From positions 1 to 64,000 of the forward strand of contig MWDE01000004.1 of the NCBI GenBank assembly GCA_002070395.1: a DNA stretch of 64,000 nucleotides, given 5' to 3'. Position numbers and translations under genes: made by a program. The DNA comes from Synergistetes bacterium ADurb.Bin155 (GTDB lineage: Bacteria > Synergistota > Synergistia > Synergistales > Thermovirgaceae). The notes beneath the pieces were generated by a model. It had not been told where the DNA came from. It ran no database searches and was given only the letters and a program-made list of their open reading frames with translations. Shown here in pieces: positions 1 to 64,000 of the stretch. The stretch's first letter is position 1, and every line of letters begins with the position of its first letter.

Positions 1-1113
1 CTGGTTCCCGTTCCCGTTGGTGACCACGGCATCCGCCTCGGGCGTGCTGTCGGCCAGGCCCGGTGAAGCCCCGTCGGAGCCTGCGTATTCGTCGGTGACC
101 AGCACCGTCTTTATCCCTGCGCCTTCGAGCAGGCGGTCCAGGAGCATCAGGTCGTTTTCCGGGTTGCCGCCGCCGTCCTCGGAAATTATCACTCCTTGGG
201 CTCCCAGCATCCTAGCCATCTTGAAAGCCTGGGTGCAGATCCTGACCTTCTCGACCAGGGCGGTCTTGACGGGTGTGACCAGGACCCCCAGGAAGTTGAG
301 GGTTTTACCGTGTTCCTTGAGGAGGTCCTCAACGATGGGGTTGTTCTGGTGGTGGAAGGTCGTGTGCTTGTGGCAGGGGGCGGCGCAGTTACCGCTCACG
401 ATGGCCCCGTCGAGTACCTCACCCGGGGTCATGAGCAGGGGAAGGCACCCCTGGGCGTTGAGCCCGTAGATGTAGTTATCATGGAGGAGTCCCTGGGCTA
501 TCACCTGACACACGTACAACACCCTGGGAAGGGAGGGGTCCATACTGTAAAGGTCGGGGAGGTCCGCCCCGGGAATGCGGAGTTCCTTTTCCCACTCGGA
601 CGGGATGCCCGCCCTTCCTAAAAAGGCTGCGGCTCTGAGGCCGGCCATCCTGACCACCCGTTCGTGCTCGTGCTTGCTGAGCCCCGCGACGGGTTCGATG
701 ACCAGGACTACATTGTTCTTGCGCGAAAAGGTGGAGAACTCCGCGCCGGGCCCCGACATGTCGATGACCCCTTCCTGGAAGTTGACCATTTTCCCCGTTG
801 TCACGACGCACACCCCGTCGAGGGAGACGGTGATGCCCTCACCAGCCACGTGGGGGTCCGAAAAAATGCCTGGGAAGGGACTCTCCTCTTCCGAAAGCCT
901 TGCCCGGGGTTCAATGACGTCCTTCACGGGGACGATGCGGACGCTATCACCGGGGGCGGCGATCCGGATATCGACGCTTTTCATCTGTCGGTCCTCCAGC
1001 AGGACCTCGGTGAGGGTGGCGGCTTCGATGGTAAGGCAACCGTTTTTCACCTCGGTATATTTCCCGAAGGCCACCTTGTGGACCTTGACCTTCCTTAAAA
1101 TGAATTCTTTCAT
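1..1113 (-). CDS. grdE: Glycine/sarcosine/betaine reductase component B proprotein, partial
   Basis: The gene reads leftward off the window edge, so the C-terminus is missing; about 371 codons are present. It resembles the GrdE family, whose selenoenzyme complex reductively deaminates glycine, sarcosine or betaine to acetyl phosphate in Stickland-type fermentation. Supporting blocks are VPVKDVIEPR near residue 65, FQEGVIDMSGPGAEF near 112, QGLLHDNYIYG near 208 and SGNC at 240-243. In the family the proprotein is cleaved at this Asn-Cys bond and the Cys becomes a pyruvoyl group. The start is set by AAGGAGG about 8 nt upstream of ATG. Which substrate the complex uses cannot be told from this subunit; GrdG and GrdI are close relatives. 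The divergent XRE-cupin gene may regulate it. Confidence 0.85.
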   Translation of the reverse strand, partial: MKEFILRKVKVHKVAFGKYTEVKNGCLTIEAATLTEVLLEDRQMKSVDIRIAAPGDSVRIVPVKDVIEPRARLSEEESPFPGIFSDPHVAGEGITVSLDGVCVVTTGKMVNFQEGVIDMSGPGAEFSTFSRKNNVVLVIEPVAGLSKHEHERVVRMAGLRAAAFLGRAGIPSEWEKELRIPGADLPDLYSMDPSLPRVLYVCQVIAQGLLHDNYIYGLNAQGCLPLLMTPGEVLDGAIVSGNCAAPCHKHTTFHHQNNPIVEDLLKEHGKTLNFLGVLVTPVKTALVEKVRICTQAFKMARMLGAQGVIISEDGGGNPENDLMLLDRLLEGAGIKTVLVTDEYAGSDGASPGLADSTPEADAVVTNGNGNQ

Positions 1114-1210
1114 GGCAGGATCCTCCTTCATCGGTGTCTTTCGAGCCCTTCAGGTGCTAGAATAGGTTTCCATTGATTCAACAAATCCGCCTTTTGAAGG
1201 AGGTCGCCCG

Positions 1211-1819
1211 ATGGCCGGGGTTTTTGAAAAGGTCTCTTCCGACAATGAAAGCAACCAGATCGACCTCCTTATTGGGAGAAGGATCAGGGCGATCCGGCGG
1301 GGCGCCCAATTGACTCTGGATGTGCTCGCGCAGCGGACCGGGCTTTCGAAAGCCCTCCTTTCCAAGATCGAGAACGGCAAAGTCAGCTCTCCCATATCCA
1401 CCCATGCCAAGATCGCCCGTTCCCTGGGCGTCTCCCTGAGCGAACTCCTCAGGGAAGCCGAGGAGACCCGTTTCCTCCTTATCCGCAAGGAGGAGAGGAA
1501 GCCCCGCTCCAGTCGGAAGACGCCCTACGGTTACTCCTTTGAATCCCTTGGCGCCCGCTGGCCCAACAAGAGCTGGAGCCCCTTTCTGATGACTTATGAA
1601 CCCCTCCCCGAACCTCACACCTCGCCGGGTTTCAACTACGAAGGCGAGGAATTCATCTACGTCCTGGAGGGCAGGCTCGAGTTCTTCTGCGGCGAGAGCA
1701 AGTACGAACTGGACCCCGGGGACTGCCTCTTCGTCGACGGCAGCCTCCCTCACGGAGGGAGGGCCCTGGGCGATAAAAAATGCCTCGCACTCCTGGTGGT
1801 CCTCCCCAGGAACCCCTAG
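1211..1819 (+). CDS. XRE-family regulator with C-terminal cupin sensor
   Basis: This 202-aa protein has an N-terminal helix-turn-helix (residues about 18-78, with QRTGLSKALLSKIENGK as the recognition region) followed by a small cupin domain (about 120-200, EEFIYVLEGRLEF and LDPGDCLFVDGSLPHGG). This architecture is typical of regulators that sense a small metabolite in the cupin pocket and control adjacent amino acid or amine catabolism genes. A strong AAGGAGG lies 7 nt before the ATG. It is divergent from the reductase component B gene across about 100 bp, so that gene is the obvious candidate target; the ligand is unknown. Confidence 0.88.
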   Translation: MAGVFEKVSSDNESNQIDLLIGRRIRAIRRGAQLTLDVLAQRTGLSKALLSKIENGKVSSPISTHAKIARSLGVSLSELLREAEETRFLLIRKEERKPRSSRKTPYGYSFESLGARWPNKSWSPFLMTYEPLPEPHTSPGFNYEGEEFIYVLEGRLEFFCGESKYELDPGDCLFVDGSLPHGGRALGDKKCLALLVVLPRNP

Positions 1820-1856
1820 CGGCGGGCCCGGCAGGGGAGGGTTGTGCCCTTAGGCC

Positions 1857-2849
1857 TCACACGAAGTCGAAATGACCCCCCAATCCTTTCTCCCTGGCCC
1901 TCTCGAGTATGACCGTGGCGACGGCTATGTCCATGGCACCCGTCCCGATGGGGATGCAGAGGACCCGGTCATCCTCGGAGAGCCGGCCCGGCTTCTTGCC
2001 CGCCACGACCTCGCCGATGGTGGCGTCGATGTCCGACTCCTGAAACTTACCGGCCTCGACCAGCCCCTTGAGGGCGCCCCTGTGGAGGCACTGGCCGACG
2101 TGGTCAACGATAACCCGGTCGGCGGACAGTATGAAGTCATCGTCCACCTCCTGGTAGGAGCCCATGGGGAAGACGTTCGTCCTCCGGGCTATCCACTCGT
2201 TCTTGAGGAATTTTTCCTTGGATTGGGTGACGCAGACGATGGCATCCCCCCAGGCGGCGTCCCTGGGATCGTCGACGACGGTCACCTTGCCCTTGACGAT
2301 ATCCTTCATATCCTCGGCGTACTTCAGGGCGGACTCGCGGTTTATATCGAACACCCGGACTTCCTCGATATCGAAGACGGCGGCGACGGCCTCGGTCTGG
2401 GTGTGCCCCTGGCCACCGGCCCCGTAAAGTCCGAGCCGGATCGACGGCCCCTTGTGGAGGTACTTGAGGGAGACCGCCGTTTGGGCGCCGGTGCGCATGG
2501 AGGTGATCCACTCACCGTCCATGACGGCCTTGAAGTTGCCCACCCTGGGGTCGATGAGGAGTATCAGGGAGGTTATGTAGGGCAGGCCCAGTTTTTTACG
2601 CTCTCCCAGGAACCCGCCGGCCCACTTGATCCCCGCTGTGTCCAGCCAGCCCACGTAGGCCGGCATGGCGTTCATGAAGCCCTCGTAGGGGGGGTACTCG
2701 GCGGTCTCCCCGAGGTCCAGGCCCACCTTGGTGGGGTTGATCGTGGTGCCTTCGCCGAAACCCTTGAAGGTCTTCTCGGCGATCTCGACCACTTCCTTCA
2801 TGGTCATGAGGCTTTTCACTTCGGAACGGCTCAGCAGTACCGTCGACAT
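1857..2849 (-). CDS. Ornithine cyclodeaminase / mu-crystallin family dehydrogenase
   Basis: This is a 330-aa member of the OCD/alanine dehydrogenase-like family of NAD(P)-binding enzymes acting on amino or imino acids. The Rossmann glycine motif GLYGAGGQGHTQTEA sits near residue 137, preceded by the family block MRTGAQTA, and the C-terminus carries IPIGTGAMDIAVA. The ATG at 2849 is chosen over an in-frame upstream start because AAGGAGGGG precedes it at good spacing. Substrate cannot be assigned: ornithine cyclodeaminase, alanine dehydrogenase and ketimine reductase all occur in this family. Its position beside the reductase gene fits amino acid fermentation. A consensus-like promoter with an overlapping dyad lies about 120-155 bp upstream. 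Confidence 0.85.
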   Translation of the reverse strand: MSTVLLSRSEVKSLMTMKEVVEIAEKTFKGFGEGTTINPTKVGLDLGETAEYPPYEGFMNAMPAYVGWLDTAGIKWAGGFLGERKKLGLPYITSLILLIDPRVGNFKAVMDGEWITSMRTGAQTAVSLKYLHKGPSIRLGLYGAGGQGHTQTEAVAAVFDIEEVRVFDINRESALKYAEDMKDIVKGKVTVVDDPRDAAWGDAIVCVTQSKEKFLKNEWIARRTNVFPMGSYQEVDDDFILSADRVIVDHVGQCLHRGALKGLVEAGKFQESDIDATIGEVVAGKKPGRLSEDDRVLCIPIGTGAMDIAVATVILERAREKGLGGHFDFV

Positions 2850-2969
2850 GGGACGATCCCCTCCTTGAAATGTGTAACGGGCATTACCCCGGCCTCCCGC
2901 CTCAACGGCCTGGAACGGTCTTTCACTATCGGGGGTGTCACCCGCGCTTTGTTTCATGTCATGCCAATA

Positions 2970-3005
2970 AGTTTATTGTCGCTCAACAAGAATGTCAAGA
3001 GCGAC
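2970..3005 (-). promoter_or_regulatory. Promoter with overlapping dyad upstream of the OCD-family gene
   Basis: On the minus strand TTGACA (complement of 2993-2998) is separated by 17 nt from TAAACT (complement of 2970-2975). A perfect inverted repeat, GTCGCTC (2978-2984) and GAGCGAC (2999-3005) with a 14-nt centre, covers the -35 box and most of the spacer. The arrangement looks like a repressor or activator site. The predicted transcript has a leader of about 110 nt before the ATG at 2849. The rest of the interval 2850-3256 shows no gene. Confidence 0.55.
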
Positions 3006-3256
3006 GAGTCACCTCAACCGAAATCCAGGCGGAAGCGAGCGATTTGTTGCCTCAACAAGGGCCCAGCCGTAGGACCAAGCATCTTCCTTCAAGGGGCTTG
3101 AGCTTGGTGAAGAAAGGGGCGGAAAGGGCCGCAACGGGAATGGGGCGGGGGTCCCGGAACTGGCCGGTCCCTGACCCGCCACCGCGGTGCGTCGGGGGTG
3201 ATGTTCCGTTATCATAAAGGGCAGGCATTTCACGAAAGATCCCGGGAGGGGAAGAG

Positions 3257-4300
3257 ATGGCTGACACGAGAAGAATGGCCCAATTGGTGGAGAGGATAGA
3301 GTCCATACTCGGATCGGGCGAGGTGACCGATATACATCTCACCGCCGATGAGAGGATATGGGTGAGGTCCACGCGGGGCGAAATGGCGAGGCTCGCCGGC
3401 CCCGGCCAGGGGTGCAGGCCGTCGGGAGAGACGCTGGATGAACTGCATGGTGCCCTTTCAGGGGTTGACCGGCCCGACTATATCGCCGTCTTCCCTTCCG
3501 GCAAGAGGGTGCGCGTCAGGAGAACCTATTCCCTGGGCCGATCCCAACTCTTCCTCAGGGCTTTCTTCAATGAGATCCCTTCCGTGAAGGATCTAGGCAT
3601 CGACGGTTTCTTCCGGGAGGCTTTCACTATCCGCCCCGGCATCATCTGGATCTGCGGCCCTGTGGGCAGCGGCAAGACGACGCTCCTGGCGTCGCTGCTT
3701 TCGTGGTACGTCCAAAACGAGCCCCGCCACATTGTGACCATCGAGGACCCCGTCGAGTACGTCCTCGGCGAGGGCATGGGGATCGTCTCCCAAAGGCAAC
3801 TCGGCGACGACGTGGAGTCCTTCGCCCTGGGGGTGAGGAACAGCCTGAGGGAGGACCCCGATATAATAATGATCGGCGAAGTGAGGGACCCCGACACGGT
3901 GTCAGCGGCCCTTTCGGCGGCGGAGACGGGACACCTGGTCCTCGCGACCATCCACGCCCCCAATGTGGCCGGGATCATGGAGCGCGCCATCGGCATGTTC
4001 CCTCCGGGGGACAGGCAGGATAAGTGCATAAGGCTATCCCAGACGTTCTTCGGTGCCGTGGCTCTGCGGCTGGCCAACTCAGAAAAGGGGAGGGTCTGGC
4101 TCCACGAGGTGGCCTGGGGCGACCCGGCCATCAGGAACCATATAAGGGAGGGCAAACCCCACCAGATCCCCAGTTCCATTGAAATGAGGAAGGACGCCGG
4201 GATGCACACGCTGCTACAGAATATCAAGGAAGCCGTGAAGAAGGGGAGGATCACCGAGGAGGAAGCAAAGAAGCACATGCTCCTCGGCGATAGCTTGTGA
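3257..4300 (+). CDS. pilT: PilT-type pilus retraction ATPase
   Basis: This 347-aa protein is a type IV pilus retraction ATPase of the secretion ATPase superfamily. An N-terminal PAS-like region is followed by the RecA core with Walker A GPVGSGKTT (about 133-141), the IEDPVEYV Asp-box region, Walker B DPDIIMIGEVRD (about 203) and the His-box TGHLVLATIHAP. PilT hexamers work at the cytoplasmic base of the pilus. The gene stands alone: no pilB, pilC or pilM-Q is next to it, although a pilin-like gene lies at 19246-20250. GGGAGGGG precedes the ATG. Length matches the family. Confidence 0.92.
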   Translation: MADTRRMAQLVERIESILGSGEVTDIHLTADERIWVRSTRGEMARLAGPGQGCRPSGETLDELHGALSGVDRPDYIAVFPSGKRVRVRRTYSLGRSQLFLRAFFNEIPSVKDLGIDGFFREAFTIRPGIIWICGPVGSGKTTLLASLLSWYVQNEPRHIVTIEDPVEYVLGEGMGIVSQRQLGDDVESFALGVRNSLREDPDIIMIGEVRDPDTVSAALSAAETGHLVLATIHAPNVAGIMERAIGMFPPGDRQDKCIRLSQTFFGAVALRLANSEKGRVWLHEVAWGDPAIRNHIREGKPHQIPSSIEMRKDAGMHTLLQNIKEAVKKGRITEEEAKKHMLLGDSL

Positions 4301-4347
4301 CCCTCGGTTCTTTATAGGAAGCGCCTCGGGGGGCCCGCTAGGGATGG

Positions 4348-5577
4348 TCAGTGATCTTTTTCCTCCGGCCTCCCGTAGAGGTGTTCAGCCACGTCGTCCG
4401 CTTCGGCCTTGCCTTTCAAAATATCGCCCAAGCGGGAGATCTTTATTCTGACGGGCAACCTGAGGTCATCCACTACCAGGTCGCCCTCCTTTATCTCCCT
4501 GGTCATCTTTTCCCTCTCCACGGGCCAGTAGCGCACTCCTATGGTGGGGGTGTCCCTGAAGAACCGGTCCAGGACTTCGTCGAGGTTCTCCGCCAGCGCC
4601 AGGGCCCGCAGGATGAAAAGGGGCCTTCCCTTTTTCCCCAGACCCTGCAGTATATGGGCCTCCAGGGAGACCTCCTGGAGCACCTCCAGGGCCCTGCCCA
4701 TCTCCTCCCCCGTGGCGTCGTCGAGGGACGCCTCCACGAGCCAGACTTCCTCCATGCCGCCCACCTCCTGGAAACGTTCCATCTTGCCCCGTTCCAGCCC
4801 CTCCAGGTCAAGGGACACCACGGGGAAACCGATACCCTTCAGGGCTTCGACGATCCTCTCCCGGCGGTCGAAAAACCGGGGCAGGTCGCTCCTCTCTATC
4901 TCCAGGGAGGCCAACCCCGGCGGGAAGACGCGGACCCTCGAGTTCACGAAACCCTCTTCTGCCAGGAAAGTTTCCCCTCTTTCAATTTTACCGAGCAAGG
5001 GCCGTGAAATAGGGACTCCTGGAGGGAATCTTGTCGCAAGGCAGGGCGCCGCCGGTCTTTCACTGTTGGGCAGTCCCGCCTTCCTTGCCAGTTTCCGCAC
5101 TTCCAGTTTCGTGAGGCCGGCCTCGGCCAGGGGATGGATCACTCCGTCCTCGGCGGCGGCCCTCACGCCGGGCCTGTTATCTCCAAGGTCATCGGCCTGG
5201 AGGCCGTCGGCTACGAGGGAGAGCCCCGCTTCTTCAGCGTACCTTTTCGCCGCCCGGTGAAGGGCTTTCCTGCAAAAATAGCAGCGGTCAGGGGGGTTGG
5301 ACAGGACGCCCGGAGCCAGCAGAACATCGACATCCATCACTTGAAGGTCCAGGCCGAGTCTCTCGGCCGCCTCCCGGGCCATCTTTACTTCGTCTTCTTT
5401 TACCAGGGGCGTGCTGAAGGTCAGCGCCCTGACGCGCCCCGGTGCCCCTTCCGAAGCCAGCAGGGCCAGGACTGCGCTGTCGACCCCGCCCGAAAGGAGT
5501 ACCAGGGTGGAGGGGTTTTCCCTGAAGAAGGATCGGACCCTTTCGGCCTTATCCAACGGCGTCCCTTCCTTTTCCAT
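4348..5577 (-). CDS. larE: LarE sulfur insertase fused to a LarC C-terminal (LarC2) domain
   Basis: This 409-aa protein has two parts. Residues 1 to about 264 are LarE, which inserts sulfur into the pyridinium dicarboxylate precursor of the nickel-pincer nucleotide cofactor. The PP-loop LLSGGVDSAV is at 27-36, and three cysteines (C99 and C102 in CYFC, C179 in APCLATR) match the [4Fe-4S] type of LarE rather than the single sacrificial Cys type. Residues about 276-409 match the C-terminal domain of LarC, the CTP-dependent nickel insertase (EASLDDATGEEMG, GKKGRPLFILRAL, TIGVRYWPVER). The separate larC gene at 6409 lacks exactly this domain. An in-frame extension upstream to 6234 has no family similarity. 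The start is inferred from homology because the ribosome site is weak. Confidence 0.85.
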   Translation of the reverse strand: MEKEGTPLDKAERVRSFFRENPSTLVLLSGGVDSAVLALLASEGAPGRVRALTFSTPLVKEDEVKMAREAAERLGLDLQVMDVDVLLAPGVLSNPPDRCYFCRKALHRAAKRYAEEAGLSLVADGLQADDLGDNRPGVRAAAEDGVIHPLAEAGLTKLEVRKLARKAGLPNSERPAAPCLATRFPPGVPISRPLLGKIERGETFLAEEGFVNSRVRVFPPGLASLEIERSDLPRFFDRRERIVEALKGIGFPVVSLDLEGLERGKMERFQEVGGMEEVWLVEASLDDATGEEMGRALEVLQEVSLEAHILQGLGKKGRPLFILRALALAENLDEVLDRFFRDTPTIGVRYWPVEREKMTREIKEGDLVVDDLRLPVRIKISRLGDILKGKAEADDVAEHLYGRPEEKDH

Positions 5578-5788
5578 ACTTTTTGAACCACCACCGGAAA
5601 CGATACCACATCTTTCTGCCGCCGGTCTCAAAGTCTCCCGGCGGGCACGCTGACCAAGATCCCTTCGTCGAGCAAAAGCCCTCCTTTTCGCATTTTCGAG
5701 GCCCTTTTTTAGTATAATGAACCGCAGCCCCGGGGCGGGAGCGTTTCTTAAAGGGCCTCGTCCCCGCGGAATGGAGCGAACAACGACC

Positions 5789-6412
5789 ATGGATGAAAGG
5801 GAACTCCGCCTGCTGGCGGACAAGTTGAGAAGGAACGAGATAAAGATCGATGATTTCATCAGGTCCCTGAAAGGGCTGCCCTTCAAGGACTTGGGAGAGG
5901 TCAAGCTGGACACCCATAGGAGTTTGAGGAACGGCTTCGCTGAGATCATCTTCTGCCCGGGCAAAACGAGAGAGCAGCTTGAAGGAGTGGCCGGAGCCCT
6001 GGCGGAATGCCCCGGCAAGGCCCTGTTCTCGAGGATGACGCCGGAACAGTACCAGTGGGTCCTGGGAACCCTCCCGGGCCTCGAGTACCTGCCGAAGGCG
6101 CGGATGGGACGCCTGTGGCCCGAGAGGGAAGCCCCCTCGAGGGGCATGGTCCTTATCGTCACCGGCGGGAGCGGCGACGTCCCCGTCGCAGAGGAGGCGG
6201 CCGTCGTGGGTTGCCCCGTCGTGGCGGTGCCCACCAGCGTAGGCTACGGGGTCGCCCTGGGCGGCATCGGCCCCCTGGTCACGATGCTCAACTCCTGCGC
6301 TCTGGGCGTATCGGTGGTGAACATCGACAACGGCGTGGGTGCCGGCTTCACCGCGGCGCTCATCGCCGGCGGGAAGAAGGAAAAGAACAGGGAAGGGGAC
6401 CGACAGGAATGA
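5789..6412 (+). CDS. larB: LarB, shortened, with central region missing
   Basis: LarB carboxylates and hydrolyses nicotinic acid adenine dinucleotide, the first step of nickel-pincer cofactor synthesis. The N-terminal region, then TGGSGDVPVAEEAA (126-138), VPTSVGYG (147-154) and MLNSCALGVSVVNIDNG (166-182, with the family's nucleophilic Cys), are clear. GDVPVAEEAA runs directly into VVGCPVVAVPTSVGYG, however, and recalled family members have about 54 residues between these blocks, including the DVGVAGLHR and MEGAL motifs. The protein is 207 aa instead of about 250. A TATAAT at 5713-5718 overlaps the upstream in-frame ATG at 5717, so the ATG at 5789 is preferred. The stop overlaps the larC start (ATGA). 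Activity is doubtful. Confidence 0.85.
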   Translation: MDERELRLLADKLRRNEIKIDDFIRSLKGLPFKDLGEVKLDTHRSLRNGFAEIIFCPGKTREQLEGVAGALAECPGKALFSRMTPEQYQWVLGTLPGLEYLPKARMGRLWPEREAPSRGMVLIVTGGSGDVPVAEEAAVVGCPVVAVPTSVGYGVALGGIGPLVTMLNSCALGVSVVNIDNGVGAGFTAALIAGGKKEKNREGDRQE

Positions 6413-7185
6413 AGAAGACCCTTTACCTCAACTGTTACTCCGGTATAAGCGGGGACATGACGCTGGGCGTCCTCCTCGACCTTCTAGGGCGGGAAGATAT
6501 AGAGCCCTTTCTCGCGGGGCTGGTGCTCAAAAACTACGAGGTAAGTGTATCGCGGTCGAAGAGGGGAGGGATCACCGGCTTGGACGTACGGGTCATGCCG
6601 GGGGAGGACCACCCCCATCGGGGCTTGGCGGAGATAATGGAGATCATCGAAAAGAGCTCCATCGGCCCGGGGGCGGCGGCAAGGGCCTCTGAAGCCTTCC
6701 GGCTCCTGGCCGAGGCCGAGGCCGCCGTCCATGGCACATCGCCGGAGAAGATCCATTTCCACGAGGTGGGCGCCGTCGATTCCATCGTCGATATCGTCGG
6801 GGCCTGTATCCTGCTGGAAGCCCTAGACCCGGCCAGGGTGGTCATCTCATCCCTGAACTTGGGTTCAGGTACGGTAAAGTGCGCCCACGGCGAAATGCCC
6901 GTCCCCGCACCGGCGACGGCCAAGCTCTTGGAGGGGGTCCCCGTCTTCTCCCGGGGGGAGCCCATGGAAAGGACGACACCTACGGGTGCGGCCCTGGCAA
7001 GGGTTTTCGCCTCGGAGTTCGGTACCATCCCGCCCGGCGTCATCGTGAGGACGGGTTACGGCCTTGGAGACGCCGATACGGAACTGGCCAACGTCCTCCA
7101 GGGGACGCTGCTGGAAGAGGCGGACCTTGAGACCGGTGACGCCCACCTCGGCCGTCGGGGCGAGGGGCGCCGTCACCGGCACTGA
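6409..7185 (+). CDS. larC: LarC N-terminal domain only (LarC1), nickel-pincer cofactor nickel insertion
   Basis: This 258-aa protein matches the N-terminal two thirds of LarC: LNCYSGISGDMTLGVLLDL at the start, KIHFHEVGAVDSIVDIVGA near 115, VKCAHGEMPVPAPAT near 158 and TPTGAALARVFASEFG near 190. It stops after the NVLQG block, at the linker where full-length LarC continues into its CTP-binding C-terminal domain. That domain is not encoded downstream in any frame, because the convergent queD gene begins 5 bp later; it is fused to LarE at 4348-5577. In Lactobacillus plantarum LarC1 and LarC2 are joined by programmed frameshifting, so a split in trans would be a different solution. The start overlaps the larB stop. 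Confidence 0.88.
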   Translation: MKKTLYLNCYSGISGDMTLGVLLDLLGREDIEPFLAGLVLKNYEVSVSRSKRGGITGLDVRVMPGEDHPHRGLAEIMEIIEKSSIGPGAAARASEAFRLLAEAEAAVHGTSPEKIHFHEVGAVDSIVDIVGACILLEALDPARVVISSLNLGSGTVKCAHGEMPVPAPATAKLLEGVPVFSRGEPMERTTPTGAALARVFASEFGTIPPGVIVRTGYGLGDADTELANVLQGTLLEEADLETGDAHLGRRGEGRRHRH

Positions 7186-7190
7186 AGTAC

Positions 7191-7556
7191 CTATCGAAGG
7201 TCCTCGCCGTGGATTAGGATCGACGAAGTGGCCGTCTCCCAGACCTGGACCGAGTAGAGGCCGCAGTTGTCGCCCCTTACTCCCTCTTCTATCTGCCTCC
7301 AGATCCAGAGGGCGATGTTCTCGGCGGTGGGCTGGGGGATCGTGTCGTTCAGGAGCGAGTGGTCCAGGCGGTCCACCACGAGGCGCTCCACCAACTCCTT
7401 GAGCCGAACGAAGTCCATCACCATCGACTCGTGGTCGGGTTCCCCCTTCAGGGTCACCTGGAAGCGGTAGGTATGGCCGTGGAGGCTCTCGCACTTCCCG
7501 TGGTAGTGTTCCAACCTGTGAGCGGCGTCAAAGGAGAAATCCTTCTTGAGGTACAT
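7191..7556 (-). CDS. queD: 6-carboxy-5,6,7,8-tetrahydropterin synthase QueD
   Basis: This 121-aa protein is QueD, which converts 7,8-dihydroneopterin triphosphate to 6-carboxytetrahydropterin in queuosine/7-deazaguanine synthesis. The catalytic Cys and zinc histidines are visible in FDAAHRL, GKCESLHGHTY (residues 21-31) and LDHSLLND (64-71), and ETAT lies near the C-terminus. The length is typical. AAGGAG lies about 12 nt upstream of the ATG. It is convergent with larC, with 5 bp between the stops, and no other queuosine gene is adjacent. Confidence 0.93.
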   Translation of the reverse strand: MYLKKDFSFDAAHRLEHYHGKCESLHGHTYRFQVTLKGEPDHESMVMDFVRLKELVERLVVDRLDHSLLNDTIPQPTAENIALWIWRQIEEGVRGDNCGLYSVQVWETATSSILIHGEDLR

Positions 7557-7672
7557 GGGGGTCTCAACTCCTTCAGGCAGCGATAGATCCCTGATCCCGT
7601 GTCCATTATAAAGGAAGCCCCTTCAAACCCATCCCTTTAAAACTCCCCTGAAGGAACCTTGGGGGCGAACCC

Positions 7673-7712
7673 TTGCGCAAACGTTTATTACGAAATAGAA
7701 TAATCGTAATAA
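7673..7712 (+). promoter_or_regulatory. Promoter overlapped by a perfect 28-bp dyad (candidate metal-responsive operator)
   Basis: TTGCGC (7673-7678), a 17-nt spacer and TAGAAT (7696-7701) form a plausible sigma-70 promoter for the importer operon. TTATTACGA (7685-7693) and TCGTAATAA (7704-7712) form a perfect 9-bp inverted repeat with a 10-nt centre, covering the -10 box. The full span of 28 bp equals that of the E. coli NikR operator, although the half-site sequence differs. A site here would block RNA polymerase when bound. Which regulator binds is inference only. Confidence 0.6.
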
Positions 7713-7734
7713 TTTTGCCTTCGAGGTGATAGTA

Positions 7735-8865
7735 ATGTTCTCCTTCGTATCCCCCAAGCGCCTTGTTCTCTCCGGTGTAATCGTCCTCTTTGCGCTTCTC
7801 GTCGGCGTCGCGGCCGTTTCGGCTGCGGAGGTCACCGTGACCGATTCCTGGGGCAGGGAGGTCTCCATCCCTGAAAAGGTGACCCGGGTGATCTGCTCCG
7901 GATCGGGGTGCCTGCGTTACCTTGTTTACCTCCAGGGACAGGACCTGGCCGTGGCCGTGGACGATATGGAGAAGTCACGGAGCATGTTCGAGTCCCGACC
8001 CTATTACCTGGCCCACCCCGAGTTGAAGGATAAACCCCTCTTCGGGGAATTCAGGGGTTTCGACAACCCCGAGCTGATCGTCGCCCTGGACCCCGCTCCG
8101 CAGGTCATATTCAAGGTCAACGGCAAGATGGGCCATGACCCGGTGGAACTGCAGAACAAGACGGGGATACCGGTGATCATCCTGGAGTACGGGCAGCTTG
8201 GCATCGGCAAGAAGGAAATGGACGAAACGCTCCTCCTTATGGGGCGCGTTATAGGGAAGGAACAGAGGGCACGGGAGGTCATCGCCTTCTTTGACGGGAT
8301 CATCGAGGACCTGGCCAAAAGGACGGCCGATATACCCGAGGGTGAACGGCCCAGCTGCTACATCGGCGGCGTAGCCTTCAAGGGGCCCCACGGCATGACC
8401 TCCACTGAGCCGGCCTACCCTCCCTTCATGTTCGTGAAGGCCGGCAACATCGCCGCCGACCCCACGAGAAAGGCCTCCGAACAGCTGCAGCAGTCGACGT
8501 TCTCCACGGAGAGCCTGGTGTCGATGGATCCGGACAAGCTATTCGTCGACTTATCCACCCTCCAGGGAGGGGCGGAGGTGAACGCTCTGAACCAGTTGCG
8601 GACCGAGGCCCCCTACCGGGTATTATCGGCGGTGGAGAAGGGGGAGATTTACGGTGTGCTCCCCTACAACTGGTACTCCCAGAACCATGGCTCCATCCTC
8701 GCCGACGCTTACTTCATAGGGAAAGTTCTGTATCCGGAGAGGTTCGAGGACGTCGACCCGGTTGAGAAGGCTGACGAGATCTATACCTTCCTGGTGGGCA
8801 AGCCCGTCTTCGACCGGATGAACGAGGGCTTCGGGAGCATGGTCTTCAAAAAGATCGACCTATAA
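7735..8865 (+). CDS. ABC importer periplasmic binding protein (Fe/siderophore/B12/metal-chelate class)
   Basis: This 376-aa exported protein belongs to the Peripla_BP_2 (TroA-like, class III) binding proteins. A Sec signal peptide (hydrophobic stretch about 13-32, cleavage near VSAAE) is followed by VTDSWGREVSIPEKVTRVI, the usual opening of iron-complex and cobalamin binding proteins, and later DNPELIVALDP. There is no lipobox Cys. The ATG at 7735 is preferred over GTG 7726 because GAGGTGAT lies just upstream. It heads a three-gene operon with permease and ATPase. The substrate is unknown: iron chelates, cobalamin, molybdate and nickel chelates are all possible. The adjacent nickel-cofactor genes and the operator-like dyad make nickel worth testing. 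Confidence 0.88.
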   Translation: MFSFVSPKRLVLSGVIVLFALLVGVAAVSAAEVTVTDSWGREVSIPEKVTRVICSGSGCLRYLVYLQGQDLAVAVDDMEKSRSMFESRPYYLAHPELKDKPLFGEFRGFDNPELIVALDPAPQVIFKVNGKMGHDPVELQNKTGIPVIILEYGQLGIGKKEMDETLLLMGRVIGKEQRAREVIAFFDGIIEDLAKRTADIPEGERPSCYIGGVAFKGPHGMTSTEPAYPPFMFVKAGNIAADPTRKASEQLQQSTFSTESLVSMDPDKLFVDLSTLQGGAEVNALNQLRTEAPYRVLSAVEKGEIYGVLPYNWYSQNHGSILADAYFIGKVLYPERFEDVDPVEKADEIYTFLVGKPVFDRMNEGFGSMVFKKIDL

Positions 8866-8878
8866 GAGGCCGGGCGAA

Positions 8879-9949
8879 GTGCACCTGGAAGAAGGGACCA
8901 TCCCGGCGGGTTACGTAAAATACATCCGGACGAAGATCCTTCTCCTCCTGCTGGGGCTGGTCCTCCTTTTCATTCTGGCGGTCCTGTCCATCGCGACAGG
9001 ACCCGTCAGCTACCGGCCCGTGGAGGTGTTGAGGACCCTCTTCATGGGTCACGTCTCGAGGCAACTGGATGTGGTGGTCTTCAACATCAGGTTGCCCCAG
9101 GTCCTGGCCGCTGTCCTTGCCGGCGCGGGTCTCTCCGTGGCGGGAGCAGTGATGCAGTCCGTCCTGGGCAACCCCCTGGGTTCACCCTTTACGCTGGGGA
9201 TATCCCAGGCGGCGGCCTTCGGGGCGGCCTTCTCTGTGATGGCCCTGGGGTCGGGGTTCATGCAGAGCGCCGCCTCCGACGCCATCACCGTGGTGCGGCC
9301 GGGGATGACCACGGCCTTGGCCTTTGCGGCGGCCATGGCGGCCACGGGCGTGGTGATCGTGATCGCCAGGCTCCGCAGGGGCTCCCCTGAGGTCATGATC
9401 CTCGCCGGCGTGGCGATGGGTTCGCTGTGCTCGGCGGCGACGATGTTCCTGCAGTACTTCGCCGACGATGTCCAGTTGGCGGCCATGGTCTTCTGGACCT
9501 TCGGGGACCTTTCCCGGGCCGGGTGGAGAGAGATAGGCATCATTTCCCTCGTTACCGGGTTTTGCAGCCTCTACTTCGCCTTCAATTCGTGGAACTACAA
9601 TGCCATCGACGCCGGTGACGAGACGGCCGCCGGCCTCGGCGTCAACGTCAGGATGGTGCGCTTTCTCGGCATGAGCCTGGCCTCGCTGGTCACGGCGGTG
9701 ATAATCTCCTTCGTGGGTGTTATAGGCTTCGTGGGCCTCGTCTGCCCCCATATGGTGAGGCGCCTCATCGGCGACGATAACCGCTACCTCATCCCAGGTT
9801 CGATCATCATGGGCTCCATTCTTCTCCTGGCGGCCGATACGGCGGCGAGGACCATGATAGCGCCCAATGTCCTGCCTGTGGCGATATTGACCTCCTTCGT
9901 CGGCGCACCCATGTTCCTTTACCTCCTGGTCCGGGGGTACCGGCGATGA
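8879..9949 (+). CDS. FecCD-family ABC transporter permease
   Basis: This 356-aa inner-membrane permease has about ten hydrophobic segments. Family hallmarks are IRLPQVLAAVLAGAGLSVAGAV (about 63-84), NPLGSPFTLGISQAAAFGA and the C-terminal GFVGLVCPHMVRRLIGDD, which contacts the ATPase. It forms the channel for the binding protein encoded 13 bp upstream. The start is GTG with AGAGG about 9 nt before it. The stop overlaps the ATPase start (ATGA), so translation is probably coupled. Confidence 0.93.
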   Translation: MHLEEGTIPAGYVKYIRTKILLLLLGLVLLFILAVLSIATGPVSYRPVEVLRTLFMGHVSRQLDVVVFNIRLPQVLAAVLAGAGLSVAGAVMQSVLGNPLGSPFTLGISQAAAFGAAFSVMALGSGFMQSAASDAITVVRPGMTTALAFAAAMAATGVVIVIARLRRGSPEVMILAGVAMGSLCSAATMFLQYFADDVQLAAMVFWTFGDLSRAGWREIGIISLVTGFCSLYFAFNSWNYNAIDAGDETAAGLGVNVRMVRFLGMSLASLVTAVIISFVGVIGFVGLVCPHMVRRLIGDDNRYLIPGSIIMGSILLLAADTAARTMIAPNVLPVAILTSFVGAPMFLYLLVRGYRR

Positions 9950-10725
9950 TCCTCGATGTTCGTGACGTATCCTTCCGTTACAACAGCAGGCCCGTGCTGG
10001 AAGGGGTCACCTTCAGCCTTGGGAGGAACGAGCTGCTGGCCATCCTCGGTCCGAACGGGGTGGGTAAGACGACTTTGCTGAAGTGCCTGAACGGCATTCT
10101 CCACCCGGCGACGGGGACCATCAATGTCGAGGAGAAGGACCTCCTGCGCATGAAGAAGCTGGAGATAGCCAGGGACCTCGCCTATGTCGCCCAGCAGGAG
10201 CAGGGCGGACGGTTGACCGCCTTCGACGCCATCCTCCTGGGCCGGAGGCCCCACATAACCTGGAAGGTCGGCAGGGAGGACATCCGAAAGGTCGACGCCA
10301 TCATCCGTACCCTCGGCCTTGAACACCTTTCGCTCAGGCACCTCGACGAGATGAGCGGCGGCGAACTCCAGAAGGTATGCATAGCCCGCGCCCTGGTCCA
10401 GGAGCCCAAGGTGCTGCTCCTCGATGAGCCCACCAGCAGTCTTGACCTCAAAAACCAGCAGGAGATCCTGTCCATCATCAGGCACATCGTGACGGGCCAC
10501 GGGATGGCGGCGGTCATGACCATGCACGATATAAACTCCGCCCTTCGCTTCGCCGACAGGGTGGTGTTCTTGAAGGGCGGCCGGGTCTTCGCCGTCGCCG
10601 GCCTGGAGGAGATCACGCCGGCGATGGTGAGGGAGGTTTACGGCATACCCGTCGTGATAGAGAAGGTCCAGGGGTACCCGGTGGTGGTGCCCGTGCAACC
10701 GGATAAAGCTACGCCTGGGGTGTAA
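9946..10725 (+). CDS. ABC transporter ATP-binding protein (FepC/BtuD class)
   Basis: This 259-aa ATPase powers the importer encoded by the two upstream genes. It has Walker A GPNGVGKTT (about 32-40), Q-loop YVAQQEQGG, signature MSGGELQKV, Walker B VLLLDEPTSSLD and the H-loop in MTMHDINSAL. The PHITWKVGREDI insert between Q-loop and signature is usual for iron-chelate and cobalamin importers. The intergenic repeat array starts about 35 bp after its stop. Confidence 0.93.
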   Translation: MILDVRDVSFRYNSRPVLEGVTFSLGRNELLAILGPNGVGKTTLLKCLNGILHPATGTINVEEKDLLRMKKLEIARDLAYVAQQEQGGRLTAFDAILLGRRPHITWKVGREDIRKVDAIIRTLGLEHLSLRHLDEMSGGELQKVCIARALVQEPKVLLLDEPTSSLDLKNQQEILSIIRHIVTGHGMAAVMTMHDINSALRFADRVVFLKGGRVFAVAGLEEITPAMVREVYGIPVVIEKVQGYPVVVPVQPDKATPGV

Positions 10726-10761
10726 CGGTCGGACCTGAGGGGCGAAAAGAAGATCCTTTTC

Positions 10762-11160
10762 CACCACAGGGGACACAGAGAAAACCCATTTATATTTGAA
10801 AAATCAAACCATTTGCACCGCAGGGGACGCAGAGAAAACCCTTTTATATGTGAAAAATCAAACCATTTGCACCGCGGAGGGCACAGAGGGGATCCTATTT
10901 ATTGGGTACAGGGGCAGGGTCGCAGAAGCCTAAAGCAAAGACAGACCTTTTTCACCACAGGGGACACAGAGAAAACCCATTTATATGTGAAAAATCAAAC
11001 CTTTTTCACCACAGGGGACACAGAGGGGATCCTATTTATTGGGTACAGGGGCAGGGCCGCAGAAGCCTAAAGCAAAGACAGACCTTTTTCACCACAGGGG
11101 ACACAGAGAAGGGCTTTTCCTGGTGGAGTGCAAAACCTCGACCCAAGTACCAAACCTTGC
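10762..11160. repeat. Array of two interspersed repeat units of 54 and 83 bp
   Basis: Units begin CACCACAGGGGACACAGAG or a close variant at 10762, 10816, 10870, 10953, 11007 and 11090. Spacing is 54, 54, 83, 54 and 83 bp, so two unit types alternate as A-A-B-A-B, followed by a diverged end piece. Type A continues AAAACCCATTTATATGTG; type B continues GGGATCCTATTTATTGGG and ends with AGCAAAGACAGACC. Open frames through this region (peptides such as TGDTEK) are by-products of the repeat. The array lies between the importer operon and an insertion sequence and has no visible coding function. Confidence 0.85.
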
Positions 11161-11209
11161 ACCGCGGAGATACCGTGTTGCAAGTCAAGTATTGTTTTGA
11201 ACCTTGACA

Positions 11210-12483
11210 ATCTGGTTGTAATCTTTTCAGGACTATTTCATCGAACTTTCGGCATACAGAGAGCAGGGTCGAAGTATGCCTTGTTCTTCATGATCCCGTA
11301 CATAATATGGAGCATTTTCCTCATGCAGGCCGTTATTGCAACCATCTTTTTCTTGCCCTTCTCCAGGAGCTTTTCATAGAAGCTTTTTATTACAGGGTTG
11401 CACCTTATTGCTGCGAGTGTCGGCATGTAGAGGATCTGTCTTAGTTTCTTCGACCCTTTTTTGCATATTTGAGCTTTGCCCCTTATGGATGTACCTGACT
11501 GTTTTTCCATGGGCGAAAGTCCAGCATAGGCGACTATCTGCTTTATTCCATCAAACCTTTCTATTTCTCCTATCTCTGAAACAAAGCACGTCGCAGTCAG
11601 ATCCGATATGCCTGGTATGGACTTAAGCCTTTCTATGTCCTTTTCGATATCCGGGAAATTACCATGCTTGATATTGTCTTTCAGTATCGCCTCCAGTTCC
11701 TTTATCTGTCGGGACAGGTAGGCCACATGATCTTCAAGGATCTTCATTGCATGGGGTGAATTGTCCGGGTTTTGTTCCAGACCTTCTATCCTGTTTTTCT
11801 CCATGTTCTTCATGGTCAAGAGGCTTTCTCTCAGTCGCACAAGCTGTTTCAGCTCCTCGTGCTCTTTACGGGAAGGGAACCAGGGCCTGAATAGACCATT
11901 TTCAACTCCGTCCCTGATGCACATGGCAATGATCCTTGAATCCTGCAGGTCTGTCTTGGTTCTGCTTCCCCTGTACTCCATGTATTTCTTGACCTTGTTG
12001 GGGTTGATGACGTAGGGGGTTACCCCGTCTACCTTCTTGTAAAGAAACTTCACAAGTTTCAGGTAATATGTCCCGGTGGCCTCCATGCCTGCATAGATCT
12101 GGTATTCTTTTGCGAGATTCAACGTTACCCCGGTTACTGCTTTCATCATTTCCCTGAAACCTGAAAGCTGATTCTTGAAGGACCCCCGGAACAGTTCCTT
12201 TTCTTCATCATCCATAAGGGTTGCAACTATTTCCGACTTGCCCACGTCAAGACCAAGAAAGAACCGAACCATTTTCATGATAAGCACCACCCTGGTTGTA
12301 TTACAGGTCGGGGAAAAGCTCCACCAAAACCGACTCATTCATTCAAGCTCAAAGGCCTAAGGATACCGTTCGTTTTTGAGGTGGAACGGGAGATCTATCT
12401 CTGCGACAGGTTTAAAAACCTTGGACACAAACCGATCTTTCCCCTTCCTGTGATGTATGTTTCCTAAAAGTTTACAACCAGAT
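11210..12483 (-). mobile_element. IS110-family (IS1111-like) insertion sequence with 12-bp inverted repeats
   Basis: ATCTGGTTGTAA at 11210-11221 and its exact reverse complement at 12472-12483 enclose one intact transposase gene. Short subterminal inverted repeats are characteristic of the IS1111 group of IS110 elements, so the true ends may lie a few bases outside these coordinates. No target duplication is obvious, as expected for this family. The element interrupts a stretch of intergenic repeats: type-B repeat sequence resumes at 12491. Base composition is visibly lower in GC than in the neighbouring genes. A partial third copy of the terminal motif (CTGGTTGTA) occurs at 12291-12299. Confidence 0.8.
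11238..12278 (-). CDS. IS110-family DEDD transposase
   Basis: This intact 346-aa transposase has the N-terminal RuvC-like DEDD domain (GLDVGKSEIVATL near residue 7, GMEATGTYY, SRTKTDLQDSRIIA). Its C-terminal Transposase_20 domain includes LKSIPGISDLTA, IVAYAGLSPMEKQSG and the nucleophile region SIRGKAQICKKGSKKLRQIL. The start is taken at the ATG giving MKMVRFFLGLDVG; in-frame codons further upstream are not conserved. It sits inside the 12-bp inverted repeats at 11210 and 12483. Its AT-richer codon use contrasts with the host genes, as expected for a mobile element. Confidence 0.93.
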   Translation of the reverse strand: MKMVRFFLGLDVGKSEIVATLMDDEEKELFRGSFKNQLSGFREMMKAVTGVTLNLAKEYQIYAGMEATGTYYLKLVKFLYKKVDGVTPYVINPNKVKKYMEYRGSRTKTDLQDSRIIAMCIRDGVENGLFRPWFPSRKEHEELKQLVRLRESLLTMKNMEKNRIEGLEQNPDNSPHAMKILEDHVAYLSRQIKELEAILKDNIKHGNFPDIEKDIERLKSIPGISDLTATCFVSEIGEIERFDGIKQIVAYAGLSPMEKQSGTSIRGKAQICKKGSKKLRQILYMPTLAAIRCNPVIKSFYEKLLEKGKKKMVAITACMRKMLHIMYGIMKNKAYFDPALCMPKVR

Positions 12484-12490
12484 GGCTCTT

Positions 12491-12600
12491 CACCAATATA
12501 TGAGGACACAAAGAGGGTCCTATTTATTGGGTACAGGGGCAGGGCTGTAGAGCCTGAAGCAAAGACAGACCTTTTTCATCGCAAAAGACACAGAGAGGGA
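12491..12600. repeat. Continuation of the 83-bp-type repeat beyond the IS
   Basis: From about 12505 the sequence GGACACAAAGAGGGTCC, then TATTTATTGGGTACAGGGGC and AAGCAAAGACAGACC, repeats the type-B unit at 10870 and 11007. A further degenerate unit head (CATCGCAAAAGACACAGAG) starts at 12577. The insertion sequence therefore lies inside the repeat field. The remainder of 12279-12754 shows no gene. Confidence 0.75.
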
Positions 12601-12754
12601 CAAGAGAGGGTCCTGACCTAAGGCCTCAAGATCCACTAGCCGCGATCCGCGGTTCACGAATATGTCGGACCCCTTCCCTCGTGGGTCCAGGATGGCCGGT
12701 TCTTTGATCGGCCGGCGGCAAGAGACCGGTTATCGATAAAGGGGAGTGAATGAC

Positions 12755-13366
12755 TTGGGATCGAAGATACCTGAAGAGAAATTGAAGGCCCTTATAGCGT
12801 TCCACGGGCACTGGTGCCCGGGGCTGGCCACGGGGATAAAGATATCGGAGGTCGTCCTGGACGAGCTCGGCCGGACCACCGACGAGGAGATCGTCGCCGT
12901 AGCAGAGACCGATAACTGCGCCGTCGACGCGATCCAGTTCCTCACGGGTTGCACCGTGGGGAAGGGCAACATGATCGTAAAGGACTTGGGCAAGTCGGCC
13001 TTCAGCTTTTACCGGAGAAGTGACGGGAAGTCCCTCAGGATAGTGAGCCGCCCCGACGCGGCGCGGGGAGGCGGCGAGGAGTACAGGACCCTCCAGGAAA
13101 AGAGCAACGAGGGCGCCCTTACGCCGGAGGAGTCGGAGAGGTTCGAGGCACTCCGGAGGGAGCGGAGCGCCCGCATCCTCGAGTCGGAACCGGAATCCCT
13201 TTTCATCATCGGGGAGCCCCTGGTCCCCGCCCCGCCTTTCGCACCCATGAAAAGGAGCGTCCTTTGCGATGCCTGCGGAGAGTCGGTCATGGAGACCAAG
13301 GCCAGGCTCTGCGACGGCCGTGTCCTATGCCTCGCCTGCTTCGAGAGGCTGGTGCCCCGGCCGTGA
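12755..13366 (+). CDS. FmdE-family protein with C-terminal zinc ribbon
   Basis: This protein of about 203 aa resembles formylmethanofuran dehydrogenase subunit E-like proteins, which occur in many anaerobes without methanogenesis. The metal-binding N-terminal block FHGHWCPGLATG and TDNCAVDAIQFLTGCTVGKGN are present. A TraR/DksA-like zinc ribbon with two C-x2-C pairs (CDACGES, CLACF) closes the protein. The TTG at 12755 has AAGGGGAG at proper spacing; GTG at 12746 is an alternative but sits too close to the same ribosome site. A metal-chaperone or molybdenum/tungsten-enzyme role is only suggested by the family. Confidence 0.85.
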   Translation: MGSKIPEEKLKALIAFHGHWCPGLATGIKISEVVLDELGRTTDEEIVAVAETDNCAVDAIQFLTGCTVGKGNMIVKDLGKSAFSFYRRSDGKSLRIVSRPDAARGGGEEYRTLQEKSNEGALTPEESERFEALRRERSARILESEPESLFIIGEPLVPAPPFAPMKRSVLCDACGESVMETKARLCDGRVLCLACFERLVPRP

Positions 13367-13389
13367 CAGGGGCTCAAGACAGCAAGACC

Positions 13390-14031
13390 GTACCAGGAAC
13401 TGATCCCCTGCCTGTGGTGCTGGACCTTTTGAGAAGGTCCTTCGCTATTGTCCCCCACCCCCTTGCCCCCAAGGGTCTTAGCAGCCGGTTGAGAGGGAGC
13501 CGCATCGTACTTGTCCATCTTGCTGAACAAACTACAGAGTAGGAGAAGACTCTTTTCGGGACAACGGCAGGACTGTAGCCGATGGTTTGATCTGCGGCAG
13601 CCTCTTCGCGGGGGTAGGGAAAACTACGAGCAGTTGGCAGGATTCCAAGGAGAGCTACTCCCTGGTCTTAACAGCCCTGGAGACAGGAAAATCCCTCTTT
13701 CCTTCGGGAATGGTCGACCGCTACGAAGACCTGGGTCTTTATAGCATCGCCTGCCAGGTCAAGAACAAGAAGGAGCTGAGGGTTTTTCTGGAAGAGACGG
13801 TCCTGCCTCTATTTTAATATGACTCCTGTCATAAGGGAGTTCGCTGCCGTACCCTGAGGATGTTCCTCTAAAACAGGAACCTGTGGGAAAGGGCGGACAA
13901 ACTAGTAATCCACAAGGCGGACCCTGGGGTACCGGCTCCGCGAGATGTCGGAAGTTGTAAGGGGTGATCTCAACTTCCCGAAAGACAGGTTCGACCTGTA
14001 CATGAGGGTTGCTGATATTGGATATTTTTGA
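13390..14031 (+). pseudogene. Decayed C-terminal half of a PucR/CdaR-type regulator
   Basis: Pieces of a PucR-family regulator can be read in sequence but in different frames: LPVVLDLLRRSFAIVPHPLAPKG (from about 13410), SYSLVLTALETGKSLF and YEDLGLYSIACQVKN (to about 13760), LRMFL followed by a stop, LVIHKA, then YRLREMSEVVRGDLNF and DRFDLYMRVADIGYF ending at 14031. Intact relatives carry a GGDEF-like central part and a C-terminal HTH in this order. At least one in-frame stop and frameshifts break it, and no N-terminus is seen. There is no intact gene between 13367 and 14055. Confidence 0.7.
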
Positions 14032-14055
14032 TCCCGACAGCTTTCAGCGCCTGTT

Positions 14056-15930
14056 CTATTTTATTTTCCTGAAAGTATTGACATCGTCCAGCCATCGGTT
14101 GTCATCATTATGATGCATGGCCTTTTCGGAACCATCCAGGACCTTGTCCCATGAAGGGACATCCTCCAGCTTTCCGCTGAACTTTTCTCTTTTTCCTGGA
14201 ATGACGAAACGGGTATTGGTTATTCTGAAGTTCCCGGGCAGACATGTCTCGTCCCACCCTGGATTGTCCTTCACCCTCTCAAGGGAAAACCGCCACGACC
14301 AGGGGATGGTCTCGATCGGCAGCCAGATGGCCTTCCCGTCGGGCCCGGGCCTTATAAGAAGGGTAGTGCGGAAATCCTGGAAATGATGGATATTCAGGGT
14401 CAGTGGACCGATCTCGTCGCTGGGAACATCGTTTATTTCAAGGCTTTCCTTCCCTTCGAGCCCGGCGTAGGGGAACCTTGTGTCAAGAGAGAAATTCTCC
14501 GACACAAGCTGGAAGTAGTCTCCTCCCTGTTGCCCGAACCTGCCTTTCCTTTCGAGGATGTTCTCCCTGAGCAACTGGACATAGCAGATGGAGTGTTCCG
14601 CCTCTTCCTTTTCGAAACCGGCCGGGAATCTTGCCTTGCCCTTGATCTCCATCCCCGGGATGGACAAGGGCGGGGCTATCCTTCCGAGGTATGCCGAGCA
14701 TCCTTTACCCGAGGAAACGCCACCTATGGAAACCCTCTTTTCCGGGATGACGTCGATGTCCGCTTCGGGGGAAAATACTTTCACCGTCCCTTTTGCTTCG
14801 ACCTTTTCCCCCTTTATCGTCGCAGCATAAGCTATCTTTTGGTCTTTGCCCTGGAAAGCCCCGTCCAGGCAGTAGAATTCGATCCGCCTCCTTCGTTTTT
14901 CTTCTTCGGCCAGTGGGATAGCCTTACCCGTGGCGAAGTTCCCGCGGTCATACCCCTCGAGGCCCGCGATAAAAGAGGGCGGGAGCTCCCACTGCCCTGC
15001 TGAGGCTTCATCGGCCTGGGGGTAAACTTCCGCCTCGAGCCTTACCTTCCTTCCTGCCATTACCTCGATCTCTTCACCGGTGAATTCGACCCTTTCGGTC
15101 TCCTTTACCCAGTAAAGGGCTACCACTGGTTCAATTTCCCCGAAGGTCCATGAGAAAGTCACGCTGCCGTGTTTTTTCGTACCTGGTTCCGGGCCGTAAT
15201 GGATCTTTTCCCCGACCGCGAAAAGAGATGCCCCGCTTTTTGGCGGATCCTCAGCATCCCAGGAATAACTGCCGGTCAACCCGGTAATGCCCATTTCCGA
15301 AACAGCGTTTGCAGCAAGGGCCAGATCAAGGGTCTTTGTGAACAGGGTTTCGCACCCGCTCACCTCTTCCACCGATGCCGTAACCGGGACCATAAGGAAG
15401 AAGGAGTAAACAGTCCTGTCGGGATCATTCGCCATTTTCTCGATAAGGCCTTCGGGGTCGAGGATAACCGGGTCTGCCGTAGCTTGAAGAAATGCGCCGA
15501 CTCCAAGCGGGCCGGTGAAGGACTGCAAGAAGAGAGATGCCTTGTCGGTTCCCGGCTCAAAACCGACATCAATGGAACCGGAAGCAAAGACCTTGCCTAT
15601 CTCCCCTCGGCATTCGCTCTCTTCGTCGGATGGGCGGGCTATGATAGATTCATCGTAACGGTAGGAAGCCGTGACGCCCGTAGGGATGTAATGGGAGAAA
15701 AAGATGCTGTCGCCTGCGCTCCTGACCATCTGTCCCGAGACATGTAAGCTGCACGATCCCGTCTCGAAAAGTTGGGAATCCCCTTCATCGGTGTTCCAGG
15801 ACGCTTCCAGGTGGATCGACACTGGAATACTGTCGGGAAGTGCTCCTTGCGCACCCGAATGAATGCCGACAAGTACAGCGCAAGCGAGCAGGACCGTAAG
15901 GGCGATACGTTCAACTGCTCTGTTGAACAT
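14056..15930 (-). CDS. Large secreted protein of unknown function
   Basis: This 624-aa protein is not recognised. An N-terminal Sec signal peptide is visible (hydrophobic residues about 9-28, probable cleavage near AQGALP), so it is likely periplasmic or surface-exposed. The body is rich in short beta-type segments with scattered Cys residues; no catalytic motif is apparent. It begins 11 bp after the stop of the OmpA-family gene and is probably co-transcribed with it, suggesting an envelope-associated pair. Codon use looks less GC-biased than in the flanking housekeeping genes, and decayed regulator remnants bracket the pair, which suggests an acquired island. Confidence 0.7.
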   Translation of the reverse strand: MFNRAVERIALTVLLACAVLVGIHSGAQGALPDSIPVSIHLEASWNTDEGDSQLFETGSCSLHVSGQMVRSAGDSIFFSHYIPTGVTASYRYDESIIARPSDEESECRGEIGKVFASGSIDVGFEPGTDKASLFLQSFTGPLGVGAFLQATADPVILDPEGLIEKMANDPDRTVYSFFLMVPVTASVEEVSGCETLFTKTLDLALAANAVSEMGITGLTGSYSWDAEDPPKSGASLFAVGEKIHYGPEPGTKKHGSVTFSWTFGEIEPVVALYWVKETERVEFTGEEIEVMAGRKVRLEAEVYPQADEASAGQWELPPSFIAGLEGYDRGNFATGKAIPLAEEEKRRRRIEFYCLDGAFQGKDQKIAYAATIKGEKVEAKGTVKVFSPEADIDVIPEKRVSIGGVSSGKGCSAYLGRIAPPLSIPGMEIKGKARFPAGFEKEEAEHSICYVQLLRENILERKGRFGQQGGDYFQLVSENFSLDTRFPYAGLEGKESLEINDVPSDEIGPLTLNIHHFQDFRTTLLIRPGPDGKAIWLPIETIPWSWRFSLERVKDNPGWDETCLPGNFRITNTRFVIPGKREKFSGKLEDVPSWDKVLDGSEKAMHHNDDNRWLDDVNTFRKIK

Positions 15931-15941
15931 GGCGTTGGGCC

Positions 15942-16760
15942 TTAAAGCAGGACCAGGTCGACCCTGCGGTTTTTAGCCCTTCCCGATGCCGTTTCATTGT
16001 CGGCTACCGGGCGTGATTCTCCAAAACCCTCGTATTCAAGACGCTCGGGTTCAATACCCTTTTCTACAAGTGACTGAACCACCGCCATGGCTCGGTCCTT
16101 CGAAAGCGCGAGGTTATCGGCTTCATTCCCGACCGAATCGGTATGACCTTCCACCTTGAGCCTCATCCGGCCATCCTCGGTCATCATCTGGAAGATCTCG
16201 TCGATGATCACCTGTGATTCAGTCCTGATGACAGCCTTGCCGGTATCAAAATGGATGGAAAGGGATACCCTTCCTGCGGTTTTCAGGGTCCGGGCCATTT
16301 CATCGGCGGAGATCCGCTGTTGAGCCACTCCCTTTTCGACGATGACCAGCCAATAGGTCTGGCCGTCACCCTGGCTCATGACCTCCGCCCAGGTCTCTGT
16401 GCTGTCCTGTTGAAGCGTCAGGTAGGTCATATCCTCCCTGTGACGGTAAAAACTGCCTCCTGCTCCCGAAGCGGCCCTTTCGTAGTTCATTATCACGAAA
16501 AGATCGCCCGGAGGCGGCTCCCCTTCGTTGATATCGTATTCGATCTGGATACGGCGTCCTTCCACCGTCAGATAGTTGCCTTCGGGGTCGATAAAGTCGT
16601 GTGAACCGAATTCGACCTCCTGGTAGTCTCCTATGTAGTAACCCGTGATCCGGGGCAGAAGCGGGTAATCCTTGCTTCCGGGCACATCGGATGGGAACGC
16701 CGGAAAAGCGAAAAGGGAGACAAGAACGGCAATGAATATTACTCTTACTGGACATCTCAC
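15942..16760 (-). CDS. OmpA-family peptidoglycan-binding protein
   Basis: This 272-aa exported protein has a signal peptide (residues 1-23, ending FPAFPS), a novel N-terminal region, and a C-terminal OmpA-like domain. That domain contains SLSIHFDTGKAVI (about 165-177), KVEGHTDSVGNEADNLALSKDRA (about 200) and GFGESRPVADNETASGRAKNRRVDL (about 245), which matches the peptidoglycan-binding consensus. It probably anchors an outer-membrane or periplasmic complex to the cell wall. The start is GTG with GGGAGGTG upstream. The next gene downstream is the 624-aa secreted protein, a likely partner. Confidence 0.88.
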   Translation of the reverse strand: MRCPVRVIFIAVLVSLFAFPAFPSDVPGSKDYPLLPRITGYYIGDYQEVEFGSHDFIDPEGNYLTVEGRRIQIEYDINEGEPPPGDLFVIMNYERAASGAGGSFYRHREDMTYLTLQQDSTETWAEVMSQGDGQTYWLVIVEKGVAQQRISADEMARTLKTAGRVSLSIHFDTGKAVIRTESQVIIDEIFQMMTEDGRMRLKVEGHTDSVGNEADNLALSKDRAMAVVQSLVEKGIEPERLEYEGFGESRPVADNETASGRAKNRRVDLVLL

Positions 16761-16902
16761 TGGAGCTCACCTCCCATTGGTAGGTTCGTGAAAGTGCTTT
16801 TTGTTCCACCTGTTAACAGTATAAATATTCATCGTAAAAAAAATCAATAGTACACAGGAGCTTGCAATTGTAGTTTTTCAAGACAAGAGTGGGAGTAGTT
16901 AT

Positions 16903-17088
16903 TGTCCCGGGAGAATACGATGAAAGGCACAAGGGTATTCTGTGCCGGACCTCCAGAGCATACCTTGGGAGGGGAACAGGCAGTGTACCGCCAAGATACC
17001 GATAATCCACAGACAGCCCCTGTGGGTTACCGGCTGGTCCAGGTGTCTCAGGTTCGATCTGTTCATGGGGTTGCTGATCATGGACATT
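16903..17088 (+). pseudogene. Second remnant of a PucR/CdaR-type regulator C-terminus
   Basis: Translation gives PGEYDERHKGILCRTSRAYL, then IIHRQ in one frame, VGYRLVQVSQ in another and RFDLFMGLLIMD in a third. This is the order expected for the end of a PucR-family protein (conserved Y-D-x-R/K-H-x-G, L-x-T-L-x-A-Y-L, I-H-R-N-T-L, Y-R-L and R-F-D-L). Several frameshifts separate the pieces. It is shorter than the remnant at 13390-14031 and lies on the other side of the OmpA pair. The rest of 16761-17433 shows nothing else I can identify. Confidence 0.55.
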
Positions 17089-17433
17089 CCGATCCCGGTA
17101 TTCCAAGGGCCTGCCTGGCCGTCTTTATCACGGGGCCCTTTAGGGTTTCGCAATGGGCCACATCCTTTTGTGCAGCCAAGAAGGCGATCCTATCCGCTAC
17201 CGATACAAGCGTCGGCACGAAAGCCATTTCAGTCATTTCTGTCAGCACCTTCTCTCGGGACCGGGGTTAAAGACCCCTTACTCGTGCAGGCCTCGAGGAC
17301 CCGGATGACAGGAAAACCTGTTACTCTCTATCGGGTTCTTCAATTGAGCCTTTTTAGGGGATGCCTGATCATGTTAAATTGTAAGGCGTCGGGCTGTGAA
17401 AAATCTTTTCCTTGATAAATGGGGGTTAAAGAG

Positions 17434-17889
17434 ATGCGAAGGAAGGAAAGGGAGATAAAAGACCTGGCGACGATGGAGAAGATTATAGGGGGGTCTTCCG
17501 TATGCAGGATGGGTTTGTGTGATGGAGACAGGCCCTACGTGGTGCCCATGAACTTCGGTTACCGCGAGGGCAAGGTATACATGCACTGCGCCCCGGAGGG
17601 GAGAAAACTCGATGTTATCGGGAAAAATCCTCATGTCTGCCTCGAGTTCGAGGCGGACCTGCAGATGAAGTACGCCCAGGAAGCCTGCGATTTCACCATG
17701 TACTACAAGAGCGTCATCGCCTGGGGGAGAGCCGAAGTCCTAAAGGAACCCGAGGAAAAGGCCCGCGGGATGAACGTCATCATGGGGCACTACACGGGGA
17801 AGGAGTACGACTTCCCGGCCCAGGCCCTGGCGAGGATAGTGGTCATCAGGGTCGATGTCGACGAGATGACGGGGAAGCAGAATGGGTGA
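17434..17889 (+). CDS. Pyridoxamine 5'-phosphate oxidase-like flavin-binding protein (NimA class)
   Basis: This 151-aa split-barrel protein belongs to the PNPOx-like/NimA group that binds FMN. The opening RRKEREIKD, then VCRMGLCDGDRPYVVPMNF and KVYMHCAPEGRKLDVIGKN near residues 28-75, are typical. Members include 5-nitroimidazole resistance proteins, but most have unknown substrates. The ATG at 17434 has GGGGG nearby, whereas the in-frame ATG at 17419 lacks a ribosome site. It overlaps the downstream otsB start by 8 nt. Confidence 0.88.
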   Translation: MRRKEREIKDLATMEKIIGGSSVCRMGLCDGDRPYVVPMNFGYREGKVYMHCAPEGRKLDVIGKNPHVCLEFEADLQMKYAQEACDFTMYYKSVIAWGRAEVLKEPEEKARGMNVIMGHYTGKEYDFPAQALARIVVIRVDVDEMTGKQNG

Positions 17890-18742
17890 GACCGGCAGGC
17901 CGTCCGCCATGAAGAGAGGGCCCCTCGGCGCCGATCCGGGCCGGCTCCCGTCGGCGCTGGATTGCATGGGGATCATCGGGGAAGCCGCCCGGGGCAGGCG
18001 GCTTTTCGCCTCCTTCGATTTCGACGGCACCCTAACACCTATCGTGAAGGACCCCTACGAGGCTTACCTTGACCCGGCCATGAGGTCGAGGCTGGAAACC
18101 CTTTCCAGGGTAGCCGCCGTCGCCGTGGTGACGGGGAGGGACCTGGGAGATATCCGAAGGAGGGTGGGGATTCCGGCCCTTTTTTACTCCGGGTGCCACG
18201 GTTTCGAGATAGCCGGTCCCTCGGGGAGCGGTGTCGCCTTCCGGACGGGGGAAAAGTACGCCTATGCCCTGGAAGAGGCGGGCGAACGCTTTGAAAAGAT
18301 CCTGGTCGGTTTCCACGGAGCCATCCTCCAGAGGAAACGGTACTGTCTGACGGTCCACTACAGGCTCGTGGCCAAGGAGAAAGTGGGCGCGCTTATCTCT
18401 CTCGTCAAGGAGGCGGCCGCCGGCGTAGGAGGCTTGAGGGCGAGGCCCGACAAGAAAGCCGTGGAAGTGCTGCCCGACATGGATTGGAACAAGGGTTCCG
18501 CCGTCCTGTGGCTCCTCGACCATTTAGGGATGACCCCGGCCGGTTCCTTTGCCCTCTACGTGGGGGACGACATCACCGACGAGGACGGCTTCAGGGCCGT
18601 CGCGGGGAGGGGGGCGGGGGTCATCGTCGCCGGGGCGGGCACTGGAAGGGTGACCCTGGCGACCTACCGGTTGGAAAGCGTCGAGGGGACGGCGCTTTTC
18701 ATCGAGGGGCTGACCCGTATCGCTTCACCTGGAGCGCCCTGA
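17882..18742 (+). CDS. otsB: Trehalose-6-phosphate phosphatase OtsB
   Basis: This 286-aa HAD-superfamily enzyme removes phosphate from trehalose 6-phosphate. Motif I FDFDGTLTPI (about residues 44-53, nucleophile Asp), motif II VVTGRD, the substrate block YSGCHGFEI and motif IV YVGDDITDEDGF (about 222-233) are clear. The family usually partners with OtsA; no synthase is present in this window. About 35 residues precede the HAD core, somewhat longer than usual, so the true start could be further in. Confidence 0.9.
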   Translation: MGETGRPSAMKRGPLGADPGRLPSALDCMGIIGEAARGRRLFASFDFDGTLTPIVKDPYEAYLDPAMRSRLETLSRVAAVAVVTGRDLGDIRRRVGIPALFYSGCHGFEIAGPSGSGVAFRTGEKYAYALEEAGERFEKILVGFHGAILQRKRYCLTVHYRLVAKEKVGALISLVKEAAAGVGGLRARPDKKAVEVLPDMDWNKGSAVLWLLDHLGMTPAGSFALYVGDDITDEDGFRAVAGRGAGVIVAGAGTGRVTLATYRLESVEGTALFIEGLTRIASPGAP

Positions 18743-18779
18743 CCTGCCCGAGGCCCGCGGCTTCGATGGGCCGGCTCCC

Positions 18780-19220
18780 CTAGGGTGCTTTTCCCTCCAG
18801 GACCACGGTGTCGCCGGGGCTCACCCCGCCGCCGGTCAATACCTTAAGGAAATAGCCCACCGTCGGCAGGAGGCACCACCCCCGGTAGTCGTAGGAGTGG
18901 GGCTCATCGGGCCTTTTCCCCTTTTCGACCACTTCCAGGACGACCTCGGTCCCAATCCTGAGCAATGATCCGGGGGCCAGTTCCGCCGGCAGCCCCCGGA
19001 CCACGAGGTTCTCCGCCAGGGAACCGGGGGGGAAGGGGAAACCGGCCTTGGATTCCGCCAGGGCCAAATCCTCGGAGCGGAGGAGGCTCACCTGGCGGTC
19101 CCCCATACCGAAATGCCCGTCGCCGGCGATGCCCATCCCCTCGACGAAGCGGGCCGCTTCAAGGGCGTTCTTGGCTTTCTGCCGGTCCTCGCCGGCGCAG
19201 ACAGCAATTATCATAGCCAT
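18780..19220 (-). CDS. MOSC-domain protein
   Basis: This 146-aa stand-alone MOSC domain protein has the family core GIAGDGHFG and DRQVSLLRSEDL (about 30-52) and GSLAENLVVRGL. MOSC proteins are thought to carry sulfur for molybdenum cofactor or related metal-sulfur chemistry. The characteristic Cys is represented by the YRGWCLLPTVGYF block near residue 115. GGGGAGGG precedes the ATG. It is convergent with otsB and upstream of the pilin-like gene on the same strand. Confidence 0.88.
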   Translation of the reverse strand: MAMIIAVCAGEDRQKAKNALEAARFVEGMGIAGDGHFGMGDRQVSLLRSEDLALAESKAGFPFPPGSLAENLVVRGLPAELAPGSLLRIGTEVVLEVVEKGKRPDEPHSYDYRGWCLLPTVGYFLKVLTGGGVSPGDTVVLEGKAP

Positions 19221-19245
19221 TCCGATCCCTCCCCAGGGGTGATAC

Positions 19246-20250
19246 TCAAGGGATCAACTCCCAGGCGTCGGATGACCCCGGCGGGTCCTCCCCGGGGTCA
19301 ACGTACCATTTAGCCCTGTATTGCTTCCCGTTATAAAAAACTGAATCGCCGCCGGCATATTTGTTCGATGCGACCCATTGGTCGGTGCCGATCTGTTGCC
19401 ACGGGGAACCCACCGTGCCGGGGGTGTTATCTTTCGTCCAGTTCCAGGCCTGGTACTGTTTCCCCTCGTAAACTACGATGTCTCCCTGTTTGTACTCGTT
19501 GAAGTCTCTCCATTCATCGGTGATCTCCTGCCAGGGGCTGTCCATCAGGCCTGGTTGATTCCCCCGGGTCCAGTAGCGGGCCTCGAAGACCTTGCCGTCG
19601 AATTCGACCCGTTCGCCTCCCAGGTAAGCCCGGCCGCTGTCCCATGTATCATGATCGGGGCGGGTGCCGCCGGTGTCCGACCCGGGGCCCTGGCCGGTGC
19701 CGCCGCCGGGGCCTTCCGGCCCGGAGTGATCATCCTCTCCGCCTTCGTCGGATCCCGGCCCGATGTCCTTTACCCTCACAGCCACGACGGGGTCGGCGCG
19801 ATAGGGCTCCAGATCTCCGTTGAGGAGGCCGTACTCGGAGGAGTCCCTTTCCAGGAACTTCCTTATGCGGGTAGAACCGCCGAATTCGTCGGCCACTCTC
19901 GCGGCGGCGTAAACAGTCCCCAGGGCTTCGTGCCTCTTGATGGCGTAGACCCCCGAATCCTCGTCCCAGGCCTGGAGTTGGATGTGGCCTGTCATGTAGG
20001 CGTTGAGCCTTTCGTAGTCGCTCTCTCCGGGCCAGCGGCCGTTATCGGAGAAGAACAGCATGGCCGTCCTCTTGAGGGTCATCAGGTCCGAGACGATCCT
20101 CGTCGCGGCGGACCGGTCCCTCGATATGCCCGAGGTCAAAAGCAGGTTCCCGGCGAGGATGGCTATGATAAGTATCGTGAGGAGGATCTCCACCAGGGTG
20201 AAGCCCCGTTTTGACCTTGACAACTCGGCTAACCCCCCCGCGTCCGTCAT
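19246..20250 (-). CDS. Type IV pilin-like protein carrying three CBM5/12-type carbohydrate-binding repeats
   Basis: This 334-aa protein has a class III prepilin leader cleaved after Gly16 (RG|FTLVEILLTILIIAILAG), giving the hydrophobic pilin helix, then a pilin-like region with NGRWPGESDYE typical of pseudopilins. A Gly/Pro/Asp-rich linker (about 165-200) leads to three tandem repeats at about 201-243, 244-287 and 288-334. Each has W...Y..G..V.(Y/F).GK.(Y/F).A..(W/Y)...P......W..I, which matches CBM5/12 chitin-binding type modules. The protein could be displayed at or near a pilus tip to bind chitin-like or other beta-glycans. No other pilus assembly genes are adjacent. Confidence 0.82.
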   Translation of the reverse strand: MTDAGGLAELSRSKRGFTLVEILLTILIIAILAGNLLLTSGISRDRSAATRIVSDLMTLKRTAMLFFSDNGRWPGESDYERLNAYMTGHIQLQAWDEDSGVYAIKRHEALGTVYAAARVADEFGGSTRIRKFLERDSSEYGLLNGDLEPYRADPVVAVRVKDIGPGSDEGGEDDHSGPEGPGGGTGQGPGSDTGGTRPDHDTWDSGRAYLGGERVEFDGKVFEARYWTRGNQPGLMDSPWQEITDEWRDFNEYKQGDIVVYEGKQYQAWNWTKDNTPGTVGSPWQQIGTDQWVASNKYAGGDSVFYNGKQYRAKWYVDPGEDPPGSSDAWELIP

Positions 20251-20378
20251 ATCCCCGTTCAGAGAATTCTACTTGGCCCGAAGGGTTTTGTCATCCGTCC
20301 TTTCTTCCTTGCTATAATGGTTGACCTTGAGGGGGCCCTTTTTGTCCCGGCCCCCGGAAGACGGGGAGGGCGAGGAAG

Positions 20379-20921
20379 ATGAATGAAGATGCCGCCGCAG
20401 GTGTCACCCGGATACTGGCCGAGGCCGGATTTCACGACCACCAGTGGGTGCGGCCCTCGGAGCTGGTGATATCCCAGTGGGTAAGGGTGAAGTGCATGTT
20501 CGGGTGCCCTGACTACGGCAGGAACGCCTCCTGCCCGCCTCACGTCCCATCGGTGCCGGAGTGCCGGGAACTGCTGCGTGAGTACTCCCGGGCTCTCCTG
20601 ATACACTTGCCCTGCAAAGTGCCGCCCGACGGGAGGCGGCAGTGGTGCCTCGAAAACCAGGAGAGGCTGGTCGAGGTGGAAAGGCGGGTATTCCTCTCGG
20701 GTTTCGAGAAGGCCTTTCTCCTCTCTTTCGATAACTGCAACCTCTGCGATGAGTGTGTGTCCGAGCCCAGCGACTGCCGATTCCCCTATAAAAGGCGTCC
20801 CACCATGGAGGCCTTTGCCATCGATGTTTACTCCAGCGTGAAAAAGTACGGGTATACCCTTTCGGTCAAAAAGAATCGTCTCGAAGAACCGGACCGCTTC
20901 GCCCTGCTGCTGGTCGAGTAA
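20379..20921 (+). CDS. DUF2284 cysteine-rich metal-binding protein
   Basis: This 180-aa protein belongs to the DUF2284 predicted metal-binding family, frequent in anaerobes. Conserved cysteine groups are KCMFGCPDYGRNASCPPHVP (near 38-57) and CNLCDECVSEPSDC (near 119-132), which probably bind iron-sulfur clusters. Function is unknown. A TATAAT at 20313-20318 lies upstream with TTGTCA 19 nt before it, a suboptimal spacing. It stands alone between the pilin-like gene and the efflux operon. Confidence 0.88.
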   Translation: MNEDAAAGVTRILAEAGFHDHQWVRPSELVISQWVRVKCMFGCPDYGRNASCPPHVPSVPECRELLREYSRALLIHLPCKVPPDGRRQWCLENQERLVEVERRVFLSGFEKAFLLSFDNCNLCDECVSEPSDCRFPYKRRPTMEAFAIDVYSSVKKYGYTLSVKKNRLEEPDRFALLLVE

Positions 20922-21115
20922 AGGCAGGCATCGTTCTTTCCCCGGACCAGGGTGTGCCTATTCGGAACCGCCGGAAGGTCTGAAAAGGAGGATATCCCTT
21001 CAAGCACTTCCGGGGTGGCCCGAAGCCTCTTAACCATCCTTTACATTTCTCTACCCCGTCTTCATCATTGAGAGATTAAAATTGTGGGCAAACAAAGCGA
21101 GATAGGTGGTAAGCC

Positions 21116-22402
21116 ATGGCGCTGACGAAAAAAGCGTTCCCCCTGGTTTTACTGTTACTCCTGCTCTCGGTCCCGTCGAGTGCGGCGAAGGAAGCCGCCC
21201 CGGCGATGATGAGCCTCGATGAGTGCATCGAGAGGGCCCTCGCCGGTCACCCTGACCTAGCCGCCGGACGGGCGGACATGGCCGCTTCGGAAGCCAGGAC
21301 GGGTCAGATCCGGGCGGGCTATAGCCCATCGATGAGCTTCTCCTCGGGTTTTTCCGAGAGGTCCTCCCCTGGATCGGGTTCCTCGGAAGGTTCGTGGTCG
21401 AGCGGTTTAACCCTATCGCAGGTCGTGAGCGACTGGGGGAGGACCCACATCTCCCTCAGGAGAAGCCTGCTCGACGCCGAGGGGAAGGCCCTGGCGCTAG
21501 AGGCTAAGCGATCCGATATCATCTTCGAGGTCACGAGGTCCTATTACCAGGTTCTGAAGACCATGAAAAATCTCGAGGTCGCGGAAGAGAGCCTGGCATT
21601 GAACGACGAAAGACTGGGGCAGGCCGAGGCCTTTTTCGAGGTGGGCCGCGTATCGAAGTATGACGTAACGGCCGCCCGGGTCTCAAGGAGCAATGCCAGC
21701 CTGGCCCTCGTGCAGGCCGGGACCGCCCTCAAGGAAGCGATGACCTCGCTGAAGGCGGCGATAGGTTCCCCCGGGATGCCTGACTTCTCCCTGGCGGAGG
21801 TCGCCGATGGCCAGGGATCGCTCCCCCCGACCAGCCTGCCGTTGCTGGAAGTCGCCTTGGACTACGCCCTCGGGAACCGGCCCGACCTTGAGATCTACAG
21901 GGTGAACCTAGCGTCGGCGGAAGCGGCTGCCACCCTCGCCGGACTGGACAACGCCCCGAAGCTGGACCTGTCGGCGGGTTACGGGTGGGGTTCGACCGAT
22001 TTCTGGGGGCAGGACAGCTGGAGAGCGGGGCTGACCCTCTCCTTTCATCTTTTTGATGGGGGCCTGAGGAGAGAAAAGATCCGGGAGGCCGGGGCCAACG
22101 TCGAGGGCGCGGAAGCCCGGCTCGAGTCCTACCGGCAACAGGTGATGAAGGATGTCACGAACGCCTGGCTCGCCGCGTCCGATTCGGCCGAGGTTGAGGC
22201 CGCCGCCGCCGAGGGCCTGAAGATGGCATCGGAGAACCTGGAGATCGCCACGGGAAGGTACAGGACGGGGGTCGGGTCGCCCCTGGAGGTCTCCGACGCG
22301 ACGAAGAACTTCGCCGAGGCGAAAGCCGCGTGGTACGGGGCGCTCTACGACGGGATGACGGCGAGGGCCGCTCTGGAGAAGGCGATGGGAGTGGAGCGAT
22401 GA
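21116..22402 (+). CDS. TolC-family outer-membrane efflux channel
   Basis: This 428-aa outer-membrane factor has a signal peptide (residues 5-23, ending SSAAKEA), the repeated TolC helical hairpin blocks (LDECIERALAGHPDLAAGRA at the start and LEVALDYALGNRPDLEIYRV mid-protein) and coiled-coil-prone helices. It would form the exit duct for the MacA-MacB pump encoded by the next three genes, whose starts overlap or nearly abut. The presence of such a duct supports a two-membrane cell envelope. AGGTGG lies just upstream of the ATG. Confidence 0.93.
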   Translation: MALTKKAFPLVLLLLLLSVPSSAAKEAAPAMMSLDECIERALAGHPDLAAGRADMAASEARTGQIRAGYSPSMSFSSGFSERSSPGSGSSEGSWSSGLTLSQVVSDWGRTHISLRRSLLDAEGKALALEAKRSDIIFEVTRSYYQVLKTMKNLEVAEESLALNDERLGQAEAFFEVGRVSKYDVTAARVSRSNASLALVQAGTALKEAMTSLKAAIGSPGMPDFSLAEVADGQGSLPPTSLPLLEVALDYALGNRPDLEIYRVNLASAEAAATLAGLDNAPKLDLSAGYGWGSTDFWGQDSWRAGLTLSFHLFDGGLRREKIREAGANVEGAEARLESYRQQVMKDVTNAWLAASDSAEVEAAAAEGLKMASENLEIATGRYRTGVGSPLEVSDATKNFAEAKAAWYGALYDGMTARAALEKAMGVER

Positions 22403-23580
22403 TGAAGGTCATGCTGAAAGGTCGAAAGTTACTGGTGGCGGGGTTCCTTTTACTGGCCGCGGCGGGCTTCCTGTTCTACCACGGCCGCTCTTCAGGCCTC
22501 CCCGAGGTCCAGACCACCGCCGTCCTGAGGGGGAATATCGTGAAGACTGTTTCCGCCACGGGGTCGCTGAACGCTGTCAACACGGTGAACGTCGGGGCCC
22601 AGGTCTCGGGCACGATAAAGAAGATCCACGTGGACTACAACTCCGTCGTGGCCAGGGGACAGCTCCTCGCGGAGATAGATCCGTCGCTGCTCGAGGCCAA
22701 CATCAGGCAGTCCCAGGCCAGCGTGCTCTCCGCCTCCGCTTCGCTCCAGGAGGCCCGGGCGAACCTGGCCGAGGCGAAAAAGAACCTGGAGCGCAACCGG
22801 GACCTCTTTTCAAGGGGTTACATCGCGGCCATGGAACTCGACCAGTCCCAGACGGCCTACGAGACCTCCCTCTCGCGCCTGAAGAGCGCCGAGGCCTCCC
22901 TCTCCCAAGCCAGGGCGGACCTGGAGTACAAAAAGATCAACCTCGGGCACGCCAGCATCGTGTCGCCCATCGACGGTGTCGTGATCGACAGGGAAGTGGA
23001 TGAGGGCCAGACGGTCAACGCGAGCCAGTCGGCGCCGACGCTCTTCACCATCGCTGAGGACCTAGCCAGGATGCAGGTGGAAGCCAACATCGACGAGGCC
23101 GATATCGGCCAGGTCCGACGGGGGCAGACCGTCCAATTCACCGTGGACGCCTTCCCCGAGGAATCCTTCACCGGCGCCGTCAAGGAGGTCCGCCTCGCCG
23201 CCGCGACCACAGACAATGTGGTGACCTACAGGGTCGTCATTTCAGTGGACAACGAGAGGAAGATCCTGATGCCGGGCATGACGGCCAATGTTTCGGTCGT
23301 CGTCGAGAAAAAGGGGGATATCCTGAAGGTGGCCAGTTCGGCCCTGAGGTTCAAACCAGCGCGGGAGGGCGGCGGCTCCAGGCCGAAAGGGGCCGTCCTC
23401 TGGACCCTTGAAAAGGGAGAGCTGGTGCCCCACCCAGTTAGGACCGGCATCTACGACGGCATGTACACCGAGGTCTCCGGTGAGGGGATCTCCGAGGGCA
23501 TGGCGGTGGTGACTTACATGTCTGCCACGACGGGGGGGAGTGCCCCCAGCGCCTTCGGGTTCGGAGGCCGACCCCGGTGA
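22399..23580 (+). CDS. macA: MacA-type periplasmic adaptor (HlyD family)
   Basis: This 393-aa membrane fusion protein bridges MacB and the TolC duct. The inner-membrane anchor is at about residues 11-29, followed by a lipoyl-like half (VGAQVSGTIKKIHVDYNS), a long alpha-hairpin (LEANIRQSQASV to LEYKKINLGHA), the second lipoyl half IVSPIDGVVIDREVDEGQTV and a beta-barrel. ATG at 22399 overlaps the tolC stop (ATGATGA), making it preferable to in-frame starts inside tolC. Length is typical. Confidence 0.93.
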   Translation: MMKVMLKGRKLLVAGFLLLAAAGFLFYHGRSSGLPEVQTTAVLRGNIVKTVSATGSLNAVNTVNVGAQVSGTIKKIHVDYNSVVARGQLLAEIDPSLLEANIRQSQASVLSASASLQEARANLAEAKKNLERNRDLFSRGYIAAMELDQSQTAYETSLSRLKSAEASLSQARADLEYKKINLGHASIVSPIDGVVIDREVDEGQTVNASQSAPTLFTIAEDLARMQVEANIDEADIGQVRRGQTVQFTVDAFPEESFTGAVKEVRLAAATTDNVVTYRVVISVDNERKILMPGMTANVSVVVEKKGDILKVASSALRFKPAREGGGSRPKGAVLWTLEKGELVPHPVRTGIYDGMYTEVSGEGISEGMAVVTYMSATTGGSAPSAFGFGGRPR

Positions 23581-23587
23581 GGGCCTG

Positions 23588-24289
23588 ATGGCGACGGACG
23601 GGATGGTCCTCCTGGAGGGCATCACGAAAATATACGACCTCGGCGATGTCCAGGTGGAGGCCCTCAGGGACGTCAGCTTTTCCGTGGCCGAGGGGGAGTT
23701 CCTTTCCATCATGGGGGCTTCCGGCTCGGGCAAGTCAACGCTGATGAACATCCTGGGGTGCCTTGACACACCGACGAGGGGCCGTTATTACCTGGAGGGC
23801 TTTGATGTCAGCGGCCTTTCGAGGGATGAACTGGCGGACATCCGCAAGCACAAGATCGGTTTCGTCTTCCAGGGTTTCAACCTGCTGCCGCGCATGACGG
23901 CCCTGGAGAATGTCCAGCTGCCCATGCTCTATAACGGCGTCCCCCCCTCCCTGAGGGAGGGGAAGGCCATGGAGGCCCTGGAGATGGTGGGGTTGGGCAA
24001 AAGGGCCCACCACCAGCCCCAGCAGCTGTCGGGCGGCCAGCAGCAAAGGGTGGCTATCGCCCGCGCCCTGGTGAACGACGCCTCGATCATCCTAGCCGAT
24101 GAGCCTACGGGGAACCTGGACAGCAGGACCGGCAGGGATATCATGGGCCTCTTCACTGAATTGAATGAAAAGCTCGGCAGGACCATAATCCAGGTCACTC
24201 ACGAGGCCGAAATGGCCGCCTACGGGAAAAGGACCATCACCTTCCGGGACGGAATTATCCTGAAGGACGAAAGGGCCGGTGGGTCATGA
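23588..24289 (+). CDS. MacB-type ABC transporter ATP-binding protein
   Basis: This 233-aa ATPase of the MacB/LolD class has Walker A GASGSGKSTLMN (about 39-50), Q-loop VFQGFNLLPRMTALENV, signature LSGGQQQRVAIARAL, Walker B ILADEPTGNLDS and the H-loop VTHE. ATPase and permease are separate genes here, unlike E. coli MacB, where they are fused. The ATG at 23588 follows GGTGAGGG. The stop overlaps the permease start. Confidence 0.93.
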   Translation: MATDGMVLLEGITKIYDLGDVQVEALRDVSFSVAEGEFLSIMGASGSGKSTLMNILGCLDTPTRGRYYLEGFDVSGLSRDELADIRKHKIGFVFQGFNLLPRMTALENVQLPMLYNGVPPSLREGKAMEALEMVGLGKRAHHQPQQLSGGQQQRVAIARALVNDASIILADEPTGNLDSRTGRDIMGLFTELNEKLGRTIIQVTHEAEMAAYGKRTITFRDGIILKDERAGGS

Positions 24290-25512
24290 TATCCCTCTGG
24301 GAAACAACGAGGATCTCCTCCAGGGCACTGGCCGTCAACAAGATGCGCTCGGCCCTGACCATGCTGGGGATAATCATCGGCGTCATGGCGGTGATCATGA
24401 TGTTTGCCATCGGGGCGGGCGCCAATCGGGAGATCTCCGACCGGTTTTCCAGCATGGGGAGCAACCTGCTGACGGTGAGACCCGGGGCCGTACAGGCGCC
24501 GGGCGGCGTGCGGAGCGGTTCGGTCAACACCCTCACCGTGGACGACGCCAGGGCGATCGCGGAGGAGTGCGCAGCCGTGGCCTACGCCGCCCCCGTATAC
24601 GGCGGCAGCGCCCAGGTCGTCTACGGCAACCAGAACTGGTCCACAAACATCACGGGGACGACGCCCGATTACCTCTTCGTCCAGGACTGGACCATGGAGT
24701 CGGGCACGGTCTTCACCGACCAGGACGTGAGGAGCGCCACTAAGGTCTGCATCGTGGGCAAGACCATTGTGGACAACCTCTTCGGCGGGGAGAACCCCCT
24801 CGGGAAGACCGTGAGGGTCAGGAACGTCCCCATGGTTGTGGTCGGGGTCCTGGGCGAGATTGGGACGAACCTCATGGGCAGGGACCAGGACGACATCGTC
24901 CTTGTACCGGTGACGACAGCCCAGAGGAGGCTCTTCAGCTCTTCCAGGTCGGGTTCGGTCTCGACCATCATGGTGAAGGCCCAAAGTTCGGAATTGCTGG
25001 GAGCAGCCCAGGACCAGGTCGCGTCGCTCCTTGCGATGAGGCACCGCATCCGCGAGGGTGGCGAGGAGGACTTCACCGTGCGCAACATGGCCCAGATGAT
25101 CGAGAACGCCAAGGCCGCTACGAGGACCATGACGCTGCTCCTCACGGCGGTGGCGGGGGTCTCCCTTCTCGTGGGCGGGATAGGGATCATGAACATCATG
25201 CTGGTCTCCGTCACGGAGAGGACCCGAGAGATAGGCATCCGGATGGCCCTGGGGGCCAAGACCATCGACATAAGGCTCCAGTTCCTCGTGGAGGCCCTTA
25301 TGCTCTCCCTGCTCGGGGGAGCGACCGGCATAATCCTCGGCGTGGCGGGAGCCCTGTCCATATCGAGGGGCTTCGGCTGGGCCGTGGAGGTCTCCCCCTT
25401 CTCGATCTCCCTGGCCTTCGGTTTCTCGGCCTTCGTGGGCGTTTTCTTCGGGTATTACCCTGCCTGGAAGGCCTCCCTTCTCAACCCCATCGAGGCCCTG
25501 AGGTACGAATAG
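24286..25512 (+). CDS. MacB-type ABC transporter permease
   Basis: This 408-aa permease has the mechanotransmission-type topology: TM1 (MLGIIIGVMAVIMMFAIGAG, about 25-44), a large periplasmic domain (about 50-275) and three C-terminal TM segments, with the FtsX-family block GIMNIMLVSVTERTREIGIR near 300. With the preceding MacA-like adaptor, TolC and ATPase it forms a complete tripartite pump that exports substrates from the periplasm. Macrolides, peptides or lipids are known substrates of relatives; the actual one is unknown. ATGA overlap with the ATPase gene. Confidence 0.93.
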   Translation: MISLWETTRISSRALAVNKMRSALTMLGIIIGVMAVIMMFAIGAGANREISDRFSSMGSNLLTVRPGAVQAPGGVRSGSVNTLTVDDARAIAEECAAVAYAAPVYGGSAQVVYGNQNWSTNITGTTPDYLFVQDWTMESGTVFTDQDVRSATKVCIVGKTIVDNLFGGENPLGKTVRVRNVPMVVVGVLGEIGTNLMGRDQDDIVLVPVTTAQRRLFSSSRSGSVSTIMVKAQSSELLGAAQDQVASLLAMRHRIREGGEEDFTVRNMAQMIENAKAATRTMTLLLTAVAGVSLLVGGIGIMNIMLVSVTERTREIGIRMALGAKTIDIRLQFLVEALMLSLLGGATGIILGVAGALSISRGFGWAVEVSPFSISLAFGFSAFVGVFFGYYPAWKASLLNPIEALRYE

Positions 25513-25582
25513 GGACAATACCGCATGGGAGGGGGCATCCCTTATAATCGGGCCATCTCGTCAGACCGGGAGTGATGCCCCC

Positions 25583-26395
25583 TTGTTGAGGGAACCCGTC
25601 GTCCTATACCTTTTCTCCGGCTCCGGGAATACCCATGCCGTGGCCGGGAGGGTCGTAAAGACCCTGCTCGAGGAAGGGATCGCCGCCCAGTTGAGGCCCC
25701 TCGAAAGGAGCGATCCCGGGTATACGATTCCCGCCGGCACCGTCGGCCTGGCCTTCCCGGTGGCCCTGTTCTCAACCTATCCCTTCGTTTGGGAGTTCGC
25801 CGAAAATCTGGCCCCGGGACGGGGCAAGGGGATCTTCATGGTGGACACCCTGGCCGGCTTCAGCGGCGGGGTGGTGGGTCCGATGAAAAGGGTCGTTTCC
25901 GCCAGGGGTTACCACCCCGTAGGGGCCGTTGAGATACGGATGCCCTCAAATTACGCCAGGACCGAGCAGGAGGGACCCAAGGACGACCGGTTGCGACGCC
26001 GTGGGCTGAAAAAGGCTGCTGCCTTCGCGAGAAACCTGGTCGCGGGGAGGACTTCCTGGCGATCCATCCCCCTGCTGCCGGAGTTGATAAAGAGGCTGGG
26101 CCGAAGCCCCCAGGGAAGGGCCTGGGCGGCTCTTCGCGGGAAGTACCCTCTATCGGTCGATGTGGAAAAATGCGCCCGGTGCGGCCTTTGCGCCGAGGTC
26201 TGCCCCGTCTCGAACATCACCATGGAGGCCTTTCCCCGTTTCGGTGAGGGTTGCCTCTTCTGCCAGCGGTGCGTGTCGCTCTGCCCCAGGGAAGCCATCG
26301 GTGTGAAGGGCCGGCCCTTTGTGCCCTACCGGGGGTCGCCCCGGCGGGAGATGCTCGAACTGGCCGGCGTGAGCCTCGATTACTATCAATACTGA
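25583..26395 (+). CDS. EFR1-type flavodoxin-ferredoxin fusion protein
   Basis: This 270-aa electron carrier has an N-terminal flavodoxin-like part (LYLFSGSGNTHAVAGRVV at about 9-26, phosphate-binding loop for FMN) and a C-terminal double [4Fe-4S] ferredoxin (CARCGLCAEVCPV near 197 and CLFCQRCVSLCPREA near 224). This layout matches EFR1-family ferrodoxins of anaerobes. The start is TTG with GGGAGTG 8 nt upstream; a TATAAT lies at 25543-25548. It is the only gene on its short transcript, and its redox partner is unknown. Confidence 0.88.
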   Translation: MLREPVVLYLFSGSGNTHAVAGRVVKTLLEEGIAAQLRPLERSDPGYTIPAGTVGLAFPVALFSTYPFVWEFAENLAPGRGKGIFMVDTLAGFSGGVVGPMKRVVSARGYHPVGAVEIRMPSNYARTEQEGPKDDRLRRRGLKKAAAFARNLVAGRTSWRSIPLLPELIKRLGRSPQGRAWAALRGKYPLSVDVEKCARCGLCAEVCPVSNITMEAFPRFGEGCLFCQRCVSLCPREAIGVKGRPFVPYRGSPRREMLELAGVSLDYYQY

Positions 26396-26470
26396 GACCC
26401 CGGCAAAGCTACGGGCGAGGCCAGGAACGCGAATAAAGCGCGGACAGTCAGGCGGAGGTGACCGGATGGG

Positions 26471-27271
26471 CTATTTCCCCGTCTTTTGGGCCTTTCGCTG
26501 CCGGTGGCGTATGAATATGACCCGGTTGCCCGATTCTCCATTTACGGCCCGGGATTCCACCTCGAAGAGCCCCGTAGCCTTCACCAGGGAACTCAGCTTC
26601 CTGAACCCGTAGTTCCGGGAGTCGAAGGAAGGGGACTGGTTGGAGATGTGCTGTCCCACGTTGCCGAGGGCGGCCCAACCGTCCTCGTCGGCCACGGCGT
26701 CGACGCTGTTGCGGAGAAGGTTAGTCAGCTTCGTGTCGCCCCTGAGCAGCTTCGGGGTCTGTTTCTTTTTCGCCGCCTGTTCTTCCTCCCCGGCGGGATG
26801 CTCCGATTCGTCCTCCTCCGCCTGTTTCTCCAGGATCTCGGTGTAGATGAACTTGTCACAGGCGCTGACGAAGGCGTTGGGGGTTCCCTTTTTCCCGAAC
26901 CCGTAGACGGTGATCCCGCCCTCCCTGATGCGGGTCGCCAGGCGCGTGAAGTCACTGTCGCTGGAGACCAGGCAGAAGCCGTCAAAACGGTTGGAGTAGA
27001 GCAGGTCCATGGCATCGATGATCATGGCGCTGTCGGTGGCATTCTTGCCGACGGTGTAGTGGAACTGCTGGATGGGGTGGATGGCGTAGGTCAGCAGGAC
27101 CTCCTTCCAGCCCTTGAGGTAGGGTGACGTCCAGTCTCCGTATATCCTCTTAACGCTGGCCATGCCGTACTTTGCGATCTCGGCGAAAAGGTACTCGATC
27201 ACCGACGGGGACGTGTTGTCCGCGTCGATCAGCACCGCCAGGTTCTGTTGTCTTTCGGGTTCTGCGACCAT
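26471..27271 (-). CDS. NYN-domain (LabA-type) predicted RNase with C-terminal OST-HTH/LOTUS domain
   Basis: This 266-aa protein has an N-terminal NYN (PIN-like) domain with the acidic pattern LAVLIDADNTSPS (about 11-23), KNATDSAMIIDAMDLL (about 76) and LVSSDSDFTRLATRIREGG (about 101), compatible with metal-dependent RNA cleavage. A charged linker of Glu and Lys (about 150-172) leads to an OST-HTH/LOTUS-like domain (LLRNSVDAVADEDGWAALG to the end), thought to bind RNA. GGGAGGAAG precedes the ATG. It is a lone gene; the biological target is unknown. Confidence 0.85.
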   Translation of the reverse strand: MVAEPERQQNLAVLIDADNTSPSVIEYLFAEIAKYGMASVKRIYGDWTSPYLKGWKEVLLTYAIHPIQQFHYTVGKNATDSAMIIDAMDLLYSNRFDGFCLVSSDSDFTRLATRIREGGITVYGFGKKGTPNAFVSACDKFIYTEILEKQAEEDESEHPAGEEEQAAKKKQTPKLLRGDTKLTNLLRNSVDAVADEDGWAALGNVGQHISNQSPSFDSRNYGFRKLSSLVKATGLFEVESRAVNGESGNRVIFIRHRQRKAQKTGK

Positions 27272-27456
27272 TTCTCTTCCTCCCGGGTTCGTCTTGAGCA
27301 GCCGACATGATTATAAGCCATCGACGGGCGGTCCCCGTCATCTTATGCCGGGGGGCCTTGAAACCCCCGGGTCTTGGGAGTATAAATATCGCTTGTGCCG
27401 ACAGGCCGACCCCGAGGTCGCCCCTTCATCATGTTACAGGGTGATCCGGGGCGGGC

Positions 27457-27484
27457 TTGACGCGATTTATCCTTTTACTACAAT
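27457..27484 (+). promoter_or_regulatory. Promoter of the SLC13/ArsB permease gene
   Basis: TTGACG (27457-27462) and TACAAT (27479-27484) are separated by 16 nt and lie about 65 bp upstream of the permease ATG. The remainder of the interval 27272-27548 has no gene. Confidence 0.55.
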
Positions 27485-27548
27485 GAATATCCGTCCGCCC
27501 TGTAATGGCGAAGGGATCGGGCCGGATAACGGGGGAAGGTACCTGGGC

Positions 27549-28832
27549 ATGTCGATCCAAGCAGTAGCCGCATCGGTGGTCTTCATACTGACGATAATGG
27601 TCATAGCGACGGGCAAGATGCGCAGGAGCGTGGCGGCGCTCCTGGCGGCGAGCTTGCTCATGGGGTTGAACATCATCCCCGCCCAGAAGGCGGTCTCCTA
27701 CATCGATTTCAACACCATCGGGCTTCTCATGGGGATGATGATCATCGTAGGCGTCATCTCCGGCACGGGGCTTTTCCAGTACATCGCCGTCCTCACCGTC
27801 AAGGCCACCGGCGGCAGGATCCACTTGACCTACATAGCGGTGCTGGCGGTAACGGCGCTCCTCTCGGCTTTCCTCGACAACGTCACCACGGTCCTCCTCA
27901 TAAGCCCCGTGGTGATATCCCTCGTGGACCTGATGGACGTAGACCCCTTCCCGTTCCTCATAGGGGAGGCCTTCGCCTCGAATATCGGGGGTACTGCCAC
28001 CCTCGTAGGCGACCCCCCCAATATGATCATCGGCTCCTTCGCCCACTTCTCCTTCATGGATTTCATCGTCAACCTGACACCGGCCGTGGCCCTGGTGATG
28101 GTCATCGTGACAGCCTGGCTCCTGTACCACTTCAGGAAGGACCTGGAGGGCGGCGAAAGGGCCACGGAGCGTATCGCCAAGGTCGACGAATCAAAACTGA
28201 TAAAGGACAGGGGGCTCATGATCAGGGCCTCGACAGCGATGGCGCTCGTCGTGGCCGGTTTCGTGGTCCATCACATCCTGGACCTGCCCGCTTCGGTCAT
28301 AGCCCTTTTGGGCGCGACGGTCCTTCTAGCTGTGGTCCCCGTGGACGGGGACGAGGTGATCCACCGGGACATCGAGTGGCCAACGATCATGTTTTTCGTC
28401 TCGCTCTTCATCATCGTCGGCGCCCTCAACGAGACGGGTGTCATAACCGCCGCTTCGGAACTGTTCATTTCCTTTTTCAAGGGCCGACCGCTGGCCGCCA
28501 TGGTCGCCATGCTGTGGTTTTCCGGCCTGGTCTGCGCCTTCATCAATAATGTGGCCTTCACGGTCACCTTCGTATACGTAGCCCGGGACTTGGCCGCCTC
28601 CACGGGGATGGCCGCGGCCCCCTTGTTCTGGGCCCTGTCGCTGGGGGCCTGCCTGGGAGGCAACGGGACTTTCCTTGGCGCCGCGGCGAACGTGGTCGTG
28701 GCCGATATAGCGGAAAAAAGCGGCAACCGGATCAACTTCAGGACCTTCATGAGGACGGGGCTCAAGGTGGTCTTCATCTCCCTGATCACCGCTAGCCTCT
28801 ATATCGTGATCCGGTGGGGGGGGCTTTTCTGA
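27549..28832 (+). CDS. SLC13 / ArsB-NhaD superfamily permease
   Basis: This 427-aa inner-membrane transporter has about 11-12 hydrophobic segments. Ion transporter superfamily signatures are visible: LLSAFLDNVTTVLLISPVVI near residue 103, NIGGTATLVGDPPNMIIGS near 147, and in the second repeat VCAFINNVAFTVTFV and LGACLGGNGTFLGAAANVV. Members export arsenite or exchange Na+/H+ or take up dicarboxylates, and the substrate cannot be fixed from sequence alone. The ATG at 27549 has GGGGGAAGG upstream; an in-frame frame extending to 27162 is non-coding leader. A tandem CBS-domain protein follows. Confidence 0.9.
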   Translation: MSIQAVAASVVFILTIMVIATGKMRRSVAALLAASLLMGLNIIPAQKAVSYIDFNTIGLLMGMMIIVGVISGTGLFQYIAVLTVKATGGRIHLTYIAVLAVTALLSAFLDNVTTVLLISPVVISLVDLMDVDPFPFLIGEAFASNIGGTATLVGDPPNMIIGSFAHFSFMDFIVNLTPAVALVMVIVTAWLLYHFRKDLEGGERATERIAKVDESKLIKDRGLMIRASTAMALVVAGFVVHHILDLPASVIALLGATVLLAVVPVDGDEVIHRDIEWPTIMFFVSLFIIVGALNETGVITAASELFISFFKGRPLAAMVAMLWFSGLVCAFINNVAFTVTFVYVARDLAASTGMAAAPLFWALSLGACLGGNGTFLGAAANVVVADIAEKSGNRINFRTFMRTGLKVVFISLITASLYIVIRWGGLF

Positions 28833-28905
28833 TGGGAGGCGTCCCTGTTTACCTCCCGCCCCGGAAGGAAGATACTTGTCGGAACCAGGAAAGGGGGGCT
28901 CACCA

Positions 28906-29361
28906 ATGCTCGTGGGTGATCTGATGGACAGGGACCTGACCGCCGTTTCACCGGGAACGACCATCGCGGAAGCCGTGGAGATAATGGCCGGGCAGAGAGT
29001 CACGGGTATTCCCGTCGTCGGTGACGACGGGAAGGTCGTGGGCTTCCTCAGCGAGAAGGATATCGTAAAAGCGGCCTTGCCCGGCTATTTCGACCTTTTG
29101 CGGGATTCCTCCTTTTTGCCGGATTACGGCCAGTTCCAGAAAAGGCTCCAGGGGATAAGCCTCGAAAGGGTCGACAAGTACATGCAGACCCAGGTGATCG
29201 TGTTGGACGAGCAGGATACGGACCTGAACGCCGCTATGGTGCTGATAACGAAAAGCCTGAAGAGGGCCCCCGTCGTGAAAGACGGGGTCTTCTCGGGGGT
29301 TCTGAGCAGGTCAGACCTGTTGGATTACATACTTCACTCTAAAAAGGAACCCTCCGACTGA
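28906..29361 (+). CDS. Tandem CBS-domain protein
   Basis: This 151-aa protein consists of two CBS motifs (about 3-60, LMDRDLTAVSPGTTIAEAV and GIPVVGDDGKVVGFLSEKDI; about 95-148, YMQTQVIVLDEQDTDLNAA and APVVKDGVFSGVLSRSDLL). CBS pairs bind adenosine nucleotides and often regulate neighbouring transporters or enzymes. AAAGGGGGG precedes the ATG. It follows the SLC13/ArsB permease by about 70 bp on the same strand, and it overlaps the start of the MoaD-like gene, so it may sense nucleotide status for either. Confidence 0.9.
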   Translation: MLVGDLMDRDLTAVSPGTTIAEAVEIMAGQRVTGIPVVGDDGKVVGFLSEKDIVKAALPGYFDLLRDSSFLPDYGQFQKRLQGISLERVDKYMQTQVIVLDEQDTDLNAAMVLITKSLKRAPVVKDGVFSGVLSRSDLLDYILHSKKEPSD

Positions 29362-29630
29362 TGAATGAAAAGGGCGTCCGCATCAAGTTCTTCGGCCCCT
29401 GGCAACGGGCCGCCGGGACGGTGGAGCTCTTTTTGCCGCTTGAGGAGCCCGTGACGGCCTCCAGCCTTGTGGAGAGGCTGGCCGGCGTTTACGGGGAGAG
29501 ATTCCCCGTCCGCGAGGAAGGGCTGATCTGCCTATACGACGAGGAAAGGGGCCCCAAGGCCCTCGACGGGTGCGAGGAGGTACCCCCGGGTTCCACGGTC
29601 CTCTTCCTGGGGGTCATCGAAAGTGGATAA
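29361..29630 (+). CDS. MoaD/ThiS-like beta-grasp protein lacking the terminal Gly-Gly
   Basis: This 89-aa protein resembles MoaD/ThiS sulfur carriers: VRIKFFGPWQRAAGTVELFLP at the start, VTASSLVERLAGVY, and VPPGSTVLFLGVIESG at the C-terminus. The usual C-terminal Gly-Gly needed for thiocarboxylate formation is replaced by Glu-Ser-Gly, so a sulfur-carrier role is uncertain. The ATG overlaps the CBS gene stop by one base. No adjacent MoaE, MoeB or ThiF gene is seen. Confidence 0.7.
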   Translation: MNEKGVRIKFFGPWQRAAGTVELFLPLEEPVTASSLVERLAGVYGERFPVREEGLICLYDEERGPKALDGCEEVPPGSTVLFLGVIESG

Positions 29631-29832
29631 GGAATGGAAGGATCGGTATGTCTCCTTTTGAGCAGCCGAGGGTGCCGTTATTTCATTTTCTTGAAATATT
29701 CATTGGGTGAGGCTATTGTTGACAGGGGAAAATAAAGTTATACTTATTGTTACAGTTTCCTAATACGCTGAAGAGGGGATCGAAGGCTACAGCGGAGAAG
29801 TATCGCGGAATCCAGGGGGAGGGCGATATTCC

Positions 29833-30093
29833 ATGGAAGTTCTCAAGGTCTCTGCAAACTCTCAGCCGAAGTCTGTTGCCGGTGCGATCGCGGCGGTCGT
29901 CAGGGAGAGCGGTGCCGTCGAGATCCAGGCGGTGGGGGCGGGGGCCGTCAACCAGACGGTCAAATCCATCGCGATAGCGAGGGGGTATGTCTCGCCCAAC
30001 GGGATCGATCTTGTCTGCATCCCTTCCTTCGCCAAGATAGATATCGATGGCGAGGAAAGGACGGCCATGAAGTTCCAGCTCGAGAACCGCTGA
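29833..30093 (+). CDS. spoVS: Stage V sporulation protein S (SpoVS) family
   Basis: This 86-aa Alba-like protein matches SpoVS almost end to end: EVLKVSANSQPKSVAGAIA, EIQAVGAGAVNQTVKSIAIA and ARGYVSPNGIDLVCIPSF. SpoVS binds nucleic acid and in Bacillus affects sporulation and septation, but the family is widespread in non-sporulating anaerobes and thermophiles. A possible promoter (TTGTTG at 29716, TATACT at 29739, 17-nt spacer) lies upstream. A strong terminator follows 28 bp after the stop, so it is a single-gene transcript. Confidence 0.93.
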   Translation: MEVLKVSANSQPKSVAGAIAAVVRESGAVEIQAVGAGAVNQTVKSIAIARGYVSPNGIDLVCIPSFAKIDIDGEERTAMKFQLENR

Positions 30094-30120
30094 GCCTCCT
30101 CGTAAACGATCCGGCAAGGA

Positions 30121-30154
30121 AAAACCGCGGCCCCCGGGGTCCGCGGTTTTTTTA
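30121..30154 (+). terminator. Rho-independent terminator after spoVS
   Basis: AAAAACCGCGG (30121-30131) pairs perfectly with CCGCGGTTTTT (30142-30152), with a C/G-rich apical part, and is followed by a T tract to 30154. It is the clearest intrinsic terminator in the window and may work on both strands because of the A tract on the left. Confidence 0.88.
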
Positions 30155-30186
30155 CGGTCTCCAGCGGGTAAGTGACCCGAGGCGGG

Positions 30187-30215
30187 TTCGTCCCGGACGA
30201 AAGTAGTGCTACAAT
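30187..30215 (+). promoter_or_regulatory. Candidate promoter of hisS-aspS
   Basis: TTCGTC (30187-30192) and TACAAT (30210-30215) are separated by 17 nt, about 45 bp upstream of the hisS ATG. The -35 box is a weak match. No T-box-like leader structure was noticed in the short interval. Confidence 0.4.
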
Positions 30216-30259
30216 CTAACGATCCCGATCAGGCATAAAAAAGCAGGGAGGGTTTTTTC

Positions 30260-31522
30260 ATGTCCAGCATCAAAGCCCCGCGGGGGGTCCGGGACATACT
30301 CCCCGGTGAATCGTGGAAGTGGGAGCATGTTTTTTCCGTCACGAGGAAGGTGGCCGGTGATTTCGGTTATCGCGAGGTCCACCTCCCCGTGTTCGAACAT
30401 ACCGAGCTTTTCTCCCGGGGCGTCGGAGAGACCACCGACGTGGTCGAGAAGGAGATGTACACCTTCGAGGACCGCTCCGGCCGAAGCCTTACCCTTCGCC
30501 CGGAACTTTCGGCATCCATGGTGAGGTCCTACCTGGAGAACAGGATGGACAAGCAGCACCAGCCGGCCAAGCTCTGGAGCGCGGGGCCCATGTTCCGCTA
30601 TGAAAGGCCCCAGAAGGGGCGATACCGCCAGTTCTGGCAGATAGACTTCGAGGCCATAGGAAGCCAGGACCCCCTCCTGGACGTGGAGTCCATAGAACTG
30701 TCCCTGGAGCTGTTCAGGAGGCTGGGCCTTTCCAACCTCGAGGTGCTCGTCAATTCCGTGGGGTGCCCGGCATGCCGGCCGGTCCACAGGAAAGCCCTCC
30801 AGGATTTCCTGAGGCCCAGGCTTAAGGAACTCTGTGAGTCCTGCCGCGGGAGGTTCGACCGCAACCCCTTGAGGATCCTGGATTGCAAGAATCCCGCCTG
30901 CCAGGCCATCACGGAGGACGCCCCCAGTACCATATCCTGCCTTTGCGACGAGTGCGCCGCGCACTTTGACGCCGTCAGGAAGGGGCTTGCGATGATCGGG
31001 GCCTCCTTCGAGGTAGACAACCGGCTCGTCCGGGGGCTTGATTATTACACCAAGACGGCCTATGAAGTCCTCTCGGGGGAACTGGGGGCCCAGAACGCCG
31101 TCTGCGGCGGGGGTCGCTATGATAACCTCGCCGAGTCCATCGGAGGTCCCCATACCCCCGGTATGGGTTTCGCCGCCGGCGTGGAAAGGATCGTCCTGAC
31201 CATGGAAGAGCAGGGCTGTTCCTTTGGAGAGCCGCCCCGATGCGATATTTTCGTGGTCCACGCTGACGACTCATCCCTGGACGCGGCAGTTTCAGCTCTT
31301 TACGATATCCGTCGGGCCGGGATGGCCGGCGACATGGATTACACCGGCAGGACCCTGAGAGCCCGCTTCAAGACGGCCGGCGCCAGTGGAGCGGCCTTCG
31401 CCTGTGTCCTCGGCCCCGAGGAGATAGCCTCGGGGAAGGTGACCCTGAAGGACCTCCGTTCCGGGGAACAGCAGGCTGTCGGCAGGGCGGAACTGGTGGG
31501 TTTCCTCAAGACGGTGCTTTAA
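30260..31522 (+). CDS. hisS: Histidyl-tRNA synthetase
   Basis: This 420-aa class II synthetase attaches histidine to tRNA-His. Motif 1 region (KAPRGVRDILPGE), motif 2 (FRYERPQKGRYRQFWQIDFE, about 114-133), the histidine A loop LVRGLDYYTKTAYEV and motif 3 GMGFAAGVERIVL (about 298-310) are present. An insert with four or more cysteines (CPACRP, CESCRG, CKNPACQ) around residues 170-220 suggests a zinc-binding module, seen in some bacterial HisS. It is followed 22 bp later by aspS, a common pairing. Confidence 0.96.
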   Translation: MSSIKAPRGVRDILPGESWKWEHVFSVTRKVAGDFGYREVHLPVFEHTELFSRGVGETTDVVEKEMYTFEDRSGRSLTLRPELSASMVRSYLENRMDKQHQPAKLWSAGPMFRYERPQKGRYRQFWQIDFEAIGSQDPLLDVESIELSLELFRRLGLSNLEVLVNSVGCPACRPVHRKALQDFLRPRLKELCESCRGRFDRNPLRILDCKNPACQAITEDAPSTISCLCDECAAHFDAVRKGLAMIGASFEVDNRLVRGLDYYTKTAYEVLSGELGAQNAVCGGGRYDNLAESIGGPHTPGMGFAAGVERIVLTMEEQGCSFGEPPRCDIFVVHADDSSLDAAVSALYDIRRAGMAGDMDYTGRTLRARFKTAGASGAAFACVLGPEEIASGKVTLKDLRSGEQQAVGRAELVGFLKTVL

Positions 31523-31544
31523 GAAGCGGGAAGAAGGGACTTGG

Positions 31545-33368
31545 ATGAAAGACCGTTTTTTCGACCAGGAGTGGAAGAGGAGCTCTTATTGTGGGAATAT
31601 CCCGGCAGCCGCCGGTGAGGGGGTCGGGGTGACCCTCAACGGGTGGCTTCGTCGGCGGAGAGACCTCGGCGGCATCATCTTCATCGAGTTGTGGGATCAT
31701 ACCGGCACGGTCCAGGTGGTATTAGGCCCAGAGATGGGAAAACTCTACGAGCAGGCCAAGGGTTTGCGGAACGAATTCGTCCTGGCCATAAAAGGCAAAG
31801 TAAGAAAGAGGCCCCCGGGGACGGAAAACCCCGCCATGGCCACCGGCGACAGGGAGGTCCTGGCCGAGGATTTCATCGTCCTTTCGCCCTCGAAGCCCCT
31901 TCCCTTTGAGATAACCGAAGCCGACGGCGTTGACGAGAACCTCCGGTTGAGGTCGAGGTACCTCGACCTCCGGAGGGGCTCCATGCAGGACAACCTGAGG
32001 TTGAGGAGCAGGGCCGCGGAGTTCACTCGGTCCTTCCTCGCCGGCGAGGGATTCATCGAGGTCGAGACGCCCATGCTGACCAAGTCGACCCCCGAGGGGG
32101 CCAGGGACTACCTCGTCCCGGCGAGAGTGACGCCCGGCCGTTTCTTCGCCCTTCCCCAGTCGCCACAGATCTTCAAGCAGATCCTCATGGTGGGCGGCAT
32201 CGATCGCTATTACCAGATAGTCAAGTGCTTCAGGGATGAAGACCTCCGGGCTGACCGGCAGCCCGAGTTTACCCAGATCGACGTCGAGATGGGTTTCATC
32301 ACCGAGGAGGACATCATGGCCCTCATGGAAGGGCTGATGAAGGGGCTTTTCCAGAGTGTCCTGGGCGATTGCCTGGAGGTCCCCTTCCCGGTGCTGCCCT
32401 GGCATGACGCCATCGACCGCTTCGGCAGCGACCGGCCCGACCTGAGGATCGAGGGGGAAGTGCAAGACCTGGACGAGTGCTTCCGGGAATGCACTTTCGA
32501 AGTCTTCCTAAAAACCCTCGAAGGGGGAGGTGTCGTCAGGGGGCTTCGCGTACCCGGCGGGGCCTCACTCTCGCGTAAGGAGATGTCGGACCTCGAGGCC
32601 AGGTCCAGGGAACTGGGGGCCTCAGGTCTAGCCTTCTTTTCACTCCGCGAGGCGGTCCTCAAGGGTCCCCTGGTCAAGCACCTTTCCAACGGGGCCCAGG
32701 CACTCCTCGTTGAAAGAACCGGCCTCAAGGAAGGGGACGCCCTCGCCGTCGCCGCGGGTCCCTGGAAGAAGACCTGCGAAGTGCTGGGCCAACTCAGGCT
32801 CGAGATAGGGGCAAGGTTCTTCCCCAGGAGGGAAGGGGCCTGGCACTTCCTTTGGGTCACCGATTTCCCCCTGCTGGAGTGGGACGACGAGGAACTCCGC
32901 TGGACGGCGGTCCACCACCCCTTTACCTCGCCGAACCTGCAGGACCTGGAAAAACTCGAGTCGGACCCCGGCCAGGTCAGGTCCAGGGCTTACGACCTGG
33001 TCCTGAACGGTACCGAGATAGGGGGGGGCTCCATCAGGATCCATGACCCCTCGCTCCAGCGGAGGGTCTTCGAGGTGATGGGCTTCACCCCGGAACGGGC
33101 CAGGGAGAGGTTCGGCTTCCTGATCGATGCCCTCGCCTCAGGTACTCCTCCCCATGGAGGGATTGCCATCGGTTTCGACAGGCTGGTCATGTTCCTGGCG
33201 GGCGTTCATTCAATACGGGATGTGATCGCTTTCCCGAAGACCCAGAAGGCCCAATGCCTCATGTCGGGCGCTCCCAACATCGTCGACCCCGGGCAGTTGG
33301 CCGAACTCCATATTTCCCTGGTCCCGAATGGGAAGGACCCAGGATGCTCCTCCGGGGACGGGGAGTGA
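31545..33368 (+). CDS. aspS: Aspartyl-tRNA synthetase, bacterial type
   Basis: This 607-aa enzyme has the bacterial AspRS layout: OB-fold anticodon-binding domain (about 1-110, GVTLNGWLRRRRDLGGIIFI), the class II catalytic core with motif 2 YYQIVKCFRDEDLRADRQPE (near 215), the GAD insertion domain (about 290-425) and motif 3 GIAIGFDRLVMFL (near 540). Whether it is discriminating or also charges tRNA-Asn cannot be decided here. It overlaps the small downstream gene by four bases. Confidence 0.96.
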   Translation: MKDRFFDQEWKRSSYCGNIPAAAGEGVGVTLNGWLRRRRDLGGIIFIELWDHTGTVQVVLGPEMGKLYEQAKGLRNEFVLAIKGKVRKRPPGTENPAMATGDREVLAEDFIVLSPSKPLPFEITEADGVDENLRLRSRYLDLRRGSMQDNLRLRSRAAEFTRSFLAGEGFIEVETPMLTKSTPEGARDYLVPARVTPGRFFALPQSPQIFKQILMVGGIDRYYQIVKCFRDEDLRADRQPEFTQIDVEMGFITEEDIMALMEGLMKGLFQSVLGDCLEVPFPVLPWHDAIDRFGSDRPDLRIEGEVQDLDECFRECTFEVFLKTLEGGGVVRGLRVPGGASLSRKEMSDLEARSRELGASGLAFFSLREAVLKGPLVKHLSNGAQALLVERTGLKEGDALAVAAGPWKKTCEVLGQLRLEIGARFFPRREGAWHFLWVTDFPLLEWDDEELRWTAVHHPFTSPNLQDLEKLESDPGQVRSRAYDLVLNGTEIGGGSIRIHDPSLQRRVFEVMGFTPERARERFGFLIDALASGTPPHGGIAIGFDRLVMFLAGVHSIRDVIAFPKTQKAQCLMSGAPNIVDPGQLAELHISLVPNGKDPGCSSGDGE

Positions 33369-33643
33369 CGACCGGGGGGAAGAAGAGGCCCTGGCGCTTC
33401 CTCCTGGAAGAGCGGCAGGGCCGGTTAGCGGGCGAACTGCAAGCCGACGGCTGGAGTGGTTCATTCAAGATGAACGCCTGGTTCGAAAAGCATGCCGGGA
33501 AAGAGGTGGAGCTGGAAGTTGAGGGCTTTGGCCGGGTCCTCCTCACCCCCAAGGGTCTCCGGACTCACGAGACGGGCCACCACAGCGAGAGCAGCGTGAA
33601 GGTAGAGGGCTGCCTCGTCTCCCGCGATGGACCGGAGGTGTAA
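33365..33643 (+). CDS. Small conserved-looking protein of unknown function
   Basis: This protein of about 92 aa has no family I recognise. GTG at 33365 overlaps the aspS stop (GTGA), suggesting translational coupling; an in-frame ATG at 33344 is an alternative. The sequence is basic at the N-terminus (GKKRPWRFLLEERQG) and looks like a small beta-barrel (GELQADGWSGSFKMNAWFE, VELEVEGFGRVLLTPKGL). No signal peptide or membrane segment is seen. It is probably cytoplasmic. Confidence 0.6.
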   Translation: MTTGGKKRPWRFLLEERQGRLAGELQADGWSGSFKMNAWFEKHAGKEVELEVEGFGRVLLTPKGLRTHETGHHSESSVKVEGCLVSRDGPEV

Positions 33644-33700
33644 CCCGCCGGGCTTTTAAAGTTATAATAAGGAAAAAAGATATGAAAGGGAGGCGGGACA

Positions 33701-34384
33701 ATGGCCAGGTTGACCTTTCTTGGGCACGCGGCCTTCCGGGTCGAGGGCGGCGGCCTCGATGGCCTGATCGACCCTTTCCTCACGGGGAACAGCATGACCC
33801 CTTTCTCCCCGGAAGACTTCAAGGACGTCAACTTCATTTTTGTGACCCACGGGCACGGTGATCATCTCGGGGACACCCCGGCCATCGCGAAGAGGACCGG
33901 GGCCACGGTGGTCGCCACAGTGGAGATGTGCGACGTGCTGAAAGGGGTCAAGTGCCACCCGTTGCAAATAGGCGGGGCTTTCACCTTCCCCTTCGGAAGG
34001 GTGAAGATGACGCCGGCCTGGCACGGTTCGGGCGTCCAGGGCGGCGAGGGTGAGGGTATGGCCTATGGGGGCGTGGCGGGAGGGTTCCTCTTAGAAGTCG
34101 ACGGCCGCAGGATCTACCATGCCGGCGACACAGGGCTCACCGTCGAGATGGGGCTCCTCGCCGAGGATGGGGTGGATGTGGCCCTTCTCCCCATCGGCGG
34201 GAATTACACCATGGATATTGACGACGCCGTCAGGGCCGTCAGGATGATAAAACCCCGGGTGGCCGTCCCGATGCATTACAACACTTTTCCGCTGATAAAG
34301 GCCTCCCCCGAGGAGTTCGCCTCCAAGGCTTCGGGGCTCGCGGAGATAAGGATCCTGAAACCCGGGGAGATCCTGGAAGTCTGA
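33701..34384 (+). CDS. Metallo-beta-lactamase-fold hydrolase (UPF0173/YtkL type)
   Basis: This 227-aa metal-dependent hydrolase has the signature VTHGHGDHLGD (residues about 48-58), then AWHGSG, YHAGDTGLTVEM (about 145) and the late histidine in VPMHYNTFP (about 190). The UPF0173 family has no firmly established substrate. GGGAGG precedes the ATG, and a TATAAT-like box sits near 33660 without a good -35. It is convergent with the RpiR-type gene. Confidence 0.9.
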   Translation: MARLTFLGHAAFRVEGGGLDGLIDPFLTGNSMTPFSPEDFKDVNFIFVTHGHGDHLGDTPAIAKRTGATVVATVEMCDVLKGVKCHPLQIGGAFTFPFGRVKMTPAWHGSGVQGGEGEGMAYGGVAGGFLLEVDGRRIYHAGDTGLTVEMGLLAEDGVDVALLPIGGNYTMDIDDAVRAVRMIKPRVAVPMHYNTFPLIKASPEEFASKASGLAEIRILKPGEILEV

Positions 34385-34400
34385 CCGCCGCCGCTTTAGT

Positions 34401-35303
34401 TCAGGAGTACTTCAGCCCGAAAACGGGGTGGAAGATCCTCTCGTCGTGAAGGAACTCCGACTGCTCCTCCAGGGCTTTCCTCGCCGAGTCTCCCATGTTG
34501 ACGGCGAGGACCGAGGTAAGGATGTGCACCAGGAAGAGGGGGCCGATGACGCTGCTCCCGAACATTGGGCTCGCGGCGCTCACGAAGAAGGAAAGGTCCG
34601 AGTACCGGCAGATCGGGGCCGCGGGGTTGTCGGTGATGGTGATGATCTCGGCCCCCTTCGTTTTGGCCCTCTCCACCGCCTGGGTGACCTCGATCACAAA
34701 ACTCGGGAGTTCGCACACGACGACCACGTCCCCCGGTCCGACGCTCCTGGCCTGTTCCTGCAGGGTCATGGCGGAACGGGTCATCAGGAAGGCCTTCATT
34801 CCCATGATCCTTAGCCTCATGAACAGCGATTGGGCCACCAGGGTCGAGATCCCCCACCCGGCACAGTAGACGGCATCGGCATCGCGGAGCTTCGAGCAAA
34901 AGGCGGAGACCTTTTCAGACCTCAACTGGGACCATGTGTCATCCAGGTTCGCGTGCTCCAGCCTGTGGATCGTGACGGGGAGTTCCTGCCGGTTGTCCAT
35001 CACCCGGGCGAGCATCGCGGCCGGATTGACCTGCCCCAGCACGGCGTCCTGTAGTGTTTCCTTCAGGTCGGAGTAACCTTCGAAACCGAGCAGCCTCGAG
35101 ACCCTCACCATCTGGGCCTTGGACACCCCGAGGCCATCGGCCACATCGCCAATTGACCGGAAGGCCGCTTCCCTCATGTTCATCAGGAGGTATTCGACGA
35201 CGCGCCTTGCCTTTTTGGGCATGCCCTGCATTTTTTCCCTGAAAAGTGCCTGGATCTGTTCGGTTTCCAATTCGGGATCCTCCATAATGAAAAAATAAAC
35301 CAT
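34401..35303 (-). CDS. MurR/RpiR-family transcriptional regulator with SIS domain
   Basis: This 300-aa regulator has an N-terminal RpiR HTH domain (IGDVADGLGVSKAQMVRVSRLLG, about 53-75) and a C-terminal SIS domain (about 125-270, AVYCAGWGISTLVAQSL and DVVVVCELPSFVIEVTQAVE) that binds phosphosugars in relatives. The start is ATG 35303 or the in-frame ATG 35285; neither has a strong ribosome site. A consensus-like promoter at 35324-35352 supports the upstream one. The adjacent MATE transporter gene on the same strand is a possible target. Confidence 0.88.
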   Translation of the reverse strand: MVYFFIMEDPELETEQIQALFREKMQGMPKKARRVVEYLLMNMREAAFRSIGDVADGLGVSKAQMVRVSRLLGFEGYSDLKETLQDAVLGQVNPAAMLARVMDNRQELPVTIHRLEHANLDDTWSQLRSEKVSAFCSKLRDADAVYCAGWGISTLVAQSLFMRLRIMGMKAFLMTRSAMTLQEQARSVGPGDVVVVCELPSFVIEVTQAVERAKTKGAEIITITDNPAAPICRYSDLSFFVSAASPMFGSSVIGPLFLVHILTSVLAVNMGDSARKALEEQSEFLHDERIFHPVFGLKYS

Positions 35304-35323
35304 CCTATCAGAAAATCAATCGT

Positions 35324-35352
35324 AGTATACTCTTAATACCGGTGAAAACCAA
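35324..35352 (-). promoter_or_regulatory. Promoter of the RpiR-type regulator gene
   Basis: On the minus strand TTGGTT (complement of 35347-35352) and TATACT (complement of 35324-35329) are separated by 17 nt, about 20 bp before the ATG at 35303. Confidence 0.5.
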
Positions 35353-35390
35353 AGGGTGTTTTTTTATGCCCCCCGTGCCCGGACCCCAGG

Positions 35391-36755
35391 TCAGTCCCCG
35401 CCGTAGCCCGATCGTATCTCTTCCCTGATCTTCTCCATGACCTTGAATATGAAAAAAGTCGACAGCAGGAAAGAGGCTAAGGCCGAAAGGGGTTGACACC
35501 ACCAGACTCCCGACAGGCCGAAGAGCCTTGAAAGGGCGGCCGCGGAGGGTATACGTACCACCAGCGTCCGCAATATCTGGGCCGCCATGCCGTATACGGG
35601 GCGGCCGCTCCCCTGGAAGATCCCCCAGAAGGAGATATCGGCGGCGGCAAAGAGGTAGGCCGTCGCCGAAGCCCTTATCGAGGCCACGGCCATCCCCATG
35701 ACCTGGTCGGAGGGGCGGAAGAGAGCCAGGACAAGGTGGGGCCACAGGTATACCAGGGTTCCTATCACGCCTATCATGGCCGTCGAGGAGAGCAGGACCA
35801 CCTTCAGGGCCCCGCGGATCCTGGAGAAGTCGCCCTTGCCTATGTTATAGCCGATGAAGGGGACGAGGGCGCCGTTGAAACCGAAAACGGGCAGGAAGAC
35901 GAACATTTCAACCCTGTTCCCGAGCATGAAGGCCCCTATGGCGGCGGGGCCATAGCCGGAGAGTATCCGATTGAGCAGGGCACTCCCCACGGCCATGCTC
36001 CCCTGGGATATCGCCACGGGGAGCCCGATCTCACCGACGCTGATCCACTTCCGCGGGTGATCGGGCCTCCAGGTTAAGCCGGGTATGAGGGGGCTCCGTT
36101 TTTTCAGCCTTGACCAGAGGTAAAGGCATGAGGCCAGCCGTCCGATGAAGGTGGCTATCGATGCGCCGGCGATCCCCCACCCGAAGGTGAATATCATGAT
36201 GGGGTCGAGGATGGCGTTGATGCCGTTGCCGAGGATCATGCTCTTCATGGGTGTCACCGTATCCCCCTGGCTCCTGAAGGTGGAGTCGGCGATCAGGGAG
36301 AAGGCCATCAGGGGGGTGCCAAGCACCAACCAGGTGGCGTAGCGGTAACTCTCCGGGAGCACATCGCCTGAACCGCCGAGGAGGGAGAAAAAGGCGTCCG
36401 ACGATGGACGGAAGAGCAGGGGGAGGGCCGGCGTAGTGAGGATAAGGACAAGGAGGAGGGCCGAGTCGGCGTAGCCCTGGGCTTCATCCACCTGCCCGTG
36501 GCCAAGGGAGTTGCTCATCCTGGTCGTGGTCCCGACGGCCATGCCGTTCACCAGGGCGAAGATGACGAACATCAGTGGAAAGGTGAGCGACATGGCCGCC
36601 AGGGAGGACTCCCCCAGCCATGCCACAAAGACGGTATCCACCAGGTGGAACAGGGTATGGAACAGCATGGAAAACATCGAGGGCAGCGCCAGTTGCCAAA
36701 GGGTCCCGGCGACGCTCCCGGCTCCCATGTCGATGTTCCTCTTCAGAATAGCCAT
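35391..36755 (-). CDS. MATE-family multidrug/toxin efflux transporter
   Basis: This 454-aa transporter has about twelve hydrophobic segments in two six-helix bundles. Family blocks are LALPSMFSMLFHTLFHLVDTVFV near residue 23, AVGTTTRMSNSLGHGQ near 73 and the second-half counterpart IGEIGLPVAISQGSMAVGSALL near 243. MATE proteins extrude cationic compounds using Na+ or H+ gradients. GGAGGG lies just upstream of the ATG. It is on the same strand as the RpiR regulator but upstream of it. Confidence 0.93.
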   Translation of the reverse strand: MAILKRNIDMGAGSVAGTLWQLALPSMFSMLFHTLFHLVDTVFVAWLGESSLAAMSLTFPLMFVIFALVNGMAVGTTTRMSNSLGHGQVDEAQGYADSALLLVLILTTPALPLLFRPSSDAFFSLLGGSGDVLPESYRYATWLVLGTPLMAFSLIADSTFRSQGDTVTPMKSMILGNGINAILDPIMIFTFGWGIAGASIATFIGRLASCLYLWSRLKKRSPLIPGLTWRPDHPRKWISVGEIGLPVAISQGSMAVGSALLNRILSGYGPAAIGAFMLGNRVEMFVFLPVFGFNGALVPFIGYNIGKGDFSRIRGALKVVLLSSTAMIGVIGTLVYLWPHLVLALFRPSDQVMGMAVASIRASATAYLFAAADISFWGIFQGSGRPVYGMAAQILRTLVVRIPSAAALSRLFGLSGVWWCQPLSALASFLLSTFFIFKVMEKIREEIRSGYGGD

Positions 36756-36830
36756 TGATCCCTCCGCGACAAAAAACTCAAAGCATTGTAGGCAAAATCT
36801 TCCCCCGTGGCAAATGTCCTTTCGGCGGGA

Positions 36831-37772
36831 TCAAGGGACCCATCGCACAAGGCCTCCCGCTCTTTCGACGGTCATCCCTGAGAGGGTTGCCAGTTCCCTG
36901 AACCCCCACCGGCCGTGGCCCGAAAGGAGAGACCGGGAGCTTGTGGGGACAAGCCACGGTCCCTGGGGGCTTTCCTCGACCAGGGAAAGGGCCAGCGCGA
37001 AGGAACGGGCCAGTTCGCCCAGGGCCGGGTGGTGAGGCCCCGCTACCACGCTGCCGGAGAGGGAGACCGTCTCCTGGAGGCCCACCCGCAGGAGTTCGAA
37101 ACCGGCCTCCCGGGCGTACTTGATCATCCTCCCGGCCCAACGGGCGCTCTCATCGACGCCGGGCGGAGTGTAGTCTCCGGAGAGGTACATTCTCTCGAGG
37201 AGAGTGCCCTTCAGGACGAGGCAGGGGTAGATCCTGATCTGCATGGGACCCGCGCCCCTCACGGCGGCAAGGTGCCGCAGGTCCTCCAGGGACGACGAAG
37301 GGGTCTGCCCGGGGAGGCCGGTCATCAGCTGCGCCCCGGGGATGAAAGCCGGGTTTGCGGCTACCAGGGAGAGCCTTTCCAGGACCTCGGCTCCGGTGTA
37401 CCCCCTTTTGCAAGTCTCCAGCACCTCGTCCTCGAGGGAGGAAACACCCAGTTCAATTATCCTGACCGGGAAAGGGGAAAGAAAGGCCAGTATCGACGGG
37501 TCGACGCAGAGGGGATGGGTGGAGATCCTGAAATTGACAGGGGAGGGGGCGGCCAGGGCCGCCTCGAGGTAATCCCGCTGCCGGCCCAGCGGCTGGCAGG
37601 TGAAGCTGCCGCCGAAGAAGCAGACCTCGGTGGGTTCGGTGATTCCCCGCAGCGCCTCCCTCACGTCCCGGGGTTCCGGGGAGCCGGCATGACCGGTTAT
37701 GGCCCTCTGGTCGCAGTAAACGCACCGGTTGGGGCAGTCCCTCATGGGGAGGAAGAAGGGGGCGCGTTCCAT
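36831..37772 (-). CDS. Short Elp3-like radical SAM protein
   Basis: This 313-aa protein has the radical SAM cluster motif CPNRCVYCDQ (C-x3-C-x2-C, about 13-22), FFGGSFTCQP, STHPLCVDPSIL and ELGVSSLEDEVLETCKRGYTGAE. It matches the short COG1243-like group, related to the rSAM part of Elp3 but without the acetyltransferase domain. The substrate is unknown; tRNA is plausible by relation to Elp3. The ATG overlaps the stop of the upstream ImmA-type protease gene, so it belongs to that operon. Confidence 0.85.
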   Translation of the reverse strand: MERAPFFLPMRDCPNRCVYCDQRAITGHAGSPEPRDVREALRGITEPTEVCFFGGSFTCQPLGRQRDYLEAALAAPSPVNFRISTHPLCVDPSILAFLSPFPVRIIELGVSSLEDEVLETCKRGYTGAEVLERLSLVAANPAFIPGAQLMTGLPGQTPSSSLEDLRHLAAVRGAGPMQIRIYPCLVLKGTLLERMYLSGDYTPPGVDESARWAGRMIKYAREAGFELLRVGLQETVSLSGSVVAGPHHPALGELARSFALALSLVEESPQGPWLVPTSSRSLLSGHGRWGFRELATLSGMTVERAGGLVRWVP

Positions 37773-38197
37773 CAGCCGGCACCTTCGCCCCATTCGTCGA
37801 TTATGGCGGCCCAGGCGAACAGGTCGGCCTGGTATTCAAAACTCGTCATCGGGGTGGCGGTGTGGGACCAGAAGTCCTCGCCCCTGGCGTGGTGGGTGAG
37901 GTGGTAGATCTCGTGGAAGAGGGCGAAACGCCTCCATATTTCCGGGAGGAGGCCGTTCACGTAGATGCGCGCCCTCCGCCCCCTGGCGACGTGGAGGCCC
38001 CATAGGGAGACGGGCAACGGAGCCCTTACTATCTCGACGGACCTGCCGCAGGCGGCTTCAACTTTCGCGAGGAGGTCGAAGTCGTCAAGGTCTTTCCACT
38101 GGCGGGCCTCAAGGGAAGCCCATTCCGGGATGAACTCGGGCGGCTCGGGCCATAGGAACCCGTCCTCCGTCCTCCCGCCCAGGGCCGTCTCAGTCAT
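37772..38197 (-). CDS. ImmA/IrrE-type zinc metallopeptidase
   Basis: This 141-aa protein has the HExxH zinc motif in FALFHEIYHLTHH (about 93-105) and a downstream Glu in SFEYQADLFAWAAI, as in ImmA/IrrE-family (DUF955) peptidases. Such enzymes typically cleave a partner XRE repressor upon stress or element activation. The partner is very likely the XRE protein encoded immediately upstream, whose gene overlaps this one by 8 nt. The ATG at 38197 is set by this overlap and family length. Confidence 0.85.
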   Translation of the reverse strand: MTETALGGRTEDGFLWPEPPEFIPEWASLEARQWKDLDDFDLLAKVEAACGRSVEIVRAPLPVSLWGLHVARGRRARIYVNGLLPEIWRRFALFHEIYHLTHHARGEDFWSHTATPMTSFEYQADLFAWAAIIDEWGEGAG

Positions 38198-38546
38198 TCT
38201 CCCTGTCCCAATCGGAGAGCGCCGCTTCGATGAGCTTCTGTACAAGTTGCACCTCTCCCCTGGAGAGCTTCCTGCTCCGGTACCAAATTTCGACGGGTTC
38301 ACTGTCGTTGAGCACCTCTTCGAGCATAAGTCTGCCCGAACCGTCCCTGCCTGGGTCGTGGACCAGATCGACCACTTCCACATCGAGAGCCGCGGCCAAC
38401 CGTTTGAGGAGCTTCATCGAGGGCAACCGCCGGTTGCTCTCCAGGGACTGGATATAAATGCGACTGACATCGACCATTTCAGAGAGTCTTTTCTGGGTGA
38501 GCCCCTTCGACCTGCGAAGGGTCTTGATCCTCAGTCCCAGGCTCAT
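38190..38546 (-). CDS. XRE-family regulator paired with ImmA-type protease
   Basis: This 118-aa protein has an N-terminal helix-turn-helix (residues 5-60: LRIKTLRRSKGLTQKRLSEM, VSRIYIQSLESNRRLPSMK) and a C-terminal extension that may be the protease-sensitive region. GGAGGTG precedes the ATG. Its own consensus promoter lies inside the 3' end of the upstream citG-like gene. By analogy with ImmR/ImmA and DdrO/IrrE pairs it probably represses its own operon until cleaved; this is inference. Confidence 0.87.
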   Translation of the reverse strand: MSLGLRIKTLRRSKGLTQKRLSEMVDVSRIYIQSLESNRRLPSMKLLKRLAAALDVEVVDLVHDPGRDGSGRLMLEEVLNDSEPVEIWYRSRKLSRGEVQLVQKLIEAALSDWDREND

Positions 38547-39474
38547 GGCCCACACCTCCGTACGTAATGTTACACATATTATACCTGTCACTCTGAATGT
38601 TTACAATGTCCTCCGGAAGGGTATCGCAGTCGTGAAGGAACAGGGTGCAGGTCAAAAGGTCCGCGGCCCCGCCGGGGCTGATGTCCTGGAGTCGGAATTG
38701 TTCGTCGGCTTCCTTGAGTGAGGCCAGGGCGTTGTCGTCGTAGGGGGGCGTTCCCAGGTCCAGGAGCCCGCCCACAAGGCGCCGGTAGTCGCCCCTCCAG
38801 AAGGAATACCCCTTCCGGGCGATGACGTTCGTGTCCTCCCCGTGCATCATGAGGTCGAAAAGGGCGTAAAGGGCGCTGTCGTGCCTGGCAGCCCCGCGGG
38901 AGAGGGCCTTCCTGAAGGAAGGCAAACCGTGCCTCAGGACGGTGGGGAAGCCTCCCTCGGCTTCGCCCCTGATGCCGGTGACACCGTGCTCCAGGAATAT
39001 TCTCTCTCCTCCCGTCAGGGGTCTGGAGGGAGGAGACTGGGCCAGCGAAAAGAGTTCCCTTTCGCAGCAGCCCCGGGCCGCCGAAGCAGCGGCGGCGGCC
39101 ACCTTCGAAGGCTGAAGACCCTGGCCGAGCAAAAGGCAACGCCCGGCCCCGTAAAGAAGAAGGGAAAGGGCGAAGATCAGGCCCTTATGGGTATTCACGC
39201 CGGAGGTGGCCCGGTACATGGCAGCGTCCATCTTGAGCCCCGTCCGCCTCAGGCAGGGGAGGGCCTCCCCGGGGGGGATCCCTGCCAGGCCCCATAAGGC
39301 CTGGCGCTGCCAGAAGGGTGCGAGGGCCGTCATGCTAAGGAGAAAAGTGGCAAAATCCATGTCCCGGTGGGAGCCGGGGCCGAAACGGTCGACGAGGCCG
39401 GGTTTGGGGGCGATGAAGACCTCCATGGCGGCCGCCGATGCGGCTATGGCGCCGAGGACCACGTGAATGTTCAT
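38479..39474 (-). CDS. CitG-family triphosphoribosyl-dephospho-CoA synthase, with C-terminal read-through
   Basis: This 331-aa protein resembles CitG/MdcB, which make the prosthetic-group precursor 2'-(5''-triphosphoribosyl)-3'-dephospho-CoA for citrate or malonate lyase. Key blocks are PKPGLVDRFGPGSHRDMDFATF near residue 23, TSGVNTHKGLIFALSLLLYGAG near 90 and MMHGEDTNVIARKG near 215. The last 30 or so residues (after FLHDCDTLPED) lack family similarity and run 68 nt into the downstream xre gene, so an original stop may have been lost. No citrate lyase genes are in the window, so the acceptor is unknown. Confidence 0.82.
   Translation of the reverse strand: MNIHVVLGAIAASAAAMEVFIAPKPGLVDRFGPGSHRDMDFATFLLSMTALAPFWQRQALWGLAGIPPGEALPCLRRTGLKMDAAMYRATSGVNTHKGLIFALSLLLYGAGRCLLLGQGLQPSKVAAAAASAARGCCERELFSLAQSPPSRPLTGGERIFLEHGVTGIRGEAEGGFPTVLRHGLPSFRKALSRGAARHDSALYALFDLMMHGEDTNVIARKGYSFWRGDYRRLVGGLLDLGTPPYDDNALASLKEADEQFRLQDISPGGAADLLTCTLFLHDCDTLPEDIVNIQSDRYNMCNITYGGVGHEPGTEDQDPSQVEGAHPEKTL
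38578..38606 (-). promoter_or_regulatory. Internal promoter of the xre-immA-radical SAM operon
   Basis: On the minus strand TTGTAA (complement of 38601-38606), a 17-nt spacer and a perfect TATAAT (complement of 38578-38583) lie within the 3' end of the citG-like gene, about 32 bp before the xre ATG. The downstream stretch holds a TACGTA palindrome that could be an operator. Confidence 0.65.
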
Positions 39475-39550
39475 CCCTTCTCTCCCTTGACGGTTCGCCC
39501 CATCGGGCGGATACTTATAAAGATAATAACAAAAGTAGGCGAGGCTAACA

Positions 39551-40051
39551 ATGTCAAAACTGAGCGCGAGAAGCGAAGATTACCTCAAGGCCATATTGAG
39601 GCTCCAGGACCAGAAAAAGGTGGTCCGCGTCAAGGACCTGGCCCAACTCCTGGGAGTGAGGTCGCCTACCGTCGTCGGGGTCGTGTCGGGCCTCAAGGAA
39701 GGCGGCCTGGTCGACCAGGAGCACTACGGGTACATCTCTCTCACTCCCGAAGGCAAGGTCGTCGCCGAGACCCTACTTCAGAACGAGGAGCTCCTCAGGA
39801 CCTTCTTCGAGGAAGTGCTGAACCTCGATAGCGGGGAAGCGACCCAGAACGCCTGCAACGTTGAGCATTTTATCACCCCTAGGTGCAGGGAACGGCTTGT
39901 CTCCTTCATCAGGTTCCTCGAGATCTGCGGAAGAGGCGCTCCGAAGTGGCTCGATCACTTCCGGCACTTTTCCCTGACCGGCGAACCGCCCCCCTGTGAC
40001 CGGTGCGGGGAGATCTTCCCAGGAGACCGAAGGGGATGCGAAAAAGCCTGA
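39551..40051 (+). CDS. DtxR/MntR-family metal-dependent regulator
   Basis: This 166-aa protein has the DtxR winged HTH (ARSEDYLKAILRLQ, then VRVKDLAQLLGVRSPTVVGVVSGLKEGGLV, residues 6-55) and the metal-binding dimerisation domain (NACNVEHFITPRCRERLVSFI near 98, the Cys-x2-Glu-His motif). Such proteins repress metal uptake genes when bound to Fe or Mn. The C-terminus has a Cys-rich tail (CDRCGEIF). Candidate targets in the window are the importer at 7735-10725 and the ZIP gene at 58996, but no shared operator was recognised. It overlaps the next gene by 16 nt. Confidence 0.9.
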   Translation: MSKLSARSEDYLKAILRLQDQKKVVRVKDLAQLLGVRSPTVVGVVSGLKEGGLVDQEHYGYISLTPEGKVVAETLLQNEELLRTFFEEVLNLDSGEATQNACNVEHFITPRCRERLVSFIRFLEICGRGAPKWLDHFRHFSLTGEPPPCDRCGEIFPGDRRGCEKA

Positions 40052-42030
40052 AGTATTTTGGGGCGGTCCTCCTCATGGTCCTCCTTTTTCCGGCGTCGGA
40101 AGTGAAGGCCTCGGAAATAGAGGACCTTTTCTGGTCGAGACAGTGGACAGCCCTCGAGACGAAGGTCCGATCCCTCGGCGACCAGGCTTCGCCGAAGGAA
40201 AGGGTCATCTTCGCAAATGCCCTCTGGCTCCAGCGCAAGTGGGCTCAGGCCCTCGAGATACTGCTGGAGGAGAGGAAAGGCCTCCCGGAAGGGTTGAAAC
40301 CCTTTACCGATATGCTCATCCTCCTGGGTTTCGAAAGGACCGGCGATGACCGGAAGGCCGAGGAGGCGGCCCTGTCGCTCTGGAAAGGGGATGACTGGGT
40401 CCTGGCGCCTCACGTGGCCTACGCCCTGGGGAGGCTCTCCCTGAAGGGGGGCCGGGTGGAAGAGGCGAAAAAGTGGTACGGGGCGATGGCTGAAAGCGCC
40501 AAGGATACCGCCCTACGGAAGCAGGCCCTTGAAGCGCTTTTGAGGCTGCCGGAGCCGGACCCCAAGTATGCCCTGGCGCTGCTTGAGATAGCCCCCTTTC
40601 ACCGTGAGGCCCTTTCGAAGATCCGGAAGGACCCGGGGCCTGAAGACCCGAGGACCGCCTTTCCCCTGGGGTATGCTTCCTTTTTCTCCGGTGATCTCGA
40701 AGAGGCCCTCGCTCAACTTGGAAGGGTCCCCCGGGAGGCCCCGTGTTTTGAAAGGGCGGCCTTCTTCAGGGCGAGGGCCCTTTCGAACCTCGGCAGGGCC
40801 GATGAGGCGCTGCCGGTCTGGAAGGAGCTGTCCCTGGGCGGGTCGAGGTATTCCCAGCCCTCGATCGAACTGATATCCAGGATGGCCAGGGAAAAGGGCG
40901 GGGAAGCTCTAGAAGCGCTAGTGGAGATCTCGGATATCGCACAGGGCGACCCGGCGGCCTCGGCCCTGGCCGAGTTGGCAGGTCTCTTTGCCGGGACCGG
41001 TGATGAGAAGGAAGCCTCACGGTACGAGGCGATCCTCTTGGATCGTTACCCGACGAGCCGTTTCGCCGCCGCAGCCCTTTGGGAAAAGGGATGGTCCGCC
41101 TGGAAGAAGGGGGATATCAGGGCCGCTGACGGGGCCTGGACGAGGGCCCTCGACGCTGGGAACGACCCGAGGCAGGAGTCCCGCCTCCTATTCTGGGCGG
41201 CCAGGGCGAACGAGAAGCTGGGGGACTCGAGGACCTCCTCGGGGCTCCTCGAGAGACTTCGAAAGGGCTACCCCACGGATTACTACACTTACCTGGCTTT
41301 TCCCTCCGAACCGCCGAGGATCAGGGACCTCCCCGCCCAAAGGGCGGCCGGTGAGGGGGAAGAACTGGCGGAATGGGGGTTCGTCATCTACGCCAGGATG
41401 GTCCTGTCCCTGTCTTCGGACGCCGCGACGAGGGCCGCCTCGGCGAAGCTGGCCCTTTGGCTTGGCGACGCCAGGGGGGCTTTCCTCGACTCGATCCCCT
41501 TCGCCTCCATGCTCGGCCGGACCGACCCCCTTCCCCGGGCGCTCCTGGAGGGGCTCTACCCGAGGGCCCGGGAAAGGGACGTGATGGCGGCCTCGGCCAG
41601 GTTCGGCGTCGACCCGGTGGATGTTTGGGCCATCATGCGGAGGGAGAGCGCCTTCGACGAAGAGGCTGTCAGCAGCGCCGGCGCCATGGGCCTGATGCAG
41701 CTGATGCCGCCTACCGCCAGGGAGAACGCGCTCATGCTCGGGGAAAAGGAAGGCGATTACTTTGATCCCGCCAAGAACATCCTCCTGGGCACCCATCACT
41801 TTTCCAGGCTGACCCGGATATTTGACCGGGTGGAGTTCGCCGTGGCGGCCTACAACGCCGGCCAGGGGGCCGTCGGTCGGTGGCTCCCGCCGAAGGGGCC
41901 GATCGAGGAATGGGTGGAGGATATCCCTTACGGGGAGACCAGGGAGTTCGTGCGCCAGGTCATGGCCAACCGGTACGTTTACAGGGCGATCTACCCGGAT
42001 ATCGAAAAAAGGGGGAGCAGCAATGAATGA
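40036..42030 (+). CDS. Soluble lytic transglycosylase (Slt70-like)
   Basis: This 664-aa protein has a signal peptide (residues 1-25, ending EVKASE), a long alpha-superhelical region of TPR-like repeats (about 30-500) and a C-terminal SLT catalytic domain (about 515-660). The catalytic Glu is in IMRRESAFDEEAVSSAGAMG, followed by GLMQLMPPTA and VAAYNAGQGAV. It cleaves peptidoglycan glycan strands in the periplasm with 1,6-anhydro products. The ATG at 40036 lies inside the 3' end of the DtxR-type gene. The ybaK-like gene overlaps its stop. Confidence 0.92.
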   Translation: MRKSLKYFGAVLLMVLLFPASEVKASEIEDLFWSRQWTALETKVRSLGDQASPKERVIFANALWLQRKWAQALEILLEERKGLPEGLKPFTDMLILLGFERTGDDRKAEEAALSLWKGDDWVLAPHVAYALGRLSLKGGRVEEAKKWYGAMAESAKDTALRKQALEALLRLPEPDPKYALALLEIAPFHREALSKIRKDPGPEDPRTAFPLGYASFFSGDLEEALAQLGRVPREAPCFERAAFFRARALSNLGRADEALPVWKELSLGGSRYSQPSIELISRMAREKGGEALEALVEISDIAQGDPAASALAELAGLFAGTGDEKEASRYEAILLDRYPTSRFAAAALWEKGWSAWKKGDIRAADGAWTRALDAGNDPRQESRLLFWAARANEKLGDSRTSSGLLERLRKGYPTDYYTYLAFPSEPPRIRDLPAQRAAGEGEELAEWGFVIYARMVLSLSSDAATRAASAKLALWLGDARGAFLDSIPFASMLGRTDPLPRALLEGLYPRARERDVMAASARFGVDPVDVWAIMRRESAFDEEAVSSAGAMGLMQLMPPTARENALMLGEKEGDYFDPAKNILLGTHHFSRLTRIFDRVEFAVAAYNAGQGAVGRWLPPKGPIEEWVEDIPYGETREFVRQVMANRYVYRAIYPDIEKRGSSNE

Positions 42031-42529
42031 AGGAACGCCGCTTTCAAAAAGAACCAACGGGGACCCCGTGGAGAGGGTCCGTGCCTTCCTGGCAGACGCC
42101 GGGTACCAGGGGCGGATCCATTTCAGCGAGGAGACCATAAGGACCGTGGAGGACGCCTCCAGGAGCGTAGGCGCGCCGCCGGAAGAGATCCTTAAGACCC
42201 TCGTCCTCCTGGCCGACGACAAGCCCGTGATCGCCTTGATGTCTGGGCCTAACAGGATAGACCTTAAAAAAGTGAAGATCCTTCTCAAAGCCAGGAAAGT
42301 GTCCATGGCGAAGGCCGAGTGGGTCCTGGACCACCTGGGGTTCGAGGTGGGCGGCGTTCCGCCGGTGGGGTTCCCGACAATGCCCTGCGCCCTGGTCGAT
42401 GAGGACCTTTTTCGGTTCGAGACGGTATGGGCGGCCGCCGGCACCGACCACAGCTTCTTCCCCGTCAACCCGGGGCAGCTGACCGGCTACATCGGGGGGG
42501 TCAAGGCGGACCTAAAGAAGGAAAGCTAG
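42023..42529 (+). CDS. YbaK/EbsC-type aminoacyl-tRNA deacylase
   Basis: This 168-aa protein belongs to the YbaK/ProX editing family that hydrolyses mischarged tRNAs in trans. The conserved pattern of alternating blocks is seen: EEILKTLVLLADDKPVIALM near residue 53, the Lys in DLKKVKILL, VGGVPPVGFPT near 111 and the AAGTDHSFFPVNP region near 138. GGGGGAGC precedes the ATG, which lies 8 nt before the end of the transglycosylase gene. Which tRNA it edits (Cys-tRNA-Pro in YbaK) is not determined. Confidence 0.9.
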   Translation: MNEGTPLSKRTNGDPVERVRAFLADAGYQGRIHFSEETIRTVEDASRSVGAPPEEILKTLVLLADDKPVIALMSGPNRIDLKKVKILLKARKVSMAKAEWVLDHLGFEVGGVPPVGFPTMPCALVDEDLFRFETVWAAAGTDHSFFPVNPGQLTGYIGGVKADLKKES

Positions 42530-42948
42530 CGCTTCTCAGGCACTATAGCCTCCAGCCAGCCGTCGTATTCCCGGTTGAGTCGGATCGACCTAAGGGGGCG
42601 GATGAAGACCTCCATGTTGTGGAAGGCGACGACCTTCAGGACGTGCCCGCCCAGCGAGGCGTGGTCCATTCCGTTGAAGACGGCGTGGATGTGCGGGTAG
42701 AGGGCCCCCTCCCTTCGGCTGACGTCCCCGCTCAGCGACGCGACCTCGAAGGTCCCCTCCACCCGCTCCCGGAGGTACTCCTTCCCGGTGTACCAGCCGA
42801 AGGTTATCTCCCGGGCCATACCCAGTCCGCCCAGTATGATTGCCGAGTCGATGGAGTACTCCTCGCAGGCTGCCGCTATCGAGAGGTGCAGCTCTTCGCC
42901 GTCGCTCAGACGGAGAAAGGCCTCGCCCTCGGTGATGGCGTAGCGCAT
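42526..42948 (-). CDS. PPC/DUF296-domain protein
   Basis: This 140-aa protein matches the PPC (DUF296) fold found alone in bacteria and fused to AT-hooks in plants. The SIDSAIILGGLGMAREITFGWY block and the metal-binding pattern YPHIHAVF and LGGHVL are visible. Bacterial members are trimeric and may bind DNA or metal; function is unknown. It is convergent with the ybaK-like gene and overlaps its stop by four bases. A TATAAT is present upstream on its strand without a clear -35. Confidence 0.85.
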   Translation of the reverse strand: MRYAITEGEAFLRLSDGEELHLSIAAACEEYSIDSAIILGGLGMAREITFGWYTGKEYLRERVEGTFEVASLSGDVSRREGALYPHIHAVFNGMDHASLGGHVLKVVAFHNMEVFIRPLRSIRLNREYDGWLEAIVPEKR

Positions 42949-43066
42949 GAGTTTTCCCCTCCCTTCTTGCGTTAATTGATTATATCACCCCAGAGCGCTG
43001 CCGCCCGGCCGTTGTATGCTAGAATGGCGCCTGGTTGCGATCTGAGTTCCCATGGAGGCGTCTGGT

Positions 43067-43819
43067 TTGACTGCAGCAGTAATGGTTCTCGCGACCCTGC
43101 TCGGAGGAGTGACCGGTTTCATCAATGTCGTGGCCGGGGGTGGGTCCCTCCTCAGCCTTCCTTTCTTGATCTTTCTTGGCTTGGACGCCTCTTCTGCCAA
43201 TGCCACCAACCGGGTGAGCATCCTGCTCCAGAACCTGGTCGCCACGGGGCAGTTCAAGAAGGAAGGCGTGCTGTCCCTGAGGGAGTCTCTCTCCCTGGGG
43301 ATACCGGCCTCCATCGGGTCGGTGGCGGGGACCCTTCTCGCCGTGCAGCTGGATGAACGCTTTCTGAAGATGACCATCGCCCTCCTGATCTCCTCGATGG
43401 CGGTCCTCCTCATCGCCAGGCCGAGGATGTGGGAGAGCTGCAGGGTCACTTTATGGCCTGCCTGGGCCAAGTGGCCTCTTTTCCTGGTCATAGGCGCCTA
43501 TGGGGGGTTTTTACAAGCGGGGGTGGGCTTCTTCCTGATCTGGGCCCTGGTGGCCACAGCGGGCAAGGACCTCTTGAGGGCCAACGCGCTCAAGGCTTCC
43601 ATCGCGCTTTGCTTCACCGCGGTCAGCTTCGTCATTTTTTTCTCGCGAGGGCTTATCAACATGGAGTACGGCCTGGCCCTCGCCGTCGGCAGCATGATCG
43701 GGGCCTGGATGGGGACGCGGTTTTCCGTGGTAAAGGGTAACAAGTGGATAAGGTACGTCCTGGTGGTAATGGTGGTGATCAGCGCCCTGAGGATGATCTT
43801 CCAGGTGTTCGGGGTTTGA
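43067..43819 (+). CDS. TauE/SafE-family membrane permease
   Basis: This protein of about 250 aa has around eight hydrophobic segments and the TauE/SafE repeats (TGFINVVAGGGSLLSLPFLIF, ANATNRVSILLQNLVA and the second-half YGGFLQAGVGFFLIW). Family members move sulfite, sulfonates or related organic anions across the inner membrane. TTG at 43067 has GGAGG at 8 nt and is preferred; ATG at 43052 overlaps that same ribosome site. The substrate is not known and no sulfur-metabolism gene is adjacent. Confidence 0.88.
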   Translation: MTAAVMVLATLLGGVTGFINVVAGGGSLLSLPFLIFLGLDASSANATNRVSILLQNLVATGQFKKEGVLSLRESLSLGIPASIGSVAGTLLAVQLDERFLKMTIALLISSMAVLLIARPRMWESCRVTLWPAWAKWPLFLVIGAYGGFLQAGVGFFLIWALVATAGKDLLRANALKASIALCFTAVSFVIFFSRGLINMEYGLALAVGSMIGAWMGTRFSVVKGNKWIRYVLVVMVVISALRMIFQVFGV

Positions 43820-43845
43820 CGCGGCGGACCTTTCCCGAGGGGCCT

Positions 43846-44835
43846 TCATTTTTTGCCCAGGAGGTAAAGCTGCAGATCCTCCCTTGAAAAACCCGCCCCA
43901 AGCCCTACGGCGAGCCTCAGCCTCGCCTGCTCCGGCCTCAGGCCGCCCCCGTCAAGAAGGCCCATTTCGAGCAGTCTTTTAGTGCTTCCCTCGTAACCAT
44001 AGAGGGTGGCAGTGTGCCCCCTCCTGCAGCGCGTGGTTATCACTATCACCGTGCCGTTCTTCATGATGGGTTTGAGGTACTGGATCCATGAGGGGGGTAT
44101 GTTACCGGCGCCGAAACCAGCCAGGACAAGCCCATCGAGGTTTTTTGACTTGGAAAGGCATGAGAGGGTCCAGTCGCCGCCCCCGAGGGACGCCCAGAGG
44201 ATCTCCACGTTCCTGGCGGGCATGATCGCCCCTTCCAGGGCGGGAGGCCTGTTAGGTTTTCTGATGACCCTTATGTCCCCGCCTACGAAGTCGGCCACGG
44301 GTCCTCTTCCCGGCGCGGCGAAGGCATCCCTGCGGTGGGCCACCTCCTTGGCGACCTCGGAGGCGGCGAAAAGCTGGTCCTGGAAGCACGCGAGGATGCC
44401 CATGCCCCACAGGTTTTCCGAAGAAGCCGCTTTCACGGCCTGGGCGAGGTTGGCCAAGGCGTCCGATCCCTGGAGGCCCGGCGGCAGCATGGATCCCGTG
44501 AAGACCACCGGCTGGGGGTAGGCCCAAAGTAGATCGGTCAGGTAGGCCATCTCCTCGAGGGAGTCGGTCCCGCAGGTCACGACTATCCCGGAGGCCCCGT
44601 CCTTCACGTGCTTGCGCAGAAGTTCCACGAGATCGGTGGTCATCGGTATGGTATAGTGACTGCTGGGCTGGTGGCTCCAGTCGATCACGTCGAGGTCGTT
44701 CCTGAGGCCCGGGGGGAGCATCCCCGCCAGGTCCCCGGCGGAGAGAGTGGGAATGAAACCGTTCTGATTCTCGTTGAAGGTCATGCTGACGGTCCCGCCT
44801 GTGCCAACGAAGGCGATCTTCTCACGGCGCGGCAT
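43846..44835 (-). CDS. L-asparaginase
   Basis: This 329-aa enzyme hydrolyses asparagine to aspartate and ammonia. It has both threonine active-site regions of the bacterial asparaginase/glutaminase family: FVGTGGTVSM (about 9-18) and VVTCGTDSLEEMAY (about 85-98), plus FTGSMLPPG. No signal peptide is present, so it is probably the cytoplasmic type I. GGGAGGTGG precedes the ATG, and a TAAACT box lies about 25 bp further upstream. The role fits amino acid fermentation. Confidence 0.93.
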   Translation of the reverse strand: MPRREKIAFVGTGGTVSMTFNENQNGFIPTLSAGDLAGMLPPGLRNDLDVIDWSHQPSSHYTIPMTTDLVELLRKHVKDGASGIVVTCGTDSLEEMAYLTDLLWAYPQPVVFTGSMLPPGLQGSDALANLAQAVKAASSENLWGMGILACFQDQLFAASEVAKEVAHRRDAFAAPGRGPVADFVGGDIRVIRKPNRPPALEGAIMPARNVEILWASLGGGDWTLSCLSKSKNLDGLVLAGFGAGNIPPSWIQYLKPIMKNGTVIVITTRCRRGHTATLYGYEGSTKRLLEMGLLDGGGLRPEQARLRLAVGLGAGFSREDLQLYLLGKK

Positions 44836-44922
44836 GGGTCCACCTCCCTTGTCCGGACTAGTTTACCACTTTCGCTTGGCAGGCAAAGTCGGGGTTGTCC
44901 CATCCCGGGGGGTGTATCAGGT

Positions 44923-46287
44923 TTGAAGATCGTGGTGGTCGGGGCGGGTGAGGTCGGGTTCAGCGTCGCTTCCAGCCTTTCGCAGGAAGGGCATGACATC
45001 ACCGTCGTGGAGAGCGATGAGGAAAGGGCCGCCAAGGCCGAGAACGAACTGGACGTCATGGTCGTCAGGGGGAACGGCTCAAGGCCGCCCGTGCTCGAAC
45101 AGGCCGGGATCTGCCCCGGTTGCGACACGGATCTCCTCATAGCATGCTCGAACCATGACGAAGTCAACATACTCGCCTGCTGGATCGCCCGTCGGGCCGG
45201 AGTCAAGAGGGTCATATCCAGGGCCAGGGGGCTGGAGTATACCGACAGCCCGACCTGGGCAAGGCAACTGGGGATAGACGTGATGATCTCCCCGGAGCGC
45301 TCCGTCGCGAGGGAGATCGAGGAGTTCCTCTCCGTGAGCGCAGCCGTGTACACCGCGGAGTTCTTCGGGGGCAAGGTAGGAGTGTACGCCTTTCGGGTCA
45401 GTCCCGATTCCGCCCTCATGGGGGCTTCCCTGAGGGACCTGCGCCGTATCCACCCCAAGAAGACAGCCCTCATCGTGTTCATAGAAAGGCAGGGTAAGGG
45501 CTTCATTCCCTCCGGCGACGACAGCCTCGAGGCCGATGACCTCTGCTTCACCGTCACGTCAAAATCCCAGGCCCAGGACATGGAGGTTCTCTTCACGAAC
45601 AAGAAGACCCCCGAATTGAAAAGGGTCATCATCGTCGGCGGCGGCAAGATAGGCTTCCAGGTGGCCACCAGGCTGGGGTTGAGGTACCCGGGGCTCGACC
45701 TGAGGCTCATCGACGAGGACCGCGAGAAGTGCGAGAAGTTATCCAGGGAGCTCGACAAGGCGATAGTAATCCACGGCGACGGGATGGACGAGGAGCTCCT
45801 GAGGAACGAGGGGATCGACGAAGCCGATGGTTTCGTGACCACCACGGCGAACGACGAACACAATCTATTGATCGGCGTGGTCGGGAAGGCCCTGGGGGCG
45901 AAGAAAAGCGTGGCGGTGGTTAGGCGGGAGATGCTCATGCGTCTGACGGACTACATCGCCGTCGATGCCATGGTCAACCCCAACCAGGCCCTGGCCACGG
46001 TGATAATGAAGCAGGTGCGCTATCCCTTCGGCACCGGGGCGCTCTCCATAATCGACGAGATCGACGCCGAGGTCCTGGAACTGACGATCCCCCACGGGAG
46101 CGCAGCCGGCGGGAAGAAGATCATGGACCTGGGGCTCCCGAAGGGGATACTCATCGCCCTCGTCTCGAGGGGGACGGAGATGTTCGTGCCCTGGGGCAAC
46201 AGCGTGCTCCGGGAGAACGACGAGGTCCTCATCTTTTCCTCGGAGGAACTGATGAACAAGGCCGTGGAGATACTGGGGGTAGGGTAG
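44923..46287 (+). CDS. trkA: Trk potassium uptake regulator TrkA
   Basis: This 454-aa cytoplasmic protein contains two RCK units: NAD-binding domains starting KIVVVGAGEVGFSVASSL (residue 2) and KRVIIVGGGKIGFQVATRL (about 230), each followed by a TrkA-C domain (for example VYAFRVSPDSALMGASL and EVLELTIPHGSAAGGKK). It gates the TrkH channel in response to nucleotides. The start is a TTG with a G-rich ribosome site; in-frame codons upstream lie in the divergent asparaginase gene. TrkH follows one base after the stop. Confidence 0.94.
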   Translation: MKIVVVGAGEVGFSVASSLSQEGHDITVVESDEERAAKAENELDVMVVRGNGSRPPVLEQAGICPGCDTDLLIACSNHDEVNILACWIARRAGVKRVISRARGLEYTDSPTWARQLGIDVMISPERSVAREIEEFLSVSAAVYTAEFFGGKVGVYAFRVSPDSALMGASLRDLRRIHPKKTALIVFIERQGKGFIPSGDDSLEADDLCFTVTSKSQAQDMEVLFTNKKTPELKRVIIVGGGKIGFQVATRLGLRYPGLDLRLIDEDREKCEKLSRELDKAIVIHGDGMDEELLRNEGIDEADGFVTTTANDEHNLLIGVVGKALGAKKSVAVVRREMLMRLTDYIAVDAMVNPNQALATVIMKQVRYPFGTGALSIIDEIDAEVLELTIPHGSAAGGKKIMDLGLPKGILIALVSRGTEMFVPWGNSVLRENDEVLIFSSEELMNKAVEILGVG

Positions 46288-46288
46288 G

Positions 46289-47740
46289 GTGCGACCCGCC
46301 GTCGTCGCCAAGATACTCTCCCTGCTCTGCGCCATCGTCTCGCTCTTCATGGCCTTTCCTGCCCTCTGGTCCCTGGCGGACGGGTCCAGTGACCTTTTCC
46401 CCCTGTTGGCGGGGATGGGTACCGGTCTGGGGGTCTCGGCGCTCCTTTTCGCCGCCGGGTTCAAGGCGAAGGCCGGGGACCTGGGCGTCAGGGAAGCCTT
46501 CGCCGTGGTCTCCCTCTCGTGGGTCCTGGCCTCGGCCATCGGGGGCATCCCCTACCTGCTGTACGGGACAGTCCCAACCTACACCGAGGCGTTCTTCGAG
46601 GCCATGTCGGGTTTTACTACGACAGGTGCCACGGTGCTCACCGATATCCAGTCCAACCCCAGGGGCATCCTCTTCTGGCGTGACCTCACCCAATGGCTCG
46701 GCGGCATGGGGATCATCGTCCTGAGCCTCGCCGTCCTGCCTTTCCTGAAGGTCGGGGGGATGCAGCTGTACAAGGCGGAAGTACCCAGCCCCATGCCGGA
46801 GAAGATCACCCCCAGGGTCCACCAGACGGCCCTGCTCCTCTGGGGGGTGTACCTCCTGCTCTCCCTGCTCCAGGCCTCGGCCCTGCTCCTGGGCGGCATG
46901 AACCTCTTCGAGGCGCTGACCCACACCTTCGGGACCATGGCCACGGGAGGGTTCTCACCCCTGAACCGAAGCATCGGGCAATACGGCAACGCATACTTCG
47001 AGTGGGTCATCACCCTCTTCATGTTCCTGGCGGGGACGAACTTCGCCTTGCATTTCCTCGCCCTCCGGGGCGACCTGGGGGCCTGGTGGAGGAACGAAGA
47101 GTTCCGTTTCTACGTCAAACTCCTGGCACTGTCCGTGCTTGTCGCGGCGGCCTTTCTTTTTTCAAGCGGGACCTACGGCAGTTTCTCCGATTCCATCCGT
47201 TACGGAGCCTTCCAGGTGGTGAGCATTGTCACCACCACGGGGTTCGTCACGGCTGACTTCGGCCTGTGGCCGAACTTCCTGCAGTTTTTGCTCCTGTTGC
47301 TGATGTTCGCCGGCGGTTGCGCCGGTTCCACCGTGGGCGGCATCAAGAGCATGAGGATCATGGTCCTCGGCAAGCACGTGAAGACCGAACTCCAGAGGCT
47401 TCTTCACCCCAAGGCCATTTTCACCGTCCGGGTAGGGGGGAAGGTCCTGGAGAGGGAGGTTATATCCTCGGTCACCGCCTTCTTCGTGATGTACATAGGG
47501 CTCTTCGCTCTGGCGGCACTGGTGATGGCCGCTCTCGGTCTTGATGTGCTGTCGGCCATAGCCAGCGCCGCGGCGGCGATAGGCAATATCGGGCCGGCTC
47601 TGGGTTCGGTGGGGCCTTCGAGCAATTACGCCCATGTACCTGCCGCCGGCAAGTGGGTCCTCTCCTTCTGTATGCTCCTGGGGAGGCTCGAGATCTACAC
47701 AGTGATGATGCTGTTCCTCCCCGGCACGTGGAAGAGGTAG
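46289..47740 (+). CDS. trkH: Trk potassium uptake channel protein TrkH
   Basis: This 483-aa inner-membrane protein has the four pore-loop repeats of TrkH/KtrB, including MSGFTTTGATVLTD near residue 108, FGTMATGGFSPLN near 216, and SIVTTTGFVTADFG and AAAIGNIGPALGSVGPS near 312 and 430. The selectivity Gly positions (TTGAT, ATGGF, TTGF, IGNIGP) are seen. The start is GTG. It is co-transcribed with trkA and followed by an inverted heptamer repeat array. Confidence 0.94.
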   Translation: MRPAVVAKILSLLCAIVSLFMAFPALWSLADGSSDLFPLLAGMGTGLGVSALLFAAGFKAKAGDLGVREAFAVVSLSWVLASAIGGIPYLLYGTVPTYTEAFFEAMSGFTTTGATVLTDIQSNPRGILFWRDLTQWLGGMGIIVLSLAVLPFLKVGGMQLYKAEVPSPMPEKITPRVHQTALLLWGVYLLLSLLQASALLLGGMNLFEALTHTFGTMATGGFSPLNRSIGQYGNAYFEWVITLFMFLAGTNFALHFLALRGDLGAWWRNEEFRFYVKLLALSVLVAAAFLFSSGTYGSFSDSIRYGAFQVVSIVTTTGFVTADFGLWPNFLQFLLLLLMFAGGCAGSTVGGIKSMRIMVLGKHVKTELQRLLHPKAIFTVRVGGKVLEREVISSVTAFFVMYIGLFALAALVMAALGLDVLSAIASAAAAIGNIGPALGSVGPSSNYAHVPAAGKWVLSFCMLLGRLEIYTVMMLFLPGTWKR

Positions 47741-47746
47741 TAATGA

Positions 47747-47840
47747 TCGTGAATCGTGAATCGTAAGTCGTAAATCGTGAATCGTGAATCGTAAGTCGTG
47801 AATCGTAAATCGTGAACCATGAACCGTGAGTCGTGAATCG
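47747..47840 (+). repeat. Heptamer tandem repeat TCGTRAR
   Basis: Thirteen consecutive 7-bp units (TCGTGAA, TCGTAAG, TCGTAAA and two CC-variant units) run from 47747 to 47837, starting 6 bp after the trkH stop. The unit order partly repeats in a higher-order pattern. Open frames reading through it give spurious peptides. Confidence 0.9.
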
Positions 47841-47959
47841 AAAGGGCAAGGCAAAACCTTAAGAGCGTGAGGCGTTAGATGAGACGAAAAAGCAGAACCC
47901 ATACCTTTCACCTTTGCCCTGGTTTTGAAGTTTGCTATTGCCGTTTACGCTTTTGACCT

Positions 47960-48020
47960 TACGATTCCCAATTCACGATTTACGATTGACGTGTTTTGCC
48001 CCTTCGATTCACGATTCAAG
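47960..48020 (-). repeat. Inverted copies of the TCGTRAR heptamer
   Basis: TTACGATT, TTCACGA, TTTACGA and TTGACG at 47960-47992, and TTCGATTCACGATTC near 48004-48018, are reverse complements of the heptamers at 47747-47840. The two arrays face each other across about 120 bp between the convergent trkH and LUD genes and could form a large hairpin. The sequence in between and up to 48053 shows no gene. Confidence 0.75.
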
Positions 48021-48053
48021 ACCTACGGCTTTTTGTCTTATGTCTTTCCGATC

Positions 48054-48716
48054 CTAATACCCCAGGTTCGTCCCGACGATTATGACGTGGGCTTCGCGGC
48101 CCATGGGGTTCCTCTCGAGGACGAGGGTGGCCCTGCAGTACCGGTTCGGCACCCTGCAGTCGACGCAGAAGCCGGTCTTGACGCAGGGGAGTTCGACACC
48201 CTTGCTGATGGCGTTGAGCGGCGTGGCTACGTCCCTGATCCTCTGGATCGCTGTTTCGACATCGCGGCTGATCTTGTTGATGCCGACGACGAAAATGATC
48301 CGGTTCCTCGCCCAGGCCATGGCCGCCACGCGGTTGCCCGTCCCGTCGATGTTCACCAGTTTCCCGTCCAGGGTGACGCCGTTGGAACTGGAGAGGTAGA
48401 TACCGCTGGTGTTCTCGTCCTCCAGCCTTTGGAGCTTGTCCTCCGGCGCCAGCGCGGGGTCCCAGTGTTCGAGTATCTTGCATCCCCTCGCCCGGAGCGT
48501 CTCGAAGAGCCCCAACTCCCGGATGGTGGATGACCCGGGGACCCCCACGGTGGATCCCTCGGGGATCAGTGCCAGTACCTTTTCGACGGCTTCTTCGGCG
48601 GTCGGCGCGTAACTCGCCTTGAACCCGTTGGCCTCCAGGGCCTTGACGACGCTGGCGCCGAGGTGTTCGTTGTAGACCCTCCTGACCTCGAGGTTTTTCT
48701 CCTGGGTCGAGTTCAT
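48054..48716 (-). CDS. LUD-domain protein (LutC/DUF162 family)
   Basis: This 220-aa protein resembles the LUD domain of LutB/LutC lactate-utilisation proteins: STVGVPGSSTIRELGLFETL near residue 57, GIYLSSSNGVTLDGKLVNIDGTGNRV near 105 and VVGINKISRDVETAIQRIRDVA. A Cys-rich end (FCVDCRVPNRYC) is typical of the stand-alone anaerobe group. The ATG at 48716 has AAAGGGG at 8 nt, whereas the two upstream in-frame ATGs are too close to or before it. No lutA/lutB partner lies nearby, so the reaction is unknown. Confidence 0.87.
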   Translation of the reverse strand: MNSTQEKNLEVRRVYNEHLGASVVKALEANGFKASYAPTAEEAVEKVLALIPEGSTVGVPGSSTIRELGLFETLRARGCKILEHWDPALAPEDKLQRLEDENTSGIYLSSSNGVTLDGKLVNIDGTGNRVAAMAWARNRIIFVVGINKISRDVETAIQRIRDVATPLNAISKGVELPCVKTGFCVDCRVPNRYCRATLVLERNPMGREAHVIIVGTNLGY

Positions 48717-48841
48717 CAGCATTACCCCTTTCGTCATTAGTGATCCCGCGGGACCTTCAACCGACGGCCTTCATTTTATCAGAACGGCGGAAGCCCCGTG
48801 GGAGGGTCGGACTTTTTCGGAAGAGATTTTTTGTTATTCGT

Positions 48842-48870
48842 GTGACAGAATCCCCGGCATGTGTTATTCT
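48842..48870 (+). promoter_or_regulatory. Promoter of the His-rich small protein gene
   Basis: GTGACA (48842-48847) and TATTCT (48865-48870) are spaced by 17 nt, about 30 bp before the ATG at 48900. Confidence 0.5.
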
Positions 48871-48899
48871 CTTATGCCGAAGACAAAGGAGGTATGACC

Positions 48900-49181
48900 A
48901 TGTGCAGAGTGATCACACCGGACCAAGGCGGGGGACACGGCCACACTGATGACCCCCTGTCGATCGCGGAGCTCCTGAGGGAGACTATCTCCCAGGAGCT
49001 CGACGCCTTGACGGAACTCGCGGCACGGCATCATATGATCGAAGACGAAGAGGTCCGCCACGTCCTGGGACACCTGATAGGCTCCAGGAGGAAGGACCTG
49101 GCGGAGTTGTGGGGCCTTCTTCAGCGCGTAGAGGATAAGGCCTTCGGCGATCATCCCCACGGGCACGGACACGAGCATTAA
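48900..49181 (+). CDS. Small protein with His-rich ends and a predicted helical hairpin
   Basis: This 93-aa protein is not recognised. It has a His-rich N-terminal stretch (GGGHGHTDD), two predicted helices rich in Glu/His (ETISQELDALTELAARHHM and EVRHVLGHLIGSRRKDLAEL), and a C-terminal GDHPHGHGHEH. The pattern resembles half-ferritin or rubrerythrin-like helical hairpins and suggests metal binding. AAGGAGG lies 7 nt before the ATG at 48900, so this start is preferred over ATG 48894. Its own promoter and a terminator-like stem make it a single-gene unit. Confidence 0.7.
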   Translation: MCRVITPDQGGGHGHTDDPLSIAELLRETISQELDALTELAARHHMIEDEEVRHVLGHLIGSRRKDLAELWGLLQRVEDKAFGDHPHGHGHEH

Positions 49182-49236
49182 TAAGCGGCCCTTCGCTGAA
49201 GACCAGTTCTTTTAGGAACAGGGTTAGGACTTTCAT

Positions 49237-49262
49237 GCCGGGGATCGAACCCCGGCTTTTCC
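49237..49262 (+). terminator. Intrinsic terminator after the His-rich small protein gene
   Basis: GCCGGGG (49237-49243) and CCCCGGC (49250-49256) form a perfect 7-bp stem with a 6-nt loop followed by TTTT. The loop sequence resembles a tRNA T-arm on the other strand, but no cloverleaf can be built around it. Confidence 0.65.
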
Positions 49263-49312
49263 ATTCTCCTTTTTGGGGGAACTCGAGGTTGAAAGCTGTC
49301 AAGGGGCGACGC

Positions 49313-49341
49313 TTGACAGGCCTGGGGAGACTCCTTATAAT
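49313..49341 (+). promoter_or_regulatory. Consensus promoter of the ylxM-ffh operon
   Basis: TTGACA (49313-49318), a 17-nt spacer and TATAAT (49336-49341) match the sigma-70 consensus at every position. It lies about 30 bp upstream of the ylxM TTG start and presumably drives the secretion/translation operon through rplS. Confidence 0.85.
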
Positions 49342-49371
49342 CATTGTCCGTGTGCGCTTGGAGGTGCCCCG

Positions 49372-49728
49372 TTGGACGACCTGATCGAACAGAGGGTGAC
49401 GTTTTCACGCCTTTTCGATATTTACGAACCAGCCCTGACGGAAAAGCAAAAAGAGGCCTTCCGGCTTCATGTCATGGAGGACTGGTCGCTCTCGGAGGTC
49501 GCCGAAAGGCTCGAGGTCACCCGCCAGGGCGCCCATGACCTGGTGCAGAGGGCGAGGGGCCGCCTCCTGGAGCTGGAGGGCCTGCTCGGTTTCTCGGCAA
49601 GGGAGGCCGCCTGGGAAAGCCGTATGGAAAAACTCCGTGAGTGGCGCCGGCGTCATCTGTCCCGGATCCCTGCCGAGGCCGCCGCGGAATTGGAGGCCCT
49701 CCTTGCCACGGAAGAAGGGGAGGTCTGA
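49372..49728 (+). CDS. ylxM: YlxM-like HTH protein
   Basis: This 118-aa protein has a sigma-70 region 4-like HTH (LTEKQKEAFRLHVMEDWSLS and VAERLEVTRQGAHDLVQRAR, about 19-62), as in YlxM/p13, which is encoded next to ffh in many bacteria and associates with SRP function in streptococci. The start is TTG with GGAGGT 7 nt upstream; the in-frame upstream start overlaps the promoter. Ffh begins 8 bp after its stop. Confidence 0.87.
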   Translation: MDDLIEQRVTFSRLFDIYEPALTEKQKEAFRLHVMEDWSLSEVAERLEVTRQGAHDLVQRARGRLLELEGLLGFSAREAAWESRMEKLREWRRRHLSRIPAEAAAELEALLATEEGEV

Positions 49729-49736
49729 CCCCGTCC

Positions 49737-51074
49737 ATGTTCGATTCACTCAGGGAGCGCCTTGAATCGGTATTCAAAGGCCTGAGGGGCAAGGGAAAAC
49801 TGACGGAAGAGGATATATCCGCCGCCATGAGGGACGTCAGAAGAGCCCTCCTGGAAGGGGATGTCAATTTCCGGGTCGTCAAGGACCTGGTCGAGAGGAT
49901 GCGCGAACGGGCTGTCGGGAGGCAAGTCCTCGAGTCGATAACCCCCGCCCAGCAGGTGATCGCTATCGTCTACGAGGAAATGGCGGCGTTGATGGGGTCG
50001 GGCCGGCGGTCGCTCTCCTTTTCCCCGAAGCCCCCGACCAGGTACATCCTCGTCGGGCTCCAGGGGTCGGGCAAGACAACGACCTGCGTCAAGATAGCCA
50101 AAAAAGTCTCCGACCGCCACAAGCCCCTGGTCGTCGCCTGTGACCTGAGGAGGCCCGCAGCGGTGGAACAGCTCAGGATACTGGCCGACCAGGCCGGGGT
50201 GGGGTTCTTCGGGCCTTCCGAAGGCGAGGGCGACGTGATCCGGCTCGCCGGGAAAGCGATGGAATACGCGGCCCAGAGGCTCTATGACGTACTCCTTTTC
50301 GACACCGCCGGCCGGCTTGATATAGACGAGCAACTGATGGGTGAACTGGCCTCCCTCGGGGAAGCCCTCTCACCCACGGAGACCCTTCTCGTGGTGGACG
50401 CCATGACCGGGCAGGAGGCCGTCAACGTGGCGATAGCCTTCAACGAGCGGGTCCCCCTGAGCGGGATCGTCCTGACGAAACTCGACGGTGATTCCAGGGG
50501 CGGAGCAGCGCTGAGCATAGGGGCCGCGACGGGGATACCCGTCAAACTGGCCGGGGTCGGAGAGAGGGTCCAGGACCTCGAGCAGTTCGACCCCCAGAGG
50601 ATGGCCCAGCGCGTCCTCGGCATGGGGGATGTCCAGGGCCTCGTGGAAAGGATACAGGAGGCTGTCGACGACAGGGAGATCGAAAAGATCGCCGCCTCGG
50701 TCAAGAAAAAGAAGATGACCCTTGAGGACATGCTCCTCCAGGTCAGGCAGGTCCGGAAGATGGGCCCCCTAGACAAGGTCCTGGAGATGATCCCCGGGGC
50801 GGGGAAGATAAAGGGGCTGGAAAACGCACAGCTGGACCCTCGGAGACTCGCCCACGTGGAGGCCGTCATCCTCTCCATGACGAGGGAGGAGAGGCAGAAC
50901 CCCCATATCATCAAGGGGAGCCGGCGGAGGAGGATCGCCCAGGGGTCGGGGTGTTCCGTGCAGACGGTCAACCAGGTCCTCAAACAATACGAGCAGATGA
51001 ACTTGATGATGAAGCGTTTCGCCCAGGGGAAGGGGACGAGATTTCCGAAGGGGTTTCCCCCCATCCCCATGTGA
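49737..51074 (+). CDS. ffh: Signal recognition particle protein Ffh
   Basis: This 445-aa GTPase targets nascent membrane proteins with the SRP RNA. The N domain begins MFDSLRERLESVFKGLRGKG; the G domain has G1 GLQGSGKTTTCVKI (about 106-119), G3 DTAGR and G4 TKLDGDSRGG; the M domain starts near 300 and includes RRRRIAQGSG and a short C-terminal tail. An in-frame extension upstream lies inside ylxM. No SRP RNA gene was found in this window. Confidence 0.96.
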   Translation: MFDSLRERLESVFKGLRGKGKLTEEDISAAMRDVRRALLEGDVNFRVVKDLVERMRERAVGRQVLESITPAQQVIAIVYEEMAALMGSGRRSLSFSPKPPTRYILVGLQGSGKTTTCVKIAKKVSDRHKPLVVACDLRRPAAVEQLRILADQAGVGFFGPSEGEGDVIRLAGKAMEYAAQRLYDVLLFDTAGRLDIDEQLMGELASLGEALSPTETLLVVDAMTGQEAVNVAIAFNERVPLSGIVLTKLDGDSRGGAALSIGAATGIPVKLAGVGERVQDLEQFDPQRMAQRVLGMGDVQGLVERIQEAVDDREIEKIAASVKKKKMTLEDMLLQVRQVRKMGPLDKVLEMIPGAGKIKGLENAQLDPRRLAHVEAVILSMTREERQNPHIIKGSRRRRIAQGSGCSVQTVNQVLKQYEQMNLMMKRFAQGKGTRFPKGFPPIPM

Positions 51075-51161
51075 AGGTAACAGGCTTTCCGTTGAGATAA
51101 AGATGAAACCACCCCCGGAACCCAACGCGGGGACGGGAGAAAACCAGGAGGTGCGAGAGAG

Positions 51162-51431
51162 ATGGCAGTCAGAATCCGCCTTGCGAGGTTCGGCCGAAAG
51201 AAGAGGCCCTTTTACCGCCTCGTCGTCGCCGATTCGAGGGCGCCCCGGGATGGCGCGTTCATCGAACAGATCGGCTCCTATGACCCCATGACGGAGCCGG
51301 CGGCGATGAAGGTCCAGGAGGAGAGGGCCCTTTACTGGCTGGGTGTGGGCGCGCTCCCGTCGGACACGGCCCGGGCGATCCTGAAAAAGACAGGGGTCTG
51401 GGACAAGTTCTCGACGGGGAAGAAACAGTAG
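51162..51431 (+). CDS. rpsP: 30S ribosomal protein S16
   Basis: This 89-aa protein matches S16 ([20 protein letters not shown] at the start, then [11 protein letters not shown] and [19 protein letters not shown]). It is part of the body of the 30S subunit. AGGAGGTG precedes the ATG. The order ffh-rpsP-khpA-rimM-trmD-rplS is highly conserved among bacteria. Confidence 0.97.
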
Positions 51432-51443
51432 CGGGACCTGCCC

Positions 51444-51689
51444 ATGCCGGATTACGAAGAACTCGTGAGCTTCATCGTCAGGAATATCGTTTCCGATCCT
51501 GACGGCGTGACGGTAACGTCACAAAAGAGCAGCGCCGGAGTGGTAAGGGTAATGATAAGGGTCTCACCCGATGACATGGGACGGCTCATCGGCAGGCACG
51601 GCGTTACGATCAACGCGATCAGGGTGGTTGCCCGGGCTGCCGCTGTCAAGCCCGGCGAGAAGGTGGAAGTGGATATCCTGGAAGACTGA
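51444..51689 (+). CDS. khpA: KhpA RNA-binding KH-domain protein
   Basis: This 81-aa KH-domain protein has the GxxG loop in GRLIGRHGVTINAIR (about 48-62), preceded by VRVMIRVSPDDM. KhpA (YlqC) pairs with KhpB to bind RNA in many bacteria. It lies 12 bp after rpsP and just before rimM. Confidence 0.95.
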   Translation: MPDYEELVSFIVRNIVSDPDGVTVTSQKSSAGVVRVMIRVSPDDMGRLIGRHGVTINAIRVVARAAAVKPGEKVEVDILED

Positions 51690-51699
51690 GGTGTCAGCC

Positions 51700-52230
51700 T
51701 TGCAAGGACCGGCGATGGTGACCATAGGACGGGTCCTCGGGGCCCACGGGGTGAGGGGCGAGGTCAAGGTCCTCCCGCTCACGGACTTCCCGGAGCGGTT
51801 CCTCGGCATGACTCGGCTGGAGGTCTTCCGCCCGGCGGGGCGGCTCATGGCCTCGCTCACGGTAAGGTCCCTGAGGTTCCACGAAGCTAAGGGGCTCTTC
51901 CTCGTGGAAACGGAGGAGATCGGCGACCGCGACGGGGCTGAGGACCTCAAGGGCGGGGTCGTGATGATCAAAGCGTCCGAAAGGGTGCCATTACCGGAGG
52001 GGAGCTTTTGGGTAGAAGACGTGGTAGGCCTCAGGGTTGTCTCGGCCGACACGGGCGAGGAGATAGGGAAGGTGGAGGCGGTGCTCCCAACGGGTGCCCA
52101 TGATGTCTATTCGGTCAGGACGCCCCAGGGTGACGTCAGGATGATACCGGCCGTGCGAGAAGTGGTGCTCAGGATCCTGCCGGAAGAGGGGATCATGGAG
52201 GTCAGGCCGCTGGAGGGGCTCTGGGACTGA
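51700..52230 (+). CDS. rimM: Ribosome maturation factor RimM
   Basis: This protein of about 176 aa assists 30S maturation. N-terminal barrel block VTIGRVLGAHGVRGEVKVLPLTD and the PRC-barrel region SFWVEDVVGLRVVSADTGEEIG to MIPAVREVVL are clear. TTG at 51700 has GAGGTG at good spacing; GTG 51691 and ATG 51715 are alternatives. The stop overlaps the trmD start by one base. Confidence 0.94.
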   Translation: MQGPAMVTIGRVLGAHGVRGEVKVLPLTDFPERFLGMTRLEVFRPAGRLMASLTVRSLRFHEAKGLFLVETEEIGDRDGAEDLKGGVVMIKASERVPLPEGSFWVEDVVGLRVVSADTGEEIGKVEAVLPTGAHDVYSVRTPQGDVRMIPAVREVVLRILPEEGIMEVRPLEGLWD

Positions 52231-53378
52231 TGATCGTGACGGTGGTCACTCCCTTCCCCGAACTGCTGGAGCCTTTTGCTACCTCCGGCGTCATTGGGAA
52301 GGCTGTGGAAAAGGGCCTTATCAGCATCCGCTGCGTAAACCCCCGCGACCATGCCGACGGTCACTACGGGCAGATCGACGACTACGCCTTCGGCGGCGGG
52401 GGCATGGTCCTGATGGCGGAACCGCTGGCCAGGGCCGTGGGATCGGCCGGGCCCAGGGAGGAGCTCTTCGTCATCCACCCAGGGCCCCAGGGCGTTGTCT
52501 TCGGGCAGTCCCTGGCGGAAACCCTGGCAGCGAAGGGGCACCTCGTGATCGTCTGCGGCCGCTACGAAGGCATCGATGAAAGGTTCCTCGAGCATTTCGC
52601 GGACTTGGAGATATCGATAGGGGACTATGTCCTGACCGGCGGGGTGATCATCGACGCCGTGGCCAGGCTCATCCCGGGCGTGGTAGGCCAAGGGGAAGCC
52701 GTGGAGGAGGACTCCTTTTTCAGGAGTATGCTGGACACGCCCCATTACACGAGACCCGCCACGTGGAGGGGGGTCCCCGTCCCGGAAGTCCTCACCGATG
52801 GAGACCACGGGAAGACCCGTTCCTGGCGCCGCCGGCAGTCGATCACCAGGACCCTGGCCAGGAGACCTGACCTTATTGCGAGGGCCAATATTGGGCCCTA
52901 CCTTGACAGGGGTGTTTATGTCATACTTGTCCCCGCGACGGGGGAAGTCTCCCGGAAAGAGGCGGAAGCCCTCGGCGACCTTAGCTGTTCCTTTGGGTGT
53001 GAGAGGGCCCTCCTGGTCGTCCCGGTGGCGGAAGACCGCAGGCAACTCCAGGGGGATCCGGAGCTGAAGGTCAAGGTGGTCCCCTCGGCCGAAAGCGCCC
53101 TGGAATGGGTAAGGAAGCGTGAGAAGGAAGAACCCTTCGTTATCGCCTTCGGCGACGAGGAGGAGGGCTCGACCCACTGGCTCGAGGCCAAGAGGCTAGC
53201 CCTCGTCTCGGGGAGGCCCGTCGTCTTCCTGGTCGACCACGGGACCGCCGGAGGCGCCGAGAAGGTCAGAGCCGACGCGGTCCTCGCCCCGCCCAGGGGG
53301 GGCAAGGACGATAAAAGCCTTTTCAGCCGGCAGGATAGGCTGGTCGTGCTACTGGACAGGTTTTTCGGCCGGCGTTAG
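52230..53378 (+). CDS. trmD: tRNA (guanine-N1)-methyltransferase TrmD fused to a TM1570-like SPOUT domain
   Basis: Residues 1 to about 225 are TrmD, which methylates G37 of tRNAs: DDYAFGGGGMVLMAEPL, VCGRYEGIDERFLE (about 109) with the SPOUT knot IGDYVLTGGVIIDAVARLIPG, and PHYTRPATWRGVPVPEVL. Residues about 226-382 match the TM1570-type RNA methyltransferase family (VYVILVPATGEV at the start, EEPFVIAFGDEEEG, RPVVFLVDHGTAGGAEKV and LAPPRGGKDDKSLFSRQD at the knot). In Thermotoga and Aquifex relatives this is a separate gene next to trmD; here both SPOUT domains form one 382-aa protein. The second domain's substrate is unknown. Confidence 0.9.
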   Translation: MIVTVVTPFPELLEPFATSGVIGKAVEKGLISIRCVNPRDHADGHYGQIDDYAFGGGGMVLMAEPLARAVGSAGPREELFVIHPGPQGVVFGQSLAETLAAKGHLVIVCGRYEGIDERFLEHFADLEISIGDYVLTGGVIIDAVARLIPGVVGQGEAVEEDSFFRSMLDTPHYTRPATWRGVPVPEVLTDGDHGKTRSWRRRQSITRTLARRPDLIARANIGPYLDRGVYVILVPATGEVSRKEAEALGDLSCSFGCERALLVVPVAEDRRQLQGDPELKVKVVPSAESALEWVRKREKEEPFVIAFGDEEEGSTHWLEAKRLALVSGRPVVFLVDHGTAGGAEKVRADAVLAPPRGGKDDKSLFSRQDRLVVLLDRFFGRR

Positions 53379-53414
53379 CATTACACGGCAGTATCCAACA
53401 GGGAGGTAATGGCA

Positions 53415-53762
53415 ATGGATCCAAGGATAGCCTTGATAGAAAGCAGGTTCCTGAGAAAGGAAACCCCCGATTTCCGTGCCGGCGACACGGTAAAAGTCCA
53501 TGTCAAGGTCACCGAGGGGAGCAGGGAGAGGATACAGGTCTTCGAAGGGGTCGTTATCGCGAGGAAGCATGGCGGAACCCGGGAGACCTTTACCGTCAGG
53601 AAGATCTCGGGCGGTGTGGGGGTGGAGAGGGTCTTCCCGCTCAACTGCCCGAGCGTGGACCACATCGAGGTGGTACGTCACGGCAAGGTCCGCCGGGCCA
53701 AGCTCTACTACCTGAGGAAGCTCAGTGGTAAAGCTGCCAGGATCAAGGAGCGGCGCCTCTAG
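53415..53762 (+). CDS. rplS: 50S ribosomal protein L19
   Basis: This 115-aa protein is L19 ([72 protein letters not shown]), located at the 30S-50S interface. GGGAGGT is 8 nt before the ATG at 53415; the ATG at 53409 is too close to it. It ends the ffh-rplS operon. Confidence 0.97.
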
Positions 53763-53853
53763 AGATTCCACAGACCAGCCGTACAAGGGCTCCTATTCGA
53801 CCCGGGCATCGTTTCCTTCGGTGCCCGGGATGTTCCGGTAACGGGAGGGTATT

Positions 53854-54780
53854 TTGGCTTCTTTCCTGATGGTCCTACCTGTGGCCCTGGTCATGGGACT
53901 TGGGGTCCTGTTCCGCCGCATCAGGCTTCTGGATGACGAAACGGTGCTCCGGCTGAACTCAATTCTGTACTGGGCGGCTCTTCCGGCCTTCATCTTCAGG
54001 TCCATCCTGGGGGTCGGCCGCGAGATCCTCTCCAACTCCAGCCTCTTCTGGGCGCTCCATCTATCCTTTCTCCTCGTCCCTGCTGTGGCCCTGGTGCTTG
54101 GTAGGCTGTTCACCACCGACAGAAAGAGGCTAGCCGTATCCGTATTGACCTCGATAAGGTCCAATAATGTCTTCATGGGTGTTCCGGCCGTGATGATAGC
54201 GATGGGCCAACCGGGAGTGGAAGCCGTTTCCCTGTACCTCGCGGTCGGCCTGTTGGGTTATCATTTCTTCTCGGTCACATGGGCCCAGGTGGTCCTGTCG
54301 GGAAGAACGAATATCAGGTCCCTTTTCGATACGCTTGAACAACTGCTGAAAAATCCGCTGATACTGGCATGCTTGATGGGCGTGACTGGTGCCCTGATGG
54401 GCTTCGATAAGTTGCCCTACTGGCTTGACGCCGCCGTCAAGATGGTCGGTAATACGGGAAGCGGCATAGCACTTATCGCGCTTGGGGCCTCCATCCGTTT
54501 TGAGAACCTCGGCGAGGCCATAAAGTCGACCTGGAAGGACTGTTTATTCAAATTATTCATCAGCCCCGCGCTCATCCTTGGTATACTCCTTGCCTGGTCC
54601 ATCGATCCCCTGCTTCGTAACGCCGTCGTCCTGGTTTCGGCCATGCCGGCTGCCGTCAACAGCTTCGTACTGGCCCACAATATGGGTATGGACTTTGATC
54701 ACGCCGGAAAGATCGTAACCCTCAGCACGGCCCTCTCGGTCTTCTCCCTTCCCGTCTGGGTATGGTTGCTGGGGATATAA
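53854..54780 (+). CDS. AEC-family (auxin efflux carrier-like) permease
   Basis: This 308-aa inner-membrane protein has about ten hydrophobic segments in two repeats (NSILYWAALPAFIFRSIL near 37 and GVPAVMIAMG near 109; TGSGIALIALGASIRFENL near 200 and SAMPAAVNSFVLAHNMG near 265). Bacterial AEC proteins carry malate, malonate or other organic anions. The start is TTG with GGGAGGG upstream. No adjacent enzyme hints at a substrate. Confidence 0.88.
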   Translation: MASFLMVLPVALVMGLGVLFRRIRLLDDETVLRLNSILYWAALPAFIFRSILGVGREILSNSSLFWALHLSFLLVPAVALVLGRLFTTDRKRLAVSVLTSIRSNNVFMGVPAVMIAMGQPGVEAVSLYLAVGLLGYHFFSVTWAQVVLSGRTNIRSLFDTLEQLLKNPLILACLMGVTGALMGFDKLPYWLDAAVKMVGNTGSGIALIALGASIRFENLGEAIKSTWKDCLFKLFISPALILGILLAWSIDPLLRNAVVLVSAMPAAVNSFVLAHNMGMDFDHAGKIVTLSTALSVFSLPVWVWLLGI

Positions 54781-54802
54781 AACCGCCCCTCTCCGGTTCT
54801 CC

Positions 54803-54831
54803 TTGACGTGCCTCTTCGTCTTGAATATAAT
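54803..54831 (+). promoter_or_regulatory. Promoter of the tRNA-Leu gene
   Basis: TTGACG (54803-54808), a 17-nt spacer and a perfect TATAAT (54826-54831) lie 19 bp upstream of the tRNA 5' end. Confidence 0.8.
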
Positions 54832-54850
54832 GCTTTCGCAACTTGAAGAC

Positions 54851-54937
54851 GCGGGGGTGGCGGAACAGGTAGACGCGCTAGGTTGAGGGCCTAGTGGCTT
54901 ACGGGCTGTGGGAGTTCAAGTCTCCCCCTCCGCACCA
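54851..54937 (+). tRNA. tRNA-Leu (anticodon GAG)
   Basis: The 87-nt gene folds as a class II tRNA. Acceptor GCGGGGG pairs with CCTCCGC (one G-U), the anticodon stem CTAGG/CCTAG closes the loop TTGAGGG (anticodon GAG at positions 3-5), there is a long variable arm, and the T arm is GGGAG-TTCAAGT-CTCCC. The CCA end is encoded (54935-54937). Confidence 0.95.
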
Positions 54938-54950
54938 TTTAAAAATGACG

Positions 54951-54982
54951 GCCGCCCTGCGAAGGGGCGGCCGCTTCTTTTG
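54951..54982 (+). terminator. Intrinsic terminator after tRNA-Leu
   Basis: GGCCGCCC (54951-54958) pairs with GGGCGGCC (54966-54973) around a 7-nt loop and is followed by a T-rich tract (TTCTTTT). Confidence 0.85.
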
Positions 54983-55112
54983 GCGTCCGCTTCCTTCAGG
55001 AGTGCCGCCGGGAGGTTGCGATCCCCGCCTGCATGATATATCTTCTTCCCATCGCTTCCTCAGGGTCACCCAACGATCCCGCTGGCGAAGGGAAGGGAGG
55101 GAATAGGCAGGG

Positions 55113-55775
55113 ATGCGCTTCCGACCGGCTCTTTTCCTGTTACTTTTTACCTTGACCATGGCTTTTTGCCTGGTGTTGGCCGTCCCGGCTTCAGCAGAGG
55201 GGGAGAGGTACGACAGGCTTGAGGTGCCCGTGCCGGTCCCCCTGGTCGAGGAAAACCCGTCGAGGGACCTCGAGGCTGAGGTCATCGTTGCGGCCTTTAC
55301 CCGGGCCAACAAAAGCCTTGATCGGCCCACGGCGTCAAAGTACGCCCACCATGTCCTTGAAGCAGCCTTGGAATTCGGCGTGGACCCCTTCATGATAGCT
55401 TCGATAATCATCAGGGAATCCACGGTCCGGCAGAACGCCCGCTCCCGCTACGCTCTCGGCCTTATGCAGGTCAACTGGAAGGCCCACCGCAAGGGTTTGA
55501 CCAAGGCCTTCCGCGAGATAAACACGGCTGATGACCTGTTAAAGCCGAGAAACAATGTCCTCGCGGGCACCTACATTTTTTCGTGGTACCTCAACTCCTG
55601 CGAGGGTGATGTGGATAGAGCCCTTTCGCGGTACCTGGGCCGTACGGGGGGGAAGTACGTCTCCAAGGTCCAACTCTGTGCCCAGGATATGAAGAAGGAA
55701 CTCGAAAAATACCGCAAGAAGTACGGAATCATGCCTCTATGCAGTACCCTTTCCAAGGCCTATGCTATAGAATGA
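55113..55775 (+). CDS. Exported small lytic transglycosylase (SLT family)
   Basis: This 220-aa exported protein has a signal peptide (residues 5-28, ending VPASAEGE) and an SLT-type catalytic domain. The catalytic Glu is in MIASIIIRESTVRQNARSR (about 93-111), followed by ALGLMQVNWKAH and the PRNNVLAGTYIFSWYL block. It cleaves peptidoglycan in the periplasm. GGGAGGGA precedes the ATG. It stands alone after the tRNA gene. Confidence 0.9.
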   Translation: MRFRPALFLLLFTLTMAFCLVLAVPASAEGERYDRLEVPVPVPLVEENPSRDLEAEVIVAAFTRANKSLDRPTASKYAHHVLEAALEFGVDPFMIASIIIRESTVRQNARSRYALGLMQVNWKAHRKGLTKAFREINTADDLLKPRNNVLAGTYIFSWYLNSCEGDVDRALSRYLGRTGGKYVSKVQLCAQDMKKELEKYRKKYGIMPLCSTLSKAYAIE

Positions 55776-55822
55776 GCCGGTTACCCCGTAATGAACTCAA
55801 ATCTTTCTGAGGAGCGTTGAGA

Positions 55823-56902
55823 TTGGCAAACCCCTTACCGGTTTTGAAGATCGGGAAGCACGCCCCCCGGTACCCGCTCATCCAGGGCGGCATGGGCGTG
55901 CGCATTTCCGGCCCCAGCCTGGCCGGGGCGGTCGCCCGGGCAGGCGGCATCGGCACCATTGCCAGTGTCGGCCTGGCGGTCGCCTCCGATATCTACAACG
56001 GCAGGAACTATTTCGAGGCCAACCAGGTGGTCCTCAGGCAGGACGTGGCTGAGGCCAAGAAGAGTTCCAAGGGGGGCATCATCGCCGTCAACGCCATGGT
56101 CGCCCTCACCGACTACGACCTCCATGTGAGGTCCGCCTGCGAGGGCGGTGTCGACATGATCATCTCCGGCGCGGGCCTTCCCCTGAAACTGCCCGAGCTG
56201 ACCACGGGTTTTCCCGACGTGGCCCTGGTCCCCATCGTCAGCTCCGTGAAGGCGGCCAGCCTGATAATCAGGCGTTGGGAAAAGCTGTACGGGCGCCTCC
56301 CCGATGCCCTGGTGGTGGAGACTCCCCTTTACGCCGGGGGGCACCTCGGCGTCACCAAGATGGAGCAGGTCTTCGACGAGGCCTACTCCCTGGGGTCGGT
56401 CATCCCTGAACTGGTCCGTTACCTCGATGAAGAAGTCGGTGAGGATATCCCCGTCATCGGAGCGGGCGGGATCTGGGACCGCGACGATATGGACGAGGTC
56501 TTCGCGATGGGGGCAAGGGGAGTGCAGATGGGCACCCGTTTCGCGACCACCGCCGAAGGGGATGCCGACACCAGGTTCAAGCAGGCCCTGATCGACGCCG
56601 GCGAGGAGGACGTGGTGATCATAAAGAGTCCCGTGGGCATCCCGGGAAGGGTGCTTCGCTCCCCCTTCATCGAAAAATACCTGGAAGGGACCGTGGAGAG
56701 CAAACCCTGTTTTGCCAACTGCCTTTCCCACTGCTCCTACCGTACCGAGAGGCAGGCCTTCTGCATAGCCCAGGCGCTGGTGGACGCCTTCCGCGGCAAC
56801 TGGGAGGAGGGTCTTTTCTTCTGCGGCTCCAACGTGGCGAAGATCACGCGGGTCGAGACCGTCGAGGAGATCTTCGCCGAGCTTTTCGGCCCCGCCGAGT
56901 GA
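55823..56902 (+). CDS. Nitronate monooxygenase-family FMN oxidoreductase
   Basis: This 359-aa TIM-barrel protein matches the NMO/FabK-like FMN-dependent family: YPLIQGGMGVRISGPSLAGAVARAGGIG at the N-terminus, then AGGHLGV (about 170), IPVIGAGGIWDRDDMDEVFAMGARGVQMGTRF (about 211-242) and a Cys-rich C-terminal segment (CFANCLSHC). The activity could be nitronate oxidation or enoyl-ACP reductase-like chemistry; the family is broad. TTG at 55823 has GAGGAG at 8 nt. It is convergent with pepF. Confidence 0.87.
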   Translation: MANPLPVLKIGKHAPRYPLIQGGMGVRISGPSLAGAVARAGGIGTIASVGLAVASDIYNGRNYFEANQVVLRQDVAEAKKSSKGGIIAVNAMVALTDYDLHVRSACEGGVDMIISGAGLPLKLPELTTGFPDVALVPIVSSVKAASLIIRRWEKLYGRLPDALVVETPLYAGGHLGVTKMEQVFDEAYSLGSVIPELVRYLDEEVGEDIPVIGAGGIWDRDDMDEVFAMGARGVQMGTRFATTAEGDADTRFKQALIDAGEEDVVIIKSPVGIPGRVLRSPFIEKYLEGTVESKPCFANCLSHCSYRTERQAFCIAQALVDAFRGNWEEGLFFCGSNVAKITRVETVEEIFAELFGPAE

Positions 56903-56929
56903 CCTTTAACCCGCCGGCGCGGTACCTTG

Positions 56930-58762
56930 TCAGGCTAGGAGCGCTTCCAGTTCTTCCACGGTGGACCTGAAAAGGTCCACCGTTCTTTTCACCGGTCCCG
57001 GCCCGGCCATGTCGACCCCCGCGTCACGGAGCACCTCCAGGACGGGGGCTGAGCTCCCCCTTTTCAGGAAGCCCATGTAACGGCGGACGGCGGGTTCCCC
57101 CTCGTCGAGGATCTCCCTCGAGAGCGCCGTGGCCGCCGAGTAACCCGTGGCGTACTGGTAGACGTAAAAGGGCGAATAAAAATGGGGTATCCGCGCCCAT
57201 TCCATCTCGATCTCCCCATCGAGTTCAACGCACTTGCCGTAGTATTCGCTGTTGAGATCCCTCCAAAGCCCGCAGAAGCTTTCGGACGTCAGGGCCTCCC
57301 CCCTTTCGGCCCTTCCGTGGATCTCACGCTCGAACTCGGCGAACAGGGTCTGGCGGAAAACCGTCGTCCTGATCTGCTCGAGCCGGAAGTTTAGGAGGTA
57401 TATTCTTTCCTCGCGACCGGGAGCTGAACGGATAAGGTGGTCCAGCAGGAGCGCCTCGTTGGTGGTGGAGGCCACTTCGGCGATGAATATGGGGTGGCCC
57501 GAGTAGACGTAGGGCTGCTCCCTGTCGGAGAAGTACCTGTGGAGGGCGTGGCCCATCTCGTGGGCCACGGTGAAGACATCTCTCATCTTTCCGTCGTAGT
57601 TGAGGAGGACGAAAGGGTGGACCGGGTAGGCCCCCCAGGAGTAGGCCCCTCCCCGTTTTCCCCTGTTCTCGAAGACATCGGCCCACCGGTGGCTGAAGCC
57701 CTCATCGAGGGCGGCCAGGTAGTCATCCCCCAGGGGGGCGAGCCCCTCGCGGACCATGCCCACGGCTTCAGGGTAGGATATCTCGCGGCGATACTCTTCG
57801 ACCAGGGGGACGTAAAGGTCGAACATCCTGACGGGGGAAACGCCCAGGACCCTCCCTCGGAGGGCCACGTAGCGATGGAGCGCGTCAAGCCCCTCCCGGA
57901 CGCCTTCCACGAGGGAGTCGTAAACGGAGGGGGGGATATCGTCCTCGTGAAGGGCCGCTTCGAGGTTCGACCCGAAGCCCCGCGCCCGCGAGTAGAAGAG
58001 CGAAACCCGCAGCGCAGCGTTAAGGGAGGCCGAAAGGGTGTTCCTGTACCGACCGTAGACGCCGTAAAGGTTTTTATAGGCGTCCTCCCTGACCCTCCGG
58101 TCACGGCTCTGCAGAAAAGAGCCGAACCGTTCCTCCGAGAAGGGTGTCTCATGATCCAGTTCGTCGCGGATGGGCGGAAAGGTCATGTCGGCGTTGGTGA
58201 GCATGGAAAAGATATTCTCCGGGGCGTGGGCGAGTTCCGCCGAGGAGGCCAGCAGCCCTTCCTCCTCCCGGGACAGTACGTGGGCGCGCTTGCGCTGCAG
58301 TTCCTCCAGGAAAAAACGGTAAAGTCCTAGCCCTTCCTCCCTCTCCAGGAAAAGAGAGAGGGTCTCTACCGGTATCGACAGGATCTCCGGGGTGATGAAG
58401 GCTCCTGAACGGGCCGCCGCCGCGGCCAGTGTGGTCGCCCTCGCGGCGATGGCCTGGCCGTCGGGGTCCCTGGTGTCCTCGTGGCTTTTCATGTGGGCGT
58501 AGGCGTATACACGGGAGGTCAGTTCACCAAGCCTGTCGCGCAGCTTAAGGCACTCCAGCAACCTCGACGGCGAGGATGCCAGGGTGCCGCTGAAGGCCTC
58601 GAGGGAGTTCATGAGAGGGCCGGTCTCTTCTAAGGCCCTTTCCCAGTGAGCCCTATCCTCGAATAGGTCTTCCAGGGCCCACTGGTAGGCCCTATCCAGG
58701 TCCTCCCTCTCGGGAATGGCATTGCCCGACCCTCGCTCCTTTTTCCCCGTAAAAGCCATCAT
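56930..58762 (-). CDS. pepF: Oligoendopeptidase F (M3 family)
   Basis: This 610-aa zinc metallopeptidase has the HExxH motif in FTVAHEMGHALHRYFS (about 390-405) and the downstream Glu in IFIAEVASTTNEALLLDHLI. The long helical N-terminal region typical of PepF begins near residue 25. It degrades peptides of about 7-17 residues in the cytoplasm, consistent with peptide and amino acid fermentation. It has no close neighbour on its strand. Confidence 0.94.
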   Translation of the reverse strand: MMAFTGKKERGSGNAIPEREDLDRAYQWALEDLFEDRAHWERALEETGPLMNSLEAFSGTLASSPSRLLECLKLRDRLGELTSRVYAYAHMKSHEDTRDPDGQAIAARATTLAAAAARSGAFITPEILSIPVETLSLFLEREEGLGLYRFFLEELQRKRAHVLSREEEGLLASSAELAHAPENIFSMLTNADMTFPPIRDELDHETPFSEERFGSFLQSRDRRVREDAYKNLYGVYGRYRNTLSASLNAALRVSLFYSRARGFGSNLEAALHEDDIPPSVYDSLVEGVREGLDALHRYVALRGRVLGVSPVRMFDLYVPLVEEYRREISYPEAVGMVREGLAPLGDDYLAALDEGFSHRWADVFENRGKRGGAYSWGAYPVHPFVLLNYDGKMRDVFTVAHEMGHALHRYFSDREQPYVYSGHPIFIAEVASTTNEALLLDHLIRSAPGREERIYLLNFRLEQIRTTVFRQTLFAEFEREIHGRAERGEALTSESFCGLWRDLNSEYYGKCVELDGEIEMEWARIPHFYSPFYVYQYATGYSAATALSREILDEGEPAVRRYMGFLKRGSSAPVLEVLRDAGVDMAGPGPVKRTVDLFRSTVEELEALLA

Positions 58763-58995
58763 CGGCCGGCCTCCTCAAGATCCCGCCCCGGCAGGGAAAG
58801 GACTTCCCCGCCCCAGGATGTTCAAGACCCCCCGATGCTAGCACAAGGAGGAGAAAAACGCCCCGGGGGGAGATGGTGGAGGCCGGCGGGCTCAGCCCGT
58901 GAGAGCAATGTCACAAGGTGAGTATTTGTTCCCCCTCGAGGGAATAGGATCTACAATAGGAGGCGATCGGATCGGGTCATTGGGGAGGGTAGATA

Positions 58996-59718
58996 TTGCC
59001 GGGAACCTTTGGTTGGATAGCCCTTTTCGCTTTCCTGGCCGCCTTCGTGAACGCCCTGGGAATATTGATGGTTTTCAGGTACCGTGAGCGGGCGGAGAAA
59101 ATAATGGCGTACCTGATGTGCTTCGCGGCGGGTGTCCTGATAACGACGCCGCTCATGCTGGCGTTGCCCGAGGCCGTCCGCAGGTATCCCCAGGCGGGTT
59201 TCCTGGCCCTGGCGGGTTTCCTCTTCATGTTCTTTTCCAACAGGGTGATAAGGCATTTTACCCACGAGGAGGCCCTGGCCTTCGGGATCACCGCCGCCCA
59301 GGGCATAGGGATCCATTCCTTCGTGGATGGCCTTGTCTACACGATCACCTTCAAGGTGAGCGTGCTGGTGGGTGTGCTCTCGGCGGGGGGGCTCGTGGCC
59401 CACGAGTTCGCCGAAGGGGCGATCACCTACCTCGTGCTCATCAAGGGAGGGATGGAAAAGAGGGCCGCCATGGTCTACGCCTTCCTGATAGCCTCTCTTA
59501 CCACTCCCCTCGGGGCTTTTGTCGCCTACCCCTTCATAAGCCCCTTGGGAGGGGAGGTCCTGGGGATGCTGCTCGGTTTCGTGTCGGGCGTCCTCATCTA
59601 CGTTTCGGCCTCGCACCTGCTCCCCGAGGCGAGGGAGCATGAAAAACGCCACTCCTTCCTGGCTTTCATGGTGGGGGTGGCCCTCGCCTCCTTTATCGTC
59701 TTCACCCACGGTCACTGA
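58996..59718 (+). CDS. ZIP-family metal transporter
   Basis: This 240-aa inner-membrane protein has eight hydrophobic segments and the ZIP metal motifs: GIHSFVDGLVYTITF (helix IV, about 110-124) and GLVAHEFAEGAITYLVL (helix V, about 136-152). ZIP proteins import zinc, iron or manganese. The start is TTG with GGGGAGGG upstream. The DtxR-type gene at 39551 is a possible regulator, but no operator was seen in the 233-bp upstream gap. Confidence 0.93.
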   Translation: MPGTFGWIALFAFLAAFVNALGILMVFRYRERAEKIMAYLMCFAAGVLITTPLMLALPEAVRRYPQAGFLALAGFLFMFFSNRVIRHFTHEEALAFGITAAQGIGIHSFVDGLVYTITFKVSVLVGVLSAGGLVAHEFAEGAITYLVLIKGGMEKRAAMVYAFLIASLTTPLGAFVAYPFISPLGGEVLGMLLGFVSGVLIYVSASHLLPEAREHEKRHSFLAFMVGVALASFIVFTHGH

Positions 59719-59767
59719 TGGAAGTGCCGGGCCCACTCCAGGGACAAGAAGCAATGGAGGTAATGGC

Positions 59768-60115
59768 ATGAGACCGGGCAAGTTCGCGGCAACGGCCGCT
59801 GTCCTGATCCTGGTGCTATCCTTCGCCGCTTCCGGTGAGGCCTTTTCACCGGGTGGATTTTGGCGGGGCGACGCCTCCTTGCAGGCTGCGGGGGCCTTCG
59901 AAAGGGTCTTGGAATTCTTCAGCCGACTCCTGTCCGAGGCCGGGGAGGGACAGGGCCCTGACGGCGGCGGAGCGGTTTTTTCCAAAAACCCCTACGTTTA
60001 CATTGCCGCTTTCTGGAAAGAGATCGTGAACGCCCCCCGGGAGAGGACCTTCATCGAAAGGGTGATGGCCTTCCTCGAGGCGGTAAGGGTTAGGCAATAC
60101 CGGCGATCGATCTAG
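59768..60115 (+). CDS. Small secreted protein of unknown function
   Basis: This 115-aa protein has a signal peptide (residues 6-25, probable cleavage near SGEAFS). The remainder contains an amphipathic segment (FERVLEFFSRLLSEAG), a Gly-rich linker and NPYVYIAAFWKEIV; no family is recognised. GGAGGT lies 6 nt before the ATG, about 50 bp after the ZIP gene, with which it may be co-transcribed. Confidence 0.72.
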   Translation: MRPGKFAATAAVLILVLSFAASGEAFSPGGFWRGDASLQAAGAFERVLEFFSRLLSEAGEGQGPDGGGAVFSKNPYVYIAAFWKEIVNAPRERTFIERVMAFLEAVRVRQYRRSI

Positions 60116-60382
60116 CGATGGAGCCCCCGAAGGGCCCGCACAAAAACCCGCGGTCTGCCGCACCGGGAGGGGCCCGCAATTCCCGCCCTTTGGCATATCT
60201 TTTCTCCCATCCACCTCCGGATGTCATGACTTCCCTCTCACACCGCCGCCGACCCTTGCCCCCAGCCCCACGGCGGGCGCCGGAAGTTCTTTCACGACAG
60301 ACCTGGATCGTTTTTTCTGGTATCCTTGTCCGGGTATTGCCGCGAGGGGATACCCCGATCCCAGATCGCATGAGGTGCACCC

Positions 60383-62158
60383 ATGAAGATAAGAACCCTG
60401 GATGGGCCCCGCCTCCACAGGGGGTTTTCCGCCGGCGCCAATAGCATCAGGGCCAGGCAGGGAATCCTCAACAGCATGAACGTATTCCCGGTGCCCGACG
60501 GAGACACCGGGACCAACCTATCGGCTACCGTACAATCCGTTTCGGAGGGGGCGGTGGTCAGCCGGTCCCTTTCCCAGACCAGCGCCTCCATGGCCGACGC
60601 GGCCCTTACGGGGGCCCGGGGCAACTCGGGCCTCATTTTCGCTCAGTTCCTGTGGGGTTTCTCCCAGGGAACGGAGGGGCTGGATGAACTCGATGTGGCG
60701 GCCTTCGGCCGGGCCGTCTCTGGGGCGGTCCCCTACGCCAGGGAAGCCCTGAGCAAGCCCGTGGAGGGTACTATACTGACGGTCATGGAGGACTGGGCTT
60801 CCGAGGTCGCGGCGCTCTCCAGGCGCTATGACGATTTCGCCCATATCCTGCCGGGGTCGTTGGAGACGGCCCGGAGATCACTCGGCGAGACGCCGTCGAA
60901 ATTGCCCGTCCTGGCAAAGGCGGGCGTCCTTGACGCCGGCGGCCAGGGCTTCGTCGACTTCCTGGAGGGGATAGTCTCCTTCCTAGAGAGCGGCGATCTC
61001 AGGGACCTAACCCTCCTTTCGGGGACTCCGACGATCCGACACACCCACGAGAACTTCCGCAATGGTGAGCCGGCCTTCAGGTACTGTACGGAGGCGCTCC
61101 TCCAGGGGAGAGGTATGGACGTCGGGAGCATCAGGGCCGACATGCAGCCCTTCGGTGATTCCCTCATCGTGGGCGGTCACGGGGAAAAGGTGAGGGTCCA
61201 CATTCACACCGACACCCCTGACAGGCTCTTTTTCACGATCAAGAAGCACGGGTCGCTCACCCAGCAGAAGGCCGACGACATGAGGCGGCAGGTCGATGTT
61301 TGCAGGAACAGGATGCACTCCGTGGCCCTCGTCACCGACTCGACCTGCGACCTGCCCCAGGAGTACCTCGACAGGAACCAGGTCCACGTGGTGCCGCTCC
61401 GCCTCGCCTTCGGCGAGAGCGTCTACCTAGACCGGGTGACCCTCTCGTCGGACCAGTTCTACACCCTCCTTGAGGGGAACGGGGAAAGCCCCGTCAGTTC
61501 CCAGCCCCCCATGTCCGATTTCGAGAGGACCTACCGTTTCCTCCTTGAGCACTACGACTCCGTCATCGCCATGCATATTTCATCTAAACTCAGCGGGACC
61601 TGGAACGCCAGCAGGGCGGCGGCGGAAAAGGTGGGTGGGAAGATCACCGTCATTGACTCGAGGACGGCCTCCGCGCCACTGGGACTCCTGGTCATGAGGG
61701 CCGCCGAAGCCCTTAATGAAGGGAAAGGCCATGACGAGGCCGTTTCACTGGTCGAAAAGAGCATCCCCGGGGCTAAGATCTTCATCAGCCTCAGGACCCT
61801 CAAGAACATGGTGAGGGGAGGAAGGATCAGCCCCGTCAAGGGGTTCCTGGCGTCCGCGCTGAACCTGAAACCCATCGTCTTCGTGGATGAAGAGGGTTAT
61901 GCCAGGTCCTTGGGACAGACACGGGGCTGGGAAAAAAATGTAGAAAAAATCAGAGATATCATTGACCAGGAGCGTCAAAAAGCCCCGATATGGAAATACG
62001 CCATCGTCCATGCCCATTCCCCGGCGTCGGCCGATATCGCCGCCTCGGGGCTGGCCGAGATCGTGGGGCGGGAGCCGGCCTACGTGATGGATATATGCCC
62101 GGTGCTGGGGGCCCACACGGGGCTGGGGTCCGTGGCGGTGGGCCTGCTGGCCGAGTAG
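60383..62158 (+). CDS. Fatty acid kinase FakA-FakB (DAK2-DegV) fusion
   Basis: This 591-aa protein joins two functions usually on separate polypeptides. Residues 1 to about 310 are FakA-like: the DAK2 kinase domain (MNVFPVPDGDTGTNL near 33, GARGNSGLIFAQ near 76) and the middle domain with a Cys and histidines (YCTEALL, VRVHIHTDTP). Residues 311-591 are a full FakB/DegV domain (ALVTDSTCDLP, SSQPPMSDFE, SSKLSGTWNASRAA, RTLKNMVRGGRIS, LGAHTGLGSVAVG) that binds the fatty acid. FakA phosphorylates fatty acid held by FakB for phospholipid synthesis. The C-terminal third of stand-alone FakA is absent. Confidence 0.92.
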   Translation: MKIRTLDGPRLHRGFSAGANSIRARQGILNSMNVFPVPDGDTGTNLSATVQSVSEGAVVSRSLSQTSASMADAALTGARGNSGLIFAQFLWGFSQGTEGLDELDVAAFGRAVSGAVPYAREALSKPVEGTILTVMEDWASEVAALSRRYDDFAHILPGSLETARRSLGETPSKLPVLAKAGVLDAGGQGFVDFLEGIVSFLESGDLRDLTLLSGTPTIRHTHENFRNGEPAFRYCTEALLQGRGMDVGSIRADMQPFGDSLIVGGHGEKVRVHIHTDTPDRLFFTIKKHGSLTQQKADDMRRQVDVCRNRMHSVALVTDSTCDLPQEYLDRNQVHVVPLRLAFGESVYLDRVTLSSDQFYTLLEGNGESPVSSQPPMSDFERTYRFLLEHYDSVIAMHISSKLSGTWNASRAAAEKVGGKITVIDSRTASAPLGLLVMRAAEALNEGKGHDEAVSLVEKSIPGAKIFISLRTLKNMVRGGRISPVKGFLASALNLKPIVFVDEEGYARSLGQTRGWEKNVEKIRDIIDQERQKAPIWKYAIVHAHSPASADIAASGLAEIVGREPAYVMDICPVLGAHTGLGSVAVGLLAE

Positions 62159-62165
62159 GGACGCC

Positions 62166-62486
62166 ATGGCGGAAGGAAGAGAGGACGACCTCACGGTCGA
62201 GAAAAAACAGGTATCGGAACGCCTCGCGGAAGTGATCGAAAGGACCAGGGTCATGGCCAACCTGGAGATGCTGCTGGACAAGCGAAAACTGCTCTGGAAC
62301 AATTTCCTGGCCGGCCTTGCCAAGGGGCTCGGCTTCGGCGTAGGCCTGACGGTGCTTGCGGCGATAGTGATCTACTTCCTGGTGGTCCTGCTGAAATCCT
62401 TGGTGGCGCTGAACCTCCCAATAATAGGTAACCATATCGTCGACCTCGTCCAGTTCGTCCAGGAGCACATCAGCAATCAACGCTGA
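62166..62486 (+). CDS. DUF5665-like small membrane protein
   Basis: This 106-aa protein has a charged N-terminus (VEKKQVSERLAEVIERTRV), a single strong membrane segment (LGFGVGLTVLAAIVIYFLVVLL, about 55-76) and an amphipathic C-terminus. The pattern matches DUF5665 proteins of unknown function. It begins 7 bp after the FakA-FakB gene, hinting at co-expression in lipid or envelope metabolism. Confidence 0.78.
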   Translation: MAEGREDDLTVEKKQVSERLAEVIERTRVMANLEMLLDKRKLLWNNFLAGLAKGLGFGVGLTVLAAIVIYFLVVLLKSLVALNLPIIGNHIVDLVQFVQEHISNQR

Positions 62487-62520
62487 AAGGGCGAGTCTGA
62501 AAAAAGGGGCTGGTCATTAC

Positions 62521-63159
62521 ATGCTTTCCGCCAGGCGAAGGCCGAGGCTCTTACCAAAGTTGCTTATCGCGGCGCTGATCATCCTCATCCTGGCGACGGG
62601 GGGATACCTGCTGTGGCAGAGGAGGCTCGCCGCTTTTGAGGCCGCCCAAGAGCCGGGAGGACCCGGAGAGGTCCCCCCCGTCCTGGTTTCGCAGGAAGGA
62701 GTTCCCGACCCCGGGGAGGCGGTGGCCCTGGTCGCAGCCAACGACCTGGAAGGTAAGTTCTGGCTGTACATTCGAAAGGACCGTTTCGAGCTGTCAGCCT
62801 GGAACGGAAACGTAAGGACGGCCCTTTACACGGTCGCGGTGGGTGAGAACCCCGGCGACAAGGAAAGGGTGGGCGACAGGAGAACGCCGGAGGGCGTCTT
62901 CCGGGTCGAGAGCATCCACGATTCACGGGCCTGGGTCCATGATTTCGACGACGGGAAGGGCCCCGTGGAGGGGGCCTACGGTCCCTTCTTTATCCGGCTC
63001 GATACGGGCCGTTGGAAGGGCATCGGTATTCACGGCACCCACGACCCCTCCTCGTTGGGCACCAGGACCACCGAGGGTTGTATAAGGTTGGACAACAAGG
63101 CCCTGCTGGAGATAGTGGATAAGGCCGTACCCGGAACGGTCGTGATCATCGAGCCCTAA
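62521..63159 (+). CDS. L,D-transpeptidase (YkuD family)
   Basis: This 212-aa exported or membrane-anchored protein has one N-terminal membrane segment (about 15-32) and a YkuD catalytic domain with YTVAVGENPGDKERVGDRRTP near residue 101 and the active-site stretch GIHGTHDPSSLG followed by TTEGCIRLDN (His and catalytic Cys, about 168-190). It forms 3-3 cross-links in peptidoglycan or attaches proteins to it. It lies 34 bp after the DUF5665-like gene on the same strand. Confidence 0.93.
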   Translation: MLSARRRPRLLPKLLIAALIILILATGGYLLWQRRLAAFEAAQEPGGPGEVPPVLVSQEGVPDPGEAVALVAANDLEGKFWLYIRKDRFELSAWNGNVRTALYTVAVGENPGDKERVGDRRTPEGVFRVESIHDSRAWVHDFDDGKGPVEGAYGPFFIRLDTGRWKGIGIHGTHDPSSLGTRTTEGCIRLDNKALLEIVDKAVPGTVVIIEP

Positions 63160-63252
63160 AATAGCCGGCCCGGGAGGAATGCCGGGGCGGCCCTTCAGAG
63201 GGCCGGCGACAGGTTTTTCCGGCCCCCTTGATGAGAGGCGGTATCGATTAAA

Positions 63253-64000
63253 GTGAAGATAATCCGTTTTTCCGTGGAGGGAAGGAACGATCCCCTTTGG
63301 GGCGTGATCGAAGGCGACAGGGTCCATGTCACGGGCACCCCCGGTGGGGACCGGACCGGGGGGTCCTTCCCCGTCGCGCTGGTAAGGCTTCTCGCGCCGG
63401 CCTTGCCGACCAAGATCGTCTGCGTGGGGCGGAATTACCACGGCCACATCCGGGAGATGGGCAATGACAGCCTCCCCCTCCCCAAGGAACCCGGTCTCTT
63501 CCTCAAAAGCCCAAATACCCTGGCGGCGCCCTTTTCGGAGATCCCTTACCCCCACTTCACCAATGAGTTGCACTACGAGGGGGAACTCGCGGTGGTGATA
63601 GGAAAAAGGATCCTTCCCGGGACCGAACGCCCCATGGACCATGTGTTGGGCTTCACCGCCGGGATTGACCTGACCGCCCGCGACTGCCAGAGGCAAGACC
63701 TCCAATGGGTCCGGGGAAAATCGGCCGACGCCTTCTGCCCCCTGGGACCATGGGTGGAGACCGGCATCGACCCGGGGGACACGGTGGTCAGGACTTTCGT
63801 CAACGGAGCCTTGAGGCAGGAAGGGCGGACGAGGGACATGATCTTCCCCGTTCCGGTGATCCTGCGATCCATTACGGACTTCATGACCCTGGAAGCGGGG
63901 GACGTGGTGCTGACGGGGACACCCGAAGGGGTAGGGGAGTTATTCCCCGGCGATAACGTCGAGGTCGCCATTGACGGCCTCGGTTCCCCTCTGGTGATGA
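63253..64000 (+). CDS. Fumarylacetoacetate hydrolase-family protein, partial
   Basis: The gene runs off the right edge; about 249 codons are present and little of the C-terminus should be missing. The FAH catalytic domain is clear: [18 protein letters not shown] near residue 56, [15 protein letters not shown] near 98 with the metal-binding Glu residues, [13 protein letters not shown] near 136 and [17 protein letters not shown] near 218. Members hydrolyse or decarboxylate beta-keto acids in catabolic pathways. The start is GTG, with a weak ribosome site. Confidence 0.88.

Follow-up and report, generated by a model that had tools for sequence, protein, structure and literature searches.

The window, by which we mean the whole stretch of 64,000 nucleotides that was analyzed, carries on its minus strand a solitary gene for a modular prepilin, hereafter the CBM-pilin, which lies outside any pilus operon. 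Its parts, together with two further genes that bear on its interpretation, are as follows:

19246 to 20250, minus strand: modular prepilin gene, 334 amino acids; intact open reading frame with ATG start; Pfam matches to N_methyl and three times to CBM_5_12
20203 to 20250, minus strand: 16-residue prepilin leader MTDAGGLAELSRSKRG, with predicted cleavage between Gly and Phe and Glu at +5 (sequence; N_methyl/TIGR02532)
19756 to 20202, minus strand: mature pilin body, residues 17-165, a long N-terminal helix and small head (orthology; low confidence in the structural model)
19651 to 19755, minus strand: flexible Gly/Pro/Asp/Glu linker, residues 166-200 (sequence; pLDDT <50)
19522 to 19650, minus strand: CBM5/12 module 1, residues 201-243, aromatic pair Y226-W227 (Pfam; pLDDT >80)
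19384 to 19515, minus strand: CBM5/12 module 2, residues 246-289, W269-N270-W271 at the pair position (Pfam; pLDDT ~86-92)
19249 to 19380, minus strand: CBM5/12 module 3, residues 291-334, aromatic pair W315-Y316 (Pfam; phmmer; pLDDT ~86-94)
18780 to 19220, minus strand: MOSC-domain gene, 25 bp downstream of the CBM-pilin gene (Pfam MOSC; same order in genomes G001, G004, and G005)
3257 to 4300, plus strand: paralogue of the PilT ATPase (PF00437, E=1e-38)

The MOSC gene is a conserved marker of the locus and has no part in the function of the CBM-pilin. Promoter and terminator scans returned nothing beyond consensus matches of no weight, and the GC content of the CBM-encoding part (0.585) is near that of the window (0.607), with no clear foreign signature. 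Elsewhere in the window, an IS110-family transposase is encoded at 11238-12338 (minus strand), and a 624-residue protein without a Pfam hit adjoins an OmpA-family protein at 14056-16760 (minus strand).

The N-terminus exhibits all the elements of a class III signal peptide, namely the cleavage motif RSKRG/FTLVE (the slash marking the G/F cleavage site), the Glu at position 5, and the hydrophobic helix. N_methyl matched residues 12-34 with 27.1 bits, above its cut-off of 21.2, and TIGR02532 also exceeded its threshold (25.8 against 16.3 bits). The pseudopilin-like region with NGRWPGESDYE and the Gly/Pro/Asp linker, both described in an earlier sequence-only reading of this DNA, were recovered as described. 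Profile comparison revealed a resemblance of the pilin body to GspG/PilA, which bears out the pseudopilin likeness in part; membership of GspG itself does not follow, as the GspG equivalog TIGR01710 scored 27.4 bits, far under its cut-off of 88.85. Neither does the gene hold the position directly after pilC that marks pilA in relatives, since it stands alone beside the MOSC gene. A GspG-like body could place the protein in a secretion pseudopilus or a DNA-uptake filament, a reading that we regard as highly improbable given the missed equivalog cut-off, the T4P type of the relatives' loci (with pilT, pilM-Q, and minor pilins), and the membership of CBM5/12 among glycan-binding families. Nothing was found to support the DNA uptake suggested earlier.

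The presence of three tandem CBM5/12 modules, proposed from the repeats alone, was upheld by the profile search. CBM_5_12 (Pfam: PF02839) matched the 334-residue protein in three separate stretches with E=2.1e-23 and 82.5 bits against a cut-off of 26.2, which excludes a chance match, and each module also scored singly in a six-frame search of the genome (E of 6e-10, 2e-8, and 2e-6). The limits of the repeats had to be corrected, the modules starting at about residues 201/202, 246, and 291. Module 3 additionally matched the chitin-binding domain of chitinase C (2d49) in a phmmer search (E=4.3e-5). An AlphaFold model built from four sequences yielded the CBM trio at pLDDT 81-94; the pilin head was poorly modeled, and the model was not used for the low-confidence pilin body. 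The best fold matches in the PDB were modules of Vibrio chitin deacetylases, of tail fibre and baseplate proteins from phages of Agrobacterium, and of chitinase C of S. griseus, the latter (2d49) superposing with an rmsd of 1.5 and a TM-score (target) of 0.72. Each module keeps its core aromatics (Y209/W240, Y253/W284, and Y298/W330). A Y-W or W-W pair has been reported to matter for the binding of chitin by CBM5 (PMC8449059), and the corresponding position is occupied by Y226-W227 in module 1, by W-N-W in module 2, which is not a strict pair, and by W315-Y316 in module 3. By homology, these aromatics would be exposed at the binding surface.

In the same place as the CBM-pilin, amid DUF2284, MOSC, and trehalose-phosphatase genes, a genome of the same genus (G001) and another relative (G004) encode a pilin of 154-181 residues, and a third (G008) has an orthologous pilin with part of the window's gene neighborhood. 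The window's pilin body is 39-44% identical to these three pilins and forms a clade with them with a support of 100/99. All three end where the window's linker starts and have no CBMs. In a sister genus (G005), a stop and a deletion interrupt the pilin frame, after which GRQYRAKWYTVNSTPGSSSAWEIVP, corresponding to the end of a CBM module 3, appears in a different frame. This pseudogene, with its premature stop, internal deletion, and CBM5/12 tail in another frame, occupies about positions 6760-7175 of contig C137 (L009:1450-1870), and indicates that a pilin-CBM fusion was once present in this sister genus and then decayed.

The array also occurs on a different pilin. In genomes G023 and G031, the CBM-pilin gene directly follows pilC and is succeeded by a PilA-like pilin, pilV, pilW, pilX, a divergent PilY1, and pilM to pilQ. 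In sequence, G031 matches strain L-13 of the Synergistota, whose genome is closed (CP074691.1); the window's genome belongs to the order of G031. Between pilX and pilM, L-13 encodes an 846-residue protein (L103:9482-12022) without a Pfam hit, matching the C-terminal half of the relatives' PilY1. This strain, which we take to be an Aminithiophilus of the order Synergistales, has a full T4P locus. Compared position by position, the window (W) and G031-type (V) modules are 64% (W2/V2), 58% (W3/V3), and 51% (W1/V1) identical, W2/V1 also reaching 55%, whereas the modules within the window protein are only 29-42% identical to one another. A sister relationship between the pilin bodies of the window and G031 was rejected (AU p=0.006); a wider clade of the G031 body and all the locus orthologues was not (p=0.22). 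The CBM-pilins of G031 and G023 differ in a poly-Asp linker of GAC/GAT repeats (21 against 24 codons) and are identical over the rest of the open reading frame, and a selection test on this pair was uninformative because the DNA is identical outside the linker.

Beyond the phylum, a Peptococcaceae MAG (JAAYUV010000034.1) encodes a GspH-like prepilin that bears five CBM5/12 modules; its gene lies in a T4P operon (L104:5962-7260), with pilC on one side and pilV/W/X-type genes on the other. A pilin found in a Eubacteriales MAG has a truncated array, consisting of one module and the beginning of another. The last modules of all these CBM-pilins resemble one another with moderate support in the tree of these short modules. 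When 84,980 genomes were scanned for patterns drawn from the array alignment, a method that returns exact pattern matches only, three loci were found, all of them pilins; a single-protein scan of genome contigs and a scan of viral contigs with the array alignment gave no match. Judged from sequence, the array acts like a cassette: it has been attached to more than one kind of pilin and has been lost as well. The existence of close orthologues without CBMs, one array that is a pseudogene, and another that is truncated shows the trait to be dispensable. A broader proposal, which we put forward tentatively and hold at somewhat less than even weight, sees in the CBM5/12 array a mobile adhesin cassette. 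Transferred whole from one pilin to another, non-orthologous one, across phyla (Synergistota and Firmicutes), and frequently lost, it would let the sugar specificity of pili evolve by cassette swapping in bacteria without chitinases.

The sequence-only reading had suggested that a lone pilT at 3257 could retract such a fibre. This gene turned out to be a paralogue, about 38% identical to the canonical PilT, and need not be involved, since canonical pilB and pilT lie with a secretin gene on another contig (C1) of the source genome, a draft of 1.9 Mb in 80 contigs and 88% complete. The search for other pilus genes also recovered a prepilin peptidase, two sets of PilV/W/X-type minor pilins, and PilY1, all of them open frames. 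The minor-pilin sets lie on contigs C8 (L113:4977-10240) and C21 (L114:2136-3498), one of them with a PilY1 of 1237 residues. In relatives, pilC, pilA, pilM, pilN, pilO, and pilP intervene between PilT and the secretin; in the source genome, the region C1:18094-23130 (L066:8095-13131) instead runs from pilB and pilT into 16 codons of pilC, which are fused in frame to the latter half of pilP, followed by pilQ. The junction is clean and contains no N, and pilC, the pilC-linked pilA, and pilM/N/O were not found anywhere in the draft assembly, which leaves pilus assembly unproven in this genome.

One could thus suppose that the assembly core has been lost and that the CBM-pilin is an orphan, either a membrane-anchored glycan-binding surface protein or a decaying one. 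The missing genes and the clean in-frame junction are what such a loss would leave behind, and related arrays have indeed decayed (G005) or been cut short (the Eubacteriales MAG). However, the contigs of three congeners end at the same place, which favors an assembly fault in an 88%-complete draft over a true deletion, possible as the latter is, and open frames persist for PilB, PilT, the secretin, the prepilin peptidase, both minor-pilin sets, and PilY1. We therefore consider the orphan reading unlikely. Adhesion by a pilin, as previously proposed, is the best-supported function, homologous CBM-pilins being found within T4P operons of two other lineages; the working fibre that it presupposes is the part left unsupported by a draft in which pilC, the pilC-linked pilA, and pilM/N/O are missing.

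The CBM-pilin is probably an adhesin, a modular minor pilin of type IV that uses its CBMs to bind chitin or some other glycan containing GlcNAc. Its prepilin part would be cleaved by the prepilin peptidase and polymerized like any pilin, and the flexible linker of about 35 residues would keep the three modules clear of the fibre, probably at the tip. Long flexible linkers, rich in Gly, Pro, and acidic residues here and made of poly-Asp in G031 and G023, suit a free-swinging array. Alternatively, the protein could be the main filament subunit, present in many copies with CBMs all along a chitin-binding fibre. Its GspG/PilA-like body is compatible with this, as is the L-13 CBM-pilin gene directly after pilC, the place of pilA in relatives; yet in L-13 the next gene encodes a PilA-like pilin, relatives have a separate pilA after pilC, and an extension of 170 residues on every subunit would be bulky, so that a main-subunit role seems decidedly improbable. 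As a minor pilin, the protein would bind chitin or another GlcNAc polymer weakly through the exposed aromatics of each module, three in a row providing avidity, and the pilus would fasten the cell to GlcNAc-rich matter, whether of fungal, arthropod, or other origin, or to a biofilm matrix, without degrading it.

Across the order, CBM5/12 was detected in nine of 183 genomes, three of which owe it to these pilins. In five of the six others, the CBM protein or its neighbor matches a tail or other phage protein, while the CBM protein of the sixth, G069, received no assignment. The expectation that these modules normally sit on glycosidases did not hold in this order, where none was found on such enzymes and the other matches were mostly phage tail proteins. 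Likewise, no GH18 chitinase was found in the window's genome or ten relatives, so that the modules do not belong to a GH18 chitinase system in this case. The array weakly matches the PHROG tail-fibre family 9851. Descent of the array from the prophage tail CBMs of the order was considered but is not supported, the modules being too distant and the short-module tree lacking well-supported forks.

Chitin is the likeliest ligand, since the CBM5 modules of known structure bind it (PMC8449059). The modules may instead recognize the cell's own matrix or wall, such as a GlcNAc exopolysaccharide or peptidoglycan, serving cell-cell contact and pilus anchoring rather than binding of foreign chitin. PilA of M. 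xanthus binds chitosan and its own GlcN/GlcNAc-containing EPS (PMC12691611), and the source genome yielded no GH18 chitinase, both consistent with such a role; the binding of chitin by structurally known CBM5 modules points the other way, and we judge self-binding to be a minority prospect, if the least improbable of the alternatives considered here.

These observations would place a chitin-type adhesin on a pilus in anaerobes of a little-studied phylum without a detected GH18 chitinase. They also make the gain, movement, and loss of an adhesin cassette between pilins observable in one family, in which cassette swapping, a simple route for pili to change their binding target, can be tested. 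Modular type IV pilins, a class defined by an unrelated module grafted onto the pilin C-terminus (Raynaud et al. 2021, PMC8179133), are already known in outline to include carbohydrate-binding modules. CBM5/12 is not named in the main text of that survey of 264 architectures, and literature searches returned no paper on CBM5/12 pilins. What appears to be new is the CBM5/12 array itself, the fact that distinct pilins from two phyla carry it, and the fact that it has been lost repeatedly.

The modules share their fold and aromatic positions with the CBM5/12 (PF02839) of chitinases, chitin deacetylases, and LPMOs, but are borne by a pilin instead of an enzyme. The CBM5/12-like modules of phage tail fibers, as in the structures of phages 7-7-1 and Milano, represent the same module and likewise serve attachment without catalysis, whereas the prophage modules of the order are distant from the window's array, which pairs with the other pilin arrays. 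The CBM-pilins of L-13 and the Peptococcaceae MAG present the same succession of first, middle, and last modules on a prepilin, but on different pilin bodies and inside T4P operons, with a poly-Asp linker in L-13 and five modules in the Peptococcaceae. The closest functional precedents are PilB and PilC of S. sanguinis, modular pilins with measured adhesion or glycan binding (PMC8179133, PMC9934059), for which display at the pilus tip has been argued (PMC9934059). Like the window's protein, these combine a prepilin N-terminus and pilin body with a foreign binding module at the C-terminus (vWA in PilB, a lectin module in PilC, which binds glycans), from which the CBM-pilin differs in its three CBM5/12 repeats, its long flexible linker, its diderm phylum, and its lone locus.
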